In this document: piece after piece, positions 1-64,000 of the stretch
Layout: every line of letters begins with the position of its first letter
Position numbering within the stretch: position 1 is the first letter of the stretch
NCBI RefSeq assembly: GCF_001458735.1
Contig: NZ_CZQA01000010.1
Coordinates: 124,001 to 188,000, forward strand
Reading direction: 5' to 3'
Length of the DNA stretch: 64,000 nucleotides
Source: Candidatus Nitrospira nitrosa
Lineage (GTDB): Bacteria > Nitrospirota > Nitrospiria > Nitrospirales > Nitrospiraceae
Position numbers and translations under genes: made by a program
The notes under the pieces: model-generated
What the model was told of the DNA's origin: nothing
What the model saw: the letters and a program-made list of their open reading frames with translations, nothing else
Databases searched by the model: none

Positions 1-1917
1 CGCTATCCTCGAGCGTTTGCCAAGAGTCTTGCGGTTGTGGACTTTTTGACCGAAGGCCCGGTGGAGCTGGCACTCATCGGGGATCCCGCGCAGAACACGC
101 TGGGTTCGCTTCGCCAAGCCGTAGCCCAATGCTATCTGCCCAATCGCATTATCGCGACAGGCTCGCCGTTGACCCCGTCGTCTCTTCCTCTCTTGAAGGA
201 CAGACCAGCCGTTTCCGGTCTGCCCACCCTTTACATTTGTCGGGATTATACCTGTCGACAGCCGATCACAGATCCTCGCACCGTTGCGCAGGCCTTACAG
301 ACTGAGCAGTCCAGCTCCTTGGATCTGCAGAGTGAGCCAAGACTGCTGAGCGGCGCGTTGCTGTCTGGACAGGCAACCGCGCAGGGGACGGCGACCTACG
401 CATCGCGCATGCTGACGCGCAGCGGACAGGCTGGCCTGGCACAGGGATTGACGCTGCTTGGTACGAGCGGGCTCACCACCACACGCATCGGATTCGGCAC
501 CTATCGCGTCGACACCCAGCATGCCGAACATCGGTCTGCGCTCACACAGGCCATACGAACGTCGTGCAACCTCATCGACACCTCTACGAACTACACGGAC
601 GGCGACAGTGAACGATTGGTCGGATCCGTACTGCATGAACTTGCAGCGTCCGGTGAGATTCGACGAGATGAACTCATCATCGTGTCTAAAATCGGCTACA
701 TCCAGGGTCAGAATCTCGCACTCGCCGAGGCCAGAGAACGATCCGGCCGGGCCTATCCTGAACTGGTGAAATACGGTGACGGGATTTGGCATTGCATGCA
801 TCCCGAATTCTTGGCGGATCAACTGGCGTTGTCATTGGATCGCCTTGGGCTCACGACGCTGGACATCTGTCTGCTTCATAATCCTGAATATTTCCTCTTG
901 GACGCTCGACATCGCGGCACACCAGATTCGGATGGGCTGCGCACGGATTTCTACGATCGTCTTCAGCGAGCCTTTGCCTATTTTGAAGCACAAGTGGCGG
1001 CTGGACGCCTTCAATATTATGGTGTATCCTCCAACACGGTCGCATCATCTGCCGATGACCCAGAAGGGACATCCCTCTCGCGCATGGTCCATGCAGCTGA
1101 ACAAGCAGCACGATCGGTCGGGGCTTCCACTCATCATTTTCAGGTTCTGCAGTGCCCGATGAATCTCTTTGAATCAGGCCCTGCCACAAGCGCTAATACG
1201 GGCCCATCAAACGCGCAGACGGTTCTTGACTATGCACGCGAGCACCACATCGCCGTGCTGGTGAATCGGCCGCTCAATGCCATGGTCGCACGCAACACAA
1301 TGATACGGCTCGCGGACCTCCCGGTCGAAGACGCGTCAATCGACATTGAGCGACAGCTCGGTATCGTCGACGTACTTGAACAGGAATACCGAACCGCTCT
1401 TGCCCCGAATATCCAACAGGCAGGCGCCGAGACAAGTCCAAACGACTATTTCGTCTGGTCCGGAGAACTACGTCGCATCCAACCACAGATCCAGGGGCTC
1501 GAGCATTGGGAACAGATTGAGCACCATATGGTTGCGCCGCGCGTCAATCAGGTCCTCCAGCTGCTGTCTCGCCAGCTCTCTGGAACAACGGCTGAACAGT
1601 GGGAGCACTGGCGGCAACGATACATTCCTGAACTCCTGGCTCTTCTGCGTGCATTCAGGCACGAGGCCACGCTGCGGAGTCGAGTCCAAACCGAACGGAT
1701 TGCACGCACGATCAGGCCACTCTTGCCCGACACTCACCGTACCGCCGCTCTCTCTCAGCAGATGTGCTGGATCCTCAGCAGCACACCAGGAATTACTTGT
1801 GTCTTAAACGGCATGCGAACACCGAAGTATGTTGAGGATTCATTAGCCGTCTTGAACTGGACGCCGATCAGCGAGACCCGGCCGATCTATGCAGAAGCCC
1901 AGTCACTCCTTCAGTGA
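1..1917 (+). CDS. Partial fusion protein: C-terminal end of a YyaL/DUF255 thioredoxin-domain protein joined to an aldo/keto reductase
   Basis: The frame is open from base 1, so the true start lies upstream; a GTG at 37 is only an internal codon. Residue numbers below count from that GTG. Residues 1-90 match the C-terminal end of the YyaL/DUF255 (spermatogenesis-associated protein 20-like) family, with VELALIGDPAQ, YLPNRIIA and LYICRDYTCRQPITDP. After a linker, an aldo/keto reductase barrel runs from about residue 140 to the end. It starts LGTSGLTTTRIGFGTYR and keeps the catalytic tetrad D181, Y186, K218 and H281, so an NAD(P)H-dependent carbonyl reductase activity is plausible. The substrate is unknown. 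The reductase part is long (about 480 residues), with an inserted alpha-helical stretch before the C-terminal NGMRTPKYVEDSL. No stop or start-like break separates the two parts. An OmpA-type lipoprotein gene follows 33 bases later. Confidence 0.85.
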   Translation, partial: RYPRAFAKSLAVVDFLTEGPVELALIGDPAQNTLGSLRQAVAQCYLPNRIIATGSPLTPSSLPLLKDRPAVSGLPTLYICRDYTCRQPITDPRTVAQALQTEQSSSLDLQSEPRLLSGALLSGQATAQGTATYASRMLTRSGQAGLAQGLTLLGTSGLTTTRIGFGTYRVDTQHAEHRSALTQAIRTSCNLIDTSTNYTDGDSERLVGSVLHELAASGEIRRDELIIVSKIGYIQGQNLALAEARERSGRAYPELVKYGDGIWHCMHPEFLADQLALSLDRLGLTTLDICLLHNPEYFLLDARHRGTPDSDGLRTDFYDRLQRAFAYFEAQVAAGRLQYYGVSSNTVASSADDPEGTSLSRMVHAAEQAARSVGASTHHFQVLQCPMNLFESGPATSANTGPSNAQTVLDYAREHHIAVLVNRPLNAMVARNTMIRLADLPVEDASIDIERQLGIVDVLEQEYRTALAPNIQQAGAETSPNDYFVWSGELRRIQPQIQGLEHWEQIEHHMVAPRVNQVLQLLSRQLSGTTAEQWEHWRQRYIPELLALLRAFRHEATLRSRVQTERIARTIRPLLPDTHRTAALSQQMCWILSSTPGITCVLNGMRTPKYVEDSLAVLNWTPISETRPIYAEAQSLLQ

Positions 1918-1950
1918 CGATCGGCATGCTCTTCACTCAGAGGCACACCT

Positions 1951-2517
1951 ATGACACCGGTACGCAGTGTGACGCTCGTCAGCCTCTTTGGCCTTAGTGT
2001 TCTGCTGATGCATGGATGTTCTTCTAAATCTGGTTCCCTTATCGGGCAAGATCTACGGGGGCAGGAAGAACGGATCGCGGAACCAGTCATTAAAGAGATC
2101 CCTCCGACCGATGCCCACCTCACCGGGTCACGGACAAATCCTGCCATGCAGTCTGAACTGACAGCACGAAATGCCACTGGTTTGGAATCGAGCATGTTGG
2201 CCGACATCTTGTTTGAGTTTGATCAAGAGGCCATCCAAGGTGACGCCCTCCACGTGTTGGAGTCCGATGCAAAACAGCTGCAGCAAGACAGTATCACCCG
2301 CCTCATTTTGGAGGGACGCGGCGATGATATCGGTACATCCGCGTACAATCTCGTGCTGGGCGAGCGTCGAGCCAAGAACGTCAAGTCCTATCTCCGGCGA
2401 CTCGGTATCTCCATCGACGTCTCAACGACCAGTTATGGGAAAGACCGTCCGCTCTGCTTTGAACACAGCAGCGAATGTCGACAAAAAAATCGGAGTGTTC
2501 ATCTGGTCGTCCAATAG
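1951..2517 (+). CDS. OmpA-family lipoprotein, Pal-like
   Basis: This is a 188-residue outer-membrane lipoprotein. The N-terminus has a short charged region, a hydrophobic stretch and a lipobox (LLMHGC), so Cys23 would be lipidated. After a variable linker, residues 85-188 form an OmpA-C/Pal peptidoglycan-binding domain: ILFEFDQEAI, GDDIGTSAYNLVLGERRA, SYGKDRPLC and a final RSVHLVVQ. Pal family members tie the outer membrane to peptidoglycan and work with Tol. The usual EGHCDERG motif reads EGRGDDIG here, keeping the acidic residues. The ATG at 1951 follows AGAGG with good spacing. No tol genes are nearby, so this is probably a Pal paralogue rather than the main Pal. Confidence 0.85.
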   Translation: MTPVRSVTLVSLFGLSVLLMHGCSSKSGSLIGQDLRGQEERIAEPVIKEIPPTDAHLTGSRTNPAMQSELTARNATGLESSMLADILFEFDQEAIQGDALHVLESDAKQLQQDSITRLILEGRGDDIGTSAYNLVLGERRAKNVKSYLRRLGISIDVSTTSYGKDRPLCFEHSSECRQKNRSVHLVVQ

Positions 2518-2589
2518 GCCATAGAAATAGGACTGCGCCACGCTGGCAGACTCCCCCACGATTGTTACATATTGTTCACACTCCACTTC

Positions 2590-2618
2590 TTGACAGATCC
2601 CTAGTTGTTCATTAAGGT
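2590..2618 (+). promoter_or_regulatory. Candidate sigma-70 promoter for the Ppx/GppA gene
   Basis: A perfect TTGACA at 2590-2595 is followed after 17 bases by TAAGGT at 2613-2618, a weak -10. Transcription would begin near 2625, giving a leader of about 23 bases before the GTG at 2648. The -35 box is strong and the -10 box matches only 3 of 6 positions, so this is tentative. Confidence 0.3.
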
Positions 2619-2647
2619 CCCTACTCGTTTACGAGAGAGGTCGCGTC

Positions 2648-4201
2648 GTGTCCAAACTAGCCGTCATCGATATCGGAACGAACTCCATTCACATGGTGCT
2701 GGCAGAGGTGTTGCCTGATGCCAGCTTTAAAATTCTGGATCGGTTCAAGGACATAACCCGATTGGGCAACGGCGTGTTCGCCACGAAGCGTCTTTCCGAC
2801 GAGTCCCTGGCTCGTGCGATGACTGTACTGAAGACGTTGGTCACACTTGCCCGTAATAAGGGGTTTGAGCGAATCATCGCCGTCGCCACCAGTGCCGTAC
2901 GTGAATCTCAAAACGGCGGCGAGTTTGTGGCGATGATTCTGGAGCAGATTGGGCTGAGAGTACGTGTCATCAGCGGGGTAGAGGAAGCTCGGTTGATCTT
3001 CCTCGGAGTCAAGAACAGTATTGCGCTGCCGGACGGAGCGACATTGGTCGTCGATATCGGTGGCGGATCGGTCGAGCTGATCGTGGGGAATCGAGAGGGC
3101 CTCATGCACGGCACCAGTCTCAAACTGGGAGCCATCCGGCTCACCGAACAATGCCTCACAAAGAGCCCACCATCAGAATCCATGATGCGCGCGCTTGAAA
3201 CCGTCGTCACCACTCACCTCCGTGACGCCTTTGGATCCTTTAAGATGAAGAAGTTTCACTCCCTGGTCGCCACCTCAGGGATGGCGGGCAACGTGGGTGA
3301 GGTCATCCATCTCCGTCAAACGGGTCGCCCGCTGCCACAACATAACCTGGCCACCGTTCCCTTGAAGCATATCCGAAGCCTTGAAGCCGAGCTGGCTCGT
3401 TCATCGGTGAAAGACCGCTTGGCCATTCCAGGTCTGGATCCCAAACGCGTCGATACGCTGCTGCCCACGACTGTCGTGCTGCGATGCTTGCTCGAACTAT
3501 CCGGGCTACAAGAAATCACGCTTTGTGACAAAGCCATTCGGGAAGGAGTCATCTACGACTTTATCGCCCGTCATCGCGAAGGGTTGAAGGCCGAACAGGA
3601 TTTTCCCGACGTCCGCCGTCGGAATGTGATCGGTCTCGCTCGGCGCTGCCATGCCCCAGAAGCCCATTCGCTCCATGTCGCAAACTTGGCCTTGCAGTTG
3701 TTTGACCAGACCCAGCGAGAGCATCACCTCGGAGACCAGGCACGAACCTGGCTCGAATATGCCGCCATCCTGCACGACGTGGGGTATCACATCAATCCCA
3801 GACAACATCACAAGCACGCGTACTATCTTATTAAACACAGCGATCTCGGCGGATTGACCGCTGAAGATATCGACGTAATCGCTAATATCGCCCGCTATCA
3901 CCGACGCGCCTTGCCGACCGTCAAACATGAAGAATTCACGAGCCTGCCGCCCCGCCTCCAACGCACCGTCAAGATCCTTGCTTCGCTCTTGCGAATCGCA
4001 GATGGACTCGACCGGACCCATTTTTCACTGATTCAACGCCTGCAGGTCAAACTTGGGAAGCTGGTTGCTATCGACGTGCACCTTACGGGCGACGCAGAGA
4101 TGGAACTCTGGGCCGCGAAGAGCCGCGCTGATCTTTTTGAACAAGTCTTTCGCCGCCGTGTTCAATTCACTGGCGTACCGATAGAAGCCAGAAAATCATA
4201 A
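2648..4201 (+). CDS. Ppx/GppA-type phosphatase with C-terminal HD domain
   Basis: This is a 517-residue exopolyphosphatase / guanosine pentaphosphate phosphohydrolase-family protein. Residues 1-300 are the actin-like Ppx/GppA domain: AVIDIGTNSIHM for phosphate binding, VISGVEEARLIF with the family's catalytic glutamate, and VVDIGGGSVELIV. Residues 320-510 are an HD-type domain (HSLHVANLA, AAILHDVGYHI, ARYHRR, RIADGLDRTH), as in the long Ppx/GppA architecture. The family removes terminal phosphate from polyphosphate or converts pppGpp to ppGpp; the sequence does not decide between these. The GTG start at 2648 is preceded by GAGAGG. No polyphosphate kinase gene is adjacent. It is transcribed towards the exopolysaccharide locus and ends convergently with it. 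Confidence 0.9.
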   Translation: MSKLAVIDIGTNSIHMVLAEVLPDASFKILDRFKDITRLGNGVFATKRLSDESLARAMTVLKTLVTLARNKGFERIIAVATSAVRESQNGGEFVAMILEQIGLRVRVISGVEEARLIFLGVKNSIALPDGATLVVDIGGGSVELIVGNREGLMHGTSLKLGAIRLTEQCLTKSPPSESMMRALETVVTTHLRDAFGSFKMKKFHSLVATSGMAGNVGEVIHLRQTGRPLPQHNLATVPLKHIRSLEAELARSSVKDRLAIPGLDPKRVDTLLPTTVVLRCLLELSGLQEITLCDKAIREGVIYDFIARHREGLKAEQDFPDVRRRNVIGLARRCHAPEAHSLHVANLALQLFDQTQREHHLGDQARTWLEYAAILHDVGYHINPRQHHKHAYYLIKHSDLGGLTAEDIDVIANIARYHRRALPTVKHEEFTSLPPRLQRTVKILASLLRIADGLDRTHFSLIQRLQVKLGKLVAIDVHLTGDAEMELWAAKSRADLFEQVFRRRVQFTGVPIEARKS

Positions 4202-4522
4202 TAGAATCCATGCTGCTCACGACGGCACCTCACTGACGATATTCAATTTACTCCAGGCCATAAACTTTATCAGCCGACTCTCTCATCAAATCATCCCCCC
4301 TCTGAATACCGCAACGATTGTGTGAGCCGATCGAGATAGCTACAGGGGGGGGGCGCAGGATGTGGCTTCTGTTCCAGGCTGTAAGTGAACCTGGGAGCTA
4401 AATCCTTTTGCCATCAAGCCCGACATGGCATGTTGGGGCAATGACCCAATTGAAGTTCCCATGTCCAGACTGAGAACTCCTCATCTTGCATCAGTGAGGA
4501 TGTAATTACGAACGGCGAGCCA
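4202..4522. other. Convergent intergenic region with C6/G9 homopolymer tracts
   Basis: No gene is supported in these 321 bases between two convergent genes. A C6 run at 4295-4300 and a G9 run at 4345-4353 can pair (CCCCCC-T-CTG with CAG-GGGGGG) across a loop of about 40 bases, which could help end transcription. No clear T tract follows on either strand. Several short imperfect inverted repeats lie at 4420-4500. Confidence 0.4.
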
Positions 4523-4972
4523 CTAGGAGGTTTTTGTCGAGGCACTAATTCTTTTCGTGGCAACAGCCTGACGCCTGGTGCTCAAACGCTCAATCCGCTC
4601 TGTCACATCTCGATAGTCCGGATCTTCCCTTCGAATCCACCGGTAGGCTTCGAGGGTTTCCCCAACGCGCCCTAATGATTCCAGCGTGCGACCAAGGACA
4701 TAGAGAATCTGAACTGTTTCTTTTGATGAGGCCGTGGTTACATTCAACGCCTTTTGAAAAGCTGGGACAGCCTCCTCATAGCAACCAACCAGCTTATAGC
4801 AAAGTCCGATCTGCGCATACGCCTTTACCGCCAATGCCGTCTCGACGGCTGCCATTTCAAACTGGTCGATTGCCGCCTTATGCAGGCCGGCCTGTTTCAG
4901 CGCAAGTCCTCGCTCATAGCGCTCTTCGGGACTGACGGACGGATCGGAGAGATCCTGTGATGAATCAGACAT
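4523..4972 (-). CDS. Small TPR protein, paralogue of the C-terminal TPR domain of the neighbouring ATPase
   Basis: This is a soluble protein of about 149 residues made of tetratricopeptide-like helices, with no signal peptide. The middle (KAYAQIGLCYKLVG, then VLGRTLESLGRV) lines up closely with the C-terminal part of the upstream ExeA-type ATPase (KAYAQVGFCYVKMR, then CLGRSLESVGKV). It therefore looks like a duplicated, freed TPR module. The ATG at 4972 is chosen over a TTG at 4987 because it begins MSDSSQDLSD and has GAAGG upstream. It is the last gene of the exopolysaccharide locus, 76 bases after the ATPase stop. A protein-protein interaction role is inferred from the fold; the partner is unknown. 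Confidence 0.7.
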   Translation of the reverse strand: MSDSSQDLSDPSVSPEERYERGLALKQAGLHKAAIDQFEMAAVETALAVKAYAQIGLCYKLVGCYEEAVPAFQKALNVTTASSKETVQILYVLGRTLESLGRVGETLEAYRWIRREDPDYRDVTERIERLSTRRQAVATKRISASTKTS

Positions 4973-5048
4973 GAGCGCCTTCACCAATCACCGTGAATCT
5001 GAACATTCCACACAATGGGTTACGGGGAGTTGCATTACTGGAGGCGAG

Positions 5049-6455
5049 TCACTTCTGGCTGCCGATAAGAAATCGTTGAACATTGTCAATCATCCCGCTG
5101 ACCCAAGAAGGTCTTGCGTTGAACTGTTCATCGACTTTCCGTGGGGGCTTCGGAGACTCTTTCACTTGGGTGAGTCGATTCGCGACATCTCTGAAAGCGG
5201 GAGCGCTTTGATTGATCTGGGCATAGACCTCTCTCGCCTGATCGACCTTTCCAACGGATTCAAGACTGCGCCCCAAACAATAGAGGACATCCATCACTTC
5301 GTTCGGCCCGGCCATCGGATCCTCCAAGGCCGTCCGAAAGGCCTGGATCGCCGCCTGAGGCTCCCGCATCTTGACATAACAAAATCCGACCTGCGCATAG
5401 GCCTTGAACCATAGAGACTTGTCTCTGGCCGCGATATGAAAGAGTTCTATAGCCTCTATGAATTGCCCTCGCTCCTTTAAGGCTATTGCGCCTTGATAGT
5501 CCTCCTCCGAAGACTGGCTCAACGCAGCCTCAGACGGCGCGTCGGCAACCAAACCCGCTGAGAGTATGCGGCTGGGACCGTGGTGTTCCAAGGGTTCGTC
5601 GACAGCAGCGGCAAGCTGAGCTAACTCTTCTGTGGCGGCCAACGGGAGAATTCTTCCTTTGATCCGGTCAAGGGCGGCCTGAGCGACTAACTTTGCGGTG
5701 ATACTACTTGCTTGTTCAGCGTATCCATAGGTCAAGGTAATATCTGCCACCTGATTGATCAGTCGTGGATTCCCTTGGCTCAATCGATGCACAAGCCCAC
5801 AGGCCTGATCAGTAAAAAGCGCTGGACGCCCACCTGCGACCTGCAGCCGATGGCGAATAAAGTTCGTCGTATCGGTCTCTGACAATGGCTTGAGATGATA
5901 GTCGACGACGATCCGCTGTGCAAATTGAGTCATATCGATCCGTTGAAGCAATGTATAGAGATCGGGCTGACCCGAGAGGATGATCTGCAACTTTAATGTC
6001 TTCCCGTCGTTCATATTCGACAATAATCGCAACTCTTCAAGCAACTCGGCACCTAAACTTTGAGCTTCATCAATAACCAGAATGACACGTCGTGATCGTT
6101 TCGACTCTTGGGACAGAAACTCTGAAAAGAGGTGGTAGGCTTCGATGGGATCAAGTCGTTTGGTGCTTAACCCAAGAGATAACAGGATCCATGGTAAGAG
6201 CTGCTCGATATCGTACCGGGCATTCGTCACTAAGCCAATTTTGTGCCGGGTCCCATGCTCAGCCATGAGCTTCTGGAGAAGGGAGGTCTTCCCGACACCG
6301 GGATCGCCCGTGAGCACCATAAACGGGGCCTCACTCAGGATGCCATATTCCAATAGACTATAGGCCGCCTGATGCTCTGAGCCTTGATATAAAAAACTGC
6401 TGTCTGGCAGGAGAGCAAACGGTTTAGCCTTGAGCCGATAGAAGGATTCGTACAT
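5049..6455 (-). CDS. XrtA/PEP-CTERM locus ExeA/GspA-type ATPase with C-terminal TPR domain
   Basis: This is a 468-residue cytoplasmic AAA+ ATPase of the type found beside PEP-CTERM exosortase loci (the TIGR03015-like putative secretion ATPase). The start MYESFYRLKAKPFALLPD is typical of the ExeA family. The Walker A is GDPGVGKTS (K56, T57) and the Walker B is VILVIDEAQS (D129, E130). A winged-helix-like region follows to about residue 270. Residues 315-440 form TPR-type helices that the usual family members of about 270-350 residues lack. The family is thought to assist envelope export, but its exact role in exopolysaccharide loci is not settled. It lies 33 bases downstream of the tyrosine-kinase-like gene, in the same transcription unit. 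Confidence 0.88.
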   Translation of the reverse strand: MYESFYRLKAKPFALLPDSSFLYQGSEHQAAYSLLEYGILSEAPFMVLTGDPGVGKTSLLQKLMAEHGTRHKIGLVTNARYDIEQLLPWILLSLGLSTKRLDPIEAYHLFSEFLSQESKRSRRVILVIDEAQSLGAELLEELRLLSNMNDGKTLKLQIILSGQPDLYTLLQRIDMTQFAQRIVVDYHLKPLSETDTTNFIRHRLQVAGGRPALFTDQACGLVHRLSQGNPRLINQVADITLTYGYAEQASSITAKLVAQAALDRIKGRILPLAATEELAQLAAAVDEPLEHHGPSRILSAGLVADAPSEAALSQSSEEDYQGAIALKERGQFIEAIELFHIAARDKSLWFKAYAQVGFCYVKMREPQAAIQAFRTALEDPMAGPNEVMDVLYCLGRSLESVGKVDQAREVYAQINQSAPAFRDVANRLTQVKESPKPPRKVDEQFNARPSWVSGMIDNVQRFLIGSQK

Positions 6456-6488
6456 GGGGGTCAGCCGTTCTAGACACGACAGTGCAGG

Positions 6489-7316
6489 CTAAGTGGCCAA
6501 CATTGCTTTCATGTCCGCAAGGGTCAAGGACGATCGTCCCGCCTTGTTTAACACCGTTCCTAAGACTGGCCGTGAATTTTTGACCAACGAGAGCGCACGC
6601 TGCAATTCCTCACCCGTCGTCTTTCCCTCCTCAACGACCATCAGCAACGCATCCGTGTACGGAGAGAACGCCAAGACGTCAGCCGTATGGAGCAATGGAG
6701 GGAGATCAAAAATCACGACTCGAGAGGGATAGCGATGCTTCAATTCTTCCACCAGCGCAACCATTTTGGGTGAGGTCAGGATCTCAGTTGAATTTGAGAT
6801 GGCACGACCCCCTGGCAGCAAGACGAATCGCCCGATCCCGGGATGCAACAGCAAGTCTTCCACAGGCTGATCATCAAGCAAGTAGTCGGCCAGCCCGAGA
6901 CAATCTTTCAAGCCGAATACCTGGTGTACCGTAGGGTCTTGAAGATCAGAATCCACCAACAGCACTGTCTGCGTTGTTTCCATGGCGAGACTGACCGCCA
7001 AGTTGACGGCCGTCAGGGTTTTCCCTTCTCCGTAACCAGGACTTGTCACGCCGACGACATTCCATCCATTTTCCCGAAGCCGCTGTGTGACTTGGGTTCG
7101 AAGAATTTTATAGGCGTCGACGAATGGCCCCTTCTTGTGCGCGGCCATCACGCGATGCCCCCGTAACACCGTGTGCGGAATGCTCAGTGATCTGGTCCGT
7201 GTGTACGTAATCGAAGACGGCACTGACTGTGCCCTCGTTCGCCCGGAGGTCTCACCACTGGGAGAAGAACCCCTGCAGTCCTTATACAGCTCAAGTGCGG
7301 TACGGATACGATCCAT
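6489..7316 (-). CDS. XrtA-associated CpsD/CapB-type tyrosine kinase (BY-kinase)
   Basis: This 275-residue ParA/MinD-fold ATPase matches the bacterial tyrosine autokinases that pair with Wzc-type chain-length proteins. Walker A is SPGYGEGKT (K99), Walker A' is VLLVDSDLQDP (D122, D124) and Walker B is VVIFDLPPLL (D204). An N-terminal helix with EAYKILRTQ-like sequence (DAYKILRTQVTQRL) precedes the fold, as in CpsD. The ATG at 7316 is preferred over an upstream in-frame start at 7367 because GGAAGG sits 6 bases before it. The C-terminus (ADMKAMLAT) lacks the usual tyrosine cluster, so autophosphorylation on a Tyr tail is doubtful. It follows the chain-length gene by 14 bases; the two probably form the split Wzc pair that controls polymer length. 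Confidence 0.88.
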   Translation of the reverse strand: MDRIRTALELYKDCRGSSPSGETSGRTRAQSVPSSITYTRTRSLSIPHTVLRGHRVMAAHKKGPFVDAYKILRTQVTQRLRENGWNVVGVTSPGYGEGKTLTAVNLAVSLAMETTQTVLLVDSDLQDPTVHQVFGLKDCLGLADYLLDDQPVEDLLLHPGIGRFVLLPGGRAISNSTEILTSPKMVALVEELKHRYPSRVVIFDLPPLLHTADVLAFSPYTDALLMVVEEGKTTGEELQRALSLVKNSRPVLGTVLNKAGRSSLTLADMKAMLAT

Positions 7317-7330
7317 AATAGCCTTCCAGC

Positions 7331-9103
7331 CTACTCCACCCCAAACCGTCTCAACGCAGAAAACCATAGGACATCCAATGGGGTCACAAAGACGTGTACC
7401 AAGACGATTGCCGTCGCGACAACCCCAACGCCCGCCGTTTGGACGACCCTTCGCCTGAGCTTGACCTGGGACAGGTCTTCTTCGTTCGGCATGAACGGAA
7501 TCACCGCGAGCGGGAACTGTTGCGTCAAAGCCACAAGCTGATCGGGCGTCCGGATGGAATGGTCAACCGATTCCGCAGCAGCTCCCACGCCAATCCCCCC
7601 GCCCACCGCGAGAAGGAATCCAAGCAGAACGATGGCGAGCCGATTGGGTTTATATGGCTTCTCGGGAAGACTCGGCGGGTCGATGAGCGAAAAGCGTTCG
7701 CCTTTTCGCTGAACCTCTAATCCTTCCGAGACCTTTGCTTCCAGCAGTCTGGAACGAATTTCTTGATACTTTTGTCCGGACGTATCTCGGTCTCGCATCA
7801 GGACCAGATATTCCGGCTCAATCTCAGGCCCCCGTTCCAGGCGCGTCGCGTACCCTTGCAGTCGTCGTTTGATATCGGTGCGGGTATTTCGGAGCCCGTC
7901 CAATGAAGCGGTTACGGAATTCAGCTGGGCCTGCAGATTGATATAAGCTGGATTCTCAGGTCGTTGATTGACGACCTTTCTTGGTACGGTTCCCAGTCGA
8001 TGCACTTCCTGTTCAAGGCCGGCTACTTTTCTACGAGCCTGCAGAACATCGGGGTGCTCGGACCCCAATCGTTCTGAATCCGCTGCCAGCGCTGTACGCG
8101 CTTCAGTCAGCCGTTTCAAAGCTTCGTCGGAATCGGATGTCTCCCCCGCCTCCTTCTCCAACGCTTCGATTTCCTGTTTCATCCTCATGATGTCAGGATG
8201 CTCATGGGATAAATTCGCGGCGGCCCCCGCATATTCAGCGCGCAGAGCGCGCAGACGTTCCGTTGAATCGAGGATACGTTCCCCGGTCACGGATAAAATC
8301 GGTGTATTCGGCTTCACAGTCGCCAATTCCCCTTCAAGATAGGTCTTGCGTTCTTCCAGACTCCGAATCTGCTGATCGACATCCATCGATTCACGTTCGG
8401 CTTGATTCAGCAGTTGCTGATTCAAGGGCATCAATTCTGGAAGCGCCCCTTTCGCTCGGTGCTTGAACAATGCGATGCGCTCATCGATTTCTTTGATATG
8501 ACGCGCCAGGTTTTCAGCTTCCTGCTGCAGGAACGACGTGGCCTCCTGCGCTTGTCGTTCACGGCTCTTCAAGTTCTCTCCCAAGAATAAGCTGGTCAGC
8601 TCATTCGCCACCTTCTGCGCCAATTCGGGTGTTCGGTTTTGATAGGACACCGTAAAGGCAATGGTGGCCTTGGTGGCATGTTGTGTACGCTTATCCACGA
8701 CATCTGCGCTGATCACCTCGACTTCAATATCTTTGATGAATCGCTTGACGATCTCCTCGACCGGCGTATTTTCACGAAGGTCCTGGTACAGATTAAATTG
8801 CTCGACCACTTTCCAAAGTGTCGTGCGACTCATCACTTGTTGCTTGATCGTTTCAATCCGTTGGTCGGCATAACTCGTAATCGTTGACCTGACAAGATCC
8901 GACGGAATCTCTTGTTCCTCGATCAGGATCGTGGCCGTTGACTTATACGTCGGCGGCCAGAGAAACGCCAAAAGCAATGACACCGTCAAAAGACCAAGGG
9001 TGGTGAGGAGGACAAGCTTGCGACGCCGATGAAATGCGACGAAATAGTCGTTCACGCCCATGACTCGCTCGGAATGCTGTCCAGATCCTTGTGACTGTGC
9101 CAT
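7331..9103 (-). CDS. XrtA/PEP-CTERM system polysaccharide chain-length determinant (Wzz/Wzc-like)
   Basis: This is a 590-residue inner-membrane polysaccharide co-polymerase. A first membrane helix lies at residues 29-50 after a short cytoplasmic tail. A long periplasmic part rich in charged heptads (about 170-440, coiled coil) follows. The Pro-rich motif PSLPEKPYKPNR precedes a second helix near 490-510, and an extra hydrophobic helix follows near 555-575. Wzz-domain sequence (YKSTATILIEEQEIP) lies just after the first helix. No kinase domain is attached; the separate kinase-like gene is next. The family matches the PEP-CTERM-locus chain-length subfamily (TIGR03007-like). The start at 9103 is 4 bases from the upstream stop; an alternative ATG lies at 9061. 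Confidence 0.88.
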   Translation of the reverse strand: MAQSQGSGQHSERVMGVNDYFVAFHRRRKLVLLTTLGLLTVSLLLAFLWPPTYKSTATILIEEQEIPSDLVRSTITSYADQRIETIKQQVMSRTTLWKVVEQFNLYQDLRENTPVEEIVKRFIKDIEVEVISADVVDKRTQHATKATIAFTVSYQNRTPELAQKVANELTSLFLGENLKSRERQAQEATSFLQQEAENLARHIKEIDERIALFKHRAKGALPELMPLNQQLLNQAERESMDVDQQIRSLEERKTYLEGELATVKPNTPILSVTGERILDSTERLRALRAEYAGAAANLSHEHPDIMRMKQEIEALEKEAGETSDSDEALKRLTEARTALAADSERLGSEHPDVLQARRKVAGLEQEVHRLGTVPRKVVNQRPENPAYINLQAQLNSVTASLDGLRNTRTDIKRRLQGYATRLERGPEIEPEYLVLMRDRDTSGQKYQEIRSRLLEAKVSEGLEVQRKGERFSLIDPPSLPEKPYKPNRLAIVLLGFLLAVGGGIGVGAAAESVDHSIRTPDQLVALTQQFPLAVIPFMPNEEDLSQVKLRRRVVQTAGVGVVATAIVLVHVFVTPLDVLWFSALRRFGVE

Positions 9104-9107
9104 ACCG

Positions 9108-10334
9108 TTAGTGAGAGAACGAGAAGTGAGGAGGGGAATACGTCACCATAAATGTTGTCGCATGAGATTCGGCCGAGCTGATTGCGCTGTCGGTATCGCG
9201 CCATCGGTACATGTACGATACCTCTGCACGCCACCATTCGAGAAACTGCCACGTCAACTTCGGGGCTACACTGACATAGCGGCTTTCTGGAAAGGTTCCA
9301 CCGATAGTCGTGCCCGCCTTTGCGGTCGTGAGCATTCCAACCACATTCAGCCCGACGGTCAAGGTTTCCGAAACCGCATAGATACCGGAGACCTCGCCTC
9401 GATTGGTCTGAATTAAAAGTCCCAATCCGCTGGGGCTCAGATCTCGTGCAAACATAACCTGAACCAAAGCCCGTTCAAACTTTTTTGTCATACTCGCCCC
9501 GGCCAACCACACGGTCTCCTTGGCACCGATAGAGCCGACCGGTGTCTCTGTATCGGAGGACAGAAACCTGGGACCGCCATGGACCGTTCCCGTCAACGAT
9601 TCATCAAACGCATGCGTGAGGCTCATATTAATTCCTGGAAAGTTCGCTCGAAATGGGAAGAGTGCATCCGTTGTGCGGAAATCCGTATAGGAGCCTGATA
9701 GTTGAATCTGGTCACGCTCTGTCAACTGATACTGCAATCCACTGGATCCACCCACCACCCGATGGTCAGCCAACCTGGCCGTTTCATACGCCGTGTCGGA
9801 CAACTGTACACTTGATTGAATTGATAACTTTTCCGTCACCGTCCTGGTCCACGTTGGATTAAAGGTCCACTGATTACGCTGGGCGAACTGCAGAACAACC
9901 CCTGTTGCCTGCAATTCACCGAGCAACGTATTGTCTCTGGTAAATCCTCCATTGAATCCAAAGAGATCCTGTTCCATTCGATAGTGCATCGACAAGGGAG
10001 CAACGATGTTCGTAAATTGCCTGTTTTCTTCCCCGAAATATCCGACAACATCCGCTGCGAGCTTGCTACTTACGTCGAGCCGCTCGGTCTTTCCCACAAA
10101 CTCCGCCGATGGCGTCACCCAATACCCGTAGGTGTCGTGATGCGGAAGCGGCGTCAACAAAAGGTTACTGTTATACACTCCCTTCAACCCAATGGATGGA
10201 GACAGAGACCATTCTGCTGCCTCGCTTTGGTATGCCATGCCGAATCCCAAAAGGCAAAGCAGCACTGCTAACCGCCCAACGCCCCTCACATATCGACTGT
10301 CATCACGGCCTCCAACGTCATCTCTTCCCTGCAT
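9108..10334 (-). CDS. XrtA/PEP-CTERM system-associated outer-membrane beta-barrel protein
   Basis: This is a 408-residue secreted protein with a signal peptide ending near YQSEAAEW. The rest is dominated by alternating hydrophobic/polar beta strands (for example LDVSSKLAADVVGYF, RDQIQLSGSYTDF and APKLTWQFLEWWRAEVSYMYRWRD) and ends in an aromatic strand (HFSFSH). This fits an outer-membrane barrel of the TIGR03016-like PEP-CTERM-associated family. It would serve as, or assist, the outer-membrane exit for the polysaccharide together with the small Wza-like protein encoded 3 bases upstream. No catalytic motif was recognised. Confidence 0.8.
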   Translation of the reverse strand: MQGRDDVGGRDDSRYVRGVGRLAVLLCLLGFGMAYQSEAAEWSLSPSIGLKGVYNSNLLLTPLPHHDTYGYWVTPSAEFVGKTERLDVSSKLAADVVGYFGEENRQFTNIVAPLSMHYRMEQDLFGFNGGFTRDNTLLGELQATGVVLQFAQRNQWTFNPTWTRTVTEKLSIQSSVQLSDTAYETARLADHRVVGGSSGLQYQLTERDQIQLSGSYTDFRTTDALFPFRANFPGINMSLTHAFDESLTGTVHGGPRFLSSDTETPVGSIGAKETVWLAGASMTKKFERALVQVMFARDLSPSGLGLLIQTNRGEVSGIYAVSETLTVGLNVVGMLTTAKAGTTIGGTFPESRYVSVAPKLTWQFLEWWRAEVSYMYRWRDTDSAISSAESHATTFMVTYSPPHFSFSH

Positions 10335-10337
10335 TGG

Positions 10338-10937
10338 TTACGGCACCATGACGACGTCACCGCGCTGGAGAAGAATATTCTGCTCCAAGTCTCTCCCTTT
10401 TCGAATATCTCCATAGCGGAAGGGAATGGCCTGCTGCTCTCCTCTTACTCGGCGCATCACCTTAATATCGTTTTCTCCGGCAAACGGGGTCAGCCCTCCG
10501 GCAAGACTGAGCGCCTGGAGTACATCGGCATAATGGCCCATCACATATTCACCGGGCTTGTTGACTCGACCAACGACATAGACCTTGTAGCTCGCAACTT
10601 TCGTCACGGCCACAGAGACATTGGGATTCGGGATAAACTTTGTGAGGCGTTTGACCAGCTCTCCACGAATATCGTCGACTGTCTGATTTTCCGCCGGAAT
10701 GTCTCCGACGAGGGGAAACGAGAACATGCCGTCCGGACGAACTACAACCTCACGTGTTAGCTGCTCATCTTTCCATACTGATACCAGTAAGACATCCTCT
10801 GCACCCAGTCGATATCCTGGCTCAAGCTGCGACACCAGAGCGGCAGGCATCGGATCCTCAGCATAAACAGGCATCGCCGCGAGCATGATACCCATCATCA
10901 GTCCCGTACTCAGCATTGGTCGCACCGAACGAACCAT
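10338..10937 (-). CDS. XrtA/PEP-CTERM system exopolysaccharide export protein (Wza-like, Poly_export/SLBB)
   Basis: This 199-residue periplasmic/outer-membrane export protein has a signal peptide ending at PVYAEDPM. A Poly_export domain follows (YRLGAEDVLLVSVWKDEQL, VVVRPDGMFSFPLVGDI), then one SLBB domain (YKVYVVGRVNKPGEYV, ALSLAGGLTPFA) and a final RGDVVMVP. It is much shorter than E. coli Wza and lacks the C-terminal amphipathic helix and the lipobox cysteine. That is usual for the PEP-CTERM export family, which relies on a separate barrel protein. The gene lies 7 bases after prsT and 3 bases before the barrel gene, so co-translation is likely. Confidence 0.9.
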   Translation of the reverse strand: MVRSVRPMLSTGLMMGIMLAAMPVYAEDPMPAALVSQLEPGYRLGAEDVLLVSVWKDEQLTREVVVRPDGMFSFPLVGDIPAENQTVDDIRGELVKRLTKFIPNPNVSVAVTKVASYKVYVVGRVNKPGEYVMGHYADVLQALSLAGGLTPFAGENDIKVMRRVRGEQQAIPFRYGDIRKGRDLEQNILLQRGDVVMVP

Positions 10938-10944
10938 GACCTTT

Positions 10945-13377
10945 TTACCCCCTTAGCTGTGCGAGGACCTGCTCGGCCTCTCGTCGCCCTTCAAACGGAT
11001 CCTGACTCTTGAGTGCTCTAGATAGGTGAGTGCGAGCCTCAGATCGTTGACCGGACTGAAACAAGGCGATCCCTAGATGATAATTTAGGACAGACATGTC
11101 GGGAGATTTAGCGACTGCGTGCTTCATTAAACGGATCGCTTCTTCTGATTGTCCCATCTTCAATCGAACCCATCCGAGTGTATCGATGAACAAAGGGTGT
11201 GGAGCATCCTTCTCAAACTCTTTGCTAAGACCAAAGGCTTTCTGCAGGCTTGCTGGATCCCCTTTGTGATCAACGAGTAAGACAGCCAGGTTATTTGCCG
11301 CCAATACGTTGTCCGGATTGATCCTCAAGGTCGCTTCATACGCTCCCATGGCCAGATCGAACTGTCCCCGCTCGGACTGCACCGACGCTAACAGCATGTA
11401 CAACTCCTCGCTGTCAGGGCTGGCTGCAAGCGCCTCCTGCACAATGTGTAACGCCACTTCAGGCTTACCCTGCGACAAGGACGCCGTGGCCCAGTTGAGC
11501 CATGGGGTCATCCACTTCGGATTGACTCGGACGGCTTCCCGATAGTGTGATGCAGCCTCCTCGTGAAACTGTGAACGTGATAAGACCTCGCCCAGGAGCC
11601 CGTGCGCGAAGGGATGATCCTTATTGGAAGCCAAGATAGACTCCAGCCTGGCTCTGGAACGGGCAACCTGCCCTAACCCCACCTCCACCTTCACAAGCAA
11701 CAGTAACGGCTCCGCTTCATTTGGAGCGACCGCAGTTGCTCGTTCGTAGGCCAGACTCGCTTCCCTCAGGCGGTGCTGCGCCTCGTAAAACCGCCCCTCA
11801 GCCAACAGGGCCACGGACTGATTGCCACCTGACACCTGGCGAAGTCGCGACAACGTTCGCTCTGCCTCGTGCCAATTCTTCGTCACCACATCCAACGTCA
11901 TCAGCATGTCGAGCGCGGTGATATCATTGGGCCGCTGCCTCAAGAGATCCTCAAGGCGCGCACGGGCCTGCTGGTGCCGTCCACTTCTGCTGTCTAGTAA
12001 CGCCAAGGATCGCTTAGCATCCACCTGATCTGGGTACAGCGCCACGGCTCTCTCCAAACTATCCTTAGCGAGAGTAATATCGCCGGCAAGCTGATAGGCC
12101 TGACCAAGCAAATAATGCACAGTGGCTAACTCTGGTTGGTCATGCAAGACAGTGCGAAACGCCTGCACGGCATCCTTCCCGTTTCTTCTGGTTAAGGCCA
12201 TCCGCCCAGTAAGAATCAATCCTTCAGTTGATCGAGGATTCTGTTGCAAAACATCGCGCACTTGACGTTCCGCGTCGACCTGCTTACCGGTCAGAAAATC
12301 CATCTCCGCCAGTTTCACCTTGGCTTCCAGGCCAATCGGCTTCTCGTTGTATTCATGAGTCAACGCGATATACCGATCGCGGGCTTTGTCGTCTTGCCCC
12401 ATCTTTCTGTAGAGTGCGGCAACTCCAAATTGAAGTTGGCTGGCATATGGTAACTGGACTGTAGCCTCCAATAGCACGCGTTCGGCAGACGCGAGATCAT
12501 TTCTATTCACAAAGAACTCCGCTAATACAAGCCTGCGTTGCTCACTGTGAGGATCACGCGCCACGGCGTCACGAAGCACGGTTTCCGCCTGACCATAGGC
12601 GGTCTGCTTGACATAGAACTGCGCCAATCTCATCCGATGATCAAGCGATTCCGGTTCGACGTCGATCATCCGACGGATCACTCTCTCCGCACCGGCTAAA
12701 TCATTGGCTCTGGTCAATACCGCATTCAAATTATTCAGCAGATCCAGATCTTTAGGATGCGCCTCCAAGGCGCCTTGCAACGTGCCCTCGGCGTCACGAT
12801 ATCGCTGACGTTGGCCATACAACGTCGCAAGAAGAATCGCGACATCTGGCTCCGTCGGGAACTTCTTGATGAGTGCCTCCGCCTTAGGAATGGCAGAAAG
12901 AACCGCCTCGCCAGAAACGACCTGTGAGGCAATCATTAGCGCCTGCGCCTGAGCGTGGCCGGGATTTCTCTTGAGTACCGCCTCTGCCACTTCCGTCACA
13001 TGGTCGGGCAATCGAGCCTCCAGGTAGTATTTGCCCAACGTAATCAATGCCGCGGCATGATCAGGGTTCAGCCGTATGGCCTCCTGATACAGCTGCACCG
13101 CATTACGCCAATTCTTTTCCTTTTCCTCAACCCGAGCAAAGAGGACATAGGCATCCGCATCCTTTGGATCAATTTTCAACACATTTCTCAGGGCCACTCT
13201 CGCCTTGGGATAATTCGCGGCATCCATATACTCAGTCGCTCGCGCAAAGTACTTTGCCTTTCGCTCCTCAGGACCGCCACAAGCGGTCACGATGATACCC
13301 GCCAGGAGAATAATGCCGACACATCGACTCCTGTTGACACTCTGCGCACAGCGCTTATGTACGTATCCACAATTCAT
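10945..13377 (-). CDS. prsT: XrtA/PEP-CTERM system TPR-repeat lipoprotein PrsT
   Basis: This is an 810-residue lipoprotein built almost wholly of tetratricopeptide repeats. The N-terminus has a hydrophobic segment and a lipobox ending in IVTACGG, so it should be anchored to a membrane on the periplasmic side. Repeats run from about residue 40 to the end, with typical signatures such as AVQLYQEAIRLNPDHAAAL and HYREAVRVNPKWMTPWL. The length and layout match the PEP_TPR_lipo family (TIGR02917-like, PrsT), a marker of XrtA loci and probably a scaffold for export or sorting. It lies between the WecA-like transferase and the export protein. The start is the first ATG after a 29-base gap; an internal start is possible. 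Confidence 0.9.
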   Translation of the reverse strand: MNCGYVHKRCAQSVNRSRCVGIILLAGIIVTACGGPEERKAKYFARATEYMDAANYPKARVALRNVLKIDPKDADAYVLFARVEEKEKNWRNAVQLYQEAIRLNPDHAAALITLGKYYLEARLPDHVTEVAEAVLKRNPGHAQAQALMIASQVVSGEAVLSAIPKAEALIKKFPTEPDVAILLATLYGQRQRYRDAEGTLQGALEAHPKDLDLLNNLNAVLTRANDLAGAERVIRRMIDVEPESLDHRMRLAQFYVKQTAYGQAETVLRDAVARDPHSEQRRLVLAEFFVNRNDLASAERVLLEATVQLPYASQLQFGVAALYRKMGQDDKARDRYIALTHEYNEKPIGLEAKVKLAEMDFLTGKQVDAERQVRDVLQQNPRSTEGLILTGRMALTRRNGKDAVQAFRTVLHDQPELATVHYLLGQAYQLAGDITLAKDSLERAVALYPDQVDAKRSLALLDSRSGRHQQARARLEDLLRQRPNDITALDMLMTLDVVTKNWHEAERTLSRLRQVSGGNQSVALLAEGRFYEAQHRLREASLAYERATAVAPNEAEPLLLLVKVEVGLGQVARSRARLESILASNKDHPFAHGLLGEVLSRSQFHEEAASHYREAVRVNPKWMTPWLNWATASLSQGKPEVALHIVQEALAASPDSEELYMLLASVQSERGQFDLAMGAYEATLRINPDNVLAANNLAVLLVDHKGDPASLQKAFGLSKEFEKDAPHPLFIDTLGWVRLKMGQSEEAIRLMKHAVAKSPDMSVLNYHLGIALFQSGQRSEARTHLSRALKSQDPFEGRREAEQVLAQLRG

Positions 13378-13406
13378 GCTTGTAAGTTATTACGTAACGC
13401 GATTCG

Positions 13407-15041
13407 CTACAACAAAATCCGAATTCCCAACCCGAAGAGGATCCAGAGCGACACCAGTCCTAATTGTCTGACACGAGTGGAAAATGCATGGAGGAGCAAC
13501 TCGAAGGAGAAGAAGAGCACCACCAGTTTGGCAGCGAAGATACCCAAATGCGAGACATTGGCACTGACCTCTGGGAGAAGTGGAAATGTCACGGCCAAGA
13601 ACACCATCAAATAGTCGAGCGGTGTCGTCTGAAAACGGCTCTCTTGATTGAATCGAAGACTTAACAGCACCATGATCGCGGCGACGATAAAAAACACGTT
13701 GTCCGCCATCACGACGGCAGAAACAGTACCAACTCGAGATCCTTCACAGACATAGAGCAAAAACGTGGTTCCGACATAGAGCCCCCCGCGCACGAAGTAT
13801 GGAGCAACCCTCGAAGAGCATGAGAGTCCGATCAATACGACTGCGAATAGGGCAATCGAGACATATCCCACGTCACTAGGAACCGTCGATGGAAGAAATA
13901 CCAAGGCAATCAAGAACAATGGAACGGTCACGGCCAAAAACTGGATTGGGACATCCGTCAGCCAAGGCCCGTTGACAAATTTGCTGATGCTGGCATTTGA
14001 GAGAACAGAGCCTGCTCGTGACGCTGGGGTGTGAAGAAGTCCTCGTCCCACGGCAATAAATAACATGAGAACCGAGAGCGCCAACACAAGGTAGAGCGGC
14101 ACGATGAGTCTGTCTGACTGCCACCGTAACAGATAGGCCACACCCAACATACTAGCCTGTATGAGATAGATCACAGTCACAGCTTCGTAGTGAGTCAGTC
14201 CAACTGTGAGCAACTTATGATGGATATGAGCTCGATCTCCAACGAATGGCGACCGCCCCTCGGCTAATCGTTGCCCCGTGACTCCGAGCGTATCCAAAAA
14301 CGGAAGGCCCAGGAGAAATAGGGCAAGACTCGGCGTGAATGGCCCACGCGATGAATCCGTCAGCAAGACGGCCAGTACCCCCATCATGAATCCCAGGAGT
14401 TGGCTGCCTCCGTCCCCCATGAAAATGCGGGCAGGATACGTGTTGTACCGCAAGAACCCCAAAATCGCGCCAAGAAATGGAACCGTGAGCACGAGAACCG
14501 TCAAGTCACTAGAGAGATACGCCAGATAGGCAATCCCACTGAGCGTTAAGAACGACAACCCACCGGCCAGGCCGTCTAAGCCATCTGTCAGATTCACCGC
14601 GTTTGAGACGCCGATCAGAAATGCGACCGTCACGAACATCCCAATCCAGGCAGGCACTTCCACATCAGGGAGAAAGGGAAGCGTGGTAAACCAGATATCT
14701 CCGCAGATCACCACAACAAGCGCAGCGAACAGTTGGCCGACAACTTTGGTTCTGTAGCCAAGATCAACTCGGTCGTCCCACACACCGAAACTTACGATAA
14801 TCCCGCAGCCTAATAACACTGAGAATGTCGTGGTATCTTTAGGGCCCCACCAGGCAATCGAGGCGCAGGCGCCGACAGCAAACGCAATCCCACCGATCCG
14901 TGGCACCGCATGCTCATGAACCTTCCGCCCTCCCGGCTGATCCATGATCTGGAAGCGCTCTGCCACAATCCGTAAGAGCGGAATCAGAGCCATGCAGACC
15001 AGCAAAGCGGTCATGGAACTGAAAAAGAGTTCATTCAGCAT
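13407..15041 (-). CDS. WecA/MraY-family sugar-1-phosphate transferase with an extra C-terminal membrane domain
   Basis: This polytopic inner-membrane protein of about 544 residues is the likely priming enzyme that loads the first sugar-phosphate onto undecaprenyl phosphate. The first 330 residues are the MraY/WecA/TagO fold with the family motifs VWDDRVDLGYRTK, NLTDGLDGLAGG, IFMGDGGSQLLGF and DRAHIHHKLL. The remaining 210 or so residues contain about six more predicted membrane helices (starting LTDVPIQFLAVTVPLFLIAL) with no motif I recognise. This makes the protein far longer than WecA (about 360 residues). The ATG at 15041 has GGAG 11 bases upstream; a GTG at 15053 is the alternative. The nucleotide-sugar substrate cannot be read from sequence. 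Confidence 0.87.
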   Translation of the reverse strand: MLNELFFSSMTALLVCMALIPLLRIVAERFQIMDQPGGRKVHEHAVPRIGGIAFAVGACASIAWWGPKDTTTFSVLLGCGIIVSFGVWDDRVDLGYRTKVVGQLFAALVVVICGDIWFTTLPFLPDVEVPAWIGMFVTVAFLIGVSNAVNLTDGLDGLAGGLSFLTLSGIAYLAYLSSDLTVLVLTVPFLGAILGFLRYNTYPARIFMGDGGSQLLGFMMGVLAVLLTDSSRGPFTPSLALFLLGLPFLDTLGVTGQRLAEGRSPFVGDRAHIHHKLLTVGLTHYEAVTVIYLIQASMLGVAYLLRWQSDRLIVPLYLVLALSVLMLFIAVGRGLLHTPASRAGSVLSNASISKFVNGPWLTDVPIQFLAVTVPLFLIALVFLPSTVPSDVGYVSIALFAVVLIGLSCSSRVAPYFVRGGLYVGTTFLLYVCEGSRVGTVSAVVMADNVFFIVAAIMVLLSLRFNQESRFQTTPLDYLMVFLAVTFPLLPEVSANVSHLGIFAAKLVVLFFSFELLLHAFSTRVRQLGLVSLWILFGLGIRILL

Positions 15042-15072
15042 GGGTATTCTCACTCCTCATACACAGTGCTGT

Positions 15073-16647
15073 TCAGTCCGGTATAAATCTCGCCAACTCT
15101 CCCCCAATGGCTACGGCGAAATCCTGGAGACGTTGGTCGACCATGAATTCTGATTCACCGGGGCCGACGAGCGCAGCCAACCTGACCAGCGCTCCGTCGG
15201 TCCGCTGTCGAGAAAATGCGTCCCACAATAAGTACATCTTGACCAAGTATTCGCTTGTGAGATTACGCTCGCGTTGTTTAAACCAATACAAGACGATTTG
15301 CTTTTGACCGCCTTTCTGAATGACAACACGATTGGCCCTCAGCGGCTGCATGCTCATATCTGAGATTGGTAATTCCACTTGCGTTAATGACTCAATTTCC
15401 CACCCGCCGCCAGGCAGACAGCTTTGAGGTGAATGAGCCGACTGCCCTTTCCGCTGTGACCGATAGTAGGCGGCATAGAAATTTATCTGCTGCTGGGGAT
15501 TCAATCTATAATCCGCCAGAACATAATCATCAAACCGAAGGACATCGATATACTGCTGTTCGAGAGGAAATGGCTGACCGCGCCATCCGTTGATCTGCAT
15601 CGGAAAATCGACAAAGGCGGTTCGTTGAGGAGGACTTTCTTCACGATCCATAAGCAGAGTGCCAAGCAACGCACATGGCGCAAACAACGCCACACTGCAT
15701 AAGTAGGCGGGGCCGGGTGAGAAGATCCGGTTAGGGAGAACGCTCACCTCACGTTTCGCGACGGCCCCTACTTCCGGATTTCGCCATTTCAAATGCTCCC
15801 GCAACGATCTTCGAGGTGCTTCCGTGCCGAGTCTTCCTAACCACGCCATCTCGAGAATCAGTAACCCAAAACTCACCATGAAAATGACCCAGCCTTCAAA
15901 GAGATGGTAGAAGCCTTCTGCAGCACCTTTCCCATGCAGCTCTACCAACACGCCGATCATGCCAATCCGAAAACCATTAATCAGTATAGAGATGGGAATG
16001 GCTGAGAGGACTAAGATGACTCTCTTCCATATCTTGTCCTTAAAGAGATAGGCGCAGAGTAACGCAAGCGAGAGCAGGGGCAGCAGATACCGAATCCCAC
16101 TGCAGGCTTCCACGACCTGCAGCTGAACAGGCCCTAGATCGATGACATTGCCTTCACGAAATGCCATTACCCCAACAAGCTGGAGGCAGCCGACGCCGAG
16201 CGATGAGGACCACAATTGAAGTTGGCTTGAGAGATTCGCATAAACAAAGGTGGGAAGCGGTATCGCTGTCAGGAGATAGCCAAGGGGAAACGCAATCACC
16301 TTTGTTCCGTGAATCCCAATGAGCGTCATAGCCAGTCCGACCAGTACAATCCATAAAGAAAGATGTAGGACAAGAAAGAGGGTCGAGAGTTCCCCCACCA
16401 CATAAAGAAGGAGGCCACAACCGATAACGGCCAAGCCCCACCATGATTGCTTCGTTGGCATGTTGGACAACTGGTGTCGGGATTGCCATATAAGAACCCC
16501 TGAGATGAGAGGAACGAACAATCCGTGACTGTAGTCCTCGCTCTCCAGCCATCGGCTGATCAGAAACAGAAGACTATCGGCATATAGATAAAGCAAGAAT
16601 GAGACGATCAAGACCGATGAAACGAATAGAGCGCGTGTACTCGCCAT
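15073..16647 (-). CDS. xrtA: Exosortase (XrtA-type) fused to an EpsI domain
   Basis: This 524-residue inner-membrane protein is the transpeptidase-like enzyme that recognises PEP-CTERM tails. The N-terminal 270 residues have eight or so membrane helices and the three conserved residues of exosortases: Cys182 in VVEACSGIRYLL, Arg227 in INGFRIGMIG and His248 in GFYHLFEGW. After a cytoplasmic linker and one more helix, residues 345-520 form an EpsI domain (INGWRGQPF, DYVLADYRL, SCLPGGGWEIES). EpsI is often a separate gene. The flanking PrsT, export, chain-length, kinase and ATPase genes point to the XrtA type. The VPLP signature of the neighbouring target also occurs with XrtD, so the subclass is not certain. 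Confidence 0.88.
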   Translation of the reverse strand: MASTRALFVSSVLIVSFLLYLYADSLLFLISRWLESEDYSHGLFVPLISGVLIWQSRHQLSNMPTKQSWWGLAVIGCGLLLYVVGELSTLFLVLHLSLWIVLVGLAMTLIGIHGTKVIAFPLGYLLTAIPLPTFVYANLSSQLQLWSSSLGVGCLQLVGVMAFREGNVIDLGPVQLQVVEACSGIRYLLPLLSLALLCAYLFKDKIWKRVILVLSAIPISILINGFRIGMIGVLVELHGKGAAEGFYHLFEGWVIFMVSFGLLILEMAWLGRLGTEAPRRSLREHLKWRNPEVGAVAKREVSVLPNRIFSPGPAYLCSVALFAPCALLGTLLMDREESPPQRTAFVDFPMQINGWRGQPFPLEQQYIDVLRFDDYVLADYRLNPQQQINFYAAYYRSQRKGQSAHSPQSCLPGGGWEIESLTQVELPISDMSMQPLRANRVVIQKGGQKQIVLYWFKQRERNLTSEYLVKMYLLWDAFSRQRTDGALVRLAALVGPGESEFMVDQRLQDFAVAIGGELARFIPD

Positions 16648-16772
16648 AAGACAGCTTCACCCAACCACTAGTGAGAAATGAATAAAACAAGCGACGCCGA
16701 TCCGACCAAGCGGGGCGAAACCTGATTGTCTATTGGAACCGTAACTCTGTCGATTGATTTCGGAGAAAGAAC

Positions 16773-16804
16773 GGGCTTGATATCTCCTGAGAGATACCAA
16801 GCCC
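16773..16804 (-). terminator. Hairpin terminator after the PEP-CTERM gene
   Basis: GGGCTTG at 16773-16779 and CAAGCCC at 16798-16804 pair perfectly. The inner ATATCTC/GAGATAC arms add a second stem with one mismatch, around a CTGA loop. On the minus strand it follows the PEP-CTERM stop (16831) by 26 bases and is followed by pyrimidine-rich GTTCTTTCTCC. This would limit readthrough from the PEP-CTERM gene into exosortase. The T tract is imperfect. Confidence 0.55.
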
Positions 16805-16830
16805 CTAATGACCAGAAATGAGGAAGTTAC

Positions 16831-17499
16831 CTAGACTTTGGACGTACGAAGATTTCTCAATCCTCCCGCTCCCAACCCCACTAAAGAAATCAGCCCCGCG
16901 CCGAACAGAAGAACCGCCGTCGGCAGCGGTACTGCCGTCAAACTACTGATCGACCCTACATAGGCGCCTGGAACTCCATCGCCGTCCTCAAAAAGGAGTC
17001 GCCATCTGGCACTCCCACCGTTCAGACTGTCCAAACTAGGAGGATCCTGAACGTTCAGATTCAATCCTCCTCCAATCTGGTTAAGGCGAAGCCCAAAACT
17101 GAATGGAGTGCTGCCATCCGATAGGGAATTACCGCTGGCAGCAGTAACCAATTCCCATCGGTCGCCATTGCCCCCCCCCAGCGAAATATTCTTCGAAAGC
17201 GTGACGGCATTAGCACCTGCCGCGAACGATGACGTATAGAGGTCAGTCCCATTAAAGCTCATCTTGAAGCTGTAATCCTTTACCGTGCCATTGTAGACAC
17301 CACCACTCCCGACCGTTGAGTTGTCATATTTAAACAGTCCGGAAATTTGAAAGGAGCCAGTCGTGTCACCATCCAGATTGCCGGCAAACGAATACGTCAT
17401 CAATGCTGCTTGCGCTCCCGTGACCGGAACCGAGAGGGCACAGATCGCTGCAACCGGCAGCGCAAATCCCCTCCTAAACCATCGTTTCATCATCTGCAT
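16831..17499 (-). CDS. PEP-CTERM (VPLP-type) sorting-domain protein
   Basis: This is a 222-residue secreted protein and the probable exosortase substrate. It has an N-terminal signal peptide (RRGFALPVAAICALSVPVTGAQA, cleaved near residue 32). The extracellular body is Gly/Ser/Asn-rich and carries no domain I recognise. At residues 190-222 is the tripartite sorting tail: VPLPTAVLLFGAGLISLVG, a short membrane helix, then a basic end (RNLRTSKV). PEP-CTERM proteins are thought to be moved to the surface and released or anchored in exopolysaccharide. The ATG at 17499 has GGAG 7 bases upstream. The gene has its own sigma-54 promoter and terminator, so it is expressed separately from the operons on both sides. 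A run of eight G on the coding strand (17171-17178) encodes Gly-Gly-Gly. Confidence 0.88.
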   Translation of the reverse strand: MQMMKRWFRRGFALPVAAICALSVPVTGAQAALMTYSFAGNLDGDTTGSFQISGLFKYDNSTVGSGGVYNGTVKDYSFKMSFNGTDLYTSSFAAGANAVTLSKNISLGGGNGDRWELVTAASGNSLSDGSTPFSFGLRLNQIGGGLNLNVQDPPSLDSLNGGSARWRLLFEDGDGVPGAYVGSISSLTAVPLPTAVLLFGAGLISLVGLGAGGLRNLRTSKV

Positions 17500-17902
17500 A
17501 CCACAACTCCTGTTAAAGGTTGCCGAATAGTTACGCTATTAGGAACACGCATGAATAGATGATTGGCTAGCAATCCTCAGGCCAAACCACAAACCTCCTA
17601 TGTCTCTGAAAACTAAGGTAGCAGACGTACCCCCCCTGCTCATAACTGTGTCAACATTCCTGCAGCAGCGTTCAAATATGTAACGGCACTGAATCACTCG
17701 GCAAAAACTTCTCGCTACTCCGTACCCGGACGAATGCTCTACTAAGGATGGTAACGCGATGCTCCTGGGCAGTAGAACCGATGCGTACACAACAGCCGTC
17801 CAGCCAATCATCACTGTCACCAAATCACCTTTGTCTTGAATTCAAACTTGCAATGATTGCCCCATAATGCGATGCCGAATTGATGGAACCCCTGGCATAA
17901 AT
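17500..17902. promoter_or_regulatory. Regulatory intergenic region upstream of the PEP-CTERM gene
   Basis: No protein gene is supported in these 403 bases. The proximal part carries the sigma-54 promoter described separately and a small inverted repeat, GATTG-GCTAG-CAATC, overlapping it (17561-17575). The distal 300 bases are long enough to hold enhancer sites for an RpoN activator such as PrsR, but I could not identify a convincing repeated binding motif. A C7 run lies at 17631-17637. Confidence 0.5.
17569..17584 (-). promoter_or_regulatory. Sigma-54 (RpoN) promoter of the PEP-CTERM gene
   Basis: On the minus strand the sequence reads TGGCCTGAGGATTGCT. This fits the -24/-12 consensus TGGCAYRNNNNTTGCW at all defined positions except one (C for A at the fifth). 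The GG and GC cores are exactly 10 bases apart. Transcription would start near 17558, leaving a leader of about 58 bases before the ATG at 17499. RpoN control by the PrsK/PrsR system is known for PEP-CTERM genes in other bacteria. Confidence 0.75.
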
Positions 17903-19165
17903 TCATCGAGCAGGAATCGACAATTCTGGAGCTTGAACAGGGGACCTTCCGCAAACTATCTCAATCGCAGAAACAAGCTTTCTGGCCAGGACGATGCGAT
18001 CAAAATGTTCCATCACAAACCTTCTTCCGTTCCTGCCCAATCGTTGACACAGCTCCTTGTCGTTTGAAAGCGCCAATACACGAGCAACCAACTGATCAGC
18101 ATCCTCAGGTTCAATCCAGAGCCCCGCCTGAGCAACCTGAAGCAACTCCGCACTCTCCCCCTCTACGCCTAGAACAATCGGTTTCGCCATAGCCAGGCTT
18201 TCAAATATCTTCGAGGGTATGACCGTTTTGAACAAATCAGACTTTTTGAGGAGGACAAGACTGACAGCTGAAAGGGCCCAGAAGTCCGGCATACGGCTTT
18301 TCGGTTGCTGATCAAGCATCATCACGTTCTGAAGCCCCATTGCGTTTCGCATTTGAACGAGCACCTGCCGTTCGGCTCCATCACCTACCATTAGAAAGAC
18401 GATGTTTGGGATGTGACTCAATCGACGGGCTGCCTCCAAGATCGTCTCTAAGTGGTGAGCCATGCCGTGGGTCCCAAAGTAGGACACAACAAACTTTCCC
18501 GTGAGCCCAAGTTCTTCGGCAAGCGCGGGTGCGCCATCAACTGGGGTATAGTGAGCAAGATCCACACCATTCTTCACGACGGCAATCTTGTTCGCCTCAA
18601 TACCCTTGCCGATCATGTACGCTTTGAACGAATCGGTCACAGGAACAATGAGGTCTGCGTTGTGATAGGCGAATCGTTCGACCCATTCCAGCGTCTTGAT
18701 GATAGCCTGACTCTTGATGGCCCCCACGGCAACGATTGATTCTGGCCAGAGATCACGGATCTCCAGCACCCAAGGAATCCTTCTCATCTTGCCGACAAAG
18801 TATCCGGCGAGACCATTAAAGAATTGTGGTGAGGTAGAGAGAACGACGTCTGCCTTTGGCAGGAAAAGAGAGACAACGACCGCAGAGCACATGTATGAGA
18901 TATAGTTCAGCGTTCGTTTTAAGAAGCCTTCGTTTGCCGTTACAAAGGTCCAAACCCTGATTACAGTGATCCCGTCCTTTATTTCCCGTTGATAAATCCG
19001 ATTACGATAACCCTCGTAGACCCGTCCCTGAGGATGATTTGGTGCACAGGTGACGACGGTTACGCGATGTCCGTCTTTGACCCATTGCCGACAATGTTCA
19101 AAGGTCCTAGTTGCCGGGGCGTTTACCTCTGGAGGAAAGTAGTGTGATAGGAAGAGGATTCGCAT
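17903..19165 (-). CDS. Glycosyltransferase family 4 (WcaI/WbuB-like)
   Basis: This is a 420-residue GT-B-fold cytoplasmic glycosyltransferase. The N-terminus MRILFLSHYFPPEVNAPA with the following EHCRQWVKDGHRVTVVT is typical of the WcaI/WbuB group, which adds sugars to lipid-linked exopolysaccharide or O-antigen repeat units. The C-terminal domain has the nucleotide-sugar site (VVSYFGTHG, LMVGDGAER, VIPSKIFESLAMAKPIVL with the E-x7-E-like glutamate). Its start overlaps the end of the heparinase-like gene by 59 bases, so the two are translationally linked. GAGG lies 9 bases before the ATG. Donor and acceptor sugars are not known. Confidence 0.88.
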   Translation of the reverse strand: MRILFLSHYFPPEVNAPATRTFEHCRQWVKDGHRVTVVTCAPNHPQGRVYEGYRNRIYQREIKDGITVIRVWTFVTANEGFLKRTLNYISYMCSAVVVSLFLPKADVVLSTSPQFFNGLAGYFVGKMRRIPWVLEIRDLWPESIVAVGAIKSQAIIKTLEWVERFAYHNADLIVPVTDSFKAYMIGKGIEANKIAVVKNGVDLAHYTPVDGAPALAEELGLTGKFVVSYFGTHGMAHHLETILEAARRLSHIPNIVFLMVGDGAERQVLVQMRNAMGLQNVMMLDQQPKSRMPDFWALSAVSLVLLKKSDLFKTVIPSKIFESLAMAKPIVLGVEGESAELLQVAQAGLWIEPEDADQLVARVLALSNDKELCQRLGRNGRRFVMEHFDRIVLARKLVSAIEIVCGRSPVQAPELSIPAR

Positions 19166-20882
19166 GCCGGTGAGCCTCAGTGGACAGGTCTCTCGCTTTC
19201 TGGATTCGATAACTCAGCTGGAGAGGAACCTCTCCAGAACAAGAAAAGGCTATCACGGGATTTTTGTAGCTCAAACCAAACTCTGGAAAATAGCACCCCG
19301 ACTCACTTGTGGCCCGGCCAACACCCAACAGTTCGATTGTTGCGATCACCTCCCTACCTCGCTCGACGCGAAAGATCCGATCTCCCGACGCTACGATCGT
19401 GAGATCTGGATGAAGGTGGACGACACTCTCCATGTGATGCATTCCCATTCCTCCCAATTCATCCGTCACGACCCAACTTCCATCCCCATCGTAACAAATC
19501 CGTCTCTTGTGAATCGGCTTCCCTTTCAATCTCCTATATCCATCATGTGCGCCTTCAAACACAACTGATTCATTCTCTGTCCTTTTGATATGTGATTGAA
19601 TCGGTCTCGCCCGTTGCCCCACCCGAAACACGTCCCATATCTCCGATTGCTCCACCCCATCAAGGATGACAGTATTATGAGCCTTCGTACTTCGTGCATA
19701 AGCCCGTTCATGACTTGGCTCATAGTCAAATACTCCGCAATCTACAACAACTCGTCGCCCCTCGAGTGCAAGCTCATAACTGAGGGTGTCGCAATGGGCA
19801 TGAGCCGGGTTGTAGTCAGGGCCAATCGGCCCACAGTCAATGATGATCATATCGCTCGCTTTACGACAAACATAATACCCGCTCGGCGCAAACGCCTCGA
19901 TCGTCAGGTTCGTTGATCGCTGTGGCTGCTTGTATCCGATCACCCGTTCGGCGTAGCCGAAGATGTGAGACGGAGCTGGAGCGATACCGAATGCAGAATC
20001 ATTGAACAGAGGAATCTCTCCATCGGGCAAGCAGATGCCACTCAGGAAGTCCAACGCTGTCGTCACCTTACAGGCAAATTCGCGTGTGATCTCACGTGTG
20101 ATCGCTGTGGATGAATTTTGCGTGAGGTTCAAGACATCAAGATAGTCAACGACACTGATTGAGTGATACATCGGGCTTCTTTCAAAGTGTCCGCCATCGG
20201 CAAGAAACTGTTCCGTGAGTTCATCCCGCAGAATCCTTAGGCCTTTTTGAAGCCACCTTTCAGCATCAGTTCCTTGGAAATACAGTCCGGCGAACAATAG
20301 CGCGACACCATTCTTCAGATAGTGATTTGCCAAGAGATGATATTCTATGTTGTGCTCCAGCCATTGTACCTGTTGATAGAGACTTTCCACCCACGCCTGC
20401 TGCGGATGCCGTTCACGCGGTTCTTCAAGACTACCTCTCTCCGGCAACAGAAACCACTTGATCCAGTTCACGCTCCGGAGCGAAACCGTATAGGGTTCCC
20501 ACGCGTCCTCCGTCCCTGGCGGATTGTGCTGAATCCAATCACTCATGAGGAAACACTTATTTTCATAAGAGCGCTGGGGATCATGGAGATAATCAAAATA
20601 GTGCAGGTTATAGCGCCAGAGCTTAGGCATGTCCTTACAAACCCAATCAACATTTCTCAACGGGATACACTTTGACTGCCTCAGGAAACACAGCTGCGAA
20701 TCGTCTCCGGTAGGATTGGATACTGAGATGCCAGGAAGTATTGAGACGCCTGAACGCCTTCTGACGTTAGCTGCTTTGGCTACAGACCGAACCTGTGGAA
20801 GGATTCGTCGCTGGAAAAAGTATGCAACCTGTAAAGGACGAAGATATACGAGCGTCCTGGCATAGAGGCCCAATTGCTTCAT
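19107..20882 (-). CDS. Heparinase II/III-family polysaccharide lyase-like protein
   Basis: This protein of about 591 residues has an N-terminal alpha/alpha-toroid (about 80-330, with RYNLHYFDYL, NPPGTEDAWEPYTVSLR and ANHYLKNGVALLFAG). A C-terminal beta-sandwich carries the heparinase II/III signature (AHAHCDTLSYELALEGRRVVVDCG, Tyr/His-rich). No signal peptide is seen, as in many members encoded in exopolysaccharide loci. Such proteins may edit or trim uronic-acid-containing polymers, though activity in these loci is unproven. The ATG at 20882 (MKQLGLYARTL) is chosen over a TTG at 20921 because it leaves a 13-base gap after the upstream stop and gives the normal family start. Confidence 0.85.
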   Translation of the reverse strand: MKQLGLYARTLVYLRPLQVAYFFQRRILPQVRSVAKAANVRRRSGVSILPGISVSNPTGDDSQLCFLRQSKCIPLRNVDWVCKDMPKLWRYNLHYFDYLHDPQRSYENKCFLMSDWIQHNPPGTEDAWEPYTVSLRSVNWIKWFLLPERGSLEEPRERHPQQAWVESLYQQVQWLEHNIEYHLLANHYLKNGVALLFAGLYFQGTDAERWLQKGLRILRDELTEQFLADGGHFERSPMYHSISVVDYLDVLNLTQNSSTAITREITREFACKVTTALDFLSGICLPDGEIPLFNDSAFGIAPAPSHIFGYAERVIGYKQPQRSTNLTIEAFAPSGYYVCRKASDMIIIDCGPIGPDYNPAHAHCDTLSYELALEGRRVVVDCGVFDYEPSHERAYARSTKAHNTVILDGVEQSEIWDVFRVGQRARPIQSHIKRTENESVVFEGAHDGYRRLKGKPIHKRRICYDGDGSWVVTDELGGMGMHHMESVVHLHPDLTIVASGDRIFRVERGREVIATIELLGVGRATSESGCYFPEFGLSYKNPVIAFSCSGEVPLQLSYRIQKARDLSTEAHRHANPLPITLLSSRGKRPGN

Positions 20883-20895
20883 CAAAGGAAGGCAC

Positions 20896-23028
20896 CTATG
20901 CAAGTGCATCCATGATGTCAAAGGTGACTTGCGTCACCTCGACGAGTTCATCCCAGGGAATTGGGGAGCAGGCACCTCGACGAATGGCATCCACAAAAGC
21001 TGTGACACACGCCGCCTGTCCCTTGTCCTGGCTCCACAGATCCATTTTTCGAAATCCTGGCCAGCCGTAGCCACGAAGTTTCCTGAAGTTTTCCAACCGC
21101 AGCACCTTGCCACTACAAAACACCTCAAGCTGCTCTTTCGGAAATGATTTATGGCCGTTTGAGAAGTAATGGACCGTACCAATCGATCCGTCCGCAAATC
21201 GTAACGTGACCGTCACATTGTCCTCGCCCGCCGACATCGCTTGGATACCAATAATCGGCGATGCAGCGAGAAACCGAAGCAGGTCCACAAAATGGCATCC
21301 TTCGCCGATGATCCTCCCTCCTCCGATCAGTCGATCCTGAGTCCAGTGGTCACGGGGAATATGGCCCGCATTGATCGTCATAGCAAACGTCTTAGGTTCT
21401 GAGATTCCAGCAAGTAACTGTTTCATTTGCTGAATCTGTGGGGCAAACCGACGATTGAATCCTACCATCACGAGGGGTGGCGATGCCTGTGACCTGAGGC
21501 AGTCTTCGTAGACGTGACACAGCGTCGTCAGTTCTTCTCTCGTAATTGCCAACGGTTTTTCTACAAACACATGCTTGCCAGCCTTCAATGCTTCACCGGC
21601 GAATGTCGCATGGCTATCGTGCCTGGTCGCGATGATGACAGTATTGTTGTCAGCAGATTCAATCACACACCGATTGTCGCTTGTGACTTCTAAAAATCCA
21701 AACTTACTGCCGGCATGAGCCGCACTCACACCCATGCTGCTTGCAACCGTTCTGAAGGCGATTCCCGTTTTTTTAAAAGCCGGCAACAGAACTTGCGTGG
21801 CATAGTTTCCTGCGCCAATACACCCCACGACTGGTTCCGCAGAAGAACGATCGCCTGTGAGCAGCTCATTGGAACGCGACAGCGTTCGCTTCAGCAAGCG
21901 ACCCTGTGAAAACACGTCCGATTCAGGATATTCTAAAATTATTCCGAGCGAGGGAGATCGACTCGAGATCAAATCGTAGGCAGTCGTGGCTTGATCAAAT
22001 GGGATACGATGCGATATGAGCACGTCGGTTTGGAGACGACCGTCCGCCACCATGTCAAGAATCGCCTCAAAATTTCGCTGCTCCGTCCATCGGACAAAGC
22101 CAACAGGATAGTCGTGGCCACTCTCCTCATAGGTGCTATCATAGCGACCTGGCCCATAAGAACACGACACCTGAAAACTCAGCTCCTTCTCATAGAAGTC
22201 AGCACGCGACAGTTCCAGGCCTGCAACTCCCACAAGTACAATTCGAGCTCGTTTTCGGCACATTAGAGCCGCTTGATGCACCGGCTCATTGCTCTTTGTA
22301 GAAGCGGTAATAATCACCGCATCCACGCCTCGCCCCCTTGAAAATACCATCGCCGCTCCTAGCGGATCGGCATTCTGATTTAGATCAACCGTTTCTGCTC
22401 CCAGCTGCTGAGCAAGCGCCAACTTATTCTGGTCATAATCCAATCCCAACACTCGACACCCATGCGCTCTCAATAACTGAACGGTCATCAGTCCAATCAA
22501 CCCAAGTCCTGTCACTACCACAGCTTCACCAAGAGTTGGCTGGACCAGCCGGATCCCTTGTAGCCCAATCGCACCGATCACGGTAAACGCAGCCGCTTCA
22601 TCACTTACAGAATCAGGGATTCGCGCACATAGGTTTTTCGGCACACAGACCATCTCTGCATGTTTGCCGTTTGATGCCACACGATCCCCTACGGAAAAGC
22701 CAGCCACCCCACGACCGACCTCGACCACCACCCCAACATTGCAATACCCCATGGGTAATGGCTGATCTAATTTGTTCCGGACGGCCTCAAGTGTGGGCAG
22801 GACTCCATCTGTCTTAATCTTATCGAGCACCATTCGTACTTTTTCCGGCTGCTGGCGTGCCTTGTCCAGCAGGTTGGCCTTACCAAATTCGACAAGCATG
22901 CGCTCGGTTCCTACCGACACCTGCGACCGCGTGGTTCGAATCAGAAGATGATTTTCCCTGATCTTTGGGGTTGGAATATCAGCAAGACTGGTCCCTCCGG
23001 AGGCGAGGTTCTGCAAGATTTGTTTCAT
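20896..23028 (-). CDS. Bi-domain oxidoreductase: zinc-type alcohol dehydrogenase fused to a Gfo/Idh/MocA dehydrogenase
   Basis: This 710-residue cytoplasmic protein joins two NAD(P)-dependent modules. Residues 1-350 are a medium-chain alcohol dehydrogenase-like domain (MGYCNVGVVVEVG, VGDRVASNGKHAE, VVTGLGLIGLMTVQLL Rossmann site). Residues 375-700 are a Gfo/Idh/MocA domain (VGCIGAGNYATQVLLPAF, GKHVFVEKPLAI with the catalytic EKP, and MVGFNRRFAP). Proteins of this layout recur next to heparinase-like and CapK/PaaK-like genes in exopolysaccharide loci and are presumed to modify a nucleotide sugar. The substrate is unknown. The start codon overlaps the stop of the PaaK-like gene (ATGA). Confidence 0.87.
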   Translation of the reverse strand: MKQILQNLASGGTSLADIPTPKIRENHLLIRTTRSQVSVGTERMLVEFGKANLLDKARQQPEKVRMVLDKIKTDGVLPTLEAVRNKLDQPLPMGYCNVGVVVEVGRGVAGFSVGDRVASNGKHAEMVCVPKNLCARIPDSVSDEAAAFTVIGAIGLQGIRLVQPTLGEAVVVTGLGLIGLMTVQLLRAHGCRVLGLDYDQNKLALAQQLGAETVDLNQNADPLGAAMVFSRGRGVDAVIITASTKSNEPVHQAALMCRKRARIVLVGVAGLELSRADFYEKELSFQVSCSYGPGRYDSTYEESGHDYPVGFVRWTEQRNFEAILDMVADGRLQTDVLISHRIPFDQATTAYDLISSRSPSLGIILEYPESDVFSQGRLLKRTLSRSNELLTGDRSSAEPVVGCIGAGNYATQVLLPAFKKTGIAFRTVASSMGVSAAHAGSKFGFLEVTSDNRCVIESADNNTVIIATRHDSHATFAGEALKAGKHVFVEKPLAITREELTTLCHVYEDCLRSQASPPLVMVGFNRRFAPQIQQMKQLLAGISEPKTFAMTINAGHIPRDHWTQDRLIGGGRIIGEGCHFVDLLRFLAASPIIGIQAMSAGEDNVTVTLRFADGSIGTVHYFSNGHKSFPKEQLEVFCSGKVLRLENFRKLRGYGWPGFRKMDLWSQDKGQAACVTAFVDAIRRGACSPIPWDELVEVTQVTFDIMDALA

Positions 23029-24389
23029 GATACCTCGCTTACTACAAAACGAAGTTTTCCCGTTCGGCTGCGTTTAAGGAATGACACATATTCCACTCTG
23101 ATAGCTACTTCGCGGCCTAGGCGTTTACAGGCTTCATCCAGAAGACGTCGTTCATCCTCAGGGCCATAGCCTTCCCGTTTGACAATCTTAAAGATGATTG
23201 TCTTGCGCTCGGGTTGGCAAATTTGTGCTTCCCTGACCTGGGTTAAGTCTTTGAAGATATGGTCTAGCCGGCCCAATCGAACTCCAGACGGGAGAACAAC
23301 ATAATCCTCTTTTCTGCCGTCAATGGATTCCACCACTCGACCGGACATCTGGCACGATGGTCTCTCGGTGGGAAGCCGCACATGATCGCCTGTATCATAA
23401 CGAATTAATGGAAAAGCTGGATTGCTCCAATTGGTTCCAACAATTTTATATACATCGGATTGCTCGTCTACCGGAAGAAACTCCACAAGTGAAAAGTCCT
23501 CATCCACATGGAGGTGACCATCAGGGCATTCGGAAATATTGGCAACAGATTCTGCCTGTCCGTAATGTTGTCGGACGGGGCAGCCAAACGCCTTTTCCAT
23601 CAACTGCTTTTGCTGGGGAAGCAAATTCTCTGCACCGGTCGTGACGACGGTCGGAGTTCTCTTCAACGATTTTCCTCTTTCCAATAGATAACTGGCGATC
23701 AGCGAGAGTAGCGATGGGTAGCCATGAAGCCATGGCGGAGAATACTTATCAAGCGCGTCGAGATAGGCACCGGCCGTGGTAGGCGACAGATGATATCCAC
23801 TAAACAGAATCTGTCGAGCAGGATAGTTAAGTCTCCAGAATGGTGGAGCAGACTGGCGCAAAGGAACCACCGACCGACCACCAAAATAGCCGCACCACAT
23901 GTCTTGAGTCAGGCCATGCCATGCTCGATACCGCCACCAAACAGCCCATCGTTCTTTCTCTGCAGTCACGGTTTCATAAAAGACCAAACCGCTGCCGGTC
24001 GTCCCACTCGTATGACTCGATAAAAGACGGTCCTCTTCCACTCCAGGATTTCGAATCACCTTTGCGTGCTCTTGTACTTCAGGTTTTGTCAAGACCGGTA
24101 ACTTCCTCACTTCATCCTCTAGGTTTTCAACTGACGCGTTTACTCCATGCTGTTCAAATCGTTTCTTCCAGAAGGGACAACCGAGGGCAGCTTGGACGTG
24201 TGCATGAAGACGGACCCTTCTGAGTTGCCTCTGCTCCTCCAATAGACTCCCTGCACGCCTATCCAATGTCCTCTGGATTTCCCGGAACTCGTGGTTGTAT
24301 CTCCGATTGGATAATCTCCAACCTTCCACGGAGCAGGCCACATGTTGCAGGGTAATAGGAAGGGACTTGTACACATCCTCGGCAGTCAT
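23025..24389 (-). CDS. PaaK/CapK-like adenylate-forming enzyme
   Basis: This is a 454-residue member of the ANL (AMP-binding) superfamily, in the branch related to phenylacetate-CoA ligase and CapK. The phosphate-binding loop is SSHTSGTTGSGLVFYET. The adenine region is RQHYGQAESVANISE, and a later IRYDTGDHVRL carries the ribose-binding aspartate. A C-terminal domain with RTGKLRFV ends the protein. In surface-polysaccharide loci such enzymes probably activate a small acid for transfer to a sugar; no genuine phenylacetate pathway genes are nearby. It begins a tight four-gene set (PaaK-like, bi-domain dehydrogenase, heparinase-like, GT4) with overlapping or nearly overlapping junctions, 170 bases after capA. 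Confidence 0.82.
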   Translation of the reverse strand: MTAEDVYKSLPITLQHVACSVEGWRLSNRRYNHEFREIQRTLDRRAGSLLEEQRQLRRVRLHAHVQAALGCPFWKKRFEQHGVNASVENLEDEVRKLPVLTKPEVQEHAKVIRNPGVEEDRLLSSHTSGTTGSGLVFYETVTAEKERWAVWWRYRAWHGLTQDMWCGYFGGRSVVPLRQSAPPFWRLNYPARQILFSGYHLSPTTAGAYLDALDKYSPPWLHGYPSLLSLIASYLLERGKSLKRTPTVVTTGAENLLPQQKQLMEKAFGCPVRQHYGQAESVANISECPDGHLHVDEDFSLVEFLPVDEQSDVYKIVGTNWSNPAFPLIRYDTGDHVRLPTERPSCQMSGRVVESIDGRKEDYVVLPSGVRLGRLDHIFKDLTQVREAQICQPERKTIIFKIVKREGYGPEDERRLLDEACKRLGREVAIRVEYVSFLKRSRTGKLRFVVSEVS

Positions 24390-24559
24390 TGGTCAGTCTT
24401 TCCCCTGAAAAGCCACGGCTTAGATAGTGCCAATCTTAACCCAATGCACGGATATAGTACCCAAACACTTGTTCTTCTCGACGGTCTTGACGCAACGCAG
24501 GCATATCCCATGAGATTCATACTTGAGGAATTGCTGGACGGTTCCTCTATTCACCTCGG

Positions 24560-25615
24560 TCAACGCAGACCACCCTTCAGTTGAGTCGCCGATGCAAAGC
24601 AGACCAACAGATGCCGCGCCTTCACCCATACATCTCTCAGTTTATTCCCAACGTAAGACCGAGAATCTTGATACACAGGAAGGAGAATTTTCTTTCGGCG
24701 GTGGTGCTTGAACCATTTCACATATTCGCGGTGCTCCATACCAGCAAATGGCGTCAGCCGCGCAATATCTGCAGATTCTCGCAATGCCTCCGATAAGTCG
24801 TAGTCAACGGCACCTGTCCTTCGATTGTAGGAAAACCAATGACAATTCATTTCCTGGGTAGACAGAACCCATTCAAACGCGAGCTGGCGCAGGGCGAAGT
24901 CAGGAAATCGAACATTTCGGCCAAACACCTGCCCTTCGGGGAAAAACCAATTGCCAAGCCCATATACAATGGGCTTGTTCTTGTACAGTTCGATGCCCTG
25001 AACACAATGGCTGTGGCATCCAATTACCGCAGACGCTCCACGATCTATGGCCATGCCGGCAATTTGGCGATGCATCGGTTGAGGATAGAGCTCTAACTCA
25101 TAATCCCAGTGCATGAGCAGGATAATCGGCTTCTCAGGAAATATCTTTTGCGCTTTATCAATACTGGCAAGAACCGTATCCAAAGATAGTGGGTTTACAC
25201 CGGCCTTATTCGCAGATGCTACCCGACATCCAATGATGTCCCAACCGAAACTTAAAAATACGACATCACCTTCTGCATCCTGTAAAAGCACTGGGCGTGA
25301 TGCTTCCTCCAACGAATCGCCTGCGCCACACGACAGGATCCCATGCTCGCGTAGCATTCGAATCGTAACCCGCGGGGAACGATCAATATCGACAATGTGG
25401 TTGTTCGCAAGCGAAACCAAGCGAACATGATTTCTCTGGAGATAGGCCAGCACGCTCCGATCATTGTATAAGTGCGTGCCCCGAGGCTCCACACCTTCGT
25501 GACGAATTGCCCCCTCAAGATTTGCCACTAGCGTGCTCGCACCGAAATAACGTTCGGTCAATGGCGGTTCTCCACATGCCGCGGTTGGAATAGCTATATC
25601 TCCCACAAAAATCAT
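24560..25615 (-). CDS. CapA-family metallophosphatase-like protein
   Basis: This 351-residue protein belongs to the CapA/PgsA family (poly-gamma-glutamate capsule). It has the calcineurin-like fold motifs MIFVGDIAIP, VANLEGAI, LVSLANNHIVD, ILLMHWDYE, AVIGCHSHCVQGIE and VYGLGNWFF. CapA proteins take part in polyglutamate capsule export or in surface-polymer modification and probably bind a metal centre. No membrane anchor or signal peptide is visible. No capB or capC gene is present, so poly-gamma-glutamate synthesis is unlikely here. It starts 19 bases after the upstream glycosyltransferase stop. Confidence 0.85.
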   Translation of the reverse strand: MIFVGDIAIPTAACGEPPLTERYFGASTLVANLEGAIRHEGVEPRGTHLYNDRSVLAYLQRNHVRLVSLANNHIVDIDRSPRVTIRMLREHGILSCGAGDSLEEASRPVLLQDAEGDVVFLSFGWDIIGCRVASANKAGVNPLSLDTVLASIDKAQKIFPEKPIILLMHWDYELELYPQPMHRQIAGMAIDRGASAVIGCHSHCVQGIELYKNKPIVYGLGNWFFPEGQVFGRNVRFPDFALRQLAFEWVLSTQEMNCHWFSYNRRTGAVDYDLSEALRESADIARLTPFAGMEHREYVKWFKHHRRKKILLPVYQDSRSYVGNKLRDVWVKARHLLVCFASATQLKGGLR

Positions 25616-25634
25616 GTGCCGTCTGGATTGGCTC

Positions 25635-26831
25635 CTAGTGGTTCAGCGCATCGACTTGGTCATGCCTAAGCACTTTCCGACCCTGACTGCCGTACCGATG
25701 ATACAACTCGTCAATACAGTTTCTGTACAGCTCATACTTCATCGCTTGGGTTGGCAACGTTCGAAGGATGCGCTTCCCCTCTGCAATCAAAGATGTCCAT
25801 AACCTCTCATCCTCGCAGACCCTCCCGATTGTAAGTGCAGCATCCCGTGCATTCATTGGTTCAAAATAGGCACCCGATGCTCCACACACATCCCTCGCAA
25901 ACCTTAGATTTGTCGTAATAATAGGCAGGCCCATCGCCATGGCTTCCGGGTAGTTTGCAGAAAAGGTCTCAAGCACTGAGGGAAGAAAGAGCATCTGGCA
26001 AGTTTGATACATTTCAGGGCCTCGGCTGACTGGAACAGGCCCCACATTGACAATCCGATCACTCACACCAAGCGCAGCAGCCTGGGAGAGAATCTTCTTG
26101 AGTCCAGGACTCTCCCCTGGCAAGGTCAGAACAAACTTCACCTGACGGTTCGGGCAACAAGCCTGAAGCTCTTTTGCAACAGCAGGTATGATCTCGAGAT
26201 TCTTGTGCTTATAATAGGCTGACAAGCAGAGAATGTTTAGTGTCTCATGCGGTGATGGCATCGCTGCAATCGCCTCCGAATGCAGGTATTGGTCCGCACA
26301 ATTGTTGGGGACCACTGCGATGCGCTCTTCGGAAATGCCCAGTCTTCTGACTAACCCTGTTTTTGCAGTCTCGGATTCTGTAACCCAGGCATCTGCCCTT
26401 CTAAACATCCATGCTTTATACAGAATAGTCCCCAACAACGTAATGGCCTCGATGGGGCTACGGACGGTCCTCCATGCCCATTGATCTCCATGAGTCACCC
26501 ATCCATCTGCCACTCCACAGAGATGTAGAGTTTCAAAATCAGCGTACGCAGGACCAAAGAACGTGAACACGAGATCAGGGTTAATCTCTTTCACTAACGT
26601 TTGAAGCATCTTCCGGCTTCGATTGCTTCTTGCCGGAGATTCGTCGATGACTGCCATCTGCTGTGGCTGAGGCCTGAGGCCAGACTTTTGAAGTTCCACA
26701 GCGACGTTCGGTGAAATCACAAAATGCCACCTAATGTGATCCACTCTTGCGAGGGCAGTACCAATAAACGACACCGCCGCTTGCAACGCTCCTCCCTTTA
26801 CGAGCGTTGAGCAATTAAGCAAAACGTGCAA
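25635..26831 (-). CDS. Glycosyltransferase (GT-B, family 1/4 type)
   Basis: This is a cytoplasmic glycosyltransferase of about 398 residues. The C-terminal half has the group 1 domain (ILCLSAYYKHKNLEIIPAV, MYQTCQMLFLPSVLETFSA, YPEAMAMGLPIITTN) with the retaining-enzyme E-x7-E pattern. The frame is open up to 26936, but the sequence before ILHVLLNCSTLVKGG does not look like the family. A TTG at 26831 has a perfect GGAGG 7 bases upstream, so that start is preferred. It probably adds one sugar of the repeat unit. Donor and linkage are unknown. Confidence 0.82.
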   Translation of the reverse strand: MHVLLNCSTLVKGGALQAAVSFIGTALARVDHIRWHFVISPNVAVELQKSGLRPQPQQMAVIDESPARSNRSRKMLQTLVKEINPDLVFTFFGPAYADFETLHLCGVADGWVTHGDQWAWRTVRSPIEAITLLGTILYKAWMFRRADAWVTESETAKTGLVRRLGISEERIAVVPNNCADQYLHSEAIAAMPSPHETLNILCLSAYYKHKNLEIIPAVAKELQACCPNRQVKFVLTLPGESPGLKKILSQAAALGVSDRIVNVGPVPVSRGPEMYQTCQMLFLPSVLETFSANYPEAMAMGLPIITTNLRFARDVCGASGAYFEPMNARDAALTIGRVCEDERLWTSLIAEGKRILRTLPTQAMKYELYRNCIDELYHRYGSQGRKVLRHDQVDALNH

Positions 26832-27100
26832 GATAGGCCCTCCACTCAAGCTGTACACGTGCAGGGGGGACGACGCAAACCTCTGTGACCGACGTTCGTA
26901 TAGGAACGCCCCCCACGGAAACTCTCTTGCTCTCAAGACAGCTTCGGCAAGATCATACTTGTATGAGGCATGCGTAAGCAGGCCCTATAGACAAACCCGG
27001 CTAGGTGCGATCAAATAAGCATGAGGTCTTTACACTCTCCTCATCAGAGCACAGCATGCTGGCAGTCAGACTCAGTCTCTGCGCTTCCATTTAGGAGACC

Positions 27101-27952
27101 CTAGGCGACGGCCTGCGGCACCGCTCTGGATATCGCAGCCCTGAAGGCCTCAGGATCTTCTACCTGAGGTTTCCATGATGCGGGCTTCCTACAAATCACC
27201 AACAAACCACTCCCCAATGTAGGGAGGATCGAAGTTAGCATCAGATAGAACTCCCGTAAAGGCGTGGACAATTTTTTGCAGGCGAGATGTTCGAACGTAC
27301 GCTGGGTAAGAACTTCAAAACCTGCTGCCTTACAGATGAAGGCGGTCTCGCTCAAGGTGTATTCGCGAACATGTCCTCGCCACTGCCCAGCCGAGTGGTA
27401 GAACGCATCGATGGATGGATAATTAGTCTGCCCTAACACAACCGATAGCCGCTTCCTGAGGTTCACTGAGTTTGGCATGACGATTACAAGCAATCCATCT
27501 CGGCGAACGAACCTACCCATTGTGTTCAGTAAGGCTCGAGGTGACTCGTGAAGATGCTCTATCACTCCGAGCGCAGACACCACATCAAAAGACTCTGACT
27601 CAAATGGTATGGCGTAATCATTTGGCGTTTGATGAAAAAACTCAATTCCCGTCAGCGCAGCAAACTCTTTAATTTTACCAGCGTTGCCATTTCTTTGATG
27701 CCACGGGTCGGTAAGATCGTCAGCGGCACAACATTGAAAGCCAAGAAACTTGAACATGGCTGTCTTATCCATTGGGCCACTCCCAATATCAAGCAAACGC
27801 CTTTGCTCAAAATCCGGCAGAAACTTGCGAAGCTCTCGAACAATCACCGAGACTTCCTCCAGCATGGTGCGGTCACAGTAGCCATGAAACGGGAACAGGT
27901 TTTGTAGTTTGTGAAAGATGTCCTCAAGTGTCTGATCAGTCATCCTATTCAT
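27101..27952 (-). CDS. SAM-dependent methyltransferase (class I)
   Basis: This soluble protein of about 283 residues has a Rossmann-like methyltransferase core. Motif I is LLDIGSGPMDKTAMF, the acidic residue follows in CCAADDLTDP, and FDVVSALGVIEHLHESP is the typical post-motif seen in sugar or lipid methyltransferases. The ATG at 27952 is chosen because GAGGGA sits 6 bases before it; a GTG at 27958 would leave no space for a ribosome site. It probably methylates a sugar or lipid-linked intermediate of the polymer, judged only from its position between the polymerase and glycosyltransferase genes. Confidence 0.8.
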   Translation of the reverse strand: MNRMTDQTLEDIFHKLQNLFPFHGYCDRTMLEEVSVIVRELRKFLPDFEQRRLLDIGSGPMDKTAMFKFLGFQCCAADDLTDPWHQRNGNAGKIKEFAALTGIEFFHQTPNDYAIPFESESFDVVSALGVIEHLHESPRALLNTMGRFVRRDGLLVIVMPNSVNLRKRLSVVLGQTNYPSIDAFYHSAGQWRGHVREYTLSETAFICKAAGFEVLTQRTFEHLACKKLSTPLREFYLMLTSILPTLGSGLLVICRKPASWKPQVEDPEAFRAAISRAVPQAVA

Positions 27953-28056
27953 ATACACTCCCTCATCAACGACACACGATCATAAGAATATTGCATTCCG
28001 TTCTCAGCCCCTCATACATACTCACGCAAAGGCAGGACATGGGAATGCGGCTCCGC

Positions 28057-29445
28057 TCACTCCTGTAGTAACCAGAGTTTATTTCGACTGTTTAACCCTT
28101 GGCTTTGCGAACCCTCGGTCAACCTGTCGCTACTCACACTCTCCGAAGCCACCTCACCTCCATGCATACTTTGCAAACTACACAAGGTCGCCCCACCTAA
28201 GGCAAATCCAAGAGTGGTTACAATTGAATTTGCAAACACGTCAGCCGTGTTTGACCACAACATCAGACACATCACCCAGATACTAAAAAACAATGCACCG
28301 GAAGCGACGGGAGACCCGCGATGTTCCCGATAAAAGTGCCAGGCTCGAGCAACCACCGTCAGGTAAGCCAATATTATGGTCATCGCAACCAGAAGCCCCA
28401 CTTCTCCAGAGAGTCGGATGAGAGAACTCTCGCCCAGGCCTTCAAGCTTGATTCCCTCATACACCAGAGTGCCGCCAAAACTGCGGGCTCCAAAAGTAAA
28501 ATAGCCAAGCCCCTCCCCTGACATGAGATGGTCTTCCATGACCGTCTGGATGGGGAGCCATAGATTTCCCTCTAGCCGGAGAGGAATGGCATTGATGACA
28601 CTGGCAAAACGCTCATAGACGGCCATGGCCATATCCGGCTTTGCAACCCACGCCCCGGAGACTCCACCAATAATGAGCAGGCCCAGGACTAGAATCTTCC
28701 AAACACCTATGCCATGTCGGCGTGTACCCAACGCCACTATTCCGATAGACAGCACGAGAAACATCAGGGCCGCACGCTGTCCGGAAATCAGTATTATGGC
28801 CAAATCAAACAGCATGAGCGCGTACGGCCATGGCGATCGTTTTATAGCCGCAAATAGCAAGTAGCACCACTTGAAAAGCACAAGGGTAAAGATGACCTGT
28901 CCGAACTTTCCCGTATGGGTGAAAATGGAGGTAGGCCGAAACATACCGGGGATCAGAACCCCTTTATCCGTTGTGGCGAAGTCCCCGACTCCCAGCGCCG
29001 ATGTTCCCCAAACTGCGTTGATGGGATGATTCTTACCCAGGACAATCTGCATGATCGCCATGATACCGATGATCATGATCCAGACGTTGACGCAGGAGAA
29101 TATGCGCTCATAGCCGCTGTCGACCGCAGACAGATATCTGGCTGAGACCAGCATATACACCAAGGGCAGAAACGTTGCCCGCAACCCGACCCCATAGACT
29201 CCTATATGGTTTCCACTAATTGTATAATGGCTTGCCGTCACGAAAAGAAATACCGCGCTCAATACGACAAACGCCATCGGAATATTTCTCACATTCAATC
29301 GACCTCGAAGGCCAACAGCAATCGCCGTCGCCAACACCAAAACATCTCCCCCTAGGAAGACGAGATCCGAGTAAATCAGATACTTCCTGACAGCTTCCTG
29401 CAGAAGCGGTACGTTAAGCACAAATAGTAACCACCAATGGTTCAT
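28057..29445 (-). CDS. O-antigen ligase/polymerase-like membrane protein (Wzy-type)
   Basis: This 462-residue integral membrane protein has about eleven predicted helices and a larger periplasmic loop around residues 280-350 (PLRLEGNLWLPIQTV, YFTFGARSFGG). The layout fits the Wzy_C/O-antigen ligase superfamily, which joins repeat units or transfers polymer on the periplasmic face. Sequence conservation in this family is low, so the call rests on topology, the LISGQRAALMFLVLSIG segment and location between the flippase and a methyltransferase. It would act on units flipped by the product of the gene 27 bases upstream. Confidence 0.78.
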   Translation of the reverse strand: MNHWWLLFVLNVPLLQEAVRKYLIYSDLVFLGGDVLVLATAIAVGLRGRLNVRNIPMAFVVLSAVFLFVTASHYTISGNHIGVYGVGLRATFLPLVYMLVSARYLSAVDSGYERIFSCVNVWIMIIGIMAIMQIVLGKNHPINAVWGTSALGVGDFATTDKGVLIPGMFRPTSIFTHTGKFGQVIFTLVLFKWCYLLFAAIKRSPWPYALMLFDLAIILISGQRAALMFLVLSIGIVALGTRRHGIGVWKILVLGLLIIGGVSGAWVAKPDMAMAVYERFASVINAIPLRLEGNLWLPIQTVMEDHLMSGEGLGYFTFGARSFGGTLVYEGIKLEGLGESSLIRLSGEVGLLVAMTIILAYLTVVARAWHFYREHRGSPVASGALFFSIWVMCLMLWSNTADVFANSIVTTLGFALGGATLCSLQSMHGGEVASESVSSDRLTEGSQSQGLNSRNKLWLLQE

Positions 29446-29472
29446 GCTCGATTCTTCTGCGGGGCCTTTGGC

Positions 29473-30804
29473 TCACTCTTGATGAAGCTTCAGCGACCAG
29501 CTAGGCCATATGTGCTCACCAAGAACATACCGTGACGACACATACACATACCCTACCAACAGCGAACATTCCGTAATAATTCTACTCCAAATTGCGCCGG
29601 TGATCCCGTAGTGAACTATAAGTACATAGGCAGAAGAGACTCCTATACAGGTTGACATAACTTGGCAATACAACCTGTACTTCCCGAACTCCCTCGACAT
29701 TAATGCACTTTCCACACTGCTCGAGACAAACCGCAGCACAATGCAGGCGGACAAAAGGGAGAGGATGTGGCCAGACTGACCGTACTTGTCTCCAAAAAAC
29801 ACACTCACAAGAGATGCTCCCCACAAATACATCGTGACGGTGCATCCAACACCCAACATGGTCATGACGGCACAGCCTAGACGATAGACAGACAGAAACT
29901 TCGGCCAATCCCCGTAATACCAGCGGTGTATTTTTGGTGAAAGGAATTTTTGATATATCGCCTGAGGGATAAGAAACACGACCAATAGAAATGTTGCGGC
30001 CATGGCAAATTGTCCAGCCGCACTGGGGCTCACCAGAGCTGCGAGCAGCACGATATCAGCTCGACCATAGAGCATGGCCAAGGCTGCAGACCCGGCATAC
30101 GGCCATGCAAGATTCAGGAGTGCCTTGAAACTTGGGTCGTCGCGTGAGAGCTTTTGCGCCGGATCTTTCTCCGATGTGTACCCTGATAACCGCATCCTCG
30201 TTGGCGTCAGTGACAACAATCCAACCCCTGAAGCCACAATGAGAAACGCCGAAACAATCCCATAGCCTTTGACAACTATCTCGAGCGTCGGAGCCGTGGA
30301 AAGATAAATCTCAACCGCGACTATCAGGCGACCCAGATGTGGAAGTATTTGCCAGATTGAAAGTACTCCATACCTTGCTTCAACTTGCAATTTGGCAATC
30401 AGCAATTCCACCAGGACTTGCATGACAACCATCACCTGCAGCCACCCAATCGTTTCCAGCAGCCGCGGATCATCGTATACTCCCAGGAGTATGACCCAAG
30501 CTATCATCAGCACCAGCGGTCCCCAAAGTGCCAGAAACTTAAATGATCGTCTTATCCATGGAAACCCGCCCAATCCTTCTTGGCCAAAAATCAGTAGCCA
30601 AACACTTGGCATACCGAATCCTATGACACCACTCATGATGACGACGATCGACATCGCCATACTGAGTAGCCCGAATTCTTCAACCGTTAGACTCTGCCCT
30701 AGTAGCACCTGAGTGAGAAAAGCGAGGAACCCAGACCCTGCCAAGCTCATAAAGATCGGGACAATGGTCTTGATCCCGGCCCTAATGTCTACTGTGCCAG
30801 TCAA
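29473..30804 (-). CDS. Polysaccharide flippase (Wzx/MATE-like, Polysacc_synt family)
   Basis: This 443-residue inner-membrane protein has about twelve helices and no signal peptide. The N-terminal GSGFLAFLTQVLLGQSLTVEEFGLLSM is the family signature for lipid-linked polysaccharide flippases. It would move undecaprenyl-linked repeat units to the periplasm. A TTG start at 30804 with AAAGGG upstream is used. It lies 49 bases after the DUF4091-type gene and just before the polymerase, so flippase and polymerase genes are paired as expected for a Wzx/Wzy pathway. Confidence 0.85.
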   Translation of the reverse strand: MTGTVDIRAGIKTIVPIFMSLAGSGFLAFLTQVLLGQSLTVEEFGLLSMAMSIVVIMSGVIGFGMPSVWLLIFGQEGLGGFPWIRRSFKFLALWGPLVLMIAWVILLGVYDDPRLLETIGWLQVMVVMQVLVELLIAKLQVEARYGVLSIWQILPHLGRLIVAVEIYLSTAPTLEIVVKGYGIVSAFLIVASGVGLLSLTPTRMRLSGYTSEKDPAQKLSRDDPSFKALLNLAWPYAGSAALAMLYGRADIVLLAALVSPSAAGQFAMAATFLLVVFLIPQAIYQKFLSPKIHRWYYGDWPKFLSVYRLGCAVMTMLGVGCTVTMYLWGASLVSVFFGDKYGQSGHILSLLSACIVLRFVSSSVESALMSREFGKYRLYCQVMSTCIGVSSAYVLIVHYGITGAIWSRIITECSLLVGYVYVSSRYVLGEHIWPSWSLKLHQE

Positions 30805-30853
30805 TGTGATGTGCCCTTTACCGGTCGCTCAACGGCATGACGATGGGCTGTTG

Positions 30854-32635
30854 TCAATCAATCTGCAGCGGCACAACGGATGACGCTGCCTGACTGGGAG
30901 AAGATAATTGAAGAATGTGATAGACGAGTTTGGCTCGCACCTCTTGCAGGTTTGGAGGAAGAGCTGATCGCAAACTTTCAACGTATCGTCTGGCTTCAAT
31001 AGTTGCAGGAGTGTGCGGCCCGGGAACGGCTTCTAGCATATCTTCTAATGTCGTGACATAACGAACATCATCAATGCCCTCTCGAAATCCTTCCCATGCA
31101 AGAGTGTCTATGACACCATCAACGGTTGGATACGTAAAATTATGGTCGCGATAGCGGGCGTGGTCAAAATCATTCCACGTGAATGCCATCGAGTCTTGGT
31201 AGGCATAGGGCATGGCTCCATCATAGTTATTTCTCCATAACTCAAGCCCATAGTTTCGTCTGAATATCTCTGGATTCTCGGGCCCGGTTGGCGGGTTGGC
31301 GTAAGAGAAAATCTTGTGCCCGGCCCGATGAACATTCTCCGCCTGAGCCTTCTGTAATTTTCCAGCCATCACAAGGAGATCCAGCAAGTCTCCAACTACG
31401 GGAAATGCTTCTGCCTGTCCGGCCGTAAATACCTTGACCCCTTCATTTCTAACCAGTTGCCACGCTCTCCGCTGGGAAACTAGCTTTTCCCCCTTGGCTT
31501 CATCCATGCCGTACAGGTAGACCTTCTCAATACCATACTCACCCGCTATCTCCTTGATGACATTCACCCGTCGCTTCAGCCCATTGAGTTCGCCAGGTGT
31601 CTCCGGGTTTCCGGTACCAGTCCCTAAATAAAACAGCGTGGATGAATCTAATCCAACATTCTTGCGTAGTTCCATTGTCTTTCCCAATGCCGCTCGATCT
31701 AGCGGCTGATACACCGTCGGATACGTGACTCCATGTGCCAACATGTTTTGCAACTCAGCAAGAAATTGCACCTGCCCCTTTCGTTCCGATGAAATACTTG
31801 GGACTTCCGAAAGCGTTCCCCGATAATAGATGCTATATTGGATCCTTGGAGCATGAAGGTCCACAGGAAGGACCTGAACATTGAGAGTGAGAGTCTCACT
31901 CAATCCCTTGTCGTCAGTAAGGGTCAGCCGTCCACTATAGTTTCCATCTTTTGCATCAATGGGAACATGCATGGTTAACCACAGCTGCTTTGCATCACCT
32001 CGACGAATCGTGAGCGGTTGAAGTTCAGCGGCATCGGCAATAGGAAATTCCGTAACAGAGCCCATAATGCGACCGCTCAGCGCAGCTGGCTCGCTAACTG
32101 ATACCAGCTTTGGACCGGAGGGGAACTTCAGTCTGAGGAAATTGGCCTTTGACTGTTCATCGAGCTGAACTAAACCGTCATCTTTGAGAAGAAGTTCGGG
32201 CACTAGAATCTTCGCCTGCCCCATATGAGACAAGCCGACCGTACTCCAACCTCCGCCTGCCTGAAACCATACTTTCACAAATCGTACGTCCATATGGGAA
32301 CTAGGGATGGTCCCACCACTACCGACAAGGTCACTGACTGAAATCCGCAAGTTCTCTAGATCGCGGACCATGGGTCGCATAACGAAGCTCGCGGGTTCGT
32401 ATTCACCTCGGCAGGCGACCATACCTATAGCGGTGTGCGGCTTTCCTGGAAGGGAAACGATATCGGGGAGGATCGGTTGCCCACTTATCGGATTCACGAT
32501 ATGCACAAGGATGGGGCCAAGATTGGACGTTGCAGCATTTCCGGGAACGCTGAAGTAGGACACGGCACCAAACCCCAGGAGAATGGCGCCTGCTACCAGG
32601 GCCAGAGGTTTCCGCACCTTAGCAAACATTTTCAC
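30854..32635 (-). CDS. Exported DUF4091-type (glycoside hydrolase-like) protein
   Basis: This 593-residue protein has an N-terminal signal sequence (LALVAGAILLGFGAVSYF, then GNAATS near residue 36). The first 270 residues are beta-rich modules (CRGEYEPASFVMRP, LQVLPVDLHAP-like strand). Residues 290-560 look like a (beta/alpha)8 barrel, ending in GVIDTLAWEGFREGIDDVRY, which matches the conserved end of DUF4091 glycosidase-like proteins. Candidate acidic residues occur (YLYGMDEAKGE), but the catalytic pair cannot be assigned. The GTG start at 32635 has GAGG 6 bases upstream. A periplasmic or surface enzyme that trims or edits the polysaccharide is the most likely role. Confidence 0.7.
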   Translation of the reverse strand: MKMFAKVRKPLALVAGAILLGFGAVSYFSVPGNAATSNLGPILVHIVNPISGQPILPDIVSLPGKPHTAIGMVACRGEYEPASFVMRPMVRDLENLRISVSDLVGSGGTIPSSHMDVRFVKVWFQAGGGWSTVGLSHMGQAKILVPELLLKDDGLVQLDEQSKANFLRLKFPSGPKLVSVSEPAALSGRIMGSVTEFPIADAAELQPLTIRRGDAKQLWLTMHVPIDAKDGNYSGRLTLTDDKGLSETLTLNVQVLPVDLHAPRIQYSIYYRGTLSEVPSISSERKGQVQFLAELQNMLAHGVTYPTVYQPLDRAALGKTMELRKNVGLDSSTLFYLGTGTGNPETPGELNGLKRRVNVIKEIAGEYGIEKVYLYGMDEAKGEKLVSQRRAWQLVRNEGVKVFTAGQAEAFPVVGDLLDLLVMAGKLQKAQAENVHRAGHKIFSYANPPTGPENPEIFRRNYGLELWRNNYDGAMPYAYQDSMAFTWNDFDHARYRDHNFTYPTVDGVIDTLAWEGFREGIDDVRYVTTLEDMLEAVPGPHTPATIEARRYVESLRSALPPNLQEVRAKLVYHILQLSSPSQAASSVVPLQID

Positions 32636-32786
32636 GTTTCACCTCACAGCTAATTGTATTGCACCACTATCCCCTCTTGGCAGAAACACGTAACATCTGC
32701 CATCGCTCTTGCCATTTCCGAACTGGAATGCTGATCATCACACGGAGTCTAGATCGCCGCACAATGCTTCCCACGTATTCCTCTAT

Positions 32787-33518
32787 TCAATGTGCTAAGA
32801 CCAACAGCGAATACCCCCCCAGAACCCGCGCCGTGAAGGGCACGCTCACTTTCGAGCATAGATAACGAGGAACATTGGCCATGGCCTTTCTGAACGATGG
32901 ATGCTCCATGAACAGTTCAAAAGATGGATTGGTGTAGGCCCAGTCTACAATTTGATGCCCTGTATCTTTTAACGTGGCAATTGCGGAGTCGGCTGTAAAG
33001 TAGTGCAGATGTCCTATGGAATATCTATTTGCAATGAATGTATTTCGAAGCACTGATGAAACATGCAGATCAAGCGGAATATGGTATATTTTATACATAG
33101 CCTTCTGTTGACACTTAGCCAAGAAACCCATGTAGTCTGGCACATGCTCGTAAACATCGACCGCAAGAAGTACATCAAAATATGCCGTATTGCTGTCTGA
33201 GAGCAGATCTTCACAATGGAATTGGGTATTTACTTCTTTCGCTCGATTGGCCAACTCAATCGCCTTTGGGGAAATATCGTATCCCTGGAATTGCGTATTC
33301 AAGAGGAGGTCCTTCCTCGATAACTCTCTAAGGACACCGCCAACACCGCACCCGATCTCCGCAACCCGCTGAGGCACAACATTATTCTTCACCAGGAGTT
33401 TTAGGATTTGAGACGCCTTCCACGGAGAGTCCTCTGCATGCCATGTCTGTGTTACTTCCAGATACTTTCCACTCGTGTAAATGGCGCTCATCCTCACTCC
33501 ATCCACATGCTCGGTCAT
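32787..33518 (-). CDS. SAM-dependent methyltransferase (class I)
   Basis: This soluble protein of about 243 residues has a methyltransferase core: VAEIGCGVGGVLRELS (motif I), FQGYDISPKAIELA and FDVLLAVDVYEHVPD. The ATG at 33518 (MTEHVDGVRMS) is chosen over an earlier frame opening at 33554 because GAGAGG lies 6 bases upstream. It differs clearly from the other methyltransferase gene at 27101-27952. A role in methylating a sugar of the polymer is inferred from location only. It begins a run of polymer genes after a 400-base gap, so it may have its own promoter. Confidence 0.8.
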   Translation of the reverse strand: MTEHVDGVRMSAIYTSGKYLEVTQTWHAEDSPWKASQILKLLVKNNVVPQRVAEIGCGVGGVLRELSRKDLLLNTQFQGYDISPKAIELANRAKEVNTQFHCEDLLSDSNTAYFDVLLAVDVYEHVPDYMGFLAKCQQKAMYKIYHIPLDLHVSSVLRNTFIANRYSIGHLHYFTADSAIATLKDTGHQIVDWAYTNPSFELFMEHPSFRKAMANVPRYLCSKVSVPFTARVLGGYSLLVLAH

Positions 33519-33924
33519 ACTAGTCCTCTCTGCCATCTTGCCACCGCACGGCACTAAAACACCGGCCGGCTTCCATGGCCGAGCTATCGCCTAGTGAAAT
33601 ATGGGGCAAGCGTATAAGGTCCTATGCCCGACTGTTCATCGGTTAGAGTACGCTGTCATAATGGCTTTTGAAGCTGAGCGCCGACGGTCTCAGGCCAATT
33701 GAGTCGGAATGGTTTTATGATGATATTGGTTGCCTGAACCTGTGACAACTTAAAATCAATTTTTGACAGACCAGTTGGGTGGCAGGAAGAAATCAGCACT
33801 GACACTAGTTAAGTAGTTTTCGAGGAACCCATCGCTCCAGAATAACTGCCTTGACAAGCTACAGCGTGGAGCAGGAAAGAGGTTGCAAATTGTCCCTGAC
33901 CATTTCGATAAACTCCGGCATGAG
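33519..33924. other. Intergenic region between wecB and a methyltransferase gene
   Basis: I see no supported gene in these 406 bases. Short open frames here lack start signals and family resemblance. The length, in an otherwise tightly packed locus, suggests a promoter for the methyltransferase-flippase set. No -35/-10 or sigma-54 pair was convincing on the minus strand. Confidence 0.4.
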
Positions 33925-35019
33925 TCACTGCAGCAATCGCTCCACATGTTCTACAATCCGCTCCGCCGCTTTCCCATCCCACAGCGGAGGAATCGCTCCT
34001 TTCTTCCATCGCCCGGCCGTCAAGCGCGCGAGTGCGGGAGGGAGCTTGCTCGGATCGGTTCCAATCAATTCATTTGTGCCAATCGTGATGGTCTCCGGCC
34101 GCTCCGTGTTGTCACGCAGCGTGAGGCAGGGCACACCCAACACCGTCGTCTCTTCAGTAATCCCACCGGAATCTGTAATCACTCCTTTGGCATGATTGAC
34201 AAGGTAATTGAACTCAAGGTAGCCCAATGGATCGATATAGTGCAGTGATGGAAGTTGCTGCCCTGCCTCTCGCAGATTCTTGGCTGTTCGAGGATGGACA
34301 GGAAAGATCACGGGTAACCCTTGCGTACCCTCTGCAATCGCGTGGAGCAGCTTGAGCAGTTGCAGCTCTCCGTCGACATTGGCAGGGCGGTGCAGCGTGA
34401 TCACAAAATACTGTTGCGGCTCCAGCTTCAGCGACGGCCAACAGGCCGGAGGTTTCAATCGTGACACATTCTTGAGCAGGGTATCGATCATCGTATTGCC
34501 GACAAAAAAGATCCGGTCATCGGTAACACCGGCATGTCGCAGGTTTTCATTGGCCGTGTCGCTGGTCGTAAAGAACCAGTTGGTGATCGAGTCGGTCACG
34601 ACTCGGTTGATCTCCTCCGGCATCGTCCAATCGCCTGATCGAATCCCACCTTCGACATGTGCCACCGGCACACCCAGCTTGCGTGCCACGATGGAACAGG
34701 CCATCGTCGACGTCACATCGCCAACGACAAGACAGAGCTCGCTCCGTTCTTTCAATAGAATCTTCTCATACCCGATCATAATGCCGGCAGTTTGCTCGGC
34801 CTGAGTCCCCGATCCCACCTCGAGATTGATATCAGGATCGGGAATCCCAAGTTCTTCAAAAAAGCTGCCCGACATCGCTCGGTCATAATGCTGACCGGTG
34901 TGGATCAATCGGTACCGGAGCGGTCCTCCTCGACATTCAGCGGCCTTAAGCGCCTCGATGATCGGCGCGATTTTCATGAAATTGGGACGTGCCCCCGCAA
35001 TGATATCAATGCGCTTCAC
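33925..35019 (-). CDS. wecB: UDP-N-acetylglucosamine 2-epimerase (non-hydrolysing)
   Basis: This 364-residue cytoplasmic enzyme interconverts UDP-GlcNAc and UDP-ManNAc. Its family motifs are GARPNFMKIAPI, IHTGQHYDRAMSGSFFEELGIP, VVGDVTSTMA, VAHVEGGIRSGDWTMPEEINR, ITLHRPANVD and ITDSGGITEETTVLGVPCLTLRDNTERPET. The GTG start at 35019 follows GAGG with suitable spacing. It lies downstream of gmd and fcl and would supply ManNAc (or a derivative) to the polymer. No wecC dehydrogenase gene is in the window, so oxidation to ManNAcA is not shown. Confidence 0.93.
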   Translation of the reverse strand: MKRIDIIAGARPNFMKIAPIIEALKAAECRGGPLRYRLIHTGQHYDRAMSGSFFEELGIPDPDINLEVGSGTQAEQTAGIMIGYEKILLKERSELCLVVGDVTSTMACSIVARKLGVPVAHVEGGIRSGDWTMPEEINRVVTDSITNWFFTTSDTANENLRHAGVTDDRIFFVGNTMIDTLLKNVSRLKPPACWPSLKLEPQQYFVITLHRPANVDGELQLLKLLHAIAEGTQGLPVIFPVHPRTAKNLREAGQQLPSLHYIDPLGYLEFNYLVNHAKGVITDSGGITEETTVLGVPCLTLRDNTERPETITIGTNELIGTDPSKLPPALARLTAGRWKKGAIPPLWDGKAAERIVEHVERLLQ

Positions 35020-35159
35020 TCAACACCTCATATGTGCAGTGATCCAATCACGTACCTCACGTGATGGTAGTCACTCTCAATGCTGAGAGCAACCTTATAG
35101 TAGTATCGGGTCAATAGATGTGATCGCCGGGGAGACGATTGTATCGATGACGAAGACCA

Positions 35160-37149
<1,990 letters not shown>

Positions 37150-37307
37150 GAGTGAGAACCTCCTCTTCTACCATCAGGCAAAGGGATTATTGCCAGCTTC
37201 GATGGACTAGTCTACCCACATCATGTAAATAAATCGTTAATAAAAGAATCTTGCGGCGACGAAGGCAGACCAGATACCATACTCCATCATCGAGAGCGGA
37301 GAGACTA

Positions 37308-38234
37308 TTGTCTGTGGCAACTGTTGCTCCTCAAAATGTTCGCCGCATCGGCTTGTTGCTGTGTATGGGGGTCTCCGGGTTACTCCTGGCACATGCCATC
37401 AATGCGTTTGTGGCCGATACCCTCTACGTTATTCCGGAACGGGCTGCGGGATCCGGGAATGGCCCCTCGGCAGGGACGCCGTTGATCGCGTCCTATTCGC
37501 CGACGCAGGCCATCGAGCATATTCGCTCCAGTGGTCTCTTTTTGCTTCCACAGACTCCTGAGAATGGATCGACCGGCGGCACCTCGTCTGGCCGACGAGG
37601 ATCCAGCGGTCCAGTAGTTCGAGCGTCCCTCGGGCTGGCTGGGAAGCTTCGCTTGATCGGCACGGTACTCGGTGATCAGCGTGGTGTCTTTGCCATCGTA
37701 GAAGAACTTTCCTCGAAACAGCAATCGTTGTACCACTTGCACGACTCCGTACTCGATCTCGGCGAAGTCACCGAGATCCGTCGGAAGGGAATTATCATCC
37801 GTCAAGGCAATGTCGAAGAGTTGTTGGAACTGGGGATCTCGGAAGGACTGGCCGCGCAGATGGGTACTCCTGGCGCTATTCCCGGTCCCCAGGCGACCGC
37901 CCCACCAATGTCGCCGCTTCGCAAAGTGGTGGATCGTCGTGAAGTGGAACAGGCCATGAATGACCTCCCGAAACTCCTCTCACAGGCACGAGCGGTACCG
38001 AATACGGTCAACGGCGCCATCAACGGGTTTCGTCTGGACTACATTGCACCCGCGAGCTTTTACGAAAAAATCGGGGTCCAGACTGGAGATGTGCTGCAGC
38101 GGGTCAATGGCGTCGATATTCGAGATCCAAGTACCATGTTGAATCTACTTCAGCAACTCAAAAACGAGCAGACCGTGAAACTCGACCTGGTCCGAAACAA
38201 CCAACGATCGACCATCACGTACGAACTTCGCTGA
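37308..38234 (+). CDS. gspC: Type II secretion system protein GspC
   Basis: This protein of about 308 residues is anchored in the inner membrane by one N-terminal helix (IGLLLCMGVSGLLLAHAINAFV). A periplasmic HR domain follows (KLRLIGTVLGDQRGVFAIVEE). A C-terminal PDZ-like domain ends the protein (GFRLDYIAPASFYEKIG, GDVLQRVNGVDIRDP). GspC links the inner-membrane platform to the secretin. A TTG at 37308 is chosen because GGAGAG lies at 37298-37303; the frame is also open from a TTG at 37251 with a poor ribosome site. It starts the T2SS cluster, divergent from gmd. No gspD follows: the next gene is gspE after 300 bases. Confidence 0.86.
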   Translation: MSVATVAPQNVRRIGLLLCMGVSGLLLAHAINAFVADTLYVIPERAAGSGNGPSAGTPLIASYSPTQAIEHIRSSGLFLLPQTPENGSTGGTSSGRRGSSGPVVRASLGLAGKLRLIGTVLGDQRGVFAIVEELSSKQQSLYHLHDSVLDLGEVTEIRRKGIIIRQGNVEELLELGISEGLAAQMGTPGAIPGPQATAPPMSPLRKVVDRREVEQAMNDLPKLLSQARAVPNTVNGAINGFRLDYIAPASFYEKIGVQTGDVLQRVNGVDIRDPSTMLNLLQQLKNEQTVKLDLVRNNQRSTITYELR

Positions 38235-38285
38235 TCCCACCGTTGGCAGTGGCACAATCTACGGAACGCAACAGCCGAAGATTTT

Positions 38286-38355
38286 CGAGTTTCTCACGTC
38301 AAGTTGCTGGTGCCTGCTCAATACCTGAGCTCCGAATCGTGAAACCTGAAACTCG
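38286..38355. repeat. Inverted-repeat element, GAAAC/GTTTC family, copy 1
   Basis: The left arm CGAGTTTCTCACG (38286-38298) and right arm CGTGAAACCTGAAACTCG (38338-38355) are complementary apart from a short gap, with a loop of about 40 bases. It fills much of the gspC-gspE gap. Related elements occur at 44867, 48073, 50639 and 52283. Confidence 0.6.
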
Positions 38356-38536
38356 ATGTGTCACGAAAGATCACTCTGAACGACAGGCACAAGGCCTCGA
38401 TTTTCCGTAACAATCTTTCCATGTTCTTGCCAGGTCGTCCTCAGGGAGAGTATCTTTACCCTTGGAAAGATAGTAAGACTCGATAGCGAACCCCCATCTC
38501 AAGTACGTGAGTTACGGGTAAGAGGTCAGAGAATAC

Positions 38537-40288
38537 GTGTCTGAACAAGACGAGCCCCAGCGACCCAATGTCAGTGTGACGCGGCCACGCCTGGGAGAGA
38601 TTCTCAGGGAAAAGTTTCACCTCTCGGAACTGAAGCTTGAGGAAGCGCTCGCCTACCAGCAGGAGAAGGGTGGTCGGTTGGGAGAAGTGCTGTTGCACCT
38701 GCGCATACTGCGGGAAGAACAGGTGCTGGAAGCCCTGGCCCAGCAATTCGACATGACCTGGATCCCCCACCTTGACAGCACACATGTCGATCATGAGGTC
38801 ATCAAGAAGGTTCCGATCGCCTTCTGCCGGCGCTACCGCGTTCTGCCGATGCGAGACGAAAACGGAGCCATTCTTACGGCATCGAGTGATCCGTTGGAAA
38901 CCGTCGCCATGGATGATCTTCGCTTGTTGTTGGGGAAACCGATCGCGCCGGTCTTGACCAGTACTGTCGCGCTCCTCGCGAGGCTCAATCGAGCCTACGA
39001 CGACATTGCGAATCCGGCAGGCGCCGAAGAAGTGATGGAGGATATCGCGGCGAACGAAAGCCTCGACCAGCTGGCGCACGAACTCGACGAGCCGCAAGAT
39101 CTGCTCGATGCGACCGACGAGGCCCCGATCATCCGACTCGTCAACTCGGTCCTATTCCAGGCGGTTCGGCAACGAGCCAGTGACATCCACTTCGAATCGT
39201 TCGAACGGGGGTTGGTGGTCCGCTATCGTATCGACGGCGTCCTCTACCCGGTCCTCACACCGCCCAAACACTTGCAAGCCAGCATCATCGCACGCCTCAA
39301 GATCATGGCCGGATTGAATATTGCCGAGAAACGGCTGCCGCAGGACGGTCGGTTCGCGATTCGAACGGCCGGAAAGGACGTCGATCTCCGCGTGTCTGTC
39401 CTCCCCACCTCGCATGGTGAGCGGGTTGTGTTGCGCTTACTGGAAAAGGAGAATCGTCTACTGAATCTCTCTGAGATGGGGTTTTCCAAAGACCGTCTGG
39501 TGGTCATTCACCAGCTCATCCAACTGGCACACGGGATCATACTCGTCACCGGCCCAACGGGAAGCGGGAAAACAACCACCCTCTATGCCGCACTGACCCA
39601 CATTAACTCGCCGGACAAGAACATCATCACCGTTGAGGATCCGGTCGAATACCAGCTGCTTGGCGTCGGGCAAATGCAGGTCAACCCGAAAATCAATCTC
39701 ACGTTTGCCGCCGGGCTACGGTCGATTCTTCGACAGGATCCTGATGTGATCATGATCGGGGAAATCCGCGACCGTGAAACGGCGGAGATCGCCATCCACG
39801 CGTCACTCACCGGACATTTGGTCTTCTCGACACTCCATACGAACGACGCCGCGAGCGCCGCCACACGGCTTATTGACATGGGGATTGAGCCCTTTCTGGT
39901 CGCCTCATCGGTCGTCGCCGTGCTGGCGCAACGGTTACTCAGACGGATTTGTCCCGACTGCAAGCGCCCCTATCGGGCCAGTGAAGACGAACTGGGTCGG
40001 CTGGACTTACCGCCTGGTTCCGCAGTGACACTGTATCGAGGAGCCGGCTGCGCCGCCTGTTCCCAAACCGGCTATCGCGGACGTATCGGCATCTTTGAAC
40101 TGATGGTATTGGACGATGACATTCGACGACTCATCGGCGGCAAGGCGGACTCGACTGCCATCAAACAGACAGCGATCGCAAAAGGCATGGTGACATTGAA
40201 GCAGGAAGGTGCGGAGCGAGTCATCCAGGGCCAGACCACATTGGAAGAAGTCATGCGGATCACCCAACAAGAGATCGACGTAGACTGA
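38537..40288 (+). CDS. gspE: Type II secretion ATPase GspE with MshEN c-di-GMP-binding domain
   Basis: This 583-residue cytoplasmic ATPase powers pseudopilus assembly. Residues 18-41 and 47-70 match the 24-residue MshEN motif (RLGxxL, then L, L and Q at motif positions 17, 21 and 24), separated by exactly five residues. The second copy has V for the first late L. The MshEN family binds c-di-GMP through this double motif. The rest is classical: Walker A GPTGSGKTTTLY (K345), Walker B DPDVIMIGEIRD (401-412), and a four-cysteine zinc site (CPDC at 472-475, CAAC at 505-508). The GTG start at 38537 follows AGAGG. The long linker at 150-200 is acidic. Confidence 0.93.
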   Translation: MSEQDEPQRPNVSVTRPRLGEILREKFHLSELKLEEALAYQQEKGGRLGEVLLHLRILREEQVLEALAQQFDMTWIPHLDSTHVDHEVIKKVPIAFCRRYRVLPMRDENGAILTASSDPLETVAMDDLRLLLGKPIAPVLTSTVALLARLNRAYDDIANPAGAEEVMEDIAANESLDQLAHELDEPQDLLDATDEAPIIRLVNSVLFQAVRQRASDIHFESFERGLVVRYRIDGVLYPVLTPPKHLQASIIARLKIMAGLNIAEKRLPQDGRFAIRTAGKDVDLRVSVLPTSHGERVVLRLLEKENRLLNLSEMGFSKDRLVVIHQLIQLAHGIILVTGPTGSGKTTTLYAALTHINSPDKNIITVEDPVEYQLLGVGQMQVNPKINLTFAAGLRSILRQDPDVIMIGEIRDRETAEIAIHASLTGHLVFSTLHTNDAASAATRLIDMGIEPFLVASSVVAVLAQRLLRRICPDCKRPYRASEDELGRLDLPPGSAVTLYRGAGCAACSQTGYRGRIGIFELMVLDDDIRRLIGGKADSTAIKQTAIAKGMVTLKQEGAERVIQGQTTLEEVMRITQQEIDVD

Positions 40289-40379
40289 TGCAATTCTATT
40301 TCTCCATCCCTCACCACGTCCGGTCCCACCAGCATCAGGCTGCATCGCCGGCTTGGGTCGTTCCTGAAATCGGTTGATC

Positions 40380-41618
40380 ATGCCCGTCTACCAATACCAG
40401 GGATACCGCAGTGACGGGGGAACAGCGACTGGAATCATCGACGCTGAAAACGTCAAAGTCGCGCGGTTGAAACTTCGCAAAGAGGGTGTCTACCCAACCG
40501 ATGTCGTAGAGCAGGGACAAACGTCCAGTCGAACAGCATCCACAACCCGCACCAAACCCTCACGGGTCATCGGACGAACATCGGTACTCACGGCCAACGA
40601 TCTATCCCTGCTCACTAGGCAGTTTGCCACGCTGCTCGTCGCTGGTTTACCGCTGGTCGATGCCCTTGGCGTACTCGTCGATCAGGCCGAAAAGAAACCG
40701 ATCAAGTCCCTGCTCGCCGACATCAGGGAGCAAGTCCGTGGGGGAAAAGCGTTGAGCGTCGTCTTGGAAACGTACGACAAGGATTTTTCCCCTATCTATG
40801 TCCATATGGTTCGAGCCGGTGAAGCGAGTGGGGCACTCGATCAGATTTTATTCAGACTGGCGGAGTTTCTTGAAAAACAGCAAGCCCTCCGAACCAAAGT
40901 GACCAATGCGATGCTCTACCCGGTGATCATGTTGGTCATCGGAACCGTCATCCTATTTTTCCTCATTACCTTCGTCGTTCCCAAGATCACGCAGGTCTTT
41001 GCCCAACAAAAACAGGCTTTGCCATGGCCGACCGTCGCCCTCATGTCGACCAGCCAGGTTTTCTCTGATTATTGGATGGTGTTGATCGGGCTGGTTCTCG
41101 CCGGCATCTATGGAATTCGACAATTTATCCGCACGGAACGAGGCCGCATGGTGGTGGACCGCCTGACATTGAAGCTCCCGTTGATCGGAGACGTCGCACG
41201 GATGGTCTCCATCTCCCGACTGACAAGCACGTTGTCCACAATGTTGGGAAGCGGTGTGCAGTTGCTCGATGCCTTGGATGTCTCCAAGCGGGTCATGAAC
41301 AATCGAGTGCTTGAGGAAACGGTTGAAAGCGCCAGGCAGAATATCCGCGAGGGTGAGACGATCGCTGATCCACTGAAGCGCAGCGGAGAATTCCCCGCTC
41401 TCGTCACGCACATGATCGCCGTCGGAGAAAAAAGCGGTGAGATGGAGGAGATGTTACGCCGGGTGAGCCACATCTATGACGGCGAAGTCGAACGGGTCAT
41501 TACACGGTTGACCTCACTGATGGAACCGATCATGATTCTCGTGATGGGCGTGATCGTATTTTTCATCGTCGTTGCGATACTATTACCCATCTTTGAGATG
41601 GGCCAAATGGTCCATTAA
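40380..41618 (+). CDS. gspF: Type II secretion platform protein GspF
   Basis: This 412-residue polytopic inner-membrane platform protein has two T2SSF domains. The N-terminus MPVYQYQGYRSDGG is family-typical. The first domain contains LLTRQFATLLVAGLPLVDAL and GEASGALDQILFRLAEFLE, with membrane helices near 170-195 and 220-240. The second contains RLTSTLSTMLGSGVQLLDAL and AVGEKSGEMEEMLRRVSHIYD, with a last helix near 385-405. It contacts GspE and GspL. An ATG at 40380 is used, although the frame opens with TTG at 40374. It follows gspE by 91 bases. Confidence 0.94.
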   Translation: MPVYQYQGYRSDGGTATGIIDAENVKVARLKLRKEGVYPTDVVEQGQTSSRTASTTRTKPSRVIGRTSVLTANDLSLLTRQFATLLVAGLPLVDALGVLVDQAEKKPIKSLLADIREQVRGGKALSVVLETYDKDFSPIYVHMVRAGEASGALDQILFRLAEFLEKQQALRTKVTNAMLYPVIMLVIGTVILFFLITFVVPKITQVFAQQKQALPWPTVALMSTSQVFSDYWMVLIGLVLAGIYGIRQFIRTERGRMVVDRLTLKLPLIGDVARMVSISRLTSTLSTMLGSGVQLLDALDVSKRVMNNRVLEETVESARQNIREGETIADPLKRSGEFPALVTHMIAVGEKSGEMEEMLRRVSHIYDGEVERVITRLTSLMEPIMILVMGVIVFFIVVAILLPIFEMGQMVH

Positions 41619-41676
41619 GAAAACAAACTCACATATGCGCACTGACAACTGTGAACGAGCTAAAGGGGGACTGACC

Positions 41677-42213
41677 ATGACAGATTCCGACACTCAGGGC
41701 CCACACCGCACTCAAATTCTGGAACAGCGCGCACACCATTGTGGGGCTCTCAACCTGTTCCTTCGAACGACGGCAAACTCAGCCGGTTTTACCTTCATTG
41801 AAATTATGGTTGTCGTGGCCATTTTGGCCATCCTTGCGGCGCTGGTCGTCCCGCGCATCATGGGCCGAACCGATGATGCCAAGCGCACAGCGGCTAAAGT
41901 ACAGATTCGCAATCTCGAGGGGGCGCTCCAGCTCTATAAACTGGATAATGGCATCTATCCCACCACGGAACAGGGCCTCAAGGCGTTGGTTGAAAAGCCG
42001 TCGGTTGGAGTGATCCCCAAGAAATGGAAGATCGGCGGATACCTCCCCAAGCTGCCAGAAGATCCATGGGGCAATCCCTACAAGTATCTCAGCCCGGTGC
42101 AACGGGCGGATCAGAAACTTGATTACGAAGTGACCTCACTCGGCACCGATGGTGAAGTCGGGGGTGAGGGCATCAACGCCGACATCACGAATTGGAATCT
42201 CGACAAAGAGTAA
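41677..42213 (+). CDS. gspG: Major pseudopilin GspG
   Basis: This 178-residue precursor of the major T2SS pseudopilin has the prepilin peptidase site SAG/FTFIEIMVVVAILAILAA with Glu at +5. The C-terminal GspG domain has LYKLDNGIYPTTEQGLKALV, DPWGNPYKYLSP and YEVTSLGTDGEVGGEG, including the calcium-binding end. The ATG at 41677 has GGGGGA 7 bases upstream. This gives a leader of 37 residues, much longer than the usual 6-12; an even longer frame opens upstream. No prepilin peptidase gene is in the window, so the leader must be cut by an enzyme encoded elsewhere. Confidence 0.94.
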   Translation: MTDSDTQGPHRTQILEQRAHHCGALNLFLRTTANSAGFTFIEIMVVVAILAILAALVVPRIMGRTDDAKRTAAKVQIRNLEGALQLYKLDNGIYPTTEQGLKALVEKPSVGVIPKKWKIGGYLPKLPEDPWGNPYKYLSPVQRADQKLDYEVTSLGTDGEVGGEGINADITNWNLDKE

Positions 42214-42221
42214 AGACATCA

Positions 42222-42932
42222 ATGGTGATTCATCATTGGCTCGGCATCAGGCTATCAGCGATCAGCCATCGGTCATCAGCTCTTCAGGAGCAATCCTCCG
42301 CCTCCTACCCCTCACCCTTCACCCTTCACGACCTACGCTCATCGTCGGGCTTCACCCTCCTGGAAATGCTGATCGCCTTGTTTTTGCTGGGTGGAGTCCT
42401 AGCCGTGATCTTGCCTCGCATCACCTTTGAGGAAGACTTGCGCTCTACCGGGAGGAAACTGGTCGGACTGCTGCGAACCTTCCAAGGCCAAGCGGCCATC
42501 GATCAAACACCGCTCAGGCTCTACCTGGACCTGGACCAGGGACTCTACTGGATGATGGTGGTGGAAGGAAAAGAAGAACGGCTTCCTCTGGATCCTGCAT
42601 GGAAATTACCGCGACCGCTTCCGGAATCCATTCGCTTGACTGAGGTCTCCATCGGACAAGACAAACGTATGTCGGGACGAGTGGGAGTGACATTCTTCCC
42701 CAATGGACGGATCGAGCCGGTGACGATATATCTCATGGACGACAAAAGTCATCTCTTGGGGGTAGCGGTCGATTCCTTGACCGGGGCCATTCGGGTCAGT
42801 GACGAACGGTTCGATCTACCGCTAAACCGCCTGACCCCTGACCGTGTGAAGATCCTCCTAAAAGCCAGCACCCAAGCAGACGCCGGTGGAGCGGCACGAG
42901 GAGGCCCCCCACCCCCCCGCGGGGTGCAATGA
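42222..42932 (+). CDS. gspH: Minor pseudopilin GspH
   Basis: This is a precursor of about 237 residues. The prepilin cleavage site is SSG/FTLLEMLIALFLLGGVLA, with Glu at +5, preceded by a leader of some 46 residues. The body is beta-rich (LRLYLDLDQGLYWMMV, GRVGVTFFPNGRIEPVTIYL), as expected for GspH. The leader is encoded by simple ATCAGC and CACCCTT repeats, unlike the rest of the gene. No start codon closer to the cleavage site is available (ATG, GTG or TTG). The C-terminus is Gly/Pro-rich (GGPPPPRGVQ) and is encoded by C6 and C7 runs. The stop overlaps the gspI start. Confidence 0.82.
   Translation: MVIHHWLGIRLSAISHRSSALQEQSSASYPSPFTLHDLRSSSGFTLLEMLIALFLLGGVLAVILPRITFEEDLRSTGRKLVGLLRTFQGQAAIDQTPLRLYLDLDQGLYWMMVVEGKEERLPLDPAWKLPRPLPESIRLTEVSIGQDKRMSGRVGVTFFPNGRIEPVTIYLMDDKSHLLGVAVDSLTGAIRVSDERFDLPLNRLTPDRVKILLKASTQADAGGAARGGPPPPRGVQ
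42245..42330. repeat. Simple-sequence repeats within the gspH leader
   Basis: Four imperfect ATCAGC-type units at 42245-42280 are followed by CACCCTT-type units at 42309-42330. These look like noncoding repeat DNA that is now read as the GspH prepilin leader. Confidence 0.5.
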
Positions 42933-43366
42933 TTTCTGTGACAAACTACCCCATGGCCGGTGAGCGTGGATTCACGCTCCTTGAAGTCCTCCTGGCCATT
43001 GCGGTACTGGCCATCGCGCTACCCGTCCTTCTTGGTCTGAGAAACTTTGACCTCGATCTCCAAAGCCGGGCGACCGAGCTCACCGCCGCAACCCTGTTGG
43101 CACAGGAGAAACTTCTTGAGGTTGAACTCGCTGGTCAGTATGCCGTTGGAGAAACCCTGGGAGAGTTCTCGCCTCTCCCGCTGGGATCTCAGACCGCGCT
43201 TCAAGCGGTTCCACGAGCAGTGGGCTATCGATGGAAGCGCACCATTGTACCGACTCCGCTCGATTTTGTTCGAGAAGTTCGCATCAAAATATCGTGGCCG
43301 CGCGGTGAGCGAGAAGAATCGTTGGAGGTCAGCACCTATGTGCTCGCAACCCGCCTCCCCTCGTAA
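42929..43366 (+). CDS. gspI: Minor pseudopilin GspI
   Basis: This is a 145-residue minor pseudopilin precursor. The cleavage site is ERG/FTLLEVLLAIAVLAIALPV with Glu at +5. The mature body is short and contains LAQEKLLEVELAG and a C-terminal beta region ending VSTYVLATRLPS. GspI forms the tip complex with GspJ and GspK. The ATG overlaps the gspH stop. A second ATG at 42953 would give a six-residue leader (MAGERG), closer to the family norm. Confidence 0.88.
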   Translation: MISVTNYPMAGERGFTLLEVLLAIAVLAIALPVLLGLRNFDLDLQSRATELTAATLLAQEKLLEVELAGQYAVGETLGEFSPLPLGSQTALQAVPRAVGYRWKRTIVPTPLDFVREVRIKISWPRGEREESLEVSTYVLATRLPS

Positions 43367-43973
43367 GGCAACCAGGCAACAAGGATTCACCCTCGTTGAA
43401 GTCCTGGTCGCCGTGACGCTGCTCGGCACCATCGCGGCCATGGTCTTCGCGTCACTCTTGACGACGACACAGACCGTAGAGGCAGGGAGAGAACACACGA
43501 CCCGAGAACAAACCGTCAGGAAGATTCTCCGCTTGATGGCGGAAGAGATTGCACTCAGCAAGCGGTCGATCGCGTACCCGTGGGTTGGGATGAACGGGAC
43601 ACAAGACGGCCAGCCCGCCGATACCCTGGCGATCCTCGCCATGAGCCAGGAGCTACTTACCGTGACCACCACGGCCAAGGAAAGCGACGCCGTTCGAGTC
43701 GTGTATACGCGCGAACGCGATCGATTGATTCGGTTCGTTCGAAAAAACCTCTATACCTTGACGGATACCAACGAATCGCTTGATCAAATGGAATTAGCCG
43801 ACCGAGTTCACGCGTTCAATATCCGCTATTACGATGAGCAGAACCGTGTCTGGCTCGACGAATGGCCAAACGCCAGCAAGTTGCCTAAAGCCGTGTTACT
43901 TGAAATAACATTTCAGTATCCCGATGCCGCACCGTGGACGGTGCGGGAATGGGTCACCATTGGAACATCATGA
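43338..43973 (+). CDS. gspJ: Minor pseudopilin GspJ
   Basis: This is a precursor of about 211 residues with cleavage site QQG/FTLVEVLVAVTLLGTIAAM and Glu at +5. The body has KILRLMAEEIALSKR, DAVRVVYTRERDRLIRFV and a late VLLEITFQYPD, matching GspJ, which binds GspI and GspK in the tip. The ATG at 43338 has GGAGG 9 bases upstream and lies within the end of gspI (29-base overlap, another frame). The stop overlaps the next gene's ATG. Confidence 0.88.
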   Translation: MCSQPASPRKATRQQGFTLVEVLVAVTLLGTIAAMVFASLLTTTQTVEAGREHTTREQTVRKILRLMAEEIALSKRSIAYPWVGMNGTQDGQPADTLAILAMSQELLTVTTTAKESDAVRVVYTRERDRLIRFVRKNLYTLTDTNESLDQMELADRVHAFNIRYYDEQNRVWLDEWPNASKLPKAVLLEITFQYPDAAPWTVREWVTIGTS

Positions 43974-44854
43974 CCATCAAATGGCCTGACGCCTGGAAAG
44001 AAATTCTGTCATGGACCATCGGCGGGATCAGCATCCTTGCCCTCTGCCTGATTGCCACCTTCCCCTATAGTGCGCTCCAGAACCGTGTCGTGGCAGAACT
44101 GAAACGAGCCACCGGCCTGGACATCCGCATTGCGGATTGGACGATCGGACTGCCGCTCAGCCTGGAATGGCGGAATGTGAGTCTCTCAAAACCGAACCTC
44201 GATCCGGTTGAGCTGACCAGCCTGCAGGCCCGGCTCGGTGTCTTCGAGGCACTTCGAGGCACCCTCGGCCTCGACGTTCTTGTCCAACTGAGCGAACCGA
44301 CTCCTCGCACAAACTTCGTCAAGGGGACGCTCACCGCAGCGACGTTCTCCATGGCCGGCCCGCTGACACTCAAGGGACAACTCCAACAGGTCGATTTACC
44401 GAAACTCATCCGTCGATACGTCACCCGGGGGACTCTCAACGGAGAATTTTCTCATCGAGTGGCTTCCGATCCCTCTTCCCCCAACGTCCTGAGGAGCGAG
44501 GGAACCTGGACCGCAGAGGCCACGGACTTGGAGATCGACCAGATTCCGCTTGGCAATGGCAAAATCTTGTCGCTGACATTCAGCAGGGCCGCAGCCGGGC
44601 TTTCCTGTAGAAACCTCGTCTGCGATGTCACGCAATTGAAGGGTGAGGGGTTGGATGGATCGTTTGAAGGCCAAGGACAGATTACTCTGCAAAACCAGAT
44701 CCCAAATAGTCAACTGGCGCTGACGGTGACGCTGATCCCTGGTCCTGGGTTTGCCTCAAAGGCGGCAACCCTCGGCCTCCCATCGTTTCCTCCTGGAACT
44801 CCCATCACCGTCAAGATCATAGGAACCTTGGCACAGGCACGGATCGCGTTGTAA
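43970..44854 (+). CDS. gspN: Type II secretion protein GspN
   Basis: This 294-residue bitopic protein has one N-terminal membrane helix (ILSWTIGGISILALCLIATF) and a long beta-rich periplasmic part with AsmA-like repeats (LPLSLEWRNVSLSKPN, LTLKGQLQQVDLPKLI, LDGSFEGQGQITL). This agrees with the GspN family of deltaproteobacteria and Leptospira rather than the short enterobacterial type. The ATG at 43970 overlaps the gspJ stop (ATGA). Its role in T2SS is not well defined; it may assist secretin or lipid interactions. It precedes gspL after a 114-base gap that holds a repeat element. Confidence 0.75.
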   Translation: MTIKWPDAWKEILSWTIGGISILALCLIATFPYSALQNRVVAELKRATGLDIRIADWTIGLPLSLEWRNVSLSKPNLDPVELTSLQARLGVFEALRGTLGLDVLVQLSEPTPRTNFVKGTLTAATFSMAGPLTLKGQLQQVDLPKLIRRYVTRGTLNGEFSHRVASDPSSPNVLRSEGTWTAEATDLEIDQIPLGNGKILSLTFSRAAAGLSCRNLVCDVTQLKGEGLDGSFEGQGQITLQNQIPNSQLALTVTLIPGPGFASKAATLGLPSFPPGTPITVKIIGTLAQARIAL

Positions 44855-44866
44855 AGTAGTCGGAAA

Positions 44867-44949
44867 GTTTCAGGTGTCGAGTGTCTGGTTGTGCGTGCCA
44901 GGTCGCATGTTGTCGGTAGGATTGACACACGACACTAGAAACTCGAAAC
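44867..44949. repeat. Inverted-repeat element, GAAAC/GTTTC family, copy 2
   Basis: GTTTCAGGTGTCGAGTGTC (44867-44885) and GACACTAGAAACTCGAAAC (44931-44949) are imperfect inverted repeats flanking a 45-base loop between gspN and gspL. They share the paired GTTTC/GAAAC motif of the other copies. Confidence 0.55.
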
Positions 44950-44968
44950 GAAGGTAAAGGCTGAATTC

Positions 44969-46558
44969 ATGGCGATTGTCAATGAATGTGTCGGGTTGGA
45001 TATCGGACAAACGGGGTTGAAGGCCGTCCGGTTCCGTCGCCGACTAAGCGGACGCGAAACCGTCGATTACTTTCAACATTCCTTGCCGTTTTCCCGCCCG
45101 GAGGATCTGGAGCCGGCTCGGCGCGTCCAATCCCTTCGAGGCTTCCTCTGGCGCCACGGACTCTACGCCACCGATCGATTGGTCACGGCGATCCCCTGTC
45201 AAGACCTCTTTGTTCGTACCCTCTCCTTCCCCTTCAACGATGCAGCCAAACTGGCGCAAGTCGTTCCGTTTGAAGTTGAGAACCTCGTCCCAATGGCGCT
45301 TGAGGACCTGGCGGTCGACAGCCTCGTCTTGCCTCCCGGCCAGTCTCTCGAAGGACCTCCTCGCGACAGCAAAGGCTCCGAGGTGCTGGTCACGGCGGCA
45401 CCCAGGGACAAAGTCGCCGAGCACCTCCGATTCCTGGCCCAGGCCGATATCGAACCCTCCGCGATCAACGTCGATGCCATGGCGCTGTTTTCCGTGACGC
45501 AATACCTTCAAGGAGAAGGAGCAACCGTTCCGCAAGACTTGGCGATCATCGATATCGGTGCCTCCAAAACCACGCTCTGCCTGGTAGAAGGTGGACGCCC
45601 GGTCATGCTCCGAACGATTCTGTGGGGCGGCAACCACCTCACACATGCGTTGGCCGCCCAACATGCCTACAGCTTCGCCGATGCCGAACGCCACAAACGA
45701 ACCATCGCGGTGGACCAGGTGAGCGGCTTGCTGGAGCCGATCGTGAAGGAGCTTCGTATTACCTTGCAGGCCTACCAAGGGAACGAGCGGAGTCGGTTAA
45801 CCCACTGCTGGATTTGCGGAGGCGGATCAAAGATGGTGGAGATCGGCGGACACCTCTCTCGACAATTAGGACTCTACGCAGTCGGGCCACGACAGGGGTT
45901 TGGAGCCGACACCCCAAGAGCATTTTCCATTGCATTCGGATTGGCCATTCACCCCAAGATTGTTCGCCCACGGTGGCGATTCAAGTCCTCCCCCTTGGGG
46001 CTCGCGCTCGACCTCAAAAGCGTGTCCGACGCCGCATCACCGGATGTGGCCACCATGAAGCAAAATCGCCGCTTGGCGATCATTGCAGGGCTAGTCATCG
46101 CCGTGCTGGCGCTCCTGGACTTCTCGGTTCACTACTTTCTGCAAGACCAGCGTGTCACACGATTGAGAGCCGCGCTCCTCAGTCAGTACGAGCAAGTCTT
46201 TGGGACCGGGACGGGCGCCTCGCCCGGGGAGGAAGTCGATCAAGCAAAATACCGCATCGGCGTCCTCGATAAGGCCCTCGGGTTGGTCGATGCCACGGAT
46301 GGAAAAGTCCTCTTCACTCTCTCGACGTTCGTGAAACAACTTCCACCTGGTACGATGATCAAGGTACGCGAGCTGACCGTGGATGGGGCGGTCATCCTCA
46401 TGGAGGGAGAAACCTCCTCATTCGATGCGGTGGAGCGAATCAAGCAAGCGTTTGCAGCAAGCCCACGCTTAGCGGAGGTCTCCGTCACGGAAACCCGCGT
46501 GGGCGCCTCACCCAATCAAGTCGTTTTTCGCATATCCGTCACGGTGGAGAAGCCATGA
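44969..46558 (+). CDS. gspL: GspL with full PilM-like actin fold
   Basis: This 529-residue bitopic inner-membrane protein has a large cytoplasmic domain (residues 1-345) of the actin-like PilM/GspL type: VGLDIGQTGLKAVRF, VVPFEVENLVPM, LAIIDIGASKTTLCLVE, WICGGGSKMV. A membrane helix follows near residues 371-392 (LAIIAGLVIAVLALLDFSV). The periplasmic part resembles PilN/GspL (LPPGTMIKVRELTVDG, FDAVERIKQAF). It binds GspE and GspM. The phosphate-binding and hinge motifs of the actin fold look intact, as in PilM, whereas classical GspL has lost many of them. ATG start at 44969; the stop overlaps gspM. Confidence 0.88.
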   Translation: MAIVNECVGLDIGQTGLKAVRFRRRLSGRETVDYFQHSLPFSRPEDLEPARRVQSLRGFLWRHGLYATDRLVTAIPCQDLFVRTLSFPFNDAAKLAQVVPFEVENLVPMALEDLAVDSLVLPPGQSLEGPPRDSKGSEVLVTAAPRDKVAEHLRFLAQADIEPSAINVDAMALFSVTQYLQGEGATVPQDLAIIDIGASKTTLCLVEGGRPVMLRTILWGGNHLTHALAAQHAYSFADAERHKRTIAVDQVSGLLEPIVKELRITLQAYQGNERSRLTHCWICGGGSKMVEIGGHLSRQLGLYAVGPRQGFGADTPRAFSIAFGLAIHPKIVRPRWRFKSSPLGLALDLKSVSDAASPDVATMKQNRRLAIIAGLVIAVLALLDFSVHYFLQDQRVTRLRAALLSQYEQVFGTGTGASPGEEVDQAKYRIGVLDKALGLVDATDGKVLFTLSTFVKQLPPGTMIKVRELTVDGAVILMEGETSSFDAVERIKQAFAASPRLAEVSVTETRVGASPNQVVFRISVTVEKP

Positions 46559-47103
46559 TACAGGGCTTCAAAGAACGCTGGCATCACATGTCTCGGCGAG
46601 AGCGGACGCTCCTGCTCGCAGGTGGGATCGTGCTTGGACTCAGTGTGTTGTTCGTCCTGATTGTCGACCCACTGTTGGACAATCTGGAGCGCCTGGAGCG
46701 CCAAGCCACGCGCAAACAGAAGGATCTTGCCGAATTGGCTCAACTCGGCCAATCCTATCTCGCGAAGCGAGATCGCTTGAGCATGATCGAGAGCCGCATG
46801 CCTCAACCTGAGAGCCATTTCTCGCTCCTCACCTTCATCGAAGAGGCGGCGACGACGGCACAGGTACGAGAACAGATTACCGGCATGCAGCCGCATGTCC
46901 AGTCCTTAGCGCAGGGCTACCAAGAGACCGCGGTCGATCTCCGATTGGAAGGCGTCCAACTCCCAGAGTTATTGGCGTTACTGGCTGCGATCAATCAGGC
47001 TCCCTATGACCTACACGTTCGCCATCTGCAGATCCGTCCAAAATTCGACAACCCCGTCAATCTCGATGCCACCGTTCGAGTCTTGAGTTATGCCAAGAGC
47101 TGA
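46555..47103 (+). CDS. gspM: Type II secretion protein GspM
   Basis: This is a 182-residue bitopic protein. A short cytoplasmic tail with RERTLLLAGG is followed by a membrane helix (IVLGLSVLFVLIVDPLL), a coiled coil (residues 42-75) and a ferredoxin-like periplasmic domain (VDLRLEGVQLPELLALLAAI, YDLHVRHLQIRPK). The layout fits GspM/PilO, partner of GspL. It starts within the gspL stop (ATGA) and its end overlaps the gspK start by 14 bases, so the three are translated together. Confidence 0.86.
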   Translation: MIQGFKERWHHMSRRERTLLLAGGIVLGLSVLFVLIVDPLLDNLERLERQATRKQKDLAELAQLGQSYLAKRDRLSMIESRMPQPESHFSLLTFIEEAATTAQVREQITGMQPHVQSLAQGYQETAVDLRLEGVQLPELLALLAAINQAPYDLHVRHLQIRPKFDNPVNLDATVRVLSYAKS

Positions 47104-48034
47104 TGATCGCGGTATCGCATTACTGCTTGCGCTCCTGGTCCTGACCCTCCTCACCGCCCTCATACTCGAATTCGACGCAGAGGCCAGACGAGAATACCGA
47201 GCAGCCGCCACCTTTCGCGACGACTATAAAGCCACCATGCTGACCCGGGCCGCCGTCCAGGCCACAAAAGCCGTGCTGCTCCAAGATCTGTTGCGGGAAA
47301 AGATGACCGGCCAGAAATACGACGGTCCGACCGATATCTGGGCTATGCCGATCAAGCAGTTGCCGATCGGCGACGGGTTCCTCACCGCTCAGATCCGGGA
47401 CGAGACGGGGAAAGTGAACCTAAACGATCTTGCCTCGACCTCAGGAGGTGAGCTGGAGCAAAAGAAGAAGGTGGCCCGGGTCAAACGACTCTTTGAGTTG
47501 CTGAGAATCAGCCCCAATCTGGTTGATGCGCTCATCGATTGGGTGGACCAGGACGAAGCCCCTCAGCCGGCCGGCGCCGAGAGCCTCTACTATCAATCTT
47601 TGAGACCACCCTACCGCGCCGCCAACAGTCCCCTCCCGGGCTTGGGGGATTTGAGGCTCATCAAGGGATTTACGCCGGAGGTCATCGAGCGGATCACGCC
47701 CTACATCACCGTCTTTCCCATGGAGGGCAGTGCCGCCATGAATGTCAACACGGCCGATCCGATCGTGCTTCAGACCTTAGACCCGGCCGTCACTCAATCC
47801 GTAGCGATGGAGATCGTGCAGGGGCGACCGTTCAAGACCAAAGTGGAACTCGACCGGGTCAGCAGCTTTCAAGAAATCGGCCGGACACTGCGAAACGATT
47901 ACGACATTAAGTCTGATTATTTTTCGGCACGTCTGGCTATCACCGTCAATGAAACCACCAAGAGCTCGCTGGTCATTTTGAAACGAGATGCCGGCAAGGG
48001 AGATAGTACGGTGGAATACTTGCGGATTCTCTAG
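47090..48034 (+). CDS. gspK: Minor pseudopilin GspK
   Basis: This is a 314-residue large tip pseudopilin. The prepilin site is DRG/IALLLALLVLTLLTALILE, without Glu at +5. That is normal for GspK, the first subunit of the tip. The mature protein has the GspK alpha-helical insertion (VNLNDLAS, LFELLRISPNLVDALIDWVDQDE, LRLIKGFTPEVIERITPYI) and NVNTADPIVLQTL, a helix-hairpin-helix-like element. It is the last T2SS gene. Its position after gspM, instead of next to gspJ as in Vibrio or Escherichia, is unusual. Confidence 0.9.
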   Translation: MPRADDRGIALLLALLVLTLLTALILEFDAEARREYRAAATFRDDYKATMLTRAAVQATKAVLLQDLLREKMTGQKYDGPTDIWAMPIKQLPIGDGFLTAQIRDETGKVNLNDLASTSGGELEQKKKVARVKRLFELLRISPNLVDALIDWVDQDEAPQPAGAESLYYQSLRPPYRAANSPLPGLGDLRLIKGFTPEVIERITPYITVFPMEGSAAMNVNTADPIVLQTLDPAVTQSVAMEIVQGRPFKTKVELDRVSSFQEIGRTLRNDYDIKSDYFSARLAITVNETTKSSLVILKRDAGKGDSTVEYLRIL

Positions 48035-48072
48035 CGGAACATGAGGGGGGTTGAGCTTCGCGGTGCAAGTCT

Positions 48073-48120
48073 CACGTTTCTTGTCGGACACCAGAATCCC
48101 GCAACACGAAACAGGAAACC
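48073..48120. repeat. Inverted-repeat element, GAAAC/GTTTC family, copy 3
   Basis: CACGTTTCTTGTC (48073-48085) and ACACGAAACAGGAAACC (48104-48120) are partial inverted repeats in the gap between the convergent gspK and partner-switch genes. They could also act as a transcription end point. Confidence 0.5.
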
Positions 48121-48127
48121 ATGCATC

Positions 48128-49030
48128 TCACCCGCCTAGTGGCACTGTGATCGTGACTTCATTCCCCCGTTCATTGTAGGTCAGACTTGGGAAAAAAGCT
48201 CGCGTCAGAACGATCCCTCGGCCACTCGCACCCTCCGATTCGCGGATTTCCTGAGATCGTGCCAGCACCGTCCTCCAGGGGAATCCCTTTCCTTCATCAG
48301 TGATCCGATACTCCAGATGGTTCTCACTCCGCTCGTGAAACACACGAATTGTCACACGGCGTGCTCTGAGACGCGGTTGCGCCACCCGTTGAGCCAGCAA
48401 CTGATCATAACAACCACTGGCCAGAGCCTCCTGTTTTTCCAGGTCTTGAATCTCGAGATTCCCATGTTCAACGGCATTGAAGAGTAATTCTTGCAGCGCA
48501 CCCTGAATATGGATTCTCTGAACCGGCGGTAATGCAAAAGCGGTCATCTTGAGCAGCCACGAAATGACTCCGGGGATATACCCAGGATCAGAATCAATGG
48601 TCAACTCATAGTCAAATTGTCGAGCCCCCGGCACATCCAGCGGATGACAAGGCAGGAAGTCCTGAGCACGCTGCAGCACGGAGTACAGTTCTTCCTCGGC
48701 AACGGGCTTGTGCAGGTAATCAAATGCCCCGCCACGCAATGCCTCGACGATCAGTCGTTCCGGCGCATTCTGCGCCATGACGATCACCGGACATGGCTCA
48801 TGCCGGGCCTTGAGCTCCTTGACCAACGCCACTCCGGCACCGCCCGGAAGAAACATGTCGGTGATCACAACATCCGGAGCCGCCTCCTCAATTTTGGCCA
48901 TTGCAACCACAGGGTCGGGAACGCTCGTCACCGCAAACCCTCGGCCTTGCACGTAACGGGCAATTTGCGATTGCGTCTCCACGCAGGGATCGATGACCAA
49001 CAGTTGATCCACTGGTAACGGCATATTCAT
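48128..49030 (-). CDS. Response-regulator receiver fused to an RsbW-like ATPase (anti-sigma/partner-switch kinase)
   Basis: This 300-residue cytoplasmic protein has an N-terminal receiver domain (LLVIDPCVETQ, phospho-acceptor D58 in VVITDMFLPGG, conserved K in DYLHKPVAE). A GHKL ATPase domain of the RsbW/SpoIIAB type follows (N-box QELLFNAVEHGN, DEGKGFPW, GASGRGIVLTR). In partner switching such kinases phosphorylate a STAS anti-anti-sigma factor. The receiver suggests phosphorylation controls the switch. It is the last gene of the operon; its start overlaps the Hpt gene stop (ATGA). Its likely partner is the STAS protein encoded at 50759-51109. Confidence 0.85.
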   Translation of the reverse strand: MNMPLPVDQLLVIDPCVETQSQIARYVQGRGFAVTSVPDPVVAMAKIEEAAPDVVITDMFLPGGAGVALVKELKARHEPCPVIVMAQNAPERLIVEALRGGAFDYLHKPVAEEELYSVLQRAQDFLPCHPLDVPGARQFDYELTIDSDPGYIPGVISWLLKMTAFALPPVQRIHIQGALQELLFNAVEHGNLEIQDLEKQEALASGCYDQLLAQRVAQPRLRARRVTIRVFHERSENHLEYRITDEGKGFPWRTVLARSQEIRESEGASGRGIVLTRAFFPSLTYNERGNEVTITVPLGG

Positions 49031-49398
49031 GCAGCCATTCCTTGGTCAAGGATCGGACGCAGGCTAGCCAGCAGGCGATGAAGCTCCTGCTCCAACGTGG
49101 CATAGAGATCCCCACCCTTGGTCAGGTTTCCGGCTTTCGCGGACTCTTCTAATTCTTTGCAGGCCAGGAGAGCAGCCGGAGCACAAAACTGTAAAATTGC
49201 CCCCTTCAATCGATGACTGGATCGCGCCACCGCAGCAGCATCTCCAGCAGCGAGAGCCGCCTGGGCTTGAGCCAAATCTTTGGGACCATGCTCTAGAAAC
49301 AGCTCAATCATCATCAGGAGCGTCTCGAGGTCCTGATCCACACGAGCAAGCGCCTCTTCATAGTTAAAAGCTGGTTCCTGATTCAGACGATCATTCAT
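49027..49398 (-). CDS. Hpt phosphotransfer-domain protein
   Basis: This 123-residue all-alpha protein carries one HPt domain with the phosphorylated histidine H62 in RSSHRLKGAIL. It probably passes phosphate between receiver domains: candidates are the receivers of the two flanking proteins in the same operon. The start overlaps the end of the PP2C gene by 8 bases. No kinase domain is attached. Confidence 0.85.
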   Translation of the reverse strand: MNDRLNQEPAFNYEEALARVDQDLETLLMMIELFLEHGPKDLAQAQAALAAGDAAAVARSSHRLKGAILQFCAPAALLACKELEESAKAGNLTKGGDLYATLEQELHRLLASLRPILDQGMAA

Positions 49399-50602
49399 GA
49401 GTCTGTGTCTCCCTCAATTCCACCGCCATGACCGCCACATCATCAGGGAATTGCTCATGCCCCAGCCACCGAACTGCCTCGTTGACCGCACTGGACAAGA
49501 CCTCCGACAGAGGTTGCCGGCCAAGCGTACAAACGAGCTGCTCTAAACGATCTTGTCCCCACAGATTGCCAGTTGCGTCCGGCACTTCATAGAGACCGTC
49601 ACTCAACACATAGAGCCGATCACCGGGGTCAACCGAAAGCACTTCCGTGCCGTAGATTGTCGACGAATCAAACCCCAGCGGGAGATTCGGTTTCGCGATC
49701 CAATAGACCTCGCCGGACTTGCGATGAAGAAATACCCCGCTATGCCCCGCCGTCGCGTAAGAGAGGGTATGAGAGCGGATATCAAGCGTCGCAAACACGA
49801 TCGTGAAATAGTGCCCGTTCTCCGTGAGTGGAAAGTGCTTGTTGGCTTCAGTCAGGATCGCCCCGGGATCACTCGACCCGACATGACGGAGCAAGCTCTC
49901 TCGGCGAAGAAACGTGGCAAAGGACGCAGATCGCAAGGCCGGTGAAACGCCGTGACCAGACGCATCAAGCAGATACAGCCCCAACAGGTTGTCACTCCAC
50001 GGGACCACGTTAAAGAGATCTCCGCCTAACCCGAGTGATGGTCGATACACACGAACCATCTCTACACCGGGAACGATCGTCCCCGACACGGGAAGCAATG
50101 ACTCGACATACCGCGCCGCCGACTGTAATTCACGTTCGAGTGTGTCTTGCTTTCGACGGATCTCCGCCGTGACGTCTTCCAGGCGTCTGATCAAACCCGC
50201 AGCACGGATCCCGGCTTGCACGCGAGCTGTGATTTCATACTTACTGGCGGCCTTGCTGAGAAAATCATCCGCTCCGCGAGCCAACCCTTCCGCGATCTGC
50301 TCCGGTTGATCATTGCTCGTCATCATCAGAATTTGACTCGACAAGAGTTCTGGGTCCTGGCGAACCAGTTCACAGAACGAGGGGCCATCCATCTCGGGCA
50401 TCATCCAGTCCAAGATCGTCAAATCCGGACGCTCACGGCGGAGCATGTCCAACCCGACCTTGCCGTCATCAGCCTGTAGGACTCGATACCCTAGCCGTTT
50501 GAGTCGAGCCGCCAACGCAACACGAGCCGTCGGCTCATCGTCTATGATGAGCACGGTTTGAGGTGTGACGTGCGTCCTGTGTTCAACCGAGGTTGAGGGC
50601 AT
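49391..50602 (-). CDS. Receiver-PP2C (RsbU/SpoIIE-type) serine phosphatase
   Basis: This protein of about 403 residues has an N-terminal receiver domain (VLIIDDEPTARVAL, phospho-acceptor D65 in LTILDWMMPEMDG, K in DDFLSKAAS). A coiled linker follows, then a SpoIIE/RsbU PP2C domain (YRPSLGLGGDLFNV, YLLDASGHGVSPAL, LSDGLYEVPD, FPDDVAVMAVEL) with the metal-binding aspartates. It would dephosphorylate the STAS protein when its receiver is phosphorylated. The ATG at 50602 is preferred over a frame opening at 50725, which runs through a repeat element; AGGG lies 6 bases before the ATG. Confidence 0.87.
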   Translation of the reverse strand: MPSTSVEHRTHVTPQTVLIIDDEPTARVALAARLKRLGYRVLQADDGKVGLDMLRRERPDLTILDWMMPEMDGPSFCELVRQDPELLSSQILMMTSNDQPEQIAEGLARGADDFLSKAASKYEITARVQAGIRAAGLIRRLEDVTAEIRRKQDTLERELQSAARYVESLLPVSGTIVPGVEMVRVYRPSLGLGGDLFNVVPWSDNLLGLYLLDASGHGVSPALRSASFATFLRRESLLRHVGSSDPGAILTEANKHFPLTENGHYFTIVFATLDIRSHTLSYATAGHSGVFLHRKSGEVYWIAKPNLPLGFDSSTIYGTEVLSVDPGDRLYVLSDGLYEVPDATGNLWGQDRLEQLVCTLGRQPLSEVLSSAVNEAVRWLGHEQFPDDVAVMAVELRETQTHE

Positions 50603-50638
50603 TGGGCACCCTGAGTTGGGGTGGGGCTTTAGATTTTT

Positions 50639-50706
50639 GGTTCCGAGTTCCAGGTCTTGGAGGCCCTGTGTAGGCAGCATGAAACCTGAAACAAGCAACT
50701 CGAACC
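50639..50706. repeat. Inverted-repeat element, GAAAC/GTTTC family, copy 4
   Basis: GGTTCCGAGTTCCAGGT (50639-50655) pairs imperfectly with a right arm at 50684-50706 that begins ACCTGAAACAAGC and ends CTCGAACC. It lies between the STAS gene and the PP2C gene. The paired GAAAC motif links it to the other copies. Confidence 0.5.
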
Positions 50707-50758
50707 GTACGATTCCTACACACAATACGTTTCAGGAACAAGGCGGCACGACGTCCGT

Positions 50759-51109
50759 CTAGGCTGCTTTCTGCTGTGCCGCCAATGCATCCTGCTCATT
50801 GTCATACACAGGGATCAGTTTCTGAATATTTGCAAGACTCATGATTTCACGCACATAGCTTTGCGGTTTCAACATGCTGACTTTTCCCTGGCTCAGTTTA
50901 AAATTCTGAGACACAAGCGCCAGCAGTCCAAGCCCTGAACTATCGACAAAGCGGACTTCAGCCATATTCAGGATCAAATGCCGGCAACCCTTTTGCCGAA
51001 TGGCCTCCACCGCCGTTTTAAATTGCTCACGATTGGCATAGGTGAGATCCCCGGTCAACTCGAGCACCACGCCATTCAAGACCGGGCGCTCTTTCGTCTG
51101 CATCGCCAT
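50759..51109 (-). CDS. STAS-domain anti-anti-sigma factor
   Basis: This is a 116-residue single STAS domain. The phospho-site Ser57 lies in VRFVDSSGLGLLAL, the family signature of SpoIIAA/RsbV-type switches. Other conserved parts are LELTGDLTYANREQF and LILNMAE. The ATG at 51109 has a near-perfect GGAGG 5 bases upstream, so strong translation is expected. The RsbW-like kinase and RsbU-like phosphatase of the same operon are the likely antagonistic regulators of its phosphorylation. The final target (sigma factor or other protein) is not encoded in the window. Confidence 0.88.
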   Translation of the reverse strand: MAMQTKERPVLNGVVLELTGDLTYANREQFKTAVEAIRQKGCRHLILNMAEVRFVDSSGLGLLALVSQNFKLSQGKVSMLKPQSYVREIMSLANIQKLIPVYDNEQDALAAQQKAA

Positions 51110-51207
51110 ATCAACCTCCTTAATTAAGAACCATCGCGATTGCTGTATGCACGTGAAGCGTCCGAATCCAAATCGAGATACGCTTCAAGCCTCACACGTC
51201 ACTCTCA

Positions 51208-52272
51208 TCAACGGCTCACATGCGTTAAGATGGCCCCGGCAATATCGCCCAGGGGGAGCACCTTATCCACTGCTCCTGCTTTGATCGCTTCTTTCGGCAT
51301 ACCAAACACGACGCAGCTCGCCTCATCTTGCGCGATCGTGAACGCACCCGCCTGTTTCATCGTCAACAATTCCTTTGCACCATCCCCACCCATCCCGGTC
51401 AAAATCACCCCGATAGCATTGGCACCGGCATAACGCGCCACGGAGGCAAACAGGACGTCCACCGATGGCCGATGCCGATTGACCGGAGGATCCTGATTGA
51501 TGCGAACGGTATACCGGGCGCCGCTCCGTTCCAGCGCCATATGATAGCCGCCAGGAGCAACCAAGGCATGTCCCGGCAACACGCTATCCCCGTCTTCTGC
51601 CTCCTTGACAGAGATCCGACAGAGCCCATTCATCCTATCAGCCCAGGTCTTCGTAAACCGCTCAGGCATGTGTTGCGTAATCAGAACAGGCGGCGTATTG
51701 GGAGGAAGGACCTCCAAGACATCTTTGACAGCTTCCGTCCCCCCGGTAGAGGAACCGATGGCGATAATCGTATCAGTCGTCTTGATCATGGCCTGTGATC
51801 CGTTGCGACCTGACACCTGGCTCGGCTGCGCAGAGGCCGTAGGGCGATCCCCGAGTGAGATGCGCTTCAGATTGGCACAGGCGGCTGCTTTGACTTTTGC
51901 GATCAGATCCTGGGCCACCTCATCCATTCCTTCACGAAGGTCGATTTTTGGTTTGGTAATAAAATCTACCGCACCGAGTTCGAGGGCCCGGAGCGTCGTT
52001 TGACAGCCTGCTTCGGTAAGAGAGCTCACCATCACGACAGGCATCGGGTGCCCCCGCATGAGTTTTTCGAGAAATGTGATGCCATCCATCCTCGGCATTT
52101 CAACATCCAGGGTAATGACATCGGGATTCAACGCCTTGATCTTCTCTCGCGCGATATAGGGGTCAGGTGCCGAACCGATGACTTCGATCTCCTGATCCTT
52201 TGCGAGCAACGATGCCAGGACCTGGCGCATCAATGCCGAATCATCCACGTTGAGGACTCGAATCTTCTTCAT
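51208..52272 (-). CDS. cheB: Chemotaxis response regulator / protein-glutamate methylesterase CheB
   Basis: This 354-residue enzyme removes methyl groups from (and may deamidate) chemoreceptors. The receiver domain has VLNVDDSALMRQVL, D56 in VITLDVEMPRMDG and K in DFITKPK. The methylesterase domain has the triad S175 (IGSSTGGTEA), H201 (ITQHMPERF) and D297 (GMGGDGAKELL). The ATG at 52272 (MKKIRVLNVDDS) is supported by AGGGG 5 bases upstream. The frame is open further, to 52323, but that part overlaps a repeat element. The phosphodonor CheA is not in the window. Confidence 0.93.
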   Translation of the reverse strand: MKKIRVLNVDDSALMRQVLASLLAKDQEIEVIGSAPDPYIAREKIKALNPDVITLDVEMPRMDGITFLEKLMRGHPMPVVMVSSLTEAGCQTTLRALELGAVDFITKPKIDLREGMDEVAQDLIAKVKAAACANLKRISLGDRPTASAQPSQVSGRNGSQAMIKTTDTIIAIGSSTGGTEAVKDVLEVLPPNTPPVLITQHMPERFTKTWADRMNGLCRISVKEAEDGDSVLPGHALVAPGGYHMALERSGARYTVRINQDPPVNRHRPSVDVLFASVARYAGANAIGVILTGMGGDGAKELLTMKQAGAFTIAQDEASCVVFGMPKEAIKAGAVDKVLPLGDIAGAILTHVSR

Positions 52273-52282
52273 GAACACCCCT

Positions 52283-52340
52283 ACGTTTCGGGTTTCAGGC
52301 TTCTTGTTCTCGGACAATTTCAAACAAGGACCATGAAATG
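52283..52340. repeat. GAAAC/GTTTC-family repeat element, copy 5
   Basis: ACGTTTCGGGTTTCAGGC begins at 52283, with a second half containing TTTCAAAC and ATGAAATGAG at 52319-52341. Pairing is weaker than in the other copies. It lies between cheD and cheB. Confidence 0.4.
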
Positions 52341-52357
52341 AGAACCGCCTACGTCAG

Positions 52358-52969
52358 CTAAAAGAGCGTCACATCCTCCTCCACCGGCTTCTCGACCGTT
52401 TGGATCTTTGTGGCATATTCATTCTCACGTTCAAGAATGGTCTTATTCTTCAACCGTTCTATCTTTTTAAGGAGCACGCGGCCGGAGTCTGTAAAATAAT
52501 AAACTTTGCGCGGACAGACGTCTCCCAAATCCGTTTTCACCGCCTTGAGTCCCTCTGTTTCAAGAAAGGTGAGGACCCACTCAGCATTTCGAGCTCCGAC
52601 GTCGATATTCCCCTCGTAGATTTTCCCGGCCCCGAAGAGCTTTACCTCCAGCCGACTCTTTACGCCTCCCAATTTCAAGATTTCATTGATCAACGATTCC
52701 ATCGCATAGGAGCCGTATCGAGTCGATTCACCCCAGGAGTCGTTTCCGCCGTCTTTTGGCTTGGGCAACATGAAATGATTCATTCCACCCACACCCGTGA
52801 TCGGATCACGGATACAGGCGGAGATACAGGACCCGAGCACGGTATACACAATCATGGGAGTGGAACTGACAAAAAACTCCCCGGGCAAGATCGCCGCGAT
52901 CTCATGAGGAAACCGACTATCTCGCATCCGTCGAATATGCGAAAACGGGTTCGCGGCGCTGGGTACCAT
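52358..52969 (-). CDS. cheD: Chemoreceptor glutamine deamidase CheD
   Basis: This 203-residue protein deamidates receptor glutamines and in some bacteria interacts with CheC. The catalytic residues are visible: C48 in TVLGSCISACI and H65 in GGMNHFMLP. Other conserved segments are RYGSYAMESLINEI, EVKLFGAGKI, GARNAEWVLTFLE and GRVLLKKIERLKN. The ATG at 52969 lies 4 bases from the cheR stop with GGAG upstream. It has about 40 extra C-terminal residues that are charged and without motif. Confidence 0.92.
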   Translation of the reverse strand: MVPSAANPFSHIRRMRDSRFPHEIAAILPGEFFVSSTPMIVYTVLGSCISACIRDPITGVGGMNHFMLPKPKDGGNDSWGESTRYGSYAMESLINEILKLGGVKSRLEVKLFGAGKIYEGNIDVGARNAEWVLTFLETEGLKAVKTDLGDVCPRKVYYFTDSGRVLLKKIERLKNKTILERENEYATKIQTVEKPVEEDVTLF

Positions 52970-52973
52970 GCGA

Positions 52974-53792
52974 TTAGCGCTCCTTCTGGTAGATGGTGGG
53001 GCCCATGACCTTGAATGGATGCTCGACCCACTGCAGGCTTTCGGAATGACCGATGAACAGATGCCCCCCCGGCTTCAGATACTGATAGAACTTGTTCACA
53101 AGCTGCTCCTGAGTGGGGCGATCGAAATAGATCATGACATTCCGGCAAAAAATGAGGTCCAATGGGCTCTTAATCGGGAACCGCGCATCCATGAGATTCA
53201 ACCGTCTGAACTGGATCATCGAGGCCAGATGCGGCTTGACCTTCAACAAACCTTCACTTTCCCCTCTCCCGCGTAAAAAATGCCGTTTAACGAGCTCGGG
53301 CGACACATCGCGCATGCGGTCTGCCTCATACCGGCCCGCTGCCGCTTTCGCCAAGACGCGGGTCGACAAATCAGAGGCTAGAATCTTGAAGTCCCACCGT
53401 TGAGGATCAGAAACACCTTCGTAGAGCGTCATGGCGATCGTGTAGGGCTCTTCACCGGTCGAGCAAGCGGAGGACCAAATACGAACGCGCTTGTCTTTCT
53501 CCAATTCCGGCAGGATCCGCTCGCGCAGATAATCGAAGTGCTTGGGTTCTCTGAAAAAGTCGGTCTTGTTGGTCGAGATCAGGTCCAACATTCGGGTGAA
53601 CTCTTCCTTCGTCGCATCACCCGTGATTTGCTCATAATATTCCGTGAACGTCGTCAACCCGAGGTCTCGCAATCGCTTCGACAGCCGAGACGCCAACAGC
53701 GTTTGTTTTTGATCCCCGAGCGAAATACCGCTTTCGTCATAAATCAGTTTGCGAAAACGAAGAAACTCATCGGAAGTAATCCCATAATCCAT
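52974..53792 (-). CDS. cheR: Chemotaxis protein-glutamate methyltransferase CheR
   Basis: This is a 272-residue SAM-dependent methyltransferase of chemoreceptors. The N-terminal alpha domain (FRKLIYDESGISLGDQK, RLRDLGLTTFTEYY) is followed by the catalytic domain with NKTDFFREPKHFDYL, WSSACSTGEEPYTIAM (SAM site), ILASDLSTRVL and DLIFCRNVMIYFD. The C-terminus lacks a receptor-tethering pentapeptide site. The ATG at 53792 has GGAG 5 bases upstream; a GTG at 53798 is the alternative. It is the first gene of the minus-strand operon, with a FliA-like promoter upstream. Confidence 0.93.
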   Translation of the reverse strand: MDYGITSDEFLRFRKLIYDESGISLGDQKQTLLASRLSKRLRDLGLTTFTEYYEQITGDATKEEFTRMLDLISTNKTDFFREPKHFDYLRERILPELEKDKRVRIWSSACSTGEEPYTIAMTLYEGVSDPQRWDFKILASDLSTRVLAKAAAGRYEADRMRDVSPELVKRHFLRGRGESEGLLKVKPHLASMIQFRRLNLMDARFPIKSPLDLIFCRNVMIYFDRPTQEQLVNKFYQYLKPGGHLFIGHSESLQWVEHPFKVMGPTIYQKER

Positions 53793-53854
53793 AGTCACTC
53801 CACCAGGTGAATCTGATACGCCAAGTTCCTACCCACTCCTGTAAAGTCTTGGCT

Positions 53855-53882
53855 TTATCGGTCGGTTGCGATCGATTCTTGA
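53855..53882 (-). promoter_or_regulatory. FliA-type (sigma-28) promoter before cheR
   Basis: On the minus strand, TCAAGAAT (53875-53882) is followed after 12 bases by ACCGATAA (53855-53862). The -10 matches the sigma-28 consensus GCCGATAA at 7 of 8 positions and the -35 matches TAAAGTTT at 5 of 8. The leader to the cheR ATG would be about 56 bases. Sigma-28 control suits chemotaxis genes, but no flagellar gene is in the window. Confidence 0.45.
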
Positions 53883-54023
53883 CAGGATGCTCGATTGGAG
53901 ATGATCTGAGCAGTTTCGCGATGTTAGTGCTCACGTCAATTCAAGAAGGGCCGAAATCATCCGATAAGAAGAGACATCATTTTTCACATCGCAGCAGGAC
54001 CCCAAACACCTGGAATCTGTTCA

Positions 54024-57000
54024 ATGCCGCACCTTCCCAATATGGCTTTTGGGACACAAGACGACCACTCACATGCGCCTGAAGCACCGGTCACTCCCGG
54101 CTGGGTCGGAAGTCGGACCACCGATTCCTCCATGAACAAACAGATGACACCTCCGTTCTCTATCTACTCCGGCTTGATGCTTGCCATAGCCTATGTCGTC
54201 CTTGGCAAACTCGGGCTCATGCTGGCCATCCAGCCGGGATACGCCTCAGGAATCTTTCCACCTGCAGGTCTGGCAATTGCCGCGGCCTATCTCTGGGGAA
54301 GTCCAGCGCTTCCATGGATCGTTCTGGGATCTCTTACGCTCAACCTCTCGGTCACTGCCGCTCCCCTACAGACCTCAGCGACTGTGGCTGCCCTCTGTAT
54401 CGCCATGGCTTCTGCTTTACAGTCGTGGTTCGGACGGGCTGTGTTGCAACGCACCGTTGGCCTGACAACGGGTCTTGAGACCATCGAACATATCGGCGGG
54501 TACCTCCTGGCCGCTCCATTCATCTGCCTCATGGGCGCGTCTTTGTCCGTGGCCAGCCTGGTTCAGCTGAGAGTCATTCCATCGGATCAGGCCTTCGTGG
54601 CATGGCTGACATGGGCGATCGGCGATACCTTGGGCATGGTGTCGATCTTCCCGATTATGCTGGCACTCTTCGGCAAACCCGACTCGGTCTGGAGAGGTCG
54701 TCGGTTGATCGTCTCGTCGATCATGGCCGTTTCCGTCACGCTCGTGGGGATTGCGTATGTCAGTACCCACCAGATCGAGTCGGCACAAATAACCCAGCGC
54801 TTTCACTTCCAAGCCGACCGTCTGGCTAAGAAGATCCAGGATCATTTTGACGAACAGGAATTCATCCTTGAGCAGCTGGATAGGGCCCTGTCCATGTCTC
54901 AGCGTGAACCAATAAGCCATAAAGCCTTTGGAGCGCTTGCGCAGCCCGCGTTGAGTCGGTTTCCCATGCTACAAGCGATCGAGTGGGCACCGGAGATTCC
55001 GTTGGACCGACGCGCGATGTTCGAAGCGTCCCAGAAACAATGGCTTCCGGAGTTTGTGATTACCCAGCGTAACGAGTCAGGCACGATCGTCCCCGTACTG
55101 GACCGGCCCATCTACTACCCGGTCACCTATGTCGAGCCGCTCGCCCAAAACCGGAAAGCTCTCGGCTTTGATCTAGGCTCAACCCCGACCCGCAAAGCAG
55201 CAGTTTTACAGGCGCGCCAAGCCGAGAGCCCCATCGCGACCGAGCCAGTCACGCTTGTACAGGAGCAGGGTACTCAACAGGGCATCCTGCTGATCCGACG
55301 CATTCAATCCGGTGCCAATGCACCGGGATTCGTCATCACGGTCTTACGAGCAGGTGACTTCATCGGGAAGTTACTTCCCGAGGGAGGTGAACTGACGGTC
55401 AGTCTCGTGGACGTCGAGCAGAATACGATGATCTACGGGACTCGCCTAACGACAGCTCATGAGACGGTATCTACACACAGCCTGCGGTTCGGTGGAAGGC
55501 AGTATCACCTATCCATCAAGCCATCCTCAGCAATCGTCGCCGCCTTTCCCGACTGGCAAAGCTGGGGTCTGCTGCTCGGAGGCATCCTGGGGGATGCCTT
55601 GCTGGGAGCCGTGTTGCTTCTGATCACCGGGACCACGAACCACGTACAAACACAAGTCGAAGAGCGCACTCAACAGCTGGCCCTGAAAAGCGATCTCTTG
55701 CAGGCCATCATCGATACCGTTCCCGTGCGTGTATTCTGGAAAGATCGAGCATTGCGCTACCTCGGCTGTAATCCTGCCTTCGCACGGGATGCCGGAAAAA
55801 GCGATCCCAGTGAGCTGCTTGGTAAAAGCGATTATGATCTCGTCTGGGCAAACGAGGCAGCTCAATATCAAACCGATGACATGACGGTTATCACGTCCGA
55901 AAGCCCGAGGATGGCCTTCGACGAGCCGCAAACCACCCCGTCCGGCCAGACAGCCTGGTTACGGACCTCGAAGGTGCCGCTCAAAAATCAGGAAAACCAG
56001 ATCATCGGTGTATTGGGTACATACGAAGATATTTCGGAACAGCGAGCCACAGAAGCCCGGTTACGTGCATCAGAAGAGCGCTTCACCTTGGCTATGCAAG
56101 CCGCGACGGACGGCCTGTGGGACTGGAACATTGAGACCCAGATCACGTACCTGTCCCCTCAATGGAAAGCGATGCTGGGCTATGCGGACAAGGAGCTCGA
56201 CGACAGCTTCGCCACCTGGGAACGGTTAGTGGACGAAGCCGGCCGGGTACGGACCATGGGGCTCATTCATGACTGTCTCTATGGAAAAAGCAATGGGTTT
56301 AGGTCTGAGTTCCGGATGCGTCACAAAGACGGCCACTGGGTCGATATCCTGTCCAGAGCAATGATCGTTCGAGATCAGAATGGGAAGCCCGTACGCATGG
56401 TCGGCACCCATGTGGATATCACTGAACACAATGCGGTCGCAAGACAGCTGGAAGAGGCTGCGGGGATCATGGAGAAGCAGAACCAGGCACTCGTCGTCGC
56501 ACACGAACAGGCCAAGAAGTCAGCCGAGGCCAAGAGTGTCTTCCTGGCATCCATGAGCCACGAAATCCGTACACCATTGAACGCAATTATCGGGATGGCC
56601 GACTTGCTCCAAGAAACCTCTCTGAGCCAAGACCAGGCAGACTATGTCCAACTCTTCGGCCAAGCCGCCGACCATCTCATGGGCTTGATCAACAGTATCC
56701 TGGACCTTTCCAAGATCGAAGCCGGCGAGCTGCGGCTAGAACAGATCTCCTTCAATCCTCATGAACTGGTGACCACAGTGCAAGACTTGATGGCTGTGAA
56801 TGCCGAGACCAAGCAACTCACGCTGGACGTGCAGATGCATCCCGATCTTCCCTCCACTGTCACCGGCGATCCCATGCGTCTACGACAAGTCCTCATGAAT
56901 CTTGTCGGGAATGCCATCAAGTTCACGGAGCACGGACAGGTCGTGCTGACGGTCAATGCCGCAGGCCCCGATTGCATGCGGTTTGTGGTCTCGGATACCG

Positions 57001-57674
57001 GCATCGGGATTCCGCCGGACAAGCTTCCGTTCATCTTTGAGAGCTTCACACAAGGAGATGCGAGCACCACCCGGAAGTACGGCGGCACGGGTCTAGGACT
57101 CTCCATTTGCCAGCAATTAGTCTCCCTGATGAAGGGGCAACTTAAAGCAACAAGCACCGTCGGGGTCGGCTCGACGTTTGAATTCACCATCCGTTTGCCG
57201 AGCGTGATCGACACAGTGACACCGCTAGCAAATAGCCACGTTCGGGAACAAACCGAGCCGGTCTCCGCACCGTCATCGCGACGGCTCAATATTTTGGTCG
57301 TCGACGATCTCGAAGATAATCGTGCGATTGTGGCGCACTACCTGAAGAACAGTTACTATGTCATCGAGATGGCTGAAAATGGCCAAATGGCCGTCGAGAA
57401 ATTTCAGACAGGCAGGTACGACCTTGTGCTCATGGATGTGCAAATGCCGCTTATGGACGGGCTTCAGGCCACCAGCGCGATTCGTCAATGGGAGCGGGCT
57501 CACCACCGTATCCCCACCCCGATTCTTGCGCTCACCGCCCATGCCCTTGAGGAGGATGCGAAGAAAAGCCTGGATGCCGGCTGCACCGCACATTTAACCA
57601 AGCCGATTAAAAAGCAGACGCTGCTCAGAGCAATCAGCGATTATATCTCGCCGGACACCGAGCGAGCAGCATAG
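54024..57674 (+). CDS. Hybrid histidine kinase: MASE1-CHASE-PAS-PAS-HisKA-HATPase-REC
   Basis: This is a 1216-residue membrane sensor. Residues 45-250 are a MASE1-type multi-helix domain (GYASGIFPPAGLAIAAAYLW). Residues 260-460 are a periplasmic CHASE domain (IEWAPEIPLDRRAMFEA), and a helix follows near 512-535. PAS domains lie at about 555-670 and 680-800. The HisKA has H846 in SMSHEIRTPLN. The HATPase has N-box VGNAIKFTEHG and GGTGLGLSI. A C-terminal receiver has D1138 in VLMDVQMPLMDG. The frame has no Hpt domain, so phosphate must pass to a separate Hpt protein. A later ATG at 54132 is possible; neither has a strong ribosome site. It is divergent from cheR. Confidence 0.87.
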   Translation: MPHLPNMAFGTQDDHSHAPEAPVTPGWVGSRTTDSSMNKQMTPPFSIYSGLMLAIAYVVLGKLGLMLAIQPGYASGIFPPAGLAIAAAYLWGSPALPWIVLGSLTLNLSVTAAPLQTSATVAALCIAMASALQSWFGRAVLQRTVGLTTGLETIEHIGGYLLAAPFICLMGASLSVASLVQLRVIPSDQAFVAWLTWAIGDTLGMVSIFPIMLALFGKPDSVWRGRRLIVSSIMAVSVTLVGIAYVSTHQIESAQITQRFHFQADRLAKKIQDHFDEQEFILEQLDRALSMSQREPISHKAFGALAQPALSRFPMLQAIEWAPEIPLDRRAMFEASQKQWLPEFVITQRNESGTIVPVLDRPIYYPVTYVEPLAQNRKALGFDLGSTPTRKAAVLQARQAESPIATEPVTLVQEQGTQQGILLIRRIQSGANAPGFVITVLRAGDFIGKLLPEGGELTVSLVDVEQNTMIYGTRLTTAHETVSTHSLRFGGRQYHLSIKPSSAIVAAFPDWQSWGLLLGGILGDALLGAVLLLITGTTNHVQTQVEERTQQLALKSDLLQAIIDTVPVRVFWKDRALRYLGCNPAFARDAGKSDPSELLGKSDYDLVWANEAAQYQTDDMTVITSESPRMAFDEPQTTPSGQTAWLRTSKVPLKNQENQIIGVLGTYEDISEQRATEARLRASEERFTLAMQAATDGLWDWNIETQITYLSPQWKAMLGYADKELDDSFATWERLVDEAGRVRTMGLIHDCLYGKSNGFRSEFRMRHKDGHWVDILSRAMIVRDQNGKPVRMVGTHVDITEHNAVARQLEEAAGIMEKQNQALVVAHEQAKKSAEAKSVFLASMSHEIRTPLNAIIGMADLLQETSLSQDQADYVQLFGQAADHLMGLINSILDLSKIEAGELRLEQISFNPHELVTTVQDLMAVNAETKQLTLDVQMHPDLPSTVTGDPMRLRQVLMNLVGNAIKFTEHGQVVLTVNAAGPDCMRFVVSDTGIGIPPDKLPFIFESFTQGDASTTRKYGGTGLGLSICQQLVSLMKGQLKATSTVGVGSTFEFTIRLPSVIDTVTPLANSHVREQTEPVSAPSSRRLNILVVDDLEDNRAIVAHYLKNSYYVIEMAENGQMAVEKFQTGRYDLVLMDVQMPLMDGLQATSAIRQWERAHHRIPTPILALTAHALEEDAKKSLDAGCTAHLTKPIKKQTLLRAISDYISPDTERAA

Positions 57675-57757
57675 GACGTTGCCGGAGATCGTACGATGGC
57701 CCATTGTTACTGTTGCACACTCGAGCAAACACCCTACTCACTGGGCTGGAGGGGTGC

Positions 57758-60700
57758 ATGAAGAGATTTCGAGACCTGAGCATTCTGAGTAAACTGGCCA
57801 TAGCGTTTGGCTTCATGGAGCTGCTGCTGGTTGGAATGAGTGTGCTCTCCGTTCGAAGTACTATCCAGTTCCATGATCGTATCGATACTCTCTACCAGAC
57901 CCACGTACTTCCAACCACTCACCTCTACGATCTGCGCGCCACAAGTTTCAAAATGCAAACAGCGATTGTCCGGCATATTCTGGCCTATGGATCGGCCATG
58001 ATGGAGACCCAAGAAACTGAGATTGCCGCATTAGACGAGGCATTCCACGTACAGCTGAAAGGCTATGCGAAATATGTCATATCACGAGAAGAGCAGGCAC
58101 TCTACGAGGACATCATGGCACGGTGGCACGACGTTCAAGCTGCGCGAGCGAAGGTGCTCCACCTGAGTAGGCTCTATAGTAAAGATGCCGCTGACGATAT
58201 CCAACGAGGCGAAGGGGCTGTCCAGCTTGCGGCATTCACTGCGGCGATTCAACGGCTTATCGAGCTGAACAAGGAGCTGGCTGCGGACGCGTATACCGCC
58301 AACACGACAGAGGTGTCAGATGTCATCCACTACATGCTCCTGATTACGCTTGGAGGATTGGCCTCTGGACTGTTCCTGGGATGGAACATCTCCCGGAAGA
58401 TCTCAGCTGGCCTAAACAACATCGTCACGGCGACCACCGCGATGAGATCCGGCCAGCTTCAGGCCCGAGCGAACCTCACCTCACAAGATGAAATCGGACA
58501 ACTGGCACAGGCGTTCAATGAGATGGCGGCGAAGATCGAGACCGATGTGGCAGACGTACTCGAAGCAAAACACACGATGATGGCTATCGATCATACCTAT
58601 TCCATCATCGAGTTCAACTTGGACGGGACGATCATCGGCGCAAACGAAAACTTCTTAAGATTGAGCGGGTATGCCAAGGATGAATTGATTGGCTCCCATC
58701 ACCGGATTTTGTGCGATCCGACTTACGTGAAGAGCAACGACTACGCAACTTTTTGGGAAAGGCTCGCTCAAGGACACTTCGAGACCGGCACGTACCAGCG
58801 GATCACCAAAGGCGGAAAGCCCATCTGGATTCAAACGTCCTATAACCCGACCCTCAACGCCAATGGCGAAATCTATAAAATTGTCAAGTTCGCCACTGAT
58901 ATCACAGCTCAAAAGGAGGCGGAGATTGCCCGACATGAACAGGAAACGCGCCTGCAAGCGATCGTCAGTAATGCGGTAGACGGAATTGTGACAATCAACG
59001 ACCGCGGCATCATCGAATCGTTCAACCTAGCGGCTGAGCGCATGTTCGGCTACACCTCGGCCGAGGCCATCGGGCAGAATGTCAAACTGCTCATGCCGGA
59101 GCCGTATCGATCAGAACATGACGGCTATCTTGATAACTACAAGAAAAGCGGTCATCCGAAAATCATCGGGATCGGGCGCGAAGTGGTCGGTCAACGGAAA
59201 GACGGGTCGACCTTTCCGCTTGAATTGGCCGTCAGTGAGCTTCACTTGCAAGGGCGTCGCCTCTTTACCGGCATTCTACGCGATATCACTGAACGCGCTG
59301 CAGCCGCAACTAAACTTGAGCAGGCGGCGATTCAAATGGAGTGCATCAATCTCGAGCTGGAAATGGCGAATGACGAGGTGCGGGAAGCAACCGAAACGAA
59401 GAGCGCCTTCCTGGCATCCATGAGCCATGAGATCCGAACTCCAATGAACTCGATCGTCGGCATGGCGCAGCTGCTCGGCGAAACATCCCTCACCCCTGAA
59501 CAACAGGACTACACACAGCGTCTCAGGCGAGCCAGCGATCACTTACTGGATCTGATCAACGACATTCTGGATCTCTCAAAAATTGAATCCGGACATTTGG
59601 AACTAGAAACGGTCCCCATCGACCTACACAATCTTCTGGAGAACGTCGGTGAGATGATGGCCTTGCGCGCTCATGCCAAACAGATCGACTTCGTCCTGCG
59701 GGCATGCCCTGGCCTCCCTGACGGAGTCTCCGGAGATCCGACGAGGCTCCGTCAGATCCTCGTGAATCTGGTAGGCAACGCGATAAAATTCACGGAAACG
59801 GGTCAGGTCCTGGTTCAGGTCGAATCGACCGAAGCCAACCAGGTCCGGTTTTCCGTCTCGGATACCGGCATCGGCATTCCGGCCGAGAAGCTCGATTCCA
59901 TCTTTGACGGCTTTTCTCAAGCCGATGCGTCCACAACCAGAAAATATGGCGGCACAGGGCTCGGCCTCAACATCTGCAAACGCCTCGTGAAGCTGATGGA
60001 CGGCGACATCTCCGTGACCAGCACTCCTGGAATCGGTTCCGACTTTGTCTTCACGGTTCCCTTGCCCACCGTACCGCTTGAGACGACGCCGGCGGGCCTA
60101 GATCTCCATGTCCTGAAAGAGACACGCATTCTCGTCGTGGACGATCACCAACCGACACGCCTCGTCATCACTGAGATCCTCTCAGCAGCCGACGCACTCG
60201 TCAGCGACGTAGCCTCAGGTCCATTGGCGATGAGCTTCCTCCAGGCCGCTCAGACCGATAATCAGCCGGTGCAGCTCATGATTGTGGATCATCGCATGCC
60301 TGACATGGATGGCCTCGAACTTGTACAAGCAGTCCGGGCTATGCCCTCCGGGAAGGACCTTCCGGTCCTGTTTCTACTCTCGAATTCTCAAGAGTCAGAC
60401 CGCAAGCATTTACAAGAGCTTACCCGTACGCATCCCATTCTCAAACCGGTTTCACGGACAAAGTTACTTGTGACGGTCAGAGACGCACTCGCAGGACAGT
60501 CTCTCTCGGTCAATCTCAATCCCGACCATGCTGCTGGAACGAGTCGACGTCCACTTCGAATCCTGTTGGTCGACGACTTGGAAGACAATCGAGATCTCGT
60601 CATCTTCTTCCTCAAAAGCCTGCCGTACTCAGTGGACACAGCCGAAAACGGTTTGGAAGCGGTCGAAAGGATTCGCACCACTTCGTATGATATCGTTCTC

Positions 60701-60943
60701 ATGGACGTACAGATGCCGCGTATGGACGGTCTCCAAGCCACAGCAACGATCCGCCAATGGGAACGGACGGAAGGTCGGCGACCTACACCCATCATCGCTC
60801 TCACAGCCCAGGCGCTGACTGAAGAACGAGAGAAGGCTCTGGCGGCAGGGTATACGGCCCATCTGACAAAACCGATCAAGAAGCCAGATTTGCTGAAGGC
60901 CATCGAGGGTTATACCGCTTTGATCCAAGACCAAGCCGCCTGA
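57758..60943 (+). CDS. Hybrid histidine kinase: 4HB-HAMP-PAS-PAS-HisKA-HATPase-REC-REC
   Basis: This is a sensor of about 1061 residues. Two membrane helices (about 13-33 and 190-212) enclose a four-helix-bundle periplasmic domain like that of chemoreceptors (MCP 4HB type). HAMP follows to about 265. PAS domains lie at about 280-390 and 400-520 (IDHTYSIIEFNLDGTIIGAN, AVDGIVTINDRGIIESFN). The HisKA has H557 in SMSHEIRTPMN, and the HATPase ends with GGTGLGLNI. Two receivers follow, with D844 (VDHRMPDMDG) and D983 (VLMDVQMPRMDG). The ATG at 57758 has GGAGG 5 bases upstream, better than an opening at 57704. The first receiver may be regulatory and the second is the likelier relay. Confidence 0.88.
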   Translation: MKRFRDLSILSKLAIAFGFMELLLVGMSVLSVRSTIQFHDRIDTLYQTHVLPTTHLYDLRATSFKMQTAIVRHILAYGSAMMETQETEIAALDEAFHVQLKGYAKYVISREEQALYEDIMARWHDVQAARAKVLHLSRLYSKDAADDIQRGEGAVQLAAFTAAIQRLIELNKELAADAYTANTTEVSDVIHYMLLITLGGLASGLFLGWNISRKISAGLNNIVTATTAMRSGQLQARANLTSQDEIGQLAQAFNEMAAKIETDVADVLEAKHTMMAIDHTYSIIEFNLDGTIIGANENFLRLSGYAKDELIGSHHRILCDPTYVKSNDYATFWERLAQGHFETGTYQRITKGGKPIWIQTSYNPTLNANGEIYKIVKFATDITAQKEAEIARHEQETRLQAIVSNAVDGIVTINDRGIIESFNLAAERMFGYTSAEAIGQNVKLLMPEPYRSEHDGYLDNYKKSGHPKIIGIGREVVGQRKDGSTFPLELAVSELHLQGRRLFTGILRDITERAAAATKLEQAAIQMECINLELEMANDEVREATETKSAFLASMSHEIRTPMNSIVGMAQLLGETSLTPEQQDYTQRLRRASDHLLDLINDILDLSKIESGHLELETVPIDLHNLLENVGEMMALRAHAKQIDFVLRACPGLPDGVSGDPTRLRQILVNLVGNAIKFTETGQVLVQVESTEANQVRFSVSDTGIGIPAEKLDSIFDGFSQADASTTRKYGGTGLGLNICKRLVKLMDGDISVTSTPGIGSDFVFTVPLPTVPLETTPAGLDLHVLKETRILVVDDHQPTRLVITEILSAADALVSDVASGPLAMSFLQAAQTDNQPVQLMIVDHRMPDMDGLELVQAVRAMPSGKDLPVLFLLSNSQESDRKHLQELTRTHPILKPVSRTKLLVTVRDALAGQSLSVNLNPDHAAGTSRRPLRILLVDDLEDNRDLVIFFLKSLPYSVDTAENGLEAVERIRTTSYDIVLMDVQMPRMDGLQATATIRQWERTEGRRPTPIIALTAQALTEEREKALAAGYTAHLTKPIKKPDLLKAIEGYTALIQDQAA

Positions 60944-60965
60944 CCGGTGAAGGAGGGGTTCAAGA

Positions 60966-61361
60966 ATGGATAAACCGATTCTTTTTCTGGTTGAAGACGA
61001 AGAAGATACCGCCTCCCTCATTCGAATGATTATGGAAGAAGAAGGCTACGAGATAATCCACGCGAGCGACGGCAGGCAGGCACAGGTCAAGATCAATGCA
61101 CTACCACCGCCGGCGCTCGTGCTTCTGGATATGGAACTTCCATACCTGCATGGACTTGAACTCCTGGCCCAGATTCGGAAAAAGACGACCTGGAACGGTG
61201 CCCCGGTCGTCATGCTGACCGCCGACAGCGATCAAACGCGCATCTGCAAGGCAATCGTAGCGGGTGCATCTGACTATATCTTGAAGCCGTTCAAGCGAGA
61301 GTCCTTGCTGGCACGGCTTGCCCGTTTCCGAGCGCCTGGGTTGAAACGTCGTACAGCCTAG
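60966..61361 (+). CDS. Single-domain response regulator
   Basis: This 131-residue protein is one receiver domain with no output domain: FLVEDEEDTASLI acidic pocket, phospho-acceptor D55 in LVLLDMELPYLHG and K in DYILKPFK. It starts 23 bases after the second hybrid kinase with AGGAGG upstream and precedes an Hpt gene. It may accept phosphate from the kinases through that Hpt, acting as a phosphate sink or by binding a partner. Confidence 0.87.
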   Translation: MDKPILFLVEDEEDTASLIRMIMEEEGYEIIHASDGRQAQVKINALPPPALVLLDMELPYLHGLELLAQIRKKTTWNGAPVVMLTADSDQTRICKAIVAGASDYILKPFKRESLLARLARFRAPGLKRRTA

Positions 61362-61373
61362 AAGGAGCATCGT

Positions 61374-61709
61374 ATGTCGGACCCGTCACTGAATACACCA
61401 TCAATGACTGAGCCTCCGGAGATCGTTCATGTTGATGCCTCTTTCGAACCGCTGATACCGCGCTTTATGGTCAATCGAAAAAAAGAAATCGTCACGATGC
61501 GGCAGGCCCTCACAGAACAGGACTTTGAGACGGTGCGAAGTGTCGCACATGGGATGAAAGGCGTCGGTGGGAGCTACGGATTCGACCGGGTTACTGAACT
61601 CGCCGCCATGATTGAGCAGGCAGCCAAATCGGCAGATGCCTCGAGCATCACGCAACACTTGCACACTTTGGAAAGCTATTTGAACAACATCCAGATCGCC
61701 TACGACTGA
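61374..61709 (+). CDS. Hpt phosphotransfer-domain protein
   Basis: This 111-residue helical protein has the HPt signature RSVAHGMKGVGGSYGFDRV with phospho-acceptor H59. It follows the single-domain regulator by 12 bases. Both hybrid kinases upstream end in receivers and lack an Hpt, so this protein is the natural relay between them and the regulator. It is the last plus-strand gene before a convergent terminator. Confidence 0.85.
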   Translation: MSDPSLNTPSMTEPPEIVHVDASFEPLIPRFMVNRKKEIVTMRQALTEQDFETVRSVAHGMKGVGGSYGFDRVTELAAMIEQAAKSADASSITQHLHTLESYLNNIQIAYD

Positions 61710-61717
61710 CCCGCTCC

Positions 61718-61774
61718 CGGCCGCCGGAACAGGGTGAGCATCTCACCGGGAAAAGCCTCACGGCCGTTATTTTT
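61718..61774. terminator. Convergent terminator structure
   Basis: A six-base perfect stem GGTGAG-CAT-CTCACC (61733-61747) is nested in an outer pair of CGGCCG arms (61718-61723 and 61761-61766). On the plus strand the outer arm is followed by TTATTTTT, which overlaps the stop codon of the convergent HD-GYP gene. It fits a terminator for the hybrid-kinase operon. Confidence 0.5.
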
Positions 61775-63050
61775 CCGTCATTAAATACCCGTTGAGTTGC
61801 GTCGGCAACAAGGCATTCTTGACCCGTTCAGGCAGGGTCTTGGGATCTAAGCTTTTCTCGATCGAGATCGATCGTTCCCTCGCCAAATCAATGATCGCCG
61901 CTTGATCGTGCGAGGCATTCCGTTCATACAGCATGATGACCGGGCGCAAACGCTCCTGGCTATTGGTCTTGATCACCAACCCGAAGCTCCCATCGCTCAA
62001 TTCCACAAATGAGCCGGGCGGAAAGACGGTGACGGTCGCGATGAACGGATCGATGACGTCCGGACCATACTTATTCCGCAGTTTCGTATACAGATACGTC
62101 AAGGCTTGGCTTGGACTGAGGTAGCGCGCAGACCGCCGATCACTGACCCTCAGATTGTACTCAACGATCGTCCCGACCAATCGTGCCGTCTTGGTGATAT
62201 CCCCGTTGATGAGCTTCTTAGGATATCCGGTGCCGTCGAGATATTCCCGGTGTTGGTGGACAATCTCAATGATCTCGGGAGCCACATCAGGCATGCCTTC
62301 CAAGATCTCCTTCCCCAGTTGAGGATACATCCGAAGTAATTTAGCCTCGGTCGGCGAGAGGTCCTCCTCGCTCTTCAGGCGGACCGCCAACGGAACTCGA
62401 TTCATCCCGATGTTGTGAAAGAGTCCACCTATCCCGACGTGCTCGGTTTCTTCAGGGCTGAGACCGAGCGTCTTGGCCGTGAGTTTGGCAAGCGCACTCA
62501 CATTCAGCGCATGCATGGCCAACTCCTGGCCTGGTTCCGCCCGACTCTCTGCACAGACGAGACTCAGCAAGACAGGCTCCTGTGCCGTAACCTTGCCCAT
62601 CGTCTCCAAGATCTTGGTCGCCGCCTGCATGGTGCTCGGCTGTCCGGCATTGGCCATCGCCATGACGACCGACACATCATTGGTCGCCTTGGCATAGGTG
62701 CGCGAGTTGTCTTCGATGGCTTTGCGATGCTCCAGCGCCGTCTGAAGCTGCCGTTGTTTTTCCTTGAGGATCGACTGCTCGTCCTCCTCGGCATCCTTCT
62801 CGGTTTCGGCATCGATTTCAAAGGCACGGACGGGAACCGACGGCTTGGTCAGGGACTCGACGACATCAGCATGAGAGAGTTGGGGGTCATAAAACAGCTT
62901 GGTGAGGCGATGTTTCCGAATAATCGCGATTTCCGTCGGTGAGGAGACCGTAAAAACATTGCGGACGAAGGGATGTTCCATCCACGAATGGTCGATCTTG
63001 ATATAGAGCCCGACTCGTAGCAGCGTTGGATCAAGCGGGAGCCACGCCAT
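61767..63050 (-). CDS. HD-GYP-type protein with DUF3391 and altered metal-binding residues
   Basis: This 427-residue cytoplasmic protein has a DUF3391-like N-terminal domain (residues 1-90, LLRVGLYIKIDHSWMEHPF). An acidic coiled region lies at about 85-110 and an HD-GYP-type domain at 170-400. The metal-binding HD dyad reads H212-N213 (LFHNIGMNRVP), and the usual HHE reads HRE (267-269), followed by a normal DGTGYP. HD-GYP proteins hydrolyse c-di-GMP using two or three metal ions bound by those residues. Loss of the dyad aspartate suggests weak or no activity, perhaps a sensor role. GGAGGAG lies before the ATG. A close paralogue is encoded just upstream at the window edge. Confidence 0.85.
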   Translation of the reverse strand: MAWLPLDPTLLRVGLYIKIDHSWMEHPFVRNVFTVSSPTEIAIIRKHRLTKLFYDPQLSHADVVESLTKPSVPVRAFEIDAETEKDAEEDEQSILKEKQRQLQTALEHRKAIEDNSRTYAKATNDVSVVMAMANAGQPSTMQAATKILETMGKVTAQEPVLLSLVCAESRAEPGQELAMHALNVSALAKLTAKTLGLSPEETEHVGIGGLFHNIGMNRVPLAVRLKSEEDLSPTEAKLLRMYPQLGKEILEGMPDVAPEIIEIVHQHREYLDGTGYPKKLINGDITKTARLVGTIVEYNLRVSDRRSARYLSPSQALTYLYTKLRNKYGPDVIDPFIATVTVFPPGSFVELSDGSFGLVIKTNSQERLRPVIMLYERNASHDQAAIIDLARERSISIEKSLDPKTLPERVKNALLPTQLNGYLMTEK

Positions 63051-63144
63051 AGTAGAGACTCTCCTCCTACACCCGCGATAGGTGAGCGAGCAAGCTCCAT
63101 CCGGTGTAGGGTTTCATAAATACGCTGGCGTGGTTCGATCGTGC

Positions 63145-63202
63145 GAGCCCTTCGAACAAGCTCAGGGGAAGCCTATCGAAAAGCCTGTCGTTCGCCGGGC
63201 TC
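63145..63202. repeat. REP-like palindromic element
   Basis: GAGCCC (63145-63150) and GGGCTC (63197-63202) enclose CCCTTCGAACAAGCTCAGGG and a TCGTTCGCCGGGCTC stretch. This resembles the widespread CTTCGACAAGCTCAGG-type intergenic palindromes of environmental bacteria. It lies between the two HD-GYP paralogues. Confidence 0.5.
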
Positions 63203-63296
63203 GGTTCACAATTTACAAGACCCGGCTCGAACGAAACATTCACAGTACGGAACGGATGGATACTGCGCAAATATGTATGCGTGTTCCTCAAGACCG

Positions 63297-64000
63297 TTAT
63301 CCATTGCCCCCTTCCGGTTTTTTCTGAGTAGTAGTTAACACGTATCCATTGAGCTTTGTGGGGAGCAAGGCGTTTTTCACTCGCTCAGGCAACGTTTTAG
63401 TATCTATACTTCTTTCTATTGAGAGTGATCGTTCCCGTGCCAGATCGATGATGGCGGCTTGCTCATGCGACGCCTGCCGCTCGTACAGCATGACGATGGG
63501 GCGCAGCCGCTCATCCAGATTGCATTTAAGGACCAACCCGAAGCTCCCATCGCTCAGCTCGACAAACGAACCAGGAGGAAACACGGTGACGGTTGCGATA
63601 AAGGCGTCGATAACATCCGGACCATACTTATGCTGCATTTTTGCATAGAGATGCGACAATGCCTGCCCGGGTCCAAGATATCGAGGTGAACGGCGGTCGC
63701 TCGTCATGGCGTTGTATTCTACAATCACCCCAACCAAACGAGCCAGTTTGTTGATATCCCCGGCAAATAATCGCTTGGGGTATCCAGTCCCATCGATCCA
63801 TTCTCGATGCTGGTGGACAATCTCAACAACCTCAGCATCCATACCTGGAATGACTTCTAGGATTTCCTTGCCAAGCTGAGGATACATCCGGAGAAGCTTC
63901 GTCTCCGTCGGAGACATATCCTCTTCGCTTTTGACACGGACGGCTAAGGGAACGCGACTCATGCCGATATTATGAAGTAACGCACCCATCCCCACTCGCT
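63297..64000 (-). CDS. Partial HD-GYP-type protein, tandem paralogue
   Basis: Only the C-terminal 234 or so residues are in the window; the frame runs open off the right edge (RVGMGALLHNIGM). It is highly similar to the neighbouring HD-GYP protein over its whole visible length (for example IATVTVFPPGSFVELSDGS in both). It has the same substitutions: HN for HD, HRE for HHE, then DGTGYP. A short charged tail (TTTQKKPEGGNG) differs from the neighbour. Tandem duplication before divergence is the simplest explanation. The N-terminal domain cannot be seen. Confidence 0.85.
   Translation of the reverse strand, partial: RVGMGALLHNIGMSRVPLAVRVKSEEDMSPTETKLLRMYPQLGKEILEVIPGMDAEVVEIVHQHREWIDGTGYPKRLFAGDINKLARLVGVIVEYNAMTSDRRSPRYLGPGQALSHLYAKMQHKYGPDVIDAFIATVTVFPPGSFVELSDGSFGLVLKCNLDERLRPIVMLYERQASHEQAAIIDLARERSLSIERSIDTKTLPERVKNALLPTKLNGYVLTTTQKKPEGGNG

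Follow-up and report, generated by a model that had tools for sequence, protein, structure and literature searches.

Candidatus Nitrospira nitrosa encodes, beside an exosortase locus, a small stand-alone TPR protein directly downstream of an ATPase that itself ends in a similar TPR module. This raises the question of whether the free TPR gene is a copy of its neighbor's C-terminal domain or a gene with a separate history. A preliminary description of the locus favored the first reading, and proposed that the released copy competes for, or bridges to, the partner of the ATPase. We examined the gene within a window of 64,000 nucleotides (the whole stretch of DNA analyzed, to which coordinates refer unless another locus is named) and in genomes of the same family. 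We place a probability of roughly 0.6 on the reading that the free TPR is an old, independently kept paralogue, likely the released tail of a type-B-like ATPase, that docks another partner.

The free TPR protein and its likeness to the neighboring ATPase

The free TPR gene lies at 4523..4972 on the minus strand and encodes a protein of 149 residues with no C-terminal tail. The open reading frame as listed begins with a TTG at 4987 (154 residues); the ATG at 4972 is the likelier start judging from the sequence, since GGTGAAGG lies five bases ahead of it and several close orthologues start with MSDS or a variant. The protein is placed among TPR proteins by its match to Pfam TPR_1 (49.9 bits, gathering cut-off 27.8), and an AlphaFold2 model with a pLDDT of 89 consists of three TPRs and a cap helix, with helices at residues 15-27, 31-41, 45-61, 65-76, 83-99, 103-116 and 123-145. 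Fold and structure searches with this model returned designed and generic TPRs and nothing diagnostic, and no paper on this TPR family was found in the open-access literature searched.

The gene is under purifying selection, with dN/dS of 0.04-0.17 in nine of ten pairs (one pair is undefined and several have saturated dS), which rules out a decaying pseudogene. The free copy changes more slowly than the fused TPR in all seven pairs that include the window; three other pairs show the reverse (free dN of 0.050, 0.113 and 0.094 vs fused dN of 0.035, 0.075 and 0.091), and we dropped the idea that the free form generally changes more slowly. Spread on plasmids was likewise rejected, as a tblastn search of a plasmid collection with the free TPR gave no match at 1e-5. 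In one genome (G114, L061:5082-5627) the free TPR gene is divided between two open reading frames by an internal stop, which is either a pseudogene or an assembly error.

The neighboring ATPase, here called type A, is encoded at 5049..6455 on the same minus strand, with 76 nt between its gene and that of the free TPR downstream. Its 468 residues comprise an AAA domain (5661..6455, minus strand; residues 1-265, delimited by the TIGR03015 match to residues 1-259 and by AlphaFold2), a linker, a TPR module (5160..5531, minus strand; residues 309-432, delimited by the AlphaFold2 helices from 309-328 to 424-432 and by BLASTP) and a tail with an SWV segment (5052..5156, minus strand; residues 434-468). 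In the AlphaFold2 model the AAA domain is followed by the linker, which has pLDDT below 50 at residues 288-311, by the same TPR fold as in the free protein and by a low-confidence tail helix at 452-463. The ATPase scores 83.2 bits against Pfam AAA_22. Against TIGR03015, the model of the XrtA/PEP-CTERM system-associated ATPase, it scores 233.5 bits (E 2.8e-69), below the cut-off of 324.5, so that it falls outside that family as defined. Its AAA domain nevertheless matches nearly the full profile (positions 1-261 of 269, on residues 1-259 of 468), and the TPR module and tail lie beyond the model; the preliminary description was thus right that this ATPase is longer than typical. Fold and structure searches with the ATPase found replication-type AAA proteins and nothing diagnostic, and no paper on the function of exosortase-locus ATPases was found among titles and abstract beginnings in the open-access literature.

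Beyond the ATPase the locus encodes a tyrosine kinase and a chain-length protein, the kind of surroundings known for TIGR03015 proteins, followed by a TIGR03016-like outer-membrane protein, an export protein, PrsT, a WecA-like transferase and an exosortase. The locus had been described as an XrtA locus, but against NCBIfam its exosortase comes out as XrtD-like, at 544.7 bits over a cut-off of 400, and narrowly misses XrtA (203.5 bits, cut-off 208). This exosortase, at 15073-16647, scores as the VPLPA-CTERM type and carries a C-terminal DUF3485/EpsI domain. The genome holds four exosortase matches, and a second, paralogous exosortase exopolysaccharide locus (G000:C1:1656000-1675999, L041) with exosortase, WecA, PrsT, export, outer-membrane, chain-length, kinase and TPR-ATPase genes at 38-63% identity, depending on the gene.

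The free TPR and the C-terminal module of the ATPase align by BLASTP over 116 residues without gaps (free residues 12-127, ATPase residues 313-428), with 48 identical positions (41%), 89 bits and an E of 6e-26. The two motifs quoted in the preliminary description, beginning KAYAQ and LGR, do occur in both proteins at equal spacing, 43 residues apart in each. A search of the genome itself with the free TPR gave two close matches: the tail of the adjacent ATPase (E 1.7e-22) and that of another ATPase, encoded in the second exosortase locus (C1:1665138-1666454; E 3.9e-19). The next TPR came only at E 0.007. The likeness is therefore closer than that among TPR proteins at large, and the gap between 3.9e-19 and 0.007 excludes generic TPR similarity as its sole basis. 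Fused TPR modules also occur on family ATPases of other types (types A, B, C and x are distinguished here) and on ATPases of two other families. Among the matches listed, most ATPase matches extend into the TPR region; the module set analyzed below was chosen by TPR match, and gives no measure of how general the fusion is.

Phylogeny of the TPR modules

A search of 175 genomes of the family gave matches at E 1e-6 or better in 146, which fall into free TPRs, ATPase tails of several types and TPR-PilZ proteins. The 157 module rows found were reduced to 136 by removal of duplicates and then to the 97 used for the tree, which leaves out L019, a row at a contig edge, the two fragments of the split free gene in L061 and every row from 18 near-duplicate loci of the window clade. 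These 97 rows comprise 28 type-A tails, 34 free TPRs, eight type-C and seven type-B modules, five PilZ-type modules, three ATPx, three ATPout and nine SgmX-like rows, the last serving as outgroup.

The phylogeny obtained unites all free TPRs, that of the window included, with the type-B tails and the PilZ-type modules in a clade (98/97) that contains no type-A tail. Free TPRs located beside a type-A ATPase form a single clade (100/98) nested among free TPRs from other sites. Type-A tails are not monophyletic in this tree, as five rows of genus g14 stand apart with weak support around them, and branches are long for several ATPase and SgmX-like rows. When the 14 adjacent free TPRs were constrained to group with the type-A tails of their own 14 loci, the log-likelihood fell by 150.5 (p-AU 1e-45), so that tree and AU test both reject recent local duplication from the adjacent ATPase. 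An older release from the type-A lineage was rejected as well, by holding all free TPRs and PilZ-type modules with all type-A tails (difference 34.0, p 0.006), a grouping that was chosen after inspection of the tree. Also against local duplication, free orthologues at other sites are 57-67% identical to the window free TPR vs 41% for the neighbor's tail. The tree of AAA domains, which includes one wrong-frame row (L113_MSHM_1696) with an end branch of 10, recovers types A and B as separate clades (92/99 and 100/100). On these sequences, the free TPR and the adjacent ATPase tail are paralogues that split before the genera with free TPRs diverged. What stands of the duplicate reading is homology beyond generic TPR similarity and a probable descent from an ATPase tail; the adjacent ATPase as the donor does not.

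A short motif separates the same groups. The pattern W[IL]R[RK]E, which in the window free TPR is WIRRE (4625..4639, minus strand; residues 112-116), is typical of free TPRs (34 of 34) and type-B tails (five of seven), occurs in one of five PilZ-type modules, and is absent from all 28 type-A, eight type-C, three ATPx, three ATPout and nine SgmX-like rows (0 of 51). A looser form of the motif is found in 34 of 34 free, five of seven type-B and four of five PilZ-type modules, and again in none of the 51 others. The ends of the proteins are less decisive. An SW-type tail pattern is present in 23 of 28 type-A, all seven type-B, seven of eight type-C, all three ATPout and one of three ATPx rows, as well as in three of 20 non-adjacent free TPRs; it is found in none of the 14 adjacent free TPRs, five PilZ-type or nine SgmX-like rows. 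Two free TPRs (L044 and L087) end in SWVGG, resembling the ATPase tails SWVSG and SWVAQ, and a W-containing end segment was recognized by eye in 13 of the 20 non-adjacent free TPRs.

Origin of the free gene and the type-B ATPases

The fused modules closest to the free TPR are the tails of type B, a second kind of exosortase-locus ATPase seen here in just two other genera. Within the genus g14, a type-B ATPase follows the type-A ATPase on the ppx side, with one oxidoreductase gene between them (L052 and L081, the type-B copy of L081 being interrupted), and it thereby occupies the position that the free TPR has in the window. The tandem pairs (L052:2791-7943 and L081:3322-8497) surround an alcohol dehydrogenase/GFO-type oxidoreductase gene, and this gene lies in pieces beside a lone type-B ATPase at L082:7335-9862. 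Among the matches listed, type B also occurs without type A (L051, L053, L058, L082 and L083) and type A without type B (L084-L086). Type-B ATPases were recorded in 11 genomes (ten of g14 and one of g9; AAA identity was inspected in seven, and the other four were assigned by size and score). Free TPRs were recorded in 91 of the 175 family genomes, all from g1, g5, g15 and g17, counting matches at E 5.1e-38 or better in open frames of up to 250 residues, a count that weaker or fragmentary copies escape. In these lists, compiled by hand from the matches listed, the two sets do not overlap. The 44 named loci with close relatives are titled Nitrospira, Nitrospiraceae or Nitrospirae, with the single exception of a Nitrosospira.

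The free gene most likely derives, judging from the trees and these positions, from the tail of a type-B-like ATPase: an ancestral ATPase of this kind would have lost its AAA part, and its tail would have stayed as a free gene. The reverse step, refusion of a free TPR to an AAA domain, is possible, since the inner order of type-B, PilZ-type and free modules has low support (87/66; a grouping of free TPRs with type B to the exclusion of PilZ-type modules is not rejected, p 0.225). Release is favored because AAA fusion is the state of the ATPase modules farther out in the tree, though not of the SgmX-like outgroup; the tails favor it only a little. For the same reasons we consider it possible but doubtful that a single-domain free TPR came first, with type-B ATPases and TPR-PilZ proteins arising from it by fusion to AAA and PilZ. 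The wide occurrence of the free form, the low support for the branching order and the small number of free TPRs with an ATPase-like tail would suit such an origin, but the AAA-fused state of the distant modules (types A, C and x, and those of two other ATPase families, the SgmX-like outgroup excepted) and the SWVGG ends argue for descent from an ATPase.

Gene order around the free TPR

The window reads, in order, aldo-keto reductase, Pal/OmpA-type gene, ppx, free TPR, ATPase, exopolysaccharide block, wecB, fcl, gmd, gspC, gspE and gspF, where fcl, gmd, wecB and the gsp genes are names that we presume from reading the sequences. The Pal/OmpA-type gene and ppx (1951..4201, plus strand) flank the free TPR side, and fcl and gmd (minus strand) with gspC, gspE and gspF (plus strand) lie on the far side of the block (35160..41618). 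The aldo-keto-reductase-like gene at 37-1917 corresponds to residues 601-1226 of a 1,226-residue protein in the close relative G083, and is probably cut by the window edge.

Neighborhoods of free TPRs at other sites indicate which of these genes are its usual company. Among 20 non-adjacent free-TPR loci, 19 contain fcl, gmd or gsp genes and seven contain the aldo-keto reductase. In L146, L156 and L151 (the last sharing a contig with L174), the free TPR is directly flanked on one side by gsp genes, in some cases together with gmd-fcl, and on the other by ppx, and exopolysaccharide genes are absent. In G091 and G048, about 30 kb of one contig separate it from the type-A ATPase, and it lies beside fcl and gmd, at the block's other end. 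No AAA remnant was detected among open reading frames of at least 80 residues beside free TPRs outside the adjacent clade, a point against release from an ATPase. The adjacency to the ATPase is secondary, and arises because in the window clade the exopolysaccharide block sits between the free TPR and fcl.

Adjacency itself is well conserved: in 29 of the 30 best loci the free TPR lies 18-277 nt downstream of the ATPase on the same strand, the 30th ending at a contig edge, and it holds in 33 of the 44 named loci, a set that shares members with the best 30. The adjacent free TPRs form a clade of 33 rows (100/99), plus that of G080, and the arrangement is old within one Nitrospira clade. Such conservation might mean a functional link in the window clade.

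Distribution of the free TPR and the type-A ATPase

The free TPR is separable from, and independent of, both the exosortase and the type-A ATPase. Among the matches listed, where ATPases were typed by hand on identity and score, 62 of the 91 free-TPR genomes also hold a type-A ATPase, fragmentary in some cases, and it is missing from the other 29; 16 have no ATPase of type A, B, C or x, one of these (G052) having a 33%-identical AAA match. An AAA search at E 1e-5 in six of these 16 gave no match in G113, G063, G051 and G133, a 26-bit match in G070 and a match of 33% identity in G142. An exosortase was found in five of ten genomes searched and in none of G070, G063, G133, G142 and G007, all of which carry the free TPR; G113 and G051 have the free TPR and one exosortase each.

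Conversely, type A occurs among the matches listed in 82 genomes, and the free TPR is missing from 20 of these, 14 of which belong to g14. Outside g14 these are G083, G115, G141, G144, G148 and G153; single absences carry some risk, most genomes in these counts being draft assemblies, and we inspected G083 as well as G115, which is a single contig. The stretch 4332..4987, containing the entire free TPR gene, is cleanly missing by blastn from G083, where the flanks are contiguous (L172 9288-9405 and 9406-9518 correspond to window 4217-4331 and 4988-5100); the ATPase, 97% identical in its AAA part, and the neighboring exopolysaccharide genes are kept. The opposite state is seen in G080, where the free TPR is intact and the type-A ATPase next to it is missing its N-terminal 150 residues and is interrupted by a stop. 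Kinase and chain-length genes were not found in the 3.4 kb up to the contig end in G080, and another ATPase is encoded on another contig. Competing for, or bridging to, the partner of the ATPase is weakened as a function by these genomes, since the free TPR persists in genomes that lack this ATPase or any exosortase, and a close relative has the ATPase without the free TPR.

A related arrangement exists in the wider phylum. Locus L165 (6718-9969) encodes an 809-residue TPR protein with a related C-terminal module, which scores 220.8 bits against SgmX, and directly downstream an AAA gene scoring 197.4 bits against TIGR03015, both scores being below cut-off; the remaining neighbors look unrelated. 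Long TPR proteins that end in a related module, each with an AAA gene (272-284 residues) directly downstream, are also encoded in L103, L105, L107, L109, L111 and L113 (these six loci are among the nine outgroup rows), as well as in L116. These pairs span several Nitrospirota families and include one genome of the same family; L106, L108 and L114, for which the stretches are short, showed no downstream AAA gene. These pairs, together with the conserved adjacency and possible co-transcription, could be taken as a sign that the free TPR of the window clade, though of separate origin, now serves the type-A ATPase as a functional subunit or regulator. We hold this to be unlikely, given the clean loss in G083, the absence in G115 and the intact free TPR beside a broken ATPase in G080. 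Recent local duplication of the adjacent type-A domain, yielding a copy that competes for or bridges to the same partner, is highly improbable: it would account for the same-strand adjacency, the shared motifs and the identity to the neighbor's tail, but it conflicts with the AU test, the closer orthologues at other sites, the lack of WIRRE in every type-A tail and the occurrence of each gene without the other.

Possible mode of action and relation to known systems

An old, independently kept free TPR is probably a small cytoplasmic three-TPR adaptor of an old Nitrospiraceae family. Its most conserved part suggests where it may bind: 41 positions are invariant among 23 aligned free TPRs, and 27 of them fall within residues 87-131 (TPR3 and the cap helix), including Y110, R111, W112, R114, R115 and E116 as well as R121, D122, V123, R126 and I127. 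The first of these stretches (Y110-E116) is not common to type-A tails and the second (R121-I127) is partly common. We infer both the direction of the change (release, not refusion) and the following mode of action. The free TPR would dock a partner through the conserved surface of TPR3 and cap helix (YRWIRRE...RDV..RI..LS), and this partner probably differs, at least in part, from that of the type-A ATPase, because the WIRRE part of the surface is not common to type-A tails. Candidates would be the gsp products (type II secretion or pilus-like), the gmd-fcl products or other envelope and cell-surface machinery; the partner may belong to the gsp or cell-surface machinery encoded by the gene's usual neighbors.

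The SgmX protein of type IV pilus formation (NF052243) offers an analogy. The free TPR weakly matches its C-terminal TPRs (36.3 bits), and no protein tested reached the cut-off of 1800, two Nitrospirota relatives scoring 220.8 and 112.7 bits. SgmX, of 1,060 residues, helps the polar localization of the pilus ATPase PilB in Myxococcus (PMC7519303). As SgmX helps to place PilB, a docking role is plausible by analogy for the free TPR. A reading of the outgroup as MshN/MshM was set aside for SgmX-like on the NCBIfam results for L165 and for the window genome's own copy (L167); the remaining outgroup rows are called SgmX-like by arrangement alone.

The magnetosome TPR protein MamA (NF040959) is among the natural TPR matches in solved structures (E 2.8e-11); at 33.5 bits in NCBIfam against a cut-off of 200, the likeness is one of generic TPR similarity. 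The TPR-PilZ proteins of Nitrospiraceae are closer relatives: their N-terminal module belongs to the free-TPR clade and is 47-52% identical to the free TPR (five rows). They differ in carrying a C-terminal PilZ domain (PF07238, 47.1 bits in L045), which is lacking in the L059 row. Such fusions are encoded at L045:7554-8513, L047:6960-7949, L057:7082-8023 and L088:6306-7403, and in the window genome no TPR-PilZ module was seen before E 0.007 in the free-TPR search.

A more tentative idea, which we think rather improbable, is that one TPR docking module has been passed around Nitrospirota as a common plug for different controllers on one envelope export or pilus-like machine. The plug would act in trans with a stand-alone AAA ATPase (SgmX-like), be fused to the exosortase-locus AAA domain, be fused to PilZ (c-di-GMP-type), or be free; the controllers would be an ATP motor, PilZ or none, the free form being a constitutive adaptor.

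The free TPR is an ordinary kind of protein; its history is neat, and the natural absences among genomes are useful. Adjacent look-alike domains suggest recent duplication, but trees, synteny and gene absences show here an old paralogue that has been kept in its own right. The genomes with the ATPase and without the free TPR (G083 and G115), and those with the free TPR and without such an ATPase (G063, G133, G113 and G051), allow the roles of the ATPase's TPR extension and of the free TPR to be tested apart from each other. Were the module a common docking plug, its partner would indicate what the exosortase-locus ATPase acts on.

Follow-up and report, generated by a model that had tools for sequence, protein, structure and literature searches.

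The gsp gene cluster and identification of GspE

The window analyzed in this study is the whole 64,000-nt stretch C10:124001-188000 of the Candidatus Nitrospira nitrosa genome, which is 4.4 Mb in size and assembled in 15 contigs. A gsp gene cluster in the window contains, in this order, gspC, gspE, gspF, gspG, three prepilin-like ORFs, a gspN-like ORF, gspL, gspM, and gspK (Table 1). The ORF at 38537-40288 encodes a genuine T2SS ATPase, GspE. It scored 700.5 bits with the model TIGR02533, over the equivalog cut-off of 630.25, and 604 with the PilB model TIGR02538, below the cut-off of 675 for that model. The nearest named GspE, that of Nitrospira sp. UW-LDO-01, was 99% identical. In addition, the products of gspF and gspG scored over their NCBIfam cut-offs and those of gspM and gspK over their Pfam cut-offs, which identifies gspE as a member of a gsp cluster. 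The GspE call, coordinates and reading frame of a first-pass annotation of this DNA were borne out. The labels for gspH, gspI, gspJ, and gspN as well as some ORF starts rest on our reading of the sequence and the gene order. A search of the whole window against Rfam, the 300-nt gspC-gspE gap included, gave no c-di-GMP riboswitch match above threshold.

Table 1. Features of the gsp cluster and of the separate gspD-pilZ pair. Positions are those of the window unless a contig (C) or locus (L) is given; residues are those of GspE.
Feature	Position	Strand	Basis
gspC-like (PDZ); true start perhaps further in	37251..38234	+	NF041515 GspC 146.7 bits, just below cut-off 150
300-nt gspC-gspE gap	38235..38536	+	place of gspD in family f4 (same order); no RNA family match
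gspE, T2SS ATPase, 583 aa, GTG start	38537..40288	+	TIGR02533; PF00437 residues 192-574
R16-P17; R16 equivalent to MshE R7, P17 just before motif 1	38582..38587	+	alignment to 5HTL
MshEN motif copy 1, residues 18-41 (RLGEILREKFHLSELKLEEALAYQ)	38588..38659	+	NF053729; contacts R18 L19 G20 L34 L38 Q41
Five-residue linker, residues 42-46	38660..38674	+	sequence
MshEN motif copy 2, residues 47-70 (RLGEVLLHLRILREEQVLEALAQQ)	38675..38746	+	NF053729; contacts R47 L48 G49 V63 L67 Q70
MshEN C-terminal subdomain (PF05157), with D118 equivalent to MshE D108	38759..39004	+	PF05157 residues 79-156; alignment to 5HTL; model
T2SSE ATPase domain	39110..40258	+	PF00437 residues 192-574
gspF	40374..41618	+	TIGR02120 457.6 bits, cut-off 424
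gspG, major pseudopilin; start uncertain	41572..42213	+	TIGR01710 168 bits, cut-off 88.85
Three prepilin-like ORFs, probably gspH, gspI, gspJ; starts uncertain	42192..43973	+	GFTLLE/GFTLVE prepilin motifs in translations
gspN-like candidate	43934..44854	+	weak AsmA match, 21.8 bits, below cut-off 29.8
gspL (PilM-like cytoplasmic part), gspM, gspK	44969..48034	+	PF11104, PF04612, PF21687/PF03934
gspD orthologue	C8:704746-706488 (L117:747-2492)		TIGR02517 341 bits, just under cut-off 351
PilZ gene, 117 aa, downstream of gspD	L117:2799-3152 (gspD-pilZ pair C8:704746-707148)	same as gspD	

The tandem MshEN motif of GspE

The two MshEN motif copies of GspE lie at residues 18-41 and 47-70 and are separated by five residues, exactly as previously annotated. 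Residues 18-70 matched the 53-residue NCBI model NF053729 ("cyclic di-GMP-binding domain, MshE-related") end to end over model positions 1-53 (50.1 bits, E 1.7e-13, cut-off 38), and by this match above the cut-off the tandem motif is not a chance resemblance. The HMM comparison that had been proposed for the N-terminal region was thus positive with NF053729, whereas the Pfam family that bears the name MshEN (PF05157) covered residues 79-156 only. Given that this match is confined to the C-terminal subdomain and misses residues 18-70, a Pfam match by itself would leave the motif untested, and PF05157 was dropped as a test of binding.

The full MshEN motif, RLGxx(L/V/I)(L/V/I)xxG(L/V/I)(L/V/I)xxxxLxxxLxxQ, has 11 defined positions per copy, of which R, L, G, L, L, and Q touch the ligand and the others make up the core of the bundle and its turns (PMC5013675). 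Although the reduced pattern used in the first-pass annotation was correct in that only V63 differs from it, the full double motif was matched at 17 of 22 positions, not in its strict form. Copy 1 departs from it at R24 (position 7), F27 (turn glycine, position 10), and H28 (position 11), and copy 2 at R56 (turn glycine) and V63 (for leucine). The replaced turn glycines and the polar residues at core hydrophobic positions of copy 1 are points against binding. Except for V63, which is a conservative change, all of these departures are outside the ligand contacts. Known binders also deviate from the strict motif, such as PilF GSPII-B, which differs at position 1 and has a shorter motif 2; a match at all 22 positions is therefore not needed for membership. 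In the alignment to MshE (5HTL), the contacts were identical at 6 of 6 positions in copy 1 and 5 of 6 in copy 2 (11/12 overall), with V63 in place of L54, and the equivalents of R7 and D108 of MshE were also present, as R16 and D118. The contact set (R/K/L)1, L2, G3, L17, L21, and Q24 was found in both copies, with V at one L17.

The residue just before motif position 1 is P17, which aligns with L166 of PilF. Without ligand, helix 1 of PilF GSPII-B extends by one more turn and obstructs the pocket, and the L166G change shortens helix 1 and lowers the KD from 6 to 3 nM (PMC11731258). A stabilized long helix 1 also adds to the non-binding of PilF GSPII-A (PMC12002112). In the AlphaFold2 model, helix 1 of GspE begins at residue 19. 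Because P17 occupies the place of L166, where glycine shortens helix 1, we infer that P17 should hold helix 1 of GspE in a short, binding-competent form. It would thereby keep the pocket open without the unfolding step known from PilF.

Structure model of the N-terminal domain

The AlphaFold2 model of the N-terminal domain was built from 59 aligned domains and had a mean pLDDT of 92.3 and a pTM of 0.84. It consists of a four-helix N-subdomain and an alpha/beta C-subdomain, the fold of the c-di-GMP-bound MshEN structures (Z 17-18). The best matches in the fold search (VIA) were c-di-GMP-bound structures of PilF GSPII-B (Z 17.4-17.9, rmsd 2.0-2.2), and c-di-GMP-bound MshE was also close (Z 17.2, rmsd 2.5). 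The non-binders XpsE (Z 14.1, 3.8 A) and PilF GSPII-A (Z 10.8, 5.1 A) fit less well. Structural modeling, which had been suggested as a check of the pocket, thus gave a confident model that is nearer to bound MshE and PilF than to the non-binders; this fit is support, not proof, since the bound structures were probably in the AlphaFold2 training data and a lean to bound conformations is possible. The N-domain of X. citri PilB in its complex with PilZ was another strong match (Z 15.8). Moreover, model residues 75-143 matched the EpsL-docking N-domain of EpsE (2bh1). Matches to fumarase and ribosome structures were set aside as short helical or partial-domain likeness.

Conservation among Nitrospira GspE homologs

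All 12 contact positions were binding-compatible in 40 of 40 Nitrospira GspE loci, which comprise 37 distinct sequences with identities of 69-100%. The same compatibility was found in just 10 of 52 more distant homologs with an alignable N-domain. The fold thus outlasts the site in distant homologs, which makes the retention of the site in Nitrospira informative. Among the 37 deduplicated sequences, residue class was kept in 10 of 10 tested contact columns vs 15 of 41 other columns of residues 18-70 (Fisher p 2.6e-4), a comparison in which helix Leu, Gly, and Gln positions are often conserved regardless and the sequences, being from one genus, represent one lineage and are non-independent. Synonymous codons varied freely in the contact columns.

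Motif position 1 was only R or L in Nitrospira, with RR in the two copies in the lineage of the window and LR or LL elsewhere, and with few changes on the tree. The KD of PilF GSPII-B was 6 nM for the wild type, 2 nM for K167L, and 150 nM for K167R (PMC11731258). As both R and L bind in PilF, the R/L pattern of Nitrospira fits the extended (R/K/L) consensus. Residue 16 was R or K in all but one of the Nitrospira rows that reach this position. P17 was invariant in all Nitrospira rows that cover it, and other homologs were mixed at this position.

c-di-GMP enzymes and other MshEN proteins in the genome

Cyclases and phosphodiesterases are encoded intact elsewhere in the genome, with four GGDEF-family domains with GG[DE]EF and two EAL domains with ExLxR. 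In addition, it contains 14 HD_5 matches, several of which have intact HD and HHE, and 26 PilZ matches. The proximity of HD-GYP-like proteins had been taken in the first-pass annotation as a tie between secretion and c-di-GMP, an argument that did not hold. The two HD-GYP-like ORFs of the window (61767-63050 and 63297-63998, both on the minus strand) are ~22 kb from gspE and lack the catalytic HD/HHExxDGxGYP signature, with HN for HD, YP for HP, and HRE for HHE. Their products are probably inactive because the catalytic residues are lost, and distance and lost residues together rule them out as partner enzymes. They lend no support to a local circuit. As paralogues, they may have a structural role or bind a signal. 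A third HD_5 match is located just outside the window at C10:190376.

A motif profile found six places in the genome, of which only GspE and a CheA-like protein kept both motifs. The CheA-like kinase (L125:1336-3513; C10, minus strand) has two MshEN motifs with a one-residue linker instead of five, and it might link chemotaxis signaling to c-di-GMP. Contig C11 contains a further pilus/T2SS-like cluster (L116:1923-12323) with a secretin with TPR repeats, a LysM protein, PilN/PilO-like genes, and a motor whose MshEN is degenerate. This motor (L116:7249-8976) scored 31.1 with NF053729, below the cut-off of 38, and kept 7 of 12 contacts, by which it was ruled out as a second c-di-GMP receptor.

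A relocated gspD and its PilZ neighbor

No gspD was found between gspC and gspE, and the gspD homolog of family f4 is directly upstream of gspE. This gene order suggests that gspD has moved out of the gsp cluster in Nitrospira, and an orthologue is present on contig C8 (Table 1). Another secretin gene at C8:420525 was rejected as gspD, as it follows PilO/PilP-like genes and encodes PilQ (TIGR02515 385 bits, over cut-off). The pairing of gspD with the downstream pilZ was found in 29 of 30 Nitrospira loci, and the thirtieth locus is truncated at a contig end. In these PilZ proteins, R9, R13, S37, and G40 were invariant and position 35 was D or N, so that RxxxR/[DN]xSxxG, the canonical PilZ signature for c-di-GMP, is intact; the PilZ motif is also named in PMC5013675. 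In two f4 genomes, Ser replaces Gly at position 3 in each of the two MshEN copies of GspE (L033:1504-1962, L034:1507-1965), so that both copies are changed alike, and no relative of the gspD-adjacent PilZ was detected in the four f4 genomes; this correlation amounts to one evolutionary contrast.

Judged from its motif, the gspD-adjacent PilZ is a possible second c-di-GMP input. We raise, as a rather unlikely reading and one far more doubtful than binding by GspE itself, that the Nitrospira T2SS has two such inputs, the proline-pre-opened MshEN of GspE and the PilZ by the relocated gspD, which would gate the motor and the pore, possibly via docking of PilZ on MshEN.

Predicted c-di-GMP binding by GspE and its proposed consequences

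Several lines of evidence make it likely that the MshEN domain of GspE binds c-di-GMP: the match to a dedicated model, the retained contacts, their conservation and the fit to known structures. As a whole, the observations are probably best explained, in our view with good confidence, by an MshEN pocket that binds one c-di-GMP and may thereby alter the coupling of GspE to GspL.

A role for PilZ offers an alternative, in which c-di-GMP would be bound mainly through cross-talk with the gspD-adjacent PilZ, docked on MshEN as in the X. citri PilZ-PilB complex. The conserved gspD-pilZ pair with its intact PilZ motifs and the strong match of the model to the PilB N-domain of that complex agree with such docking. 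However, pilZ adjoins gspD rather than gspE, and the gap of ~130-310 nt permits separate promoters. Moreover, PilZ of X. citri is a non-canonical PilZ. We therefore regard this alternative as unlikely.

Slightly less likely still is a reading in which the domain persists solely for structure and GspL docking and, like that of XpsE, no longer binds c-di-GMP. Most canonical GspE proteins assayed (V. cholerae GspE, XcpR, and HxcR) fail to bind (PMC4624772). The family f4 relatives retain the domain despite their Gly to Ser changes in both copies, and F27 and R56 at the turns and R24 and H28 at core positions of Nitrospira GspE point in the same direction. Against this loss, the positions that XpsE lost (R38, G11, G40, L29, L54, L58, and Q61; PMC5013675) are kept or conservatively changed in Nitrospira GspE. 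These positions are also constrained beyond the neighboring columns, and the model is nearest to bound structures. Finally, it is very improbable that another cyclic dinucleotide such as 3',3'-cGAMP, which MshEN binds weakly (KD 3.3e-4 M; PMC5013675), is the main ligand, as the guanine-reading features are all kept in both copies and the genome encodes GGDEF cyclases as well as EAL and HD-GYP phosphodiesterases.

If GspE binds c-di-GMP as the preferred explanation has it, each 24-residue copy would clasp one guanine of a single c-di-GMP molecule. R18 and R47 would stack on one face of the guanines, and leucine clusters would pack on the opposite face, L19 with V63/L67 and L48 with L34/L38. The Hoogsteen edge would be read by the backbone amides of G20 and G49, and the ribose-phosphate would be held by Q41 and Q70, with extra contacts from R16 in the flank and D118 in the C-terminal subdomain. 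The ligand may then clamp the N-subdomain onto the C-subdomain, the equivalent of the EpsL-docking region of EpsE, and the clamped GspE may engage GspL differently and change the powering of pseudopilus assembly. This proposed effect on GspE-GspL coupling is based on the match of model residues 75-143 to the EpsL-docking domain of EpsE. A point against an effect on secretion is that c-di-GMP barely altered the ATPase activity of MshE in vitro (PMC5013675). If Nitrospira GspE behaves like MshE and PA14_29490, the effect of c-di-GMP on the secretion machine would be to promote it. Of the earlier proposal of c-di-GMP-controlled secretion, the predicted c-di-GMP-binding MshEN on a T2SS ATPase is thus well supported, while control of secretion is suggested only by analogy with these two systems.

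Comparison with known systems

In an incomplete literature collection, searched by title and abstract, none of the few papers that name both Nitrospira and c-di-GMP appeared to link the signal to the T2SS, and no earlier description of the gspD-pilZ pair or of the proline and R/L pattern was found in this partial search. The predicted site offers a testable tie between the biofilm signal c-di-GMP and the export of proteins by nitrifiers, whose activity shapes how nitrogen is removed in soil and wastewater. The T2SS motor on C10 with the site and its paralogue on C11 without it form a clean paired control in one genome. Moreover, nature already supplies variants with which to probe what sets MshEN affinity, in the R/L switching at motif position 1 and in the invariant proline.

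The fold of the modeled domain is that of MshE (VC0405, 5HTL; Z 17.2), and the contacts are the same, including the equivalents of R7, R9, Q32, R38, Q61, and D108. MshE, however, is the motor of the MSHA pilus and has turn glycines and a hydrophobic core where GspE has F27, R56, R24, and H28, as well as L54 where GspE has V63. PilF GSPII-B of Thermus thermophilus (8PDK) belongs to the best structural match group (Z 17-18) and tolerates R, K, or L at position 1, and its L166G variant mimics the helix shortening that is expected of P17. PilF, however, drives type IV pili and carries three of these domains, and GSPII-B has a second motif that is shorter by one residue. In Xanthomonas campestris, XpsE/GspE (2D27/2D28) is likewise a T2SS ATPase whose N-terminal region consists of these two subdomains, but it has lost the contact residues and the binding (PMC5013675) and fits less well (Z 14.1, rmsd 3.8). 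An MshEN domain has also been predicted on the T2SS-cluster GspE LIC_11571 of Leptospira interrogans (PMC12943098), which is a prediction only and from an unrelated lineage.

Occurrence of MshEN in gsp operons has been noted before (PMC5013675), and among the T2SSE ATPases, MshE and the T2SS ATPase PA14_29490 are established binders of c-di-GMP (PMC4624772). By its published description, PA14_29490 (HxrA) of Pseudomonas aeruginosa resembles Nitrospira GspE in being a T2SS ATPase whose N-terminal T2SSE_N/MshEN binds c-di-GMP (PMC4624772). It differs in that it is from another lineage and in that the Nitrospira gsp cluster is without gspD. Given that c-di-GMP-binding T2SS ATPases such as PA14_29490 are known, the predicted c-di-GMP site of Nitrospira GspE is an added example of an already known type of receptor rather than a new type.
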